Shown here in pieces: positions 1 through 20,998 of a stretch of DNA of 20,998 bases. The notes beneath the pieces were generated by a model, which saw only the letters and a program-made list of their open reading frames with translations, searched no databases and had not been told where the DNA came from. A program made the position numbers and the translations under genes. How positions within the stretch are numbered: the stretch's first letter is position 1; each line of letters starts with the position of its first letter. Source of the DNA: a virus; the IMG/VR virus record IMGVR_UViG_3300042895_002162, positions 1-20,998 of that record; one strand, 5' to 3'.

Positions 1-342
1 AATGGCCTGTGGCCAGTTGCGGACTGGAGAGAGTTTGTGCGACTCAATGGCCTCAAAGCAGGCAAGGCACCGGTCGGCAACGAGGAGGCGCTCAAAGCGA
101 GAAAGTTGCTCGCCGAGGTCGAAGAACGCGAACTACGGATCGCGGTGAAGAAGGGCGAATACGTCGCACTCACCAAGGTGCGCGAGGAATGGATCGGGTT
201 GGTAGCCCAGGCGACTTCGATTCTGCGTGCCAAGTTCGAAAACGAGTTGCCACCCGTGCTATCGGGGCTCGATGCGACGGGCATTCAGAAAGAATGTCGT
301 CGTGCGATTGATGAGGTGCTGCAAGTCCTTCATGAAGGCTGA
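1..342 (+). CDS. Phage terminase small subunit (Nu1-like), 5' end missing
   Basis: The reading frame is open from base 1, so the start lies outside the window; 113 residues are visible. The visible part opens with residues that fit the end of a winged-helix DNA-binding region (LWPVADWREFVRLNGLKAGK), then a charged helix rich in E, K and R (about residues 27-50). A segment on the pattern 'GEYVALTKVREEWIGLV' follows, and then a C-terminal helical part. That order matches Nu1-type small terminase subunits, which recognise the phage DNA end and recruit the large subunit. The neighbouring GpA-type large terminase 26 bases downstream supports this strongly. The GTG at 37 is an internal codon rather than the true start, because the frame and the family-like sequence continue upstream of it. 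The assignment rests on pattern and context. Confidence 0.72.
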   Translation, partial: NGLWPVADWREFVRLNGLKAGKAPVGNEEALKARKLLAEVEERELRIAVKKGEYVALTKVREEWIGLVAQATSILRAKFENELPPVLSGLDATGIQKECRRAIDEVLQVLHEG

Positions 343-368
343 TGATGTGTTGACGTTCGCGCAGGGGC

Positions 369-2189
369 ATGGATGTCCTCAAGGAAATTTGGCGTGAAGC
401 ATGGCAACCTCCCGACCGTCGTCCCGCATGGCAATGGTGCGAGGACCACATCGAGGCGATTCCATACTCACCGAATCCCGGTCGCTTTCGTTCGGAAAAC
501 TCGCCGTGGATTCGTGAAGTGATGGAGGCGTTGGTGGATCCTCGCATTCGCCTCGTTTCGATCATCGCCTCAGTCCAGTCATCCAAGACGACGGCCCCGG
601 AGCTCACGCTTTGCTACATCATTTCCAACCTGCCCGGGCCTGCCTTGTGGCTCGACCAGACCGATGAAGATGCACGCGACTATTCCGAGTCGCGCTTGCA
701 AAAGCTGTTCGATCAATGCGAACCGGTAGCCCGATTGATGCCTACGGGTGTTCACCGCCACAAGCGCAAGAACAACGCGATCCAGTTCACCAACGGCATG
801 ACGCTCTGGATTCTGGGCGCGCACAACAAGACCAACCTCCAGCGACGTTCGATCCGCTGGCTCATCGGGGATGAAACGTGGCGCTGGCCCCAGGGACACA
901 TGGCGGAAGCGGAAGCTCGTGTCACGGCATTCGGTTGGCTGGGCAAGTGCATCTTCATGAGCCAAGGCGGCGAGGAGGATGACGACACGCACCGCAAATT
1001 CGAAACGACTGACCAACGAGAGTGGACGTTTGCCTGCACCGAGTGCGGACATCGCCAACCATTCAAATGGGAATGCGTCGAGTGGAGCAAGTCGGCCCGG
1101 GATGACGCGGGGGAATGGGACTTCGATGAAGTTCGTCGAACCACGGCTCTGCGCTGCGAATCCTGCAATCACTACTTCAATGACAGCGAGCGCACCCGGC
1201 GTGAACTGAACGCCACTGGAGAGTTCATCAAGAAGAATCCGAAAGCATCGGCAGAGAACGTTGGCTTTCACTGGAACGCCCTCTGCGCCATGAGCTGGGG
1301 GCAACTTGCGGAACTCTATCTGCGTGCCAAGGCAGCAGCGAGGAAGGGAGACGTCAGTCTGCTCCAGCAGTTCTATCAAAAACGCCTTGGCCTGCCATGG
1401 CGCGAATACGTTGAGGACTACAAATTGGAGATCGTCAAATCCGGCTACAAGCGCGGCGAATCCTGGGAAGAAGAGGCGGCGATCGATCCGAAGACTGGTC
1501 GCATTCTTGCCGCTCCGCTGCCCGAGCGCAAGGGACTCATCCCGCTGCGTTTCATCACCGTGGACTGCCAGATGGACCACTTGTTTCTGGTCGTGCGCTC
1601 ATGGTCCGCAGACGGATCAAGTCGTCTCATGTGGAACGAGCGCATCCTCACATTCACCGACATCGAGGTCATGCAAGAACGCTTCGGCGTCCATTCGAGT
1701 TTGGTGTTTCTGGATGCCGGCTACGCCACTTACGATGTCTATCGCGAGTGTGCGAAGCGTGGGTGGGTGGCGCTCATTGGCGACCGTCGCCCGGTCTATC
1801 CGCACAAAGGACGCGACGGCAAAACGATTCAGCGATTCTATTCGCCCCGGCGCAAGGTCGTGCTCTCGCATCGCCAGCATTGCCACGTTCACTACTGGAG
1901 CAACCTCAACATCAAAGACACGCTCGCTCGCTTGCGTCGCAACCAAGACCCGAGCCAAGGCCCTACCTGGGAAGTACCCGATGACATCGAGGATGACTAT
2001 CTCGCTCAAATGGAAAGCGAGCAGCGAGTAAAGGAAAAGGGCAACTGGATGTGGAAGCAGATCGGCTCCCGACCGAACCACTACTTCGATGCCGAGAGCA
2101 TGCAAGCGGCGGCGGCTACGATGCTCAAGATCGTCGGGCGCGAGGCCGTCAACGCTGCCCCGGTTGACACCTCGCCGGAGGAGTCATGA
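369..2189 (+). CDS. Phage terminase large subunit, GpA family
   Basis: A 606-residue packaging motor protein: an ATPase that pumps DNA into the prohead, plus a nuclease that cuts the concatemer. A Walker A variant, ASVQSSKT, lies at residues 67-74. A Walker B-like WLIGDE lies at 164-169. Two Cys pairs, CTEC (223-226) and CESC (263-266), form a zinc-ribbon-like insertion typical of the lambda gpA family. The nuclease domain follows, with candidate acidic metal ligands D399 (ITVDCQ), D449 (FLDAGY) and D575 (HYFDAES). The length is close to lambda gpA (641 aa). In-frame stop TGA at 351-353 restricts the start to the ATG at 369, which has a G-rich stretch just before it. The stop overlaps the next gene's ATG (ATGA), indicating translational coupling. 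Confidence 0.95.
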   Translation: MDVLKEIWREAWQPPDRRPAWQWCEDHIEAIPYSPNPGRFRSENSPWIREVMEALVDPRIRLVSIIASVQSSKTTAPELTLCYIISNLPGPALWLDQTDEDARDYSESRLQKLFDQCEPVARLMPTGVHRHKRKNNAIQFTNGMTLWILGAHNKTNLQRRSIRWLIGDETWRWPQGHMAEAEARVTAFGWLGKCIFMSQGGEEDDDTHRKFETTDQREWTFACTECGHRQPFKWECVEWSKSARDDAGEWDFDEVRRTTALRCESCNHYFNDSERTRRELNATGEFIKKNPKASAENVGFHWNALCAMSWGQLAELYLRAKAAARKGDVSLLQQFYQKRLGLPWREYVEDYKLEIVKSGYKRGESWEEEAAIDPKTGRILAAPLPERKGLIPLRFITVDCQMDHLFLVVRSWSADGSSRLMWNERILTFTDIEVMQERFGVHSSLVFLDAGYATYDVYRECAKRGWVALIGDRRPVYPHKGRDGKTIQRFYSPRRKVVLSHRQHCHVHYWSNLNIKDTLARLRRNQDPSQGPTWEVPDDIEDDYLAQMESEQRVKEKGNWMWKQIGSRPNHYFDAESMQAAAATMLKIVGREAVNAAPVDTSPEES

Positions 2190-2560
2190 AAACTGTCACC
2201 ATCCTACGCTTCCTTACCTTCCTTGGTTCGGCACTCACCACCATTGCGGCTCTCGACCTCACGGGCATCGCCAATCTTCTCGATGAAGAAAAAGCGCAAT
2301 ACCTGCTCATCACCGGTCCCGCTGCCCTGGCACTCAAAGAACTCGTCGTCGTGCTCGGCGATTTGTTTGACGACGGCAAGCCGAACAAGTCGTTCAAAGT
2401 CGGCCTCTGGTGCGTGGCCATGGCCTGCATCTGCGTGCCTATCCTTTCGTCCTGCAGCGCATTGCCCGCCAGCGCCGAAGTCATCACCAAAGACGGATCG
2501 CTCATCATGCAACCAGATGGCCGCGTGATCATCACTGTCGAACCTCGCAACACCAAGTAA
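2186..2560 (+). CDS. Small membrane/lipoprotein-like protein, possible holin
   Basis: A 124-residue protein starting within the terminase stop (ATGA overlap) and ending three bases before the M15 endolysin gene. It has a hydrophobic N-terminal stretch (about residues 5-22) and a second hydrophobic helix (about 38-57). The polar linker LGDLFDDGKPNKSFK follows, then a third strongly hydrophobic segment (about 72-89) ending in LSSC (87-90). LSSC fits the lipobox consensus with Cys90 as the lipidated residue. A 34-residue polar tail follows. Membrane segments directly before an endolysin suggest a holin or other lysis accessory. The internal lipobox is unusual and could also make a spanin-like lipoprotein from an internal start. 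I cannot name the family; the lysis role is inferred from position and topology. Confidence 0.55.
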   Translation: MKTVTILRFLTFLGSALTTIAALDLTGIANLLDEEKAQYLLITGPAALALKELVVVLGDLFDDGKPNKSFKVGLWCVAMACICVPILSSCSALPASAEVITKDGSLIMQPDGRVIITVEPRNTK

Positions 2561-2563
2561 GCC

Positions 2564-3004
2564 ATGTCCCAATCATCTTTCAGTGAATGGTTTGCGGCAC
2601 AGCAATTTCGTCACTTCGGTGCCGCAGAATTTACTAGCTACTTTGCCCGCGAACGCAAGGGGGTGAAGAACAGCACGCCGCCCCGGCAGTTGTGGAAAAA
2701 CATCGTGCCTGCCCTGCGCATCGTCGATGAACTGCGCGAGAGTTTTGGTAAACCATGCCGGATTCTCAGCTCCTATCGTTCTCCTGCCTACAACAAGGCC
2801 GTGGGCGGGGCTCCGCTGAGTCAGCACAAGGAATTCACCGCACTCGACATTGCCTTCGATGGCGTCAGCCCGCAGCGCGTGTATGAGCGACTGCTCGAAT
2901 GGCGTCAGCAAGGCAAGTTTTCCGGAGGCCTCGGACTCTACCCCTCATCGGGATTCGTCCACATCGACACGCGCGGTCGCAACTCCACTTGGAAAGGAAA
3001 ATGA
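2564..3004 (+). CDS. M15 peptidase family endolysin
   Basis: A 146-residue protein with the zinc peptidase pattern of family M15 (DD-carboxypeptidase/VanY-like). SYRSPAYNKAVGG lies at residues 70-82, SQHKEFTALDI at 86-96 and FVHIDTRG at 131-138. H88, D95 and H133 are the expected zinc ligands, all present. This family cleaves peptide cross-links or stems of peptidoglycan. A compact single-domain M15 enzyme in a phage is usually the lysis endolysin. There is no signal peptide, so release would depend on a holin, and the membrane protein directly upstream is a candidate. Its stop overlaps the next start (ATGA). The location between terminase and portal genes is unusual for a lysis gene. A structural, virion-associated role is the less likely alternative. 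Confidence 0.85.
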   Translation: MSQSSFSEWFAAQQFRHFGAAEFTSYFARERKGVKNSTPPRQLWKNIVPALRIVDELRESFGKPCRILSSYRSPAYNKAVGGAPLSQHKEFTALDIAFDGVSPQRVYERLLEWRQQGKFSGGLGLYPSSGFVHIDTRGRNSTWKGK

Positions 3005-3267
3005 CCATGGCCCGCGGACTCTTCATCACCGGATTCACTGTTACCGAGGTTCTCGCGATTCAACAGCGAGCAAAGTCTCTGCTCATGGAAGGCAAGACCA
3101 TCATGAACTGGAACGACGCCGAGACCTCCGTCTCGAAGCAATTCACCATGCCCGTCGATCAGGTGCTTGAGGAGTGCGGCCACGCACTCAAGGTGCTCGA
3201 CCCGCAAACTTACGGCAGACCACGCACTGCCACTGCCTCCTTCATCCACGGATACCTCGCGAAATGA
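3001..3267 (+). CDS. gpW-like head-tail joining protein (candidate)
   Basis: An 88-residue protein. I chose the ATG at 3001, which overlaps the endolysin stop (ATGA), rather than an upstream in-frame start that would overlap the endolysin widely; the ATG at 3007 is also possible. The layout is a helix (residues about 13-30), a two-stranded stretch around GKTIMNWNDAETSVSK, then a helix (about 52-66). That resembles gpW of lambda, which has a helix, a beta-hairpin after an 'LMTGK'-like turn (here LLMEGK), and a helix. gpW also sits between the terminase and portal genes, as this gene does. It would plug the head-tail junction after DNA packaging. Similarity is by eye only; the position is the stronger argument. 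Confidence 0.55.
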   Translation: MTMARGLFITGFTVTEVLAIQQRAKSLLMEGKTIMNWNDAETSVSKQFTMPVDQVLEECGHALKVLDPQTYGRPRTATASFIHGYLAK

Positions 3268-4703
3268 ATCGCTTCCATTCCATCGCCCGCCTCTTCATCC
3301 CACCCGTGCTTTTGCCCAAAGCATGGGGATCGTCGTTTGAGGCCGCGAACTGGTCGCCGCGTCGTGGTGCGGTGCCGGGGGCTTCACCATCGGATGCACG
3401 CAAGGAACTCACGCCCGGCATCCGCACGGAACTGGTGCGCAAGTCGCGCTACCTTCACAAGAACTCCGGCTTCGTTCGCGAACTGGTGGCCAACATGGCG
3501 ATCTACTCGACTGGTGACGGCATTCGCGTTCAGGCCCAATCTTCGGACGCATCGTGGAACCGCAGTGCCGAAGAATACTTTTCCTACTGGTCCTCTCGCT
3601 GCGACATCACGCAGCGATTTTCCTTTGAGGAATGCCAGGCACTCGTTTGTCGAGGCATGGACATCGATGGCGAATACTTCGTCCACAAAACCCGCGACCT
3701 CGATGGCGAACCGCGTATCCAGTTGATCGAAAGTCACCGCATTGGTGATGAGTGGGGATCGAAGGAAACCGTCGATGGCGTCGGCCTCGATGCCTATGGC
3801 GCGCCCGTGTTCTACCGCGTCCTGCAAGACGACAACACCGCTTACGACCTCCCGGCATCGGCTATCCTGCATGTCCACGAACCCGAGTGGGCCGGCGGTG
3901 TGCGCAACCACCCCACGATCCAGCACTCGATCAATCATCTGCTCGATGAGATGGAACTCCTTGCGTTAGAAAAGCATGCGGTCAAAGACAATGCCGATGT
4001 GGCTCGCATCCTCAAAACGGCACGCGGCGAGATTGACGACAACGGCGACTTCGTGGTGGGTGGCGCGCATGGTGCCGGGGAATCCAGTGATCCAGTCAGC
4101 TTGCAGCGCATCGTGGGAGGAAAGCTGGTCGCACTCAAGCCTGACGAGTCACTCGATAGCTTCCAGTCGAACCGTCCCAGTCCGACCTTTACCGGATTCC
4201 TCGAACACCTACGTCGCGATTCGGCACTCGGCATGATCCCATTTGAGTTCGCAGCGGATTCCAGCAAGGTCGGTGGTGCGGGAGTGCGTCTGATCGTCGC
4301 CAAAGCTGACCGTCGATTTTCGTTCCGTCAGATGATTCTCGAAAGGCGTTTGATTCGCCCGGTCTGGGCCTACGTGATTGGTGACGCGATTGCCAGGGGA
4401 CTGCTGCCTCCTGTGCCGGGTTGGTGGAAGATCACCACCGTTCCGCCCAAGCGAGTCACCGTTGATGCCGGTCGCGAAGCACAACAGAACCGTGCCGACG
4501 TGGAAGCGGGACTCAAGACTATCACCGATCACTACGCCGAACTCGGTGCCGACTTCCGCGAAGAAATCGAGCGACGTGGTGCTGATGCTAAACTCATCCT
4601 CGAAACTGCCGCCAAGTATGGTGTGCCGCCAGAGATGCTGTGGAAGCCCTCCGGGGGATTTGCTCTGCCCTCTCAGCCCGACGAACCACCTCCCGGGCGT
4701 TGA
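3264..4703 (+). CDS. Phage portal protein, lambda family
   Basis: A 479-residue portal subunit, the dodecameric ring at one capsid vertex through which DNA passes. The start at 3264 overlaps the previous stop (ATGA); a longer in-frame version from 3174 would run across the gpW-like gene and is rejected. The N-terminal part carries the helix-rich region RKSRYLHKNSGFVRELV (59-75) followed by STGDGIR. The middle has VCRGMDIDGEYFVHK and an IQLIESHRIGDEW segment. The C-terminal half has a LKPDESLDSFQSNRPSPTF motif and then LRRDSALGMIPFEFAADSS. These match the order seen in lambda gpB-type portals. The C-terminus is proline-rich. The next gene is the prohead protease, as in lambda (B then C). Confidence 0.92.
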   Translation: MNRFHSIARLFIPPVLLPKAWGSSFEAANWSPRRGAVPGASPSDARKELTPGIRTELVRKSRYLHKNSGFVRELVANMAIYSTGDGIRVQAQSSDASWNRSAEEYFSYWSSRCDITQRFSFEECQALVCRGMDIDGEYFVHKTRDLDGEPRIQLIESHRIGDEWGSKETVDGVGLDAYGAPVFYRVLQDDNTAYDLPASAILHVHEPEWAGGVRNHPTIQHSINHLLDEMELLALEKHAVKDNADVARILKTARGEIDDNGDFVVGGAHGAGESSDPVSLQRIVGGKLVALKPDESLDSFQSNRPSPTFTGFLEHLRRDSALGMIPFEFAADSSKVGGAGVRLIVAKADRRFSFRQMILERRLIRPVWAYVIGDAIARGLLPPVPGWWKITTVPPKRVTVDAGREAQQNRADVEAGLKTITDHYAELGADFREEIERRGADAKLILETAAKYGVPPEMLWKPSGGFALPSQPDEPPPGR

Positions 4704-4718
4704 CATGGCGCACGGAGC

Positions 4719-5990
4719 GTGAACTCGCTCCTGCAATCTCGTGAATGGTTGATCCAACCCGACGCTCTTCATGCCATGGACGCTACCATGCGTGCCTTCC
4801 ATGAGAGGGGTGGTAACCTACCAGCATCGGCCACATCCAACAAAATGCTCTCTATCGAGGATGGCGTGGGCATTGTGGCGATCAACGGCCCCATCCTGCG
4901 CAAACCCGATTTGTTTGCCCGCATTCTCATGGGAGCAACGGACTCCGAAGAAATCGGAGCAGCTATCCATGAGGCGAGAATGCGCCCGGATGTGAAGGCC
5001 GTCATGCTGGACATCGATTCTCCGGGCGGCACTGTGCTTGGCACACCAGAGCTTGCCGCAGCCGTCGCCACGCTCAATGAGAGCAAGCCAGTCTATGCGT
5101 TTTCGTCTGGCCTCATGTGCTCGGCGGCCTACTGGATCGCCAGCCAGGCGCGCGCCGTCTATGCCACGCCCTCTGCTCAAGTCGGCTCGATTGGTGTGGT
5201 GCAAGCGGTTGTCGATAATTCTACGGCCCTCGAAAATCGTGGCCTGAAAGTCGAGGTTTTCTCTGTCGGAAAATACAAGGCAATGGGCGCTCCCGGAACT
5301 TCGCTCACCGACGATCAGCGAGAATTGATCCGCTCGAATCTATCCGAGGTAGCCCGGGATTTTCATGCTGCTGTCCTTTCTCGCGGGCGCGCCATCCCTG
5401 CGGAAGCGATGGAAGGACAAACCTTCAGCGGTCGCCAAGCGCAGCGTCACAACCTCGCAGGCATGGTGCCGGATCGCAACGAGGCGCTTCGTCGCCTGCG
5501 TGTCTATCACGCAGCGGTTGACACGAGTTCCCGTGCGATGACCGACACACTCGAAGACCAACTCGCCCAAGCCCGCACCCAGGTGGAAACCCTGCAGCGG
5601 GATCACCAAGCTCAAACCGAACTTCTCACCGAAGCATCGGCGAATCTCGACCGCGTGCGCGGCGAGAATGAATTGCTGACTGCCGAAATCGGAACGCTCA
5701 AGTCTGAGCGCGATACGGCTAACGCCGAAGTCACCAAGCTCCGCAAGCAAGTCACCGACCTGCAGACATCCCAGGCGGATTTCGACAAGCGCGTGCAAAC
5801 CGAGGTCGCCCGCGTGGTCGCCTCCACCGGCACGACAAAACCCGCGCAAGTGACTCCCGCCGGGGAATCCACCCAAGCCGCCGACCTGCACTCCCAGTTC
5901 GCGGCCATCACGGATCCAACGGAGCAGACCGCCTTCTGGCGCGGCCTCACCCCTCAACAACAAGCACTCATTCTCAAACACCAAGCCTAA
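4719..5990 (+). CDS. Prohead maturation protease (S49/SppA type) with C-terminal scaffold-like coiled coil
   Basis: A 423-residue protein. Residues about 45-265 form an S49 (ClpP/crotonase fold) peptidase. IDSPGG lies at 99-104, the nucleophile Ser135 sits in MCSAAYWIA, and the Lys of the Ser-Lys dyad is K185 or K187 in VGKYKAMG. It should cleave scaffold and coat precursors during head maturation, as lambda gpC does. Residues about 275-360 are a long polar heptad-like coiled coil, followed by a Pro/Thr linker and a short C-terminal helix ending in LILKHQA. This is the arrangement of a protease-scaffold fusion. The GTG at 4719 gives the longest form, but its only SD-like GGAG lies too close to the start to be convincing; ATG 4776 is an alternative. 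A tiny ATG-initiated frame at 4705 ends across the GTG. Confidence 0.88.
   Translation: MNSLLQSREWLIQPDALHAMDATMRAFHERGGNLPASATSNKMLSIEDGVGIVAINGPILRKPDLFARILMGATDSEEIGAAIHEARMRPDVKAVMLDIDSPGGTVLGTPELAAAVATLNESKPVYAFSSGLMCSAAYWIASQARAVYATPSAQVGSIGVVQAVVDNSTALENRGLKVEVFSVGKYKAMGAPGTSLTDDQRELIRSNLSEVARDFHAAVLSRGRAIPAEAMEGQTFSGRQAQRHNLAGMVPDRNEALRRLRVYHAAVDTSSRAMTDTLEDQLAQARTQVETLQRDHQAQTELLTEASANLDRVRGENELLTAEIGTLKSERDTANAEVTKLRKQVTDLQTSQADFDKRVQTEVARVVASTGTTKPAQVTPAGESTQAADLHSQFAAITDPTEQTAFWRGLTPQQQALILKHQA
5538..5990 (+). CDS. Possible nested scaffold protein (Nu3-like internal start)
   Basis: Met274 of the protease gene (ATG at 5538) falls exactly at the junction between the peptidase domain and the coiled-coil tail. 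Initiation there would give a 150-residue acidic, coiled-coil protein lacking the protease. In lambda the scaffold Nu3 is made this way, in frame, from the 3' part of gene C. There is no other scaffold-like gene between portal and capsid here. I see no strong ribosome binding site in front of 5538, so independent translation is unproven. The alternative is that the scaffold acts only as part of the fusion. Confidence 0.35.
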   Translation: MTDTLEDQLAQARTQVETLQRDHQAQTELLTEASANLDRVRGENELLTAEIGTLKSERDTANAEVTKLRKQVTDLQTSQADFDKRVQTEVARVVASTGTTKPAQVTPAGESTQAADLHSQFAAITDPTEQTAFWRGLTPQQQALILKHQA

Positions 5991-5999
5991 TCGCACGCC

Positions 6000-6893
6000 A
6001 TGCCCAATACCCTAACAAACGTCAAAGACATCAAGGTCGCCCAGCGGGCGCTCATGCCTTTCACCGCCAATCTTCTGCCTGTCACGGCGCTTTCTACGAA
6101 CTTCGGTCCGCAGCAAGCCGACAAAGGCGATACCGTTCGAGTTCCCTTGATTGGTGCTCCCGGTCAATCCAGCGACTTCGCGGGAGATTACACGGCCAAC
6201 TCTGATTCGACCGTCATCACGATGCCCGTGACGCTCAATCGTCACAAGTTCAAAACCGTTCATGTGACTGCGCGTGAAGCATCGGAGACGGCAATGGACT
6301 TGCTGGACACCCTCGTGGAAACCGCCGCTCAGCAACTTGCTCAGGACGTTCTGCTCGACATCCTTTCGGTTGTCACCCAGGCGAACTTCGGGGCTCCACT
6401 CTCTGCTGTCGCCGCCACGAACTTCAACTACAAGAAGGTGCTGGAGGCACGCGAGAAATGCGGCGAAGCCAAGATGCCTGCCTCGCCCCGTTCGTTGGTG
6501 CTCGATGCAGGACACTACACCAACCTGCTCGCTGATGATGTCGTGGCCAAGAGCTTCAACTTGAATCTCAGCGCTCCCGGCGTGACCGAGGGCTTGATCA
6601 AACGTCTCGCAGGTTTCGACCTCCACGAGACGGTGGTAATCCCGTCCGATCACGCAGAGAAGTTGGTGGGCTTTGCCGTTCACCCGAGTGCTATCGCCGT
6701 CGCCATGCGCTATCTCGTGCCGGTTGCGGAATACCAGCAGTCCGGTGCCGTTACCGATCCGCAGACTGGCATGACCTTCGGCTACCTGCGCTTCACCGAC
6801 ACCCGTGCCAACAAAGTGTTCGTCACCATCGAGTGCCTTTACGGCTTCGCTGTTGGCAAAAACGATGCTCTCAAACGCATCGTCAAACCCTGA
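6000..6893 (+). CDS. Major capsid protein
   Basis: A 297-residue protein directly after the protease/scaffold gene, the usual place for the coat protein. It opens with a helical N-arm (KDIKVAQRALMPFTANLLP). A beta-rich extended segment follows, with DKGDTVRVPLIG (41-52) and FKTVHVTAREASETAMDLL. The long spine-helix region carries LVETAAQQLAQDVLLDIL, and the C-terminal domain ends TDTRANKVFVTIECLYGFAVG. This layout suits an HK97-fold coat protein. The extended-strand pattern recalls P22-like coat proteins as much as lambda gpE, so I do not assign a subfamily. High expression is likely: a strong terminator lies after the next gene. Confidence 0.82.
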   Translation: MPNTLTNVKDIKVAQRALMPFTANLLPVTALSTNFGPQQADKGDTVRVPLIGAPGQSSDFAGDYTANSDSTVITMPVTLNRHKFKTVHVTAREASETAMDLLDTLVETAAQQLAQDVLLDILSVVTQANFGAPLSAVAATNFNYKKVLEAREKCGEAKMPASPRSLVLDAGHYTNLLADDVVAKSFNLNLSAPGVTEGLIKRLAGFDLHETVVIPSDHAEKLVGFAVHPSAIAVAMRYLVPVAEYQQSGAVTDPQTGMTFGYLRFTDTRANKVFVTIECLYGFAVGKNDALKRIVKP

Positions 6894-6926
6894 TCCATTT
6901 CTTCTAACATCTAGCTATCTACTACT

Positions 6927-7442
6927 ATGATTCCATTCAGCTTCACCGGCAACGCCGGCACTACCCTCAGCCATGTGGTCGTCCCCGCCAGCGGACTTGA
7001 GCGCATTCGCATCCAGTATGCGAGTGCCACCTCTGACAAAGCCGCTTCATTTCTCACATTCCGATCGCAATCGCGTGCCTCCGTGGTGACGGCAAACAGC
7101 GCCGCGAACCAAGCAGTCATCAATGCGCCTCCGTATCTCGGTGCTGCTGCCAACGATGTCGTGGTTTTATTCTCCAACGCTACCGGAACCGGAGTTCGCG
7201 GAGTCGTCGCCTCCGTCGATGCGGTTGCTGGCACCATCACGCTGAACGCCAACTTGGGCCTCGCACTGGCACCGGGCGATTCGGTTTCGTTGATGGCTAC
7301 TCGCGGCCAAGTGCCTGTTGGTGCTGCGACCAAGGAAGTCAATGCGCCGACTGTATTTGCGGTGAATGAAGGGCCTGCCCTCATCGAACTCGATGGCACG
7401 GCTGCCTGCCGCATCAATTTGGTGGCAGGCGAGTATTCTTGA
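6927..7442 (+). CDS. Probable capsid decoration or head structural protein
   Basis: A 171-residue, Ala/Val/Thr/Ser-rich, beta-strand-dominated protein with no recognisable enzyme motif and no membrane segment. It lies between the major capsid gene and a strong terminator, so it is probably co-expressed with the coat protein at high level. That fits a decoration or cement protein (lambda gpD sits beside the coat gene, although upstream). Repeated short strand-turn segments such as VVASVDAVAGTITLNANLG and APGDSVSL suggest a beta-barrel or beta-sandwich. No convincing Shine-Dalgarno precedes the ATG at 6927. The function is inferred from position and composition. Confidence 0.6.
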   Translation: MIPFSFTGNAGTTLSHVVVPASGLERIRIQYASATSDKAASFLTFRSQSRASVVTANSAANQAVINAPPYLGAAANDVVVLFSNATGTGVRGVVASVDAVAGTITLNANLGLALAPGDSVSLMATRGQVPVGAATKEVNAPTVFAVNEGPALIELDGTAACRINLVAGEYS

Positions 7443-7469
7443 AAATTTTCCCGGCGTTGTTGTTCATGC

Positions 7470-7508
7470 TCACCCTCCCTCGTTCATTCGGGGGAGGGTG
7501 ATTTGTTT
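7470..7508 (+). terminator. Strong intrinsic terminator after the capsid genes
   Basis: A near-perfect hairpin: the arms TCACCCTCCCTCG (7470-7482) and CGGGGGAGGGTGA (7489-7501) pair over 13 positions with a single T-G wobble, around the six-base loop TTCATT. The T-rich run TTTGTTT follows at 7502-7508. It sits 27 bases after the decoration gene stop and before the neck genes, all transcribed the same way. It could therefore lower transcription of the tail genes relative to the capsid genes, unless an antiterminator acts. Confidence 0.85.
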
Positions 7509-7525
7509 GACAGGCGCTCCAAAGC

Positions 7526-7837
7526 ATGTCCCTCGAATCCGACATTATCAACGACCTGCAAGAACTTCTCCAAGAACATGGAGTGCAGGCACGATGGAAC
7601 GGTATCAACCTGCTCGTGCTGGTCAGTCGCAATCGCAACGAACAGCAAATGGATATTGGTGGCTTCGTTGATTCGCCGGATCTGAGCCTGCGTGTGCCAA
7701 AGCTCGCATTTCCCGTCGCCCTGCCAAAGCTCGGTGAGCGCATGGAGGTCGATGGTGCGGTCTATCGCATCACTCGCGTCAGCAGTCACCCGCGATCTCC
7801 GCTACTCACCTTGCAATTATCCTCACCCGACGAATGA
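7526..7837 (+). CDS. Head-tail joining (neck) protein, gpFII-like
   Basis: A 103-residue protein, first after the capsid-module terminator. The C-terminal half reads as a small beta-barrel: LPKLGERMEVDGAVYRITRV followed by PLLTLQLSS. This pattern (a strand, a 'dG..Y.V' strand, then a terminal strand) is typical of neck proteins that bridge the portal/completion ring and the tail, such as lambda gpFII. Position supports it: the following genes look like Z, U and V analogues in lambda order. There are no catalytic motifs. Assignment is by pattern and synteny. Confidence 0.6.
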   Translation: MSLESDIINDLQELLQEHGVQARWNGINLLVLVSRNRNEQQMDIGGFVDSPDLSLRVPKLAFPVALPKLGERMEVDGAVYRITRVSSHPRSPLLTLQLSSPDE

Positions 7838-7841
7838 CCTT

Positions 7842-8618
7842 ATGAAATTTTCTGCCAAACTCAGTGGAGCTTCGGATGTGGTGCGCCTCTTGCGACGTCA
7901 CCCGGAGAAAGTCGGCCGCACGATGGAATCACTAGTGAAGCAGGAGGCGCGCGGGCTATCGGTGGAACTCGCCCGGAACACTCGTCCGTTCGGCTTTTCG
8001 GACAAAGCTCGCAAGATCGGTGAAGAGGCAGTCGCCAGGGACATCTCCGGTGTGTTCGCGTTGCCGTCCCATGCGTTTGAGGAAATCAAGAAATCTGACC
8101 CGGAAGCAGCCGACCGCTATTGGGCCAACATCCAGAATCGACGATTCAAACGCGCGGAAAAGAATCTCCGGCAATCGAGCAGCGGGTGGAATGACGTTGC
8201 CGTCGGGCGACTCGATCCTAACTTGCATCAGTGGGGTCAGCTCGGTGGTGAGAAGCCCAAGCAAGTCGTCACCAGTCCCAAAACACGAGAGACATACATC
8301 GCCAAGATCCAGAAGCGTGTCGGCTTTGCCAAAGGCTCGTGGATCAATGCGGGCAAATCGATTGGTGGTCGCATCCGCGGGGCCGTGCAATGGGCTACTC
8401 GTCACAAGCAGGCACCCGGCAGCGCGGTCGTGAGGACTGGCGCTAAGGCATCGGTTACGCTGGTGAACAAGCTCGACTATATCGAGGACGTGAGCACCTA
8501 CAAAGGCATTCAACTGGCACTCGATGTCGCCGCCGGGCGACTGCGCAAGGCACTCGCCACTTCGCTTCGCGTCATCAGTGACCGCACGAACCGCGCGCTT
8601 GGTCGTCGCACCGGTTGA
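7842..8618 (+). CDS. Minor tail/tail completion protein (gpZ-like candidate)
   Basis: I chose ATG 7842, four bases after the previous stop; a longer in-frame start at 7692 would overlap the neck gene by almost half and is rejected. The 258-residue product is basic, with many Arg and Lys residues. It begins MKFSAKLSGASDVVRLLRRHP, a start reminiscent of HK97 gp10/lambda gpZ-type proteins that complete the tail before joining. Residues about 20-45 and 195-250 are predicted helical. The middle has an unusual polar region with QWGQLGGEKPKQVVTSPKT. Its place between the FII-like and U-like genes matches lambda gene Z. There are no enzymatic motifs. Confidence 0.5.
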   Translation: MKFSAKLSGASDVVRLLRRHPEKVGRTMESLVKQEARGLSVELARNTRPFGFSDKARKIGEEAVARDISGVFALPSHAFEEIKKSDPEAADRYWANIQNRRFKRAEKNLRQSSSGWNDVAVGRLDPNLHQWGQLGGEKPKQVVTSPKTRETYIAKIQKRVGFAKGSWINAGKSIGGRIRGAVQWATRHKQAPGSAVVRTGAKASVTLVNKLDYIEDVSTYKGIQLALDVAAGRLRKALATSLRVISDRTNRALGRRTG

Positions 8619-8637
8619 CGCAAGCGCCAAGGCCAAG

Positions 8638-9063
8638 ATGCCCAACTTGATTGAAGATCGCTTATCGTCATTGCTGGCGGAATGGATGGCAAATCACCGT
8701 CCACAGGAGCTCCCCGAGTCCGTGCCTTTCCATGTCGCACGCCGTGATGACATCCGCACGCGACCCTGTGTGGTTCTCAACCCAACGGAATCCAAGCCCA
8801 TTCCCGGCATGCCGCACACCGCTCGCGTGAAACTGGACGTCCACTTGTTTTCCCAGGTGGATGATACCTCTGCCGAGGATCACGCGCTGTGGGCGGGCAA
8901 ACTTGTCTTGTTGCTGCGCGACAAGGCGACCATGCAACAGGAACTCGATTCCGAATCGTTCTGCCTTCATGGTCTGATCGACCGCGAGAGCGTCACCACT
9001 CCCGATGAGTCTCGTGGCCGGGAAACCGTTCTCAGCTACGAGGCCGTGGTGTCTGCCGTGTGA
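8638..9063 (+). CDS. Tail terminator-like protein (gpU analogue)
   Basis: A 141-residue protein. The frame is open from 8524, but no start codon lies between the preceding gene's stop (8618) and ATG 8638, so 8638 is the sensible start. It shows an N-terminal helix (LIEDRLSSLLAEWMANH), central strands (RPCVVLNPTES, ARVKLDVHLFSQ), a helix (DHALWAGKLVLLLRDKATMQQ) and a C-terminal strand pair ending ETVLSYEAVVSAV. This alternating pattern is common in tail terminator proteins, which cap the tube and dock it to the neck. The stop TGA overlaps the next ATG by one base. Confidence 0.55.
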   Translation: MPNLIEDRLSSLLAEWMANHRPQELPESVPFHVARRDDIRTRPCVVLNPTESKPIPGMPHTARVKLDVHLFSQVDDTSAEDHALWAGKLVLLLRDKATMQQELDSESFCLHGLIDRESVTTPDESRGRETVLSYEAVVSAV

Positions 9064-9470
9064 TGCGGTTGACATCGCAACCGCAGCAAATGTCTGCGAC
9101 TTTCATCGGCACTACTGGCAACTGGGGCATCCCGAACGATCAAGCGGGGATCCTCATCACCGATCTCTCCTTCGACTACTCCAACCAGGAAAAACCTGTG
9201 CTCAACAAGAGCGGAGAAATCATCGGACTATCGCTCTATCAGGAGAAAGTCGAAATCAAACTCTCGGGACTGGTGGCCAAGACCTCTTCCTTCAATGGCA
9301 AGATCGGAGCAGCACTTGTTCTCTCGAATGCCATCCCCGCGCACCTACAACAGACAGGCGGCATGACGGTTCTGATGCAAGTCAGCCGCAGTCTCAACAA
9401 CGAAGACTTCGAGAAAATCGACCTCACCGCGACCCACTACCCATTCCTCGCCGCCGGTGGTGGTGCTTGA
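9063..9470 (+). CDS. Probable major tail (tube) protein
   Basis: A 135-residue beta-rich protein starting in the stop of the tail-terminator-like gene (TGATG). An alternative start is the ATG at 9090, giving MSATFIGTTG. The body alternates strands such as AGILITDLSFDYS, EKVEIKLSGLVAKTS and MTVLMQVSRSLNNEDFEKIDLTATHYP, consistent with the flat sheet of tube proteins. It ends in a short Ala/Gly tail. In lambda order this is the place of gpV, ahead of the chaperone genes. It is shorter than most tube proteins (gpV is 246 aa, including a C-terminal Ig-like domain), which would fit a tube domain alone. Confidence 0.5.
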   Translation: MRLTSQPQQMSATFIGTTGNWGIPNDQAGILITDLSFDYSNQEKPVLNKSGEIIGLSLYQEKVEIKLSGLVAKTSSFNGKIGAALVLSNAIPAHLQQTGGMTVLMQVSRSLNNEDFEKIDLTATHYPFLAAGGGA

Positions 9471-9494
9471 TCCTAACGACAACGAGATCCCTCT

Positions 9495-9896
9495 ATGAAT
9501 GCCGTATCCCATCTTTCCTCCACCGCCACCAGCAATACATGCCTTGCCGCCGCATTGACGGCGGTCGGTATCCCGCTTGCTGAGAAGCCGTTCGTTCGCG
9601 TTGTTGGCGACGGCATCCGTGGTGAACGCACGGTCTGGTTCTTCGAGCCTCAAAGCCATTGCGGCAAGTTTGATACCAAGGCATTGATTGAGGCATGGCA
9701 CCATGACGCTTGGCATCTCGCCAACCCGGAGCATCCCTTTGCCTACATTAAGTGCGCGCTGCTCAACCGAGAGCGACTGGTGGACAAGGTGAAACAGGAT
9801 GTGCCACTCGCCTGCGTGAAACGCCGGGGCAAGATAGCCTTCATCCCACTCGACGCCTCACCCTCTGTGGAAGATTTCTACCTACGCCACCTCTAA
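9495..9896 (+). CDS. Phage protein of unknown function in tail region
   Basis: A 133-residue soluble protein between the probable tube gene and the tail assembly chaperone gene. The sequence begins with a small-residue-rich helix (NTCLAAALTAVGI) and continues with strands (FVRVVGDG, ERTVWFFEP). The segment ALIEAWHHDAWHLANPEHPFAYIKCALLNRERL is notably rich in His and Trp, and KIAFIPLDASPSVEDFYLRHL closes it. There is no membrane segment and no enzyme motif that I recognise. The clustering of His residues does not match a known metal site. Position suggests a tail assembly or minor tail role, but I do not assign one. Confidence 0.6.
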   Translation: MNAVSHLSSTATSNTCLAAALTAVGIPLAEKPFVRVVGDGIRGERTVWFFEPQSHCGKFDTKALIEAWHHDAWHLANPEHPFAYIKCALLNRERLVDKVKQDVPLACVKRRGKIAFIPLDASPSVEDFYLRHL

Positions 9897-9899
9897 GCC

Positions 9900-10319
9900 A
9901 TGAACGATACCGACCGCCAAAAACTACTCTCCTCCGCCTTCCATGATGTCGAAACCATCGTCGGCGGCCACGCCATGCGCCCGCTATCGCTGGCCAGTTA
10001 CGATGTGCTGCTGCGCACCGGCAACCCACTGGTGAAAGGCGAAATGCCCACAGACGGCACGCCGGAATTCACTTCGTCGATCATGGGATTTGTGTTCACC
10101 CACTGCGCACCGTGGCCAGAAGTAGTGCGAGCCTCATTCCACGATCAAGGATTCCGTGAAGCCGCGCTGATCTTCTGCGGTGGACTCACCCCTGCGGATT
10201 TTCAAATCGCCTTCAAACGACTGGAAGAGCAAAGCCGTGAACTGGAAGCAGCTCAGGTCGAAACCATGGGGGACATCGGTGGAAAAAAGCCCCACCCTGC
10301 GACGAACCCGGCTTCCTAG
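9900..10319 (+). CDS. Tail assembly chaperone, short form (gpG-like)
   Basis: A 139-residue protein directly upstream of the tape-measure region. It is largely helical, with ASYDVLLRTGNPLVKGEMP and the C-terminal helix ADFQIAFKRLEEQSRELEAAQ before a polar tail KKPHPATNPAS. In siphophages the gene before the tape measure encodes a chaperone that coats the tape measure protein. It is normally made in two forms by frameshifting. Here a slippery A_AAA_AAG (10283-10289) lies near its 3' end, and an open frame continues in -1, which supports the assignment better than the sequence similarity does. Confidence 0.7.
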   Translation: MNDTDRQKLLSSAFHDVETIVGGHAMRPLSLASYDVLLRTGNPLVKGEMPTDGTPEFTSSIMGFVFTHCAPWPEVVRASFHDQGFREAALIFCGGLTPADFQIAFKRLEEQSRELEAAQVETMGDIGGKKPHPATNPAS

Positions 10320-10525
10320 CCGCCCAGGTATTTGCCGTCGCAGCCGAAACGGGGTGGCCAGAGGAACGGATCCTGTGCATGCCGCTCGCTCGTCTGACGC
10401 AGTATCAGCACTGCCTGCTGCGAAGGAATGGGGTAAGGACAAGTTGGAGCGTCGTTTGCAAATGCGAGATCACTCTTCGGGAACAGTTGAAGATGCTGCG
10501 GCTGGCGTGGACAACAGATAAGTAA
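9900..10525 (+). CDS. Tail assembly chaperone, frameshifted long form (gpGT-like)
   Basis: A joined product: frame 0 through Lys130 (AAG at 10287-10289), then -1 slippage and re-reading from 10289 to the TAA at 10523-10525, giving 208 residues. The -1 extension of 78 residues reads as a real domain, including GFLAAQVFAVAAETGWPEER and ILCMPLARLTQYQHCLLRRN, a pattern I associate with the T part of GT chaperones. The -1 frame opens after a stop at 10238-10240 and has no ATG, GTG or TTG before ATG 10379, so it cannot be reached by normal initiation at its beginning. The slippery heptamer is in the correct phase. G-rich sequence (about 10268-10272) lies upstream, and a possible stem 10298-10303/10337-10342 lies downstream. 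Confidence 0.75.
10283..10289 (+). promoter_or_regulatory. -1 ribosomal frameshift site A_AAA_AAG
   Basis: The heptamer A AAA AAG is read as (GG)A-AAA-AAG in the chaperone frame, the most efficient known bacterial -1 slippery type (as in E. coli dnaX). A G-rich SD-like stretch lies about 10 bases upstream. Downstream, CCACCC-TGCGAC (10292-10303) can pair with GTCGCA (10337-10342) and GGGTGG (10352-10357) around an internal bulge, a possible stimulatory stem. Confidence 0.78.
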
Positions 10526-10540
10526 CGTCAGGTGGTTTGC

Positions 10541-10569
10541 TTGACGTCATGCGCTAGATTTGCTATTGC
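10541..10569 (+). promoter_or_regulatory. Candidate sigma70-type promoter of the ParB-like gene
   Basis: TTGACG at 10541-10546 and TATTGC at 10564-10569 are separated by 17 bases. They lie in an AT-richer segment right after the chaperone genes and about 33 bases before the ParB-like ATG. The -35 box is near-consensus; the -10 box is weak (three of six). Confidence 0.4.
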
Positions 10570-10571
10570 TC

Positions 10572-10582
10572 TATTGGCAATA
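10572..10582. promoter_or_regulatory. Operator-like palindrome TATTGGCAATA
   Basis: A perfect odd-centred palindrome lies just downstream of the candidate -10 box, at the expected transcription start. A further TATTG copy overlaps the -10 itself (10564-10568), and a TGACGTCA palindrome (10542-10549) overlaps the -35. The density of symmetric sites suggests repressor binding, but the binding protein is unknown. Confidence 0.3.
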
Positions 10583-10601
10583 AAACACCCCTAGGACAAA
10601 A

Positions 10602-11018
10602 ATGGAAAAATCTCGAATCTCTGGGCAAAAGGAACCTATTCAAGGGTATAGTGGGTCTTGGGATAACTATGTTGAGTGGTTAAGCATTGAAGATGCCATG
10701 ACACTTGAGCCTCCGAACGATCCATACGACGATGATCTACTCACACGATTGAAACAGAGCATGCAGAGAGATGGATGGGTCGGCCCACCGCTTCTGATGC
10801 AAATCTTCGATGACGGGGAATATCTTCTACTGCAAGGAAGTCACCGTCTGGCCGCCGCAGCAAGTGTTAGATTAACGCGCGTCCCATTTCTCATAATTCG
10901 TGGCGGAGAGTTCGGAGAAAACAGCCCTTTTGAGACAGCCTATTTGAGGGCAAAAAGAGTGGATGCTGAATTAGCACTGGCCGTTTCCGAAATCTCAGAC
11001 GAAAATCATCACAGTTAA
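10602..11018 (+). CDS. ParB/Srx-fold domain protein (phage moron)
   Basis: A 138-residue protein with the core of a ParB N-terminal-like domain. It has a helix LLTRLKQSMQRDGWVGPPLL (46-65), a strand-turn EYLLLQGSHRLAAAASV (73-89) containing the G-S-H-R motif (79-82), and the strand VPFLIIRGG. In ParB the equivalent loop binds nucleotide (CTP); related standalone domains are nucleases or ATP-using enzymes, so the reaction here is open. There is no HTH or dimerisation domain, so it is not a full partition protein. It is AT-richer than its neighbours, lies between chaperone and tape measure genes, has a good SD (AGGA at 10593) and its own promoter-like sequence. These are the marks of a moron, an added gene that may act in the lysogen or against host functions. 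Confidence 0.68.
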   Translation: MEKSRISGQKEPIQGYSGSWDNYVEWLSIEDAMTLEPPNDPYDDDLLTRLKQSMQRDGWVGPPLLMQIFDDGEYLLLQGSHRLAAAASVRLTRVPFLIIRGGEFGENSPFETAYLRAKRVDAELALAVSEISDENHHS

Positions 11019-11081
11019 ATGGCGAATTACTGTAATTGTATCCAAACAATCAGGACGATAGGTTGACTCCACTCCCGGCGC

Positions 11082-12839
11082 ATGAGCGCCCTTACCGTCA
11101 CCCTCGGAGCCGATATCACTGCGTTGAAGCGCGCGATGGCGGGAGCTACCGAACTGGTATCGGCATCCGCACGTCGCATGGGTAAGCTATCGAGCGCCGG
11201 ACTTGCCGGGATTGGCAAAGGTGGCGCTGCTGCGTTAAGCAAAGGTTTTTCAGTCGCTGGTGTGGCTCTCAAAGCAGGGCTGGGAGCGGCTTTGGCGGGC
11301 GGTGCCGCAGCGGTAGGCGTCGGAGTAAAAGCGGTCAATGCTGCCGCTGACTTCGAGCAAACCAAGGTCGCATTCTCTACACTCATCGGCGATGCCGCCA
11401 AGGCTGAGGAAACGCTGGGCAAACTCCGTGAACTGGGAGCCAAGACGCCATTCGAGTTCCCCGAACTTGCTGATGCGGGTCGCAAGTTGATCGCATTCGG
11501 AGAATCTGCCGACTCGGTGCCTGAGACACTTCGACGGATCGGTGACGTGTCTGCCGGTGTTCAAGCACCAGTCAATGAAATCGCGGAACTTTACGGCAAG
11601 GCCCGAGTGCAAGGTCGCTTGTTCGCCGAGGACATCAACCAACTCACGGGGCGAGGCATCCCGATTATTCAGGAACTGGCGAAGCAATTTGGTGTGTCGG
11701 ATTCCGAAGTGAAAAAGCTGGTCGAATCCGGGAAGGTTGGTTTCCCGAACATCGAACGCGCATTTATGGATATGACCTCACAGGGTGGCAAGTTCTCCGG
11801 CATGATGGAGGCGCAGAGCAAAACGACTTCCGGCCTCTTCTCGACACTCAAGGACTCGATCAACGAGGTTTTTCTCACACTCGGTACGCCGATCAACGAC
11901 GCCATCCGCCCCCTGGTGGAGCAGGCGATTGGGCTGGTGCAGAAACTCACGCCTTTGGCCGCAGAAGCAGGCAAGAAAGTGAAAGATGCGGTGATGTTCG
12001 TGATCGCAGCATTCAAGAGCGGACAACTCCTTGATCTGATCACCTCGGGACTGCAGCTCGCGTTTGCCGTGGGCGTGAATGCCTTGACCAACGGCTTTCG
12101 TGTGGCGACTGAGTTCTTTTGGAATTTGCTCACCGATGGCGCGATGTGGAAGAGTTTAGGGACGACCTTGCTTGGACTTGTGGCCGGCTTCGGTGCCGCC
12201 TTGCTGAATGCCTTTCAAACTCCCATCGTCTATCTGCAAGCAGGTATGGAGTGGGTGGTAGCGCACCTGATGAAAGGCTTGCTCAAAATCCCGGGCATGA
12301 GCGACCTTATGGGATTCGAGCCAGAAGATGTGCAGACGGATTTCGGCAGAATCTTGCAAGACTGGCAGGAAAGCGGTGCCGAGATGTTTGGCATGAACTT
12401 CAAGGAGATGTCCGAAGAAGCGCAGGCATTGCTGGGACAAGGCGCTCCACAGCTCGGCGAACGTGTTGCGGCAGCGGCCAAGAAGGCAGGCGAAACCACT
12501 GGCAGCGAACTCATCGACACCAGCGGTTTGCGGGATAGTTTCGGCAAACTGGTCACATCGATCCGCGATACTCTGCCGAAGCCCGAGGAGGTCAAGCAAG
12601 CGGCCACGGCAGCCGCCAAGGTGACGACGAATACGACGCCTATGGCACAACCCACAGTATCGAGTCTCTCGCCGATCGTAACCTCACTCGGCAAAGTCGG
12701 TGGTGGAGGCTACTCGTCCGGCACGCTGGACGCTCAGCGGGAGAACAATCGACTGACCAGCGAGACGAATCGCATTCTCCGTGCCATGAGCGAGCGCATC
12801 AAACCGAGTGGTGCCGCATCTGTGACCGCTTTCGGTTGA
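11082..12839 (+). CDS. Tail tape measure protein
   Basis: A 585-residue protein and the longest tail gene. Residues about 85-265 match the conserved N-terminal tape-measure domain: FEQTKVAFSTLIGDAAKAEE, KTPFEFPELADAGRKLIAFG, then LFAEDINQLTGRGIPIIQEL, VGFPNIERAFMDMTSQGGKF and the closing QSKTTSGLFSTLKDS. Upstream lies a Gly/Ala-rich hydrophobic stretch (60-85). Further hydrophobic segments (about 310-335 and 350-385) could insert in the membrane during DNA entry. The C-terminal third is Ala/Thr/Ser-rich, ending in a short helix. It sets tail length. At the usual roughly 1.5 angstroms per residue it implies a tail of nearly 90 nm, a modest siphovirus. No clear SD precedes the ATG. Confidence 0.93.
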   Translation: MSALTVTLGADITALKRAMAGATELVSASARRMGKLSSAGLAGIGKGGAAALSKGFSVAGVALKAGLGAALAGGAAAVGVGVKAVNAAADFEQTKVAFSTLIGDAAKAEETLGKLRELGAKTPFEFPELADAGRKLIAFGESADSVPETLRRIGDVSAGVQAPVNEIAELYGKARVQGRLFAEDINQLTGRGIPIIQELAKQFGVSDSEVKKLVESGKVGFPNIERAFMDMTSQGGKFSGMMEAQSKTTSGLFSTLKDSINEVFLTLGTPINDAIRPLVEQAIGLVQKLTPLAAEAGKKVKDAVMFVIAAFKSGQLLDLITSGLQLAFAVGVNALTNGFRVATEFFWNLLTDGAMWKSLGTTLLGLVAGFGAALLNAFQTPIVYLQAGMEWVVAHLMKGLLKIPGMSDLMGFEPEDVQTDFGRILQDWQESGAEMFGMNFKEMSEEAQALLGQGAPQLGERVAAAAKKAGETTGSELIDTSGLRDSFGKLVTSIRDTLPKPEEVKQAATAAAKVTTNTTPMAQPTVSSLSPIVTSLGKVGGGGYSSGTLDAQRENNRLTSETNRILRAMSERIKPSGAASVTAFG

Positions 12840-12857
12840 CGCCGTGCCCCGGCGTGT

Positions 12858-13580
12858 ATGCCGACACACGTTTCCATTCAACCCGGACGCCTCTATCCGC
12901 AGCCAGGCTACACCGTTCAGGTCGATAAAGAGGGCAAGTGGACAGCCACGCAAGTTTTCCTGTGCCATCGGAATTCTGCTGTGCAACTCATGCCTCGCCC
13001 AGGCACCATTCACCCGGAAATCGGATTCATTGCCGTCGCCCAGGCCACAGTGAACTTCACCGAGGGCGACCTCGCGGAAATCACCTGCCACTATGCGGGC
13101 GCAGAGCCCAAAGAGAATGAGAAAGAGAATGCCGTTTACACCATGGGACTCTCGCTTGCCGAGGAACCATTGCTCAGTCACAAACGCTACAAGGAGCTCG
13201 CTGCAAAGGAGCTGGAGGCGCTCCAGTTGATTCAGTCTGGCAAGGACAAAGACGACCAGGGGAACAAGCTGCGGGACAAAGTCGAAAGCCAACGAGGCAA
13301 GGAGGCACTGAACAAGATCGAGCGCGGCCAGACAAGTTATTACAGCCCTCGCGTGACTTGGAAAGAAAGCTGGGTGAGAGACAAGGCCGTCAAGGCCGCG
13401 GAGCTCAACAACATTGGCAAGATCGACGAGCCTCTCGGCCCCGTGCCGCCTCTGGCCGGTGGTCGCAACTGGTTGCTCAATGGCGCTACTCAGACGCAGG
13501 ACGGCAAAGCGTTTCGCATCGAAATGGAGTGGCTCGCCAGTGACCGTGGCGGCTGGGATACAGAAATTTACATCGACTGA
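12858..13580 (+). CDS. Tail protein of unknown function (tail tip region)
   Basis: A 240-residue protein directly after the tape measure, where distal-tail or tip proteins are usually encoded. The first 100 residues are strand-rich (HVSIQPGRLYPQPGYTVQVD, GFIAVAQATVNFTEGDLAEI). A strongly charged helical middle follows (about 100-150, many E and K), then a Trp-rich C-terminal part (RVTWKESWVRD, MEWLASDRGGWDTEIYID). A short tandem repeat encodes KENEKENA near residue 85. There is no enzyme motif. A small hairpin (12839-12855) overlaps the region before its ATG. I do not recognise the family; a structural role is inferred from position. Confidence 0.62.
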   Translation: MPTHVSIQPGRLYPQPGYTVQVDKEGKWTATQVFLCHRNSAVQLMPRPGTIHPEIGFIAVAQATVNFTEGDLAEITCHYAGAEPKENEKENAVYTMGLSLAEEPLLSHKRYKELAAKELEALQLIQSGKDKDDQGNKLRDKVESQRGKEALNKIERGQTSYYSPRVTWKESWVRDKAVKAAELNNIGKIDEPLGPVPPLAGGRNWLLNGATQTQDGKAFRIEMEWLASDRGGWDTEIYID

Positions 13581-13585
13581 TCGCT

Positions 13586-14506
13586 ATGCGTTTGCCACAA
13601 AGGAAAAAGCCGGGTGACCCGATTCTCGCAGCAGACTGGAATCTTCTGTTGGAGGCAATCGCTGCGCGCACACCTCGTCCGGGGACTGGTCTGGAATTGA
13701 TCGCCTCATCGGGAGGATTTGCCTATTCCCGCCCATCGCCAACATCCACGCCTCACGCAGGACTGCCACCGTTCTCAGTGATCGGCATCGAAAAGGCGGC
13801 GAGCAATTATCTGGTGACCATCAAGGAGGGCTGGGTGATTGAGCGAAAACCCAAGAGCGGCACGAAGCCAGCAGTCAAACTTCACATCCCGAAGGCCGGC
13901 GACAAGACACTCGACACGATCCCACGTCCTCAGATTGGCATGGCCATCGGGGATACGCTCTGGTGCCGATTTGCCACCGATATGATGGGGGAAATCTCTT
14001 ATGAGCCGCAGGTTTTTCCTTCCCCGGAAGACCAAGAGGGCAACCACTACTACCCCGAAGACCCAGAAGGATCGGGGATGGACGGCAATTACTTCGTCAA
14101 GCTCTTCAAGCTCATCGATGACGGCGGATCGCCTGCAGTCGTAGTGTATCAACAAAGCGACATCGAGCATTGGGCGCAGCTCTGGACTGGCGAAAACCTG
14201 GGTGACGGTTCGCGGGTGTTCAAAGAGCACGACGAGGAGGAAAACATCTACAAATTCCGCAGCATTCATCGCCGTGAATCGCAGCATCAGATCGATGTCG
14301 TTGAGGAGGACGACGTCATTCGTGTCCAAGGCAACGATAAGGACGGAACTCTGGTGATCGAAGGAGATTCCAGTTCCAGTGAACCATTTTTGGAATGGCA
14401 GGACGGGCTGATGCTCACGGAGGGGGAGAAGAAGTTATTCGTCCGGGAATTCATGATTTGCGAATACGGCACACCTCGCCCGGTGAAGTTCATCACACTC
14501 GACTGA
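13586..14506 (+). CDS. Tail structural protein of unknown function
   Basis: A 306-residue acidic protein five bases after the previous stop. It starts with a basic patch and the segment KPGDPILAADWNLLLEAIAA (8-27), a helix of the kind found at the start of some phage tail or baseplate-like proteins. The remainder is strand-rich, with many aromatic and acidic residues (for example FPSPEDQEGNHYYPEDPEGS, about 150-169) and several VIxVxG-type strands such as EEDDVIRVQGNDKDGTLVI. There are no membrane segments or catalytic signatures. It probably belongs to the tail tip or the base of the fibres with its two neighbours. Function inferred only from position. Confidence 0.62.
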   Translation: MRLPQRKKPGDPILAADWNLLLEAIAARTPRPGTGLELIASSGGFAYSRPSPTSTPHAGLPPFSVIGIEKAASNYLVTIKEGWVIERKPKSGTKPAVKLHIPKAGDKTLDTIPRPQIGMAIGDTLWCRFATDMMGEISYEPQVFPSPEDQEGNHYYPEDPEGSGMDGNYFVKLFKLIDDGGSPAVVVYQQSDIEHWAQLWTGENLGDGSRVFKEHDEEENIYKFRSIHRRESQHQIDVVEEDDVIRVQGNDKDGTLVIEGDSSSSEPFLEWQDGLMLTEGEKKLFVREFMICEYGTPRPVKFITLD

Positions 14507-14508
14507 TT

Positions 14509-14970
14509 ATGGCTCATCTCATCACGCCCATCACCATCGACGGCAATCCCTATTGCTGCCAGCCTGCCACTCGCCGCACGGTTGCCATCCTGACGGATGA
14601 GGCTTCGGAGTTGGCACCGAACCAGTGGGAAATTTACCGTGCCTACCAGGACAGCATACCCAAACAAGGTTCGGTCAAATTTGGCATTTGCTGCGCGACC
14701 AATATCGAGATCACCCTCGAAGGAAAAATCGAAACCCTCAATACCGGATACGACTGGATCCGCGTCTATCACAATGGCGTCGAGGTGTTTTCCCACGAAA
14801 GCACCGACACCAGCGATGACCCGGATGATGCCATTGCCGTCGGGCCATTCGTCGTTTCCCTGCCATTGGAGGATAGGCCGTGCGGTCACATCATCGAAAT
14901 CACCGGATCGACAGGCGACGGCATCGCCAACAATGACGTATTTTGGCAGGCCTCCGTGGTCATCAGTTGA
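14509..14970 (+). CDS. Small beta-rich tail protein of unknown function
   Basis: A 153-residue protein. I chose ATG 14509, two bases after the preceding stop, over an in-frame start at 14395 lying inside the previous gene. It contains four Cys residues: CCQ near residue 18, the ICC pair near 60 and PCGH near 128. The body is strand-rich, with NIEITLEGKIETLNTGYDWI and RVYHNGVEVF, then FVVSLPLEDRPCGHIIEITG and the closing FWQASVVIS. The 'GYDWIRVYHNG' stretch recalls CUB-like or other jelly-roll sandwiches, but this is only a visual resemblance. A carbohydrate-binding or tail-tip role is possible. It lies between a tail protein and the fibre gene. Confidence 0.58.
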   Translation: MAHLITPITIDGNPYCCQPATRRTVAILTDEASELAPNQWEIYRAYQDSIPKQGSVKFGICCATNIEITLEGKIETLNTGYDWIRVYHNGVEVFSHESTDTSDDPDDAIAVGPFVVSLPLEDRPCGHIIEITGSTGDGIANNDVFWQASVVIS

Positions 14971-14973
14971 CAG

Positions 14974-16239
14974 GTGAACAACAGCGTGAAGCTCTACGTT
15001 GATCTTGAAACGCTGCAACTGATTGAAGGCCCGGGATTCCGTAATCCGGTTTCGTCTCTGCGATTCAAGCGTGGCGACGCCGCACAGATCGAGGTGATGT
15101 TTCTCGCCGGAGGCATTTCGCCAGTCGTGATTGGCGATCCGATCAGCCTAGAAATACAATTCGGCATCAAGCCCCGCAATCGCTACGACATCGGCTACCT
15201 TGTTCATTCGGCAAGCTGGATTATGCCCGATGCCGAGCCTCCCGTCTATCGATGCTCGCCTTCGTTCAATACGATCGAACTCGATTCCGCACTCGGCGTT
15301 GGATCGTCCACGGGTTCGGAACTTGCGGAAATCACGCTGATGGGTGAGATCACGTGGAGAACCGGCACCGGTGAGCCAACTTCCACGCGCACGTTTTTGG
15401 TAGTGGTCGAAAATGACGTAAATCGGGGAACGGAAGGCGTGCCCACGAGTGCGGAGCCTCCTTATCCGGCACCCGAGAGCATCGTGACGACTGCCGCGAT
15501 CACTGAGGCTCTGGCCAATCACACGAATGCAGCCGACCCGCATCCGAACTACTTGCGTCACGATGCGCAAGAGTCGCTGAGTCCGGAAGAACAGGCGAAT
15601 GTACGGGCTGCCATCAACGCTCCGGAGGCTCCTCCTTCGCTGACCTTGCCGATGCAGAACATCAATGGCGTCTGGCATTCTAGTGTGCTGGATTACACGC
15701 CATCGAATAGCATTGATGCTATGTCGGGCGGAACCCCGGGCTGGATCGGCAGGCTTGCCTGCTACAACGGAGAAGCATGGATCTGCATCAAGGACGACAT
15801 GTCGGAAGCGAATGACGGATGGCGTAAACTATTGGTTGCCCTCGCAGCTCTGCCGCAAGTGACCAACGTCATGATCAATAGCTGGGAGAGCTGGACATCC
15901 TTTGGCTACCTCGAAGCCGGGGCCAACTACCATGTGAGGATCGACAACTTCAATTCGGTCCCCTACGGGGGAATTTTTGGGATCAGCTATGTCAACTACG
16001 GAATGTCATCTGTTTCCAATGTGCAGCTTCTCAATTCCGCCTACATCAGTGCAAACATTGCTTCTGGAGCTGACTTCACAGCGGAACTTATCGAGGCTCC
16101 ACCCAGCGCCAGTGACATTTTTGCAGAGTTCACGTTCACCGCCGATTCGTCCTTCGACTGGGCGGGCTACAGCATTTTTTCTTACTTCGGCTCCGGCTAC
16201 GAAGTGTCCTTTACCGTCACCATCACCCGATTGTCATGA
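14974..16239 (+). CDS. Tail fibre / receptor-binding protein
   Basis: A 421-residue protein from a GTG start three bases after the previous stop; GTG 14986 is an alternative. Residues 1-150 are a beta-rich attachment part. Around 180-195 is HTNAADPHPNYL, the 'H..aDPHPqYl' motif common in phage fibre proteins. It is directly followed by SLSPEEQANVRAAINA (201-216), another recurrent fibre segment that ends shaft repeats. The C-terminal ~190 residues are Ser/Tyr/Asn-rich and strand-rich (GIFGISYVNYGMSSVSNVQL), as expected for a receptor-binding tip. The stop overlaps the next ATG (ATGA). This gene probably determines host range, with the next gene as partner. Confidence 0.78.
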   Translation: MNNSVKLYVDLETLQLIEGPGFRNPVSSLRFKRGDAAQIEVMFLAGGISPVVIGDPISLEIQFGIKPRNRYDIGYLVHSASWIMPDAEPPVYRCSPSFNTIELDSALGVGSSTGSELAEITLMGEITWRTGTGEPTSTRTFLVVVENDVNRGTEGVPTSAEPPYPAPESIVTTAAITEALANHTNAADPHPNYLRHDAQESLSPEEQANVRAAINAPEAPPSLTLPMQNINGVWHSSVLDYTPSNSIDAMSGGTPGWIGRLACYNGEAWICIKDDMSEANDGWRKLLVALAALPQVTNVMINSWESWTSFGYLEAGANYHVRIDNFNSVPYGGIFGISYVNYGMSSVSNVQLLNSAYISANIASGADFTAELIEAPPSASDIFAEFTFTADSSFDWAGYSIFSYFGSGYEVSFTVTITRLS

Positions 16240-16628
16240 GTCTAACATCACCCAACTACCTTCAACTTCGCACGGCGAAAATCTTGCGTCGCCGCATTCT
16301 GGAATCTTCGTGGAAGCAACGGCTTGCCAGGGGGATCACCGTTGACGAGCGCACGCTTCGCTGCGAAGAAACCGACCGGAACTCGTTCAGTCAACTGCTT
16401 GTCATGCTGGCTGAAGCTGAACGACTCGGGCAACTACCGGCAACAATTCCGGTCACCGATCATTCGGGTCAAATCCACATGCTCAGCGTGCCGGACCTTC
16501 GCCTACTACTTCTTGCATACGGCAGTGCCTACCAAAGCCTCTGGAGCCAGAAAGCACAACTGCACGCTGCGATCGAGCAGGCTGAGACAGTAGAAGCCGT
16601 GAATCAAATCTCCATCAACTTTCCCTAA
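16236..16628 (+). CDS. Tail-fibre-associated protein (DUF4376-like)
   Basis: A 130-residue protein translationally coupled to the fibre gene (ATGA). It is mostly helical: residues 10-35 are basic (AKILRRRILESSWKQRLARG), then ETDRNSFSQLLVMLAEAERL, a short strand pair (PVTDHSGQIHMLSVPDLRLLL) and a final helix QKAQLHAAIEQAETVEAVNQ. The pattern of D...sq..l, a turn with 'h.mls..d...l', and an 'I..A.t.eeV..I' end resembles DUF4376-type domains found with or fused to phage tail fibres. It may help fibre folding or attachment. Resemblance is by eye. Confidence 0.55.
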   Translation: MSLTSPNYLQLRTAKILRRRILESSWKQRLARGITVDERTLRCEETDRNSFSQLLVMLAEAERLGQLPATIPVTDHSGQIHMLSVPDLRLLLLAYGSAYQSLWSQKAQLHAAIEQAETVEAVNQISINFP

Positions 16629-16630
16629 CC

Positions 16631-16819
16631 ATGCGCACACACCTCGACATCGATTACATTTTCAAAGCCATCATCGGCATTGCCTCACCCGTGATGGGCG
16701 TCCTCACCTCACTTCAGCAACAAGTCGAGTGGACCCTGCGCGTAGCATCCCTAGTCGTCGGTTTGCTGGTCGGCATCATGTCGTTGGTAAGCATGGTGCG
16801 CAAGATGCGGAGGAAATAA
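16631..16819 (+). CDS. Small two-TM protein, holin-like candidate
   Basis: A 62-residue protein at the end of the late operon, two bases after the previous stop. It has two hydrophobic helices (about residues 10-29 and 36-55) joined by a polar QQQVEW turn, and a strongly basic C-terminus (RKMRRK). Short length, two TM segments and a charged tail are the features of class II holins. The endolysin, however, is far upstream (2564-3004), next to another membrane protein. Either could be the holin, or one an antiholin. Sequence alone does not decide. Confidence 0.5.
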   Translation: MRTHLDIDYIFKAIIGIASPVMGVLTSLQQQVEWTLRVASLVVGLLVGIMSLVSMVRKMRRK

Positions 16820-16935
16820 TGGCGGGTTTGACTTTAATAGGGGGCGGGAAATCTCCAATTACCGACAAAATGCCGCTTAAAAGTTCGAATAAATGGCAAC
16901 AATTTACCCAAAAGTGAAATATTTTATCTTTTTTG

Positions 16936-16964
16936 TTGCAAAAGTATCTCGTCATAGCTAGGAT
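16936..16964 (+). promoter_or_regulatory. Candidate promoter of the two-gene AT-rich cassette
   Basis: TTGCAA (16936-16941) and TAGGAT (16959-16964) are 17 bases apart, each matching four of six consensus positions. They lie in the 155-base AT-rich gap (16820-16974) after the late operon. Transcription would begin about 16971, only a few bases before the ATG at 16975, implying a leaderless or nearly leaderless message. No convincing terminator is visible in this gap. Confidence 0.4.
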
Positions 16965-16974
16965 TTCTTTCGTG

Positions 16975-17652
16975 ATGTCCGACTCAAATAAATGTATTCT
17001 ATTGAACAGCGTAGCTCTTGCTTTCCCCCTCGGAGGGGTAAGCGAACTAACCAGGAAAATCAGTGCGAGCTACCAGATGGCCTACGACCGGGTGGTTGAT
17101 GATCACAAAATCTCACCCAATGACGTCAAAATTGCAGTCGGACACAAACGCAGGGATTACATCAACACCGATCTAATTCAGTTTGCTGAACAATACCCAA
17201 ATCTTGTTACTTGGGCCGCAAAAATGGAGGGAGAAGAAGGTTACAATAATAGGGTAGAGCTTGAGATCGGTAACTTTCTTGTGACTCACCACCATCACAC
17301 GAAATCGGATAAAATGCCTGAAAATTTCATCAATCTCTCTGCGCTATACAACCAATCAAACGCTAGCCTGAATGACGATTTGCAACTCGAACTATTCCCA
17401 TCTAAGGAGGTCGTCGGGAATGAGTATCAGAGCAAATTGCTGAACTTAATTATTTTGCACGAAAAGAGCAGCGAAGGCCTAGCAGAAGTCGGCAATATCG
17501 AATTCGTTTTCCCCAGAAAAAAGACAAAGTTCATCAGCCTTGGTGTTCATGAACTTGTTAAGAAGCAGGGCGAAATTGCGGATCTAGCTGGGGAGGACTT
17601 ATTCGATTTCGAGCGTAAAGTTGCCGAAGAATTTAGGAGGATGATCGGATGA
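16975..17652 (+). CDS. Unrecognised protein, partner of XRE-ImmA/IrrE protein
   Basis: A 225-residue protein from ATG 16975; a TTG at 16933 and a GTG at 16972 are in frame, but the TTG overlaps the putative promoter. It is AT-richer than the structural genes. Recognisable parts are a short hydrophobic start (CILLNSVALAFPLGG), a helix with KISASYQMAYDRVV, a four-His run (105-108, VTHHHHTK), a beta-like IEFVFPRKKTKFISLGVH and an acidic C-terminal helix FDFERKVAEEFRRMIG. I recognise no family and no catalytic motif. The stop overlaps the next ATG (ATGA), and a perfect AGGAGG inside its 3' end serves the next gene, so the two form one operon. It could be the substrate or toxin counterpart of the peptidase-like protein, or a regulator of lysogeny. 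Confidence 0.7.
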   Translation: MSDSNKCILLNSVALAFPLGGVSELTRKISASYQMAYDRVVDDHKISPNDVKIAVGHKRRDYINTDLIQFAEQYPNLVTWAAKMEGEEGYNNRVELEIGNFLVTHHHHTKSDKMPENFINLSALYNQSNASLNDDLQLELFPSKEVVGNEYQSKLLNLIILHEKSSEGLAEVGNIEFVFPRKKTKFISLGVHELVKKQGEIADLAGEDLFDFERKVAEEFRRMIG

Positions 17653-18845
17653 GAATAGGAGTGGACAATTTCGATTCTAACAGGCTCACCGAAGCACTTC
17701 AATTTCGGATGATGACAAAGTCCACACTCGCCCGAGAAATTGAAGCGAGTCCCGCTGCAATTGCCAGTTACTTGGCATCAAGTAGAAAGCCCAGTCCAGA
17801 AGCATTTGAAAAGATTAGCCGTGTGCTTGATTTGCCCAAAAAATTCTTTCTTGCACCTTCGGGTTCCGTTGGGCTTGAATCCAGCGTGAAACAGTGGAGA
17901 TCGATCTCCAATCCAAGAAAGTCGGATCGGTTGCGCGGGGAGTCGCTATTGAGTTGGCAGGTTGAGATCTACTCAATATTTCGTGAAATCTTTGACCTTC
18001 CGAGATTTGAACTTTATGACGTCCTTCCTCAATTTGGTGTGCCTGACGATTTCAGGGAGATCACAAATGAGCATATCGAAGATGCCGCCAAAAAGTTGCG
18101 TGACTATTGGAAAATGGGTGAAATGCCTATCAATAATCTCCTGCGAACCGCTGAGAAATCAGGAATTGTAGTAGGTGAATTCAACTTGAAAGTTCCTCAA
18201 CTTGATGCAGTTTCAACTTTCTTCAATGGAGTTCCTTATGTTCTTTTGAATACGTTTAAGCAATCTGGGGCACGTGCACGCTTTGACCTTGCCCACGAAA
18301 TCGGACATTTAATATTGCACCGTTCAGTTACTAAAGAAGATTTATGTGGCGATGACGGCAAGGCAATTTACGACAGATTGGAAGAGCAAGCTCATTGGTT
18401 TGCCGGTGCACTCCTCTTGCCAGCGGAAAGATTTGCGAATGATCTCTGGGCTCCAACCTTCCGCTGCTTTGAGGATATGAAGGCCAAGTGGAAAGTATCA
18501 ATTCAGGCAATGATGCATCGTGCGCATGATTTGAATCTCATCACTGACAAGCAGTACAATTGGTTGAATATTGCTTTGAGTAAAAAGAAGGCAAGGATCA
18601 TCGAGCCTTTGGATGACGTGATCACGCGCGAATCTATCAGGCTTTTTCCTAAATGTTTTGAGCGCTATGAGCAAGACTGCGGCAGGTGCCAAATGCTTGA
18701 TTTGGTTAACCAACTCCCATTCTCCGAAAGAGTTACCGAAGAATTGTGTGGGCTCGGTTTCGGATACTTCGACGGATTGCGGAGTGAGGGGCATGCAGAT
18801 AGAGATAATCTCATCACAGTCGATTTCAAGTTGCCGCGAAGTTAG
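17649..18845 (+). CDS. XRE-family HTH / ImmA-IrrE metallopeptidase fusion protein
   Basis: A 398-residue protein. Residues about 12-68 form an XRE-type helix-turn-helix (MTKSTLAREIEASPAAIASY, then SRKPSPEAFEKISRVLDLP). Residues about 170-290 form an ImmA/IrrE (COG2856, M78) peptidase: LAHEIGHLILHR carries the HExxH zinc site (H216, E217, H220), and EEQAHWFAGALLLPAE supplies the third ligand (E245 or E246). A final ~75 residues contain a Cys pair, CGRC, near 345. ImmA cleaves phage repressors, IrrE acts on a DNA-damage repressor, and XRE-COG2856 genes have been predicted as parts of toxin-antitoxin-like pairs. A strong AGGAGG (17635-17640) stands eight bases before the start. It could regulate itself and cleave or control the partner made just upstream. 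Confidence 0.85.
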   Translation: MRIGVDNFDSNRLTEALQFRMMTKSTLAREIEASPAAIASYLASSRKPSPEAFEKISRVLDLPKKFFLAPSGSVGLESSVKQWRSISNPRKSDRLRGESLLSWQVEIYSIFREIFDLPRFELYDVLPQFGVPDDFREITNEHIEDAAKKLRDYWKMGEMPINNLLRTAEKSGIVVGEFNLKVPQLDAVSTFFNGVPYVLLNTFKQSGARARFDLAHEIGHLILHRSVTKEDLCGDDGKAIYDRLEEQAHWFAGALLLPAERFANDLWAPTFRCFEDMKAKWKVSIQAMMHRAHDLNLITDKQYNWLNIALSKKKARIIEPLDDVITRESIRLFPKCFERYEQDCGRCQMLDLVNQLPFSERVTEELCGLGFGYFDGLRSEGHADRDNLITVDFKLPRS

Positions 18846-18852
18846 CTCTAGG

Positions 18853-18877
18853 ATTCGGCGCTAGGAGTAATCCGAAT
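18853..18877. terminator. Weak inverted repeat between convergent genes
   Basis: ATTCGG (18853-18858) and CCGAAT (18872-18877) can pair around a 13-base loop in the 43-base gap between the convergent peptidase and excisionase-like genes. There is no T-run on either strand. A bidirectional terminator would be expected here, but this one is not convincing. Confidence 0.2.
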
Positions 18878-18888
18878 AGAAAACCTGG

Positions 18889-19152
18889 TTACTTCACCGC
18901 ATCAACCTGGTATTGCTTGCGCAATGCAGCCAGCACGGCATCGTAGTCGTAGAGGTAGAACCTTGGGCCGAGGTGGAGATAGGGGATGGTGCGTTTCCGG
19001 ACCCACTCATCGATGGTGCGTGTGCTGACCGAAAGTCGCTTGGCGAGTTCTTTCTTTTTGATCAGGGCGCAACCGGGGGCTGCGTTAGCAACTTGTTCGA
19101 CGGGGTGACTGCTGTTGATCGTGGTGTGGTTTGTTGTAAGGATGGCTTTCAT
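18889..19152 (-). CDS. Excisionase-like helix-turn-helix DNA-binding protein
   Basis: An 87-residue protein reading leftwards, starting 36 bases after the integrase stop. The C-terminal part, residues about 30-80, is a MerR/AlpA-type HTH: LIKKKELAKRLSVSTRTIDE, then WVRKRTIPYLHLGPRFYLYD and a last helix AVLAALRKQY. This is the layout of phage excisionases and of AlpA-type regulators. Next to the integrase it most likely bends attachment-site DNA to direct excision. The first ~29 residues are polar, with no in-frame ATG, GTG or TTG between Met1 and the domain, so Met1 stands. A 20-bp palindrome precedes the gene and may be its operator. Confidence 0.75.
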   Translation of the reverse strand: MKAILTTNHTTINSSHPVEQVANAAPGCALIKKKELAKRLSVSTRTIDEWVRKRTIPYLHLGPRFYLYDYDAVLAALRKQYQVDAVK

Positions 19153-19185
19153 GATGACGCATGGTTGGAATTGTCAACGCACTGA

Positions 19186-19205
19186 TTGTCATGTCGACAT
19201 GACAA
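19186..19205. promoter_or_regulatory. Perfect 20-bp palindrome between integrase and excisionase-like genes
   Basis: TTGTCATGTC is followed at once by its exact reverse complement GACATGACAA. It covers the integrase stop codon and lies 33 bases upstream of the excisionase-like ATG on the minus strand. No T-run follows on the minus strand, so it fits an operator for a dimeric protein better than a terminator. Confidence 0.5.
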
Positions 19206-20559
19206 GTGCTTTGATGCGTTCTTTGATTGTCCGCGGCACTTCGCTCGGTTTCCAGTCTGTGGGAGGGGTGATCGAGAACCAGGCTTTTGCCGACTCCGCA
19301 TCGACGATCTCCCGGTAGTGGCGAAAGATCATTTTCGGGGAGTTGCCAGCCTCCAGTGAGGTTCGCGCGACATCGCCAGTCTCGGCTACCCGATAGCTGA
19401 TGAACGAGTGCCTGAGGGCATTCTGACGCCATCCACCGGGGATCTGTGCTTTCACTGCGGTATCGCTCAACGCTCCTGAGTAGTCCGTGATGGTGAGGAT
19501 CGGCCCGGTATCCTCACGCCATGGGGCAAGCCATGCCTTGAGGTTCTCGGAAAGTGGAACCAGTCGCCTTGCCGCCGTCTTTGCCTTGCTTCCTGCGATC
19601 TCGATGTGCCCTCGATCCCACTTGATGTCCTTCCAGTCCAGTCTCGCGATTTCTGCTGACCGGATGCCGGCAAATCCTCCGATGGCAATTAGGGGCAGGA
19701 TGCGTGGATGAGCGGCGAGCAGGAGGCGCTTCATTTCCTCGGGGGTGAAGATAGCGATTTCCGTGTCCTGCTCCTTGAAAGAATCGCTTTGTTCCGCAGC
19801 AGTCTTGCGGTCGGGGTGGAGGTATCCTTGTCTTTTGGCGAATCCAAACATGGTGACGAGGTTGCGACGTATGCCATTCTTGCTCACTGGACCCAATTTT
19901 TTGAGACCGTCGAGAAAACGGTTGATGTCGGCAGTCGTCACATCCGCGATATTTCCGGGGAGTGCATCAGTGAACCGTTTGAGATTTAGGGTTGCGTGAG
20001 AAACGTATAGGTCGCTCACGCCTTTTCGCTTGAGCGACTCGATGAACTCAGCAGCGACTTTGGAATTGCTGCGGGCGGCAAACAGATCGTTGCGGTTTGC
20101 GGCATAGAAACGAACGGCATCGGAGAGGGGGATTTCTCCCGCCGTGCGCCTGGCACTGGCCCATTCCTCAATCGCGGCAGCGAGGGTCACGCCAAATTCG
20201 CTGGCTGTGCGCTCGCAGTATTGGAGAAGCTCGATGTCGCGGCGGGTAGCTTCGCATGTGGCCGAACTGCCATTGATGAGGCGAACGGTAATTTGTTGAG
20301 CGATCATCTTGGCCTCGTCCATGGATGAGATACAGCGAGTGCGCCGCCGGCCTCCTTCCTTCCATGCGAGGGTGAACTGCTCGTAACCGTCCTTGCGGTT
20401 GATGGTGTAAATCCGGACTACGGCAAGCCCGGTGCCGATTTCCACGATTAAACTGCGACGTTTGCGTTTGCGGGTCATAGACCCCGGCGTTCGCGTCAAC
20501 TTGTGTGGAATTGTGTGTGGAAAATCTGTCGCGGTTTCCGTCAGATTGCCGCTATCCAT
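19189..20559 (-). CDS. int: Tyrosine recombinase, phage integrase
   Basis: A 456-residue site-specific recombinase reading leftwards from 36 bases beside tRNA-Ser. Residues about 125-245 form the SAM-like core-binding domain (SNSKVAAEFIESLKRKGVSD, FTDALPGNIADVTTADINRF). The catalytic domain holds R300 (GGFAGIRSAEIARLDW), K325/K327 (GSKAKTAARR), R383-H384 (NALRHSF), H414 and the nucleophile Y415 (FRHYREIV). The usual His three residues before the second Arg is Asn380. Other integrases I recall share NALRH, so the enzyme is probably active. Met28 (ATG at 20476-20478) is an alternative start giving 429 residues and a basic N-terminus. It should catalyse integration into, and excision from, the adjacent tRNA 3' end. 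Confidence 0.92.
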   Translation of the reverse strand: MDSGNLTETATDFPHTIPHKLTRTPGSMTRKRKRRSLIVEIGTGLAVVRIYTINRKDGYEQFTLAWKEGGRRRTRCISSMDEAKMIAQQITVRLINGSSATCEATRRDIELLQYCERTASEFGVTLAAAIEEWASARRTAGEIPLSDAVRFYAANRNDLFAARSNSKVAAEFIESLKRKGVSDLYVSHATLNLKRFTDALPGNIADVTTADINRFLDGLKKLGPVSKNGIRRNLVTMFGFAKRQGYLHPDRKTAAEQSDSFKEQDTEIAIFTPEEMKRLLLAAHPRILPLIAIGGFAGIRSAEIARLDWKDIKWDRGHIEIAGSKAKTAARRLVPLSENLKAWLAPWREDTGPILTITDYSGALSDTAVKAQIPGGWRQNALRHSFISYRVAETGDVARTSLEAGNSPKMIFRHYREIVDAESAKAWFSITPPTDWKPSEVPRTIKERIKALVMST

Positions 20560-20595
20560 TGCGCAGCATGGACTGGCTGGATTTCTCCTAGAAGT

Positions 20596-20683
<88 letters not shown>

Positions 20684-20853
20684 TTGGTGATTTGTGCTTG
20701 GTGCGCGCTGTTCATGAGGGATTTTGCGCAGTGGTTCAAGAAAAATCTTTGTCGGATCACGTTTGCTGATTTTCTGTTCAGTAGCGTTGGTGGGAAGTTA
20801 GCTGCTAGGGAAATGGCTCGACCTCCTCCGGCCTCTGTGCTTTTCTTTTTGGT

Positions 20854-20998
20854 ATGGAACCGCTGGTGAGTGATGAGGGCTATGTGTTTTCGCCGTATCG
20901 GGAGAGTCGGTTTTGGCCTTGGTTGCTGGGCCTGTGGGTGCCGCATCATTTGAAGAAAACTTGGGGCATTGAAAAGGTGCGTTTCGTGGGGACGGAGC
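20854..20998 (+). CDS. Host protein N-terminus, possible lysophospholipid acyltransferase (partial)
   Basis: The frame opens at ATG 20854 and runs off the window, with 48 residues visible. It shows YVFSPYRESRFWPWLLGLWV then PHHLKKTWGIEKVRF and VGTE. The pattern of an aromatic FxPP/FSPY start, 'FWP.Ll..w.P..L....gIe.V...G.E' recalls the N-terminus of 1-acylglycerol-3-phosphate acyltransferase-like proteins in Planctomycetes/Verrucomicrobia. The catalytic HxxxxD motif would lie beyond the window, so the call cannot be confirmed. The gap 20684-20853 (170 bases) holds no gene I can support. This gene is outside the prophage. Confidence 0.45.
   Translation, partial: MEPLVSDEGYVFSPYRESRFWPWLLGLWVPHHLKKTWGIEKVRFVGTE

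Follow-up and report, generated by a model that had tools for sequence, protein, structure and literature searches.

Two overlapping coding regions, designated G and T, lie between a presumed tube gene (9060-9470) and the tape measure gene, all on the same strand, in a viral DNA of 20,998 nucleotides (IMG/VR virus record IMGVR_UViG_3300042895_002162, positions 1-20,998). This whole stretch is referred to as the window, and its features are listed in Table 1. T is in the -1 frame relative to G, and G residues 1-130 are common to G and to the predicted fusion GT. The -1 frame is open from 10241 to 10525, bounded by TGA at 10238 and TAA at 10523. The ATG at 10379 is codon 31 of T, and the open -1 frame of the window has no earlier ATG, GTG or TTG. 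The heptamer A_AAA_AAG at 10283-10289 is the sole in-phase X_XXY_YYZ heptamer of the G ORF. The string AAAAAAG occurs twice on the plus strand of the window (10283 and 17517) and once on the minus strand. The ORF at 9495-9896 has no confident Pfam or PHROG family. An IMG/VR contig of 39,933 bases (L002) is identical to the window across the 12,390 bases compared, so the same virus is also present in a longer assembly.

Table 1. Features of the G-T region and its neighbourhood (positions in the window).
Feature	Position	Strand	Basis
Conserved ORF upstream, presumed major tail protein	9060-9470	+	No Pfam or PHROG match
G, candidate tail assembly chaperone of 139 aa in the zero frame	9900-10319	+	ORF; relatives with 67-100% identity; dN/dS 0.087; TAG stop in 63/63
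GGGGG, candidate Shine-Dalgarno-like frameshift stimulator, 10 nt 5' of the heptamer	10268-10272	+	Sequence; relatives
Slippery heptamer A_AAA_AAG, in phase with G	10283-10289	+	65/69 A_AAA_AAG, 4/69 G_GGA_AAG
T, 78-aa domain of the -1 frame and C-terminal portion of GT (stop TAA included)	10289-10525	+	0/63 with stops; dN/dS 0.058
Downstream stem proposed earlier (within 10292-10357)	10298-10303/10337-10342, 10292-10297/10352-10357	+	Present in the window, not conserved
G stop codon TAG, forcing an nTA codon on T	10317-10319	+	nTA in 63/63
Cargo of the window, ParB N-terminal-like protein	10602-11018		Pfam 0.00015 (below curated cut-off); PHROG ParB-like 6.1e-06
Tape measure protein gene	11082-12839	+	Pfam TMP_3, E 4.5e-23; PHROG tail length tape measure, E 9.8e-75

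A search with G gave 74 virus loci. A search with T gave 128 stretches encoding a relative, the best 80 of which were kept. Both parts are present in 123 loci, 70 of them distinct and complete. Without L074 (G incomplete), 69 distinct complete sequences remain, the window being counted in. The 63 gap-free sequences used for positional comparisons exclude L032, L071, L072, L086, L098 and L125 (length changes) as well as L074, in which the start of G is incomplete. All conservation counts given here are from related sequences, so that they do not represent independent events. For the 29 relatives from bacterial genomes, every contig name indicates Verrucomicrobiota (Akkermansiaceae, Verrucomicrobiaceae, Verrucomicrobiales and Verrucomicrobia are among the names, and one MAG is labelled Akkermansia muciniphila). 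Three of these 29 contigs exceed 200 kb, which is consistent with prophages.

An in-phase slippery heptamer is found at the end of G in all 69 distinct complete sequences. A lone heptamer in one sequence would be insufficient to argue for more than chance; its conservation across relatives is decisive. A_AAA_AAG stands directly before T in 62 of the 69 sequences and one codon further upstream, still in phase, in another three. The other four have G_GGA_AAG, positioned three bases earlier. According to excerpts of the review PMC5009743, both heptamers are shift-prone in E. coli. In a tree of the 69 sequences and three of ten loci related to Akkermansia phage Moulinsart (see below), the four G_GGA_AAG sequences form one clade (support 99/96), which is nested inside the A_AAA_AAG sequences. 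Judged from this tree, one predicted slippery site is swapped for another, with the frame and position of T unchanged. At the slip, the two lysine codons are AAA-AAG in 59 of the 63 gap-free sequences, lysine elsewhere in G being encoded by 87 AAA and 83 AAG. Of the 73 distinct rows with both parts, 72 have T in the -1 frame relative to G. In the remaining row (L086), a normal -1 T is accompanied by a second copy of T, which has the higher score (see below).

Coding constraint on T is evident from the same comparison. Codons 1-56 of T are free of stops in all 63 gap-free sequences, and the other two frames are stopped in 63 and 30 of them. The codon wobble changes frame at the slip: in G, the three codon positions have mean entropies of 0.27/0.18/1.07, and beyond the G stop it is the third position in the -1 frame that varies (1.09 vs 0.49 and 0.21). 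The median dN/dS (pairs among 24 sampled sequences) is 0.087 for G and 0.058 for T codons 4-52. The stop codon of G (TAG) is kept in 63 of 63 sequences. The T codon that overlaps it is CTA in 55, ATA in five, TTA in two and GTA in one of them; elsewhere in T, nTA accounts for 24 of the 303 codons for Leu, 2 of the 93 for Ile and 18 of the 170 for Val. In the overlapping codon, TA is fixed while the first base varies, a pattern with no easy explanation unless it matters that G is terminated. Because the stop is retained despite the uncommon T codon that it imposes, both products seem to be needed, and the unshifted G product seems to be kept alongside the fusion.

Instead of being decoded by a frameshift, T might be an independent gene, with ribosomes re-initiating at a start of its own once G has been terminated. 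In favour of this, the window has an internal ATG at 10379, the Moulinsart record begins T at an internal ATG, and in 9 of the 63 sequences the open -1 frame contains a start codon at a distance of more than 90 nt upstream. However, in the stretch that begins 90 nt upstream and ends with codon 3 of T, none of the 63 has an ATG, GTG or TTG (the start codons counted). At or after T codon 1, the first such codon is codon 14, 17, 29 or 31, so that the conserved CDEPGFLAAQ (codons 4-13) precedes any such start. A separate start of T would also leave unexplained why an in-phase slip site is found in all 69 sequences and why one heptamer is swapped for another. Re-initiation is thus considered very unlikely.

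Transcriptional slippage, by which RNA polymerase would slip on the A6 run and generate mRNAs with G and T in one frame, could operate on the A_AAA_AAG site of 65 of the 69 sequences. Among the 63 gap-free sequences, however, the A run at the slip has a length of six in 58, seven in one (L073) and only three in four. Six A are short for productive transcriptional slippage, and in the four relatives with GGGAAAG, which lack any run longer than three, T is still in the -1 frame. The Shine-Dalgarno-like element described below suggests an involvement of ribosomes. We regard this explanation as highly improbable.

The G-T unit is intact in 23 of the 29 bacterial genome loci. Broken or partial units are found in the other six (L152-L157), all of which are Lac Pavin MAG contigs (JAPLUI/JAPLUJ). 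L152 and L155 retain the heptamer, which is altered in L153 and L157; L154 is without a T match, and L156 is without a recognisable junction. These broken copies may result from either decay or assembly error. The genome behind L152 (G009, 12.6 Mb) carries nine T matches, so this bin may be mixed or error-prone. That G and T were once a single gene, now frameshifted by sequencing error or decay, might be suggested by the homopolymer run at the junction and by the six Lac Pavin contigs, but it is scarcely credible, as it requires a majority of relatives with G and T in one frame and the opposite was found: the arrangement recurs in 69 distinct sequences and in 23 of 29 genome loci, with purifying selection on both parts and the G stop kept.

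With little room for doubt, G and T would be decoded as a single unit in the manner of lambda G/GT, with a programmed -1 frameshift that generates a GT fusion. Such a frameshift had already been proposed from the window alone. That sequence-only reading described an open -1 frame (10241-10525) without a start before the ATG at 10379, and A_AAA_AAG in the correct phase; the ORF scan and the reading of the window agree. It also postulated a 78-residue domain in the -1 frame, raised the question of whether domain and heptamer are conserved in relatives, and named stops or a lack of amino acid conservation in the -1 frame of homologues as evidence that would speak against it. The relatives answer this in its favour: an in-phase heptamer is found in all 69 distinct complete sequences, T is constrained (dN/dS about 0.06) and, in the 63 gap-free sequences, has no stops in codons 1-56, and the stop of G is kept in all 63, which is strong comparative support for the proposed GT-type fusion.

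Two potential stimulators had been pointed out, a G-rich sequence upstream of the heptamer and a stem downstream of it, both likened to those of dnaX. The upstream element was found to be moderately supported. GGGGG or GGGAG is located exactly 10 nt upstream of the heptamer in 40 of the 63 gap-free sequences, and some Shine-Dalgarno-like core is located at 8-10 nt in 46, but 17 have none. The spacing for -1 shifts is given as 9-14 nt in excerpts of PMC5009743. The affinity for the anti-Shine-Dalgarno sequence peaks some 10 nt 5' of the heptamer, with a mean of -6.5 kcal/mol (offset 367); another peak at offsets 341-344 is slightly stronger. Of the 69 background windows of G, 3 show binding as strong as that of the slip-proximal one. 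When synonymous codon choice was controlled for in 32 of the 63 sequences, z was lowest (-1.24) for the slip-proximal one of the 41 windows. The Shine-Dalgarno-like element is likely to stimulate the slip, as far as its position and recurrence indicate. Directly 3' of the heptamer, CC is found in 54 of 59 A_AAA_AAG sequences; this was the most shift-prone dinucleotide in a study using A_AAA_AAG that is cited in the excerpted text of PMC5009743.

The downstream stem fared differently. Its arms in the window are exact complements, as had been stated, and the region folds with -28.0 kcal/mol (z -1.69; 13 of 200 dinucleotide shuffles are as good). The stem is, however, not conserved. Across 60 sequences, 71.0% of the cells pair, which equals the shuffled mean (71.0), and two of the 12 pairs form in just nine and five of the 60 sequences. 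RNAalifold predicts 15 downstream pairs, one of which has a double change. Compared to synonymous shuffles, in which codons overlapping the end of G were permuted as well, the downstream RNA is less rather than more stable (mean z +0.78; above 0 in 50 of 63 sequences, below -1 in none; window +1.53). A role as conserved stimulator was thus rejected, and the stem as a stimulator is unproven. A weak sequence-specific effect may exist, because the fold is stable in the window, the mean stability at offset 395 is the lowest in the 70-nt profile, and versions of the stem slid by 1-3 columns pair less well (26.8-55.3%), the latter being expected for a structure drawn from one of the aligned sequences.

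We infer the following course of decoding. For most ribosomes, translation would yield G (139 aa) and end at 10319. A minority would probably be held by the GGGGG (10268-10272), which would pair with the 3' end of 16S rRNA. The held ribosomes would slip back by one base on A_AAA_AAG (10283-10289), with two tRNA-Lys re-pairing from AAA-AAG to AAA-AAA. They would then read the -1 frame up to 10525, yielding GT with 130 + 78 = 208 aa. By analogy to lambda, G may coat the tape measure protein (encoded by 11082-12839), the T part of GT may recruit the tail tube subunit, and neither would be part of the virion. For lambda, excerpts of PMC5009743 give a gpG to gpGT ratio of 30:1 and state that the G part binds the tape measure protein and the T part the tube protein. 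The same excerpts describe the tail chaperone frameshift as widely conserved despite the low sequence similarity of such proteins. The label "tail chaperone" for G and T is that of a candidate function, which is suggested by gene order and decoding architecture.

Neither G nor T has a convincing Pfam, PHROG or PDB match. Weak PHROG leads exist for T (phrog_16362, phrog_10636 and phrog_9812) and for G (phrog_16794, plus phrog_27939 in one member), with best E values of 0.024-0.33. The AlphaFold models (pLDDT 59.1 for G and 72.5 for T) are too weak to judge a resemblance to tail chaperone folds, and their comparison with known folds matched nothing. Phage records gave no match at the DNA level. 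At the protein level, G had one match, which is inside a terminase gene (E 0.3), and T had four, the best of which is from Akkermansia phage Moulinsart (ON453896.1; E 0.05).

Phage Moulinsart codes for a homologous G (30% identity, hhalign probability 94.9) and, in the -1 frame, a homologous T (hhalign probability 95.8); the two correspond to the annotated proteins WAK79076.1 and WAK79077.1. As in the window, there is an in-phase heptamer where G ends, and a tape measure gene follows downstream. However, its heptamer is A_AAA_AAC and is located directly before the G stop, and three annotated CDSs (WAK79078.1-WAK79080.1) are located between T and the tape measure gene. A_AAA_AAC is found in the same phase in all ten loci of this type, of which nine are from IMG/VR and one is Moulinsart itself; in G, one of the nine is 100% and six are 96-98% identical to Moulinsart. 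In excerpts of PMC5009743, this heptamer is described as much less shift-prone than A_AAA_AAG in E. coli and as a site in an archaeal virus. In the Moulinsart record, T (L233:6028-6240, corresponding to ON453896.1 11120-11332) is annotated from an internal ATG (WAK79077.1), with neither a frameshift nor a join of G and T being annotated. A conserved tail gene is thus deposited with its second half truncated and unjoined. Many phage records contain two unjoined tail chaperone genes, according to excerpts of the PRFect paper (PMC10885494). Our alignments could serve to annotate G and T in phages of Akkermansia and its relatives.

Verrucomicrobia phage P8625 (NC_029047) has a 206-aa ORF, gp18, directly before its tape measure gene. 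It shows a weak collinear resemblance to G followed by T, but is a single in-frame ORF. The order suggests that gp18 may be an in-frame G-T fusion, but the similarity is not significant (hhalign 0.8-17%), so that it is listed as a lead only.

The gene order around G and T is conserved. An ORF of the 9060-9470 type is found upstream of G in 122 of the 128 loci rows with room for it (72 of 78 when rows with identical G are omitted). Downstream, where 123 loci rows have room for it, a tape measure match is present in 114 (76 of 80 without identical-G rows) and absent in nine. The distance from the G match to the best tape measure match varies between 625 and 5203 bp in 133 loci rows and is at most 700 bp in 29 of them.

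The interval between T and the tape measure gene (10526-11081 in the window) is a hypervariable cargo slot inside the tail operon (loci L001-L157). The 69 distinct occupied slots contain 102 mechanically called ORFs of at least 90 aa, which form 78 BLAST clusters. Database searches covered 66 of the 76 representatives of at least 100 aa and returned matched families, of which the best 25 of 106 and the best 25 of 53 were considered. The matches listed include Mrr-type restriction endonucleases (2), a reverse transcriptase (1), a group II maturase domain (1) and a homing endonuclease (1), as well as EcsC, trypsin-like, Sel1, MORN and methyltransferase families. Among 156 loci rows with G, the ParB-like cargo is confined to the window and two rows of the identical contig.

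Additional T copies were encountered. The second T of L086 (890-1200) is located after T and has its own ATG (890); similar pairs of T matches occur in L088 and L089. This second T is 96.6% identical to the T of L043 over 58 aa, and the first T of L086 is divergent (67.5% to the window). From these identities, the second T looks like a recombination scar from an exchange of the G-T module. L145 has a further T-like stretch (2903-3130), 1.7 kb after its first T.

It is tempting to speculate, and we do so tentatively, that this GT cassette of a Verrucomicrobiota phage lineage is stimulated by the Shine-Dalgarno-like element alone, with no structure downstream, and that the junction of T and the tape measure gene is at the same time a recombination hotspot for unrelated cargo, leaving stray T scars. 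With restriction endonucleases, a reverse transcriptase and others as cargo, the frameshift cassette would mark the edge of an accessory-gene island.

The mechanism as such is known, being of the lambda G/GT kind, and the protein family, which the searched databases do not recognise, is regarded as new. Among the matches listed by a search of the open-access literature for a tail chaperone frameshift in Verrucomicrobia prophages, no title deals with the G/T family, which is no proof of absence. The exchange of the heptamer and the adjacent cargo slot are, on the sequence data, more unusual than the mechanism. The family adds a well-sampled case of GT frameshifting for Verrucomicrobiota phages, and the natural exchange of the heptamer with all else kept comes near to a ready-made experiment.

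Two known systems are close to the arrangement described here. The E. coli dnaX cassette has the same heptamer, A_AAA_AAG, and an upstream Shine-Dalgarno element, for which a candidate is located at 10 nt in our case; it differs in that our sequences did not show a conserved stem downstream of the heptamer, and its product is unrelated. The closer parallel is with the G/GT tail assembly chaperones of phage lambda, reportedly described by Levin (1993) and Xu (2013, 2014). G and T differ from these in that no similarity of sequence to any known family of tail chaperones was detected and, in the window, by the ParB_N-like ORF between T and the tape measure gene. They are alike in that two frames overlap ahead of the tape measure gene and that, as predicted here, a -1 shift occurs near the end of G and T is made only as a fusion. 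Both have a slippery heptamer, which in our sequences is A_AAA_AAG and, in one clade, G_GGA_AAG, which we take to be lambda's own.
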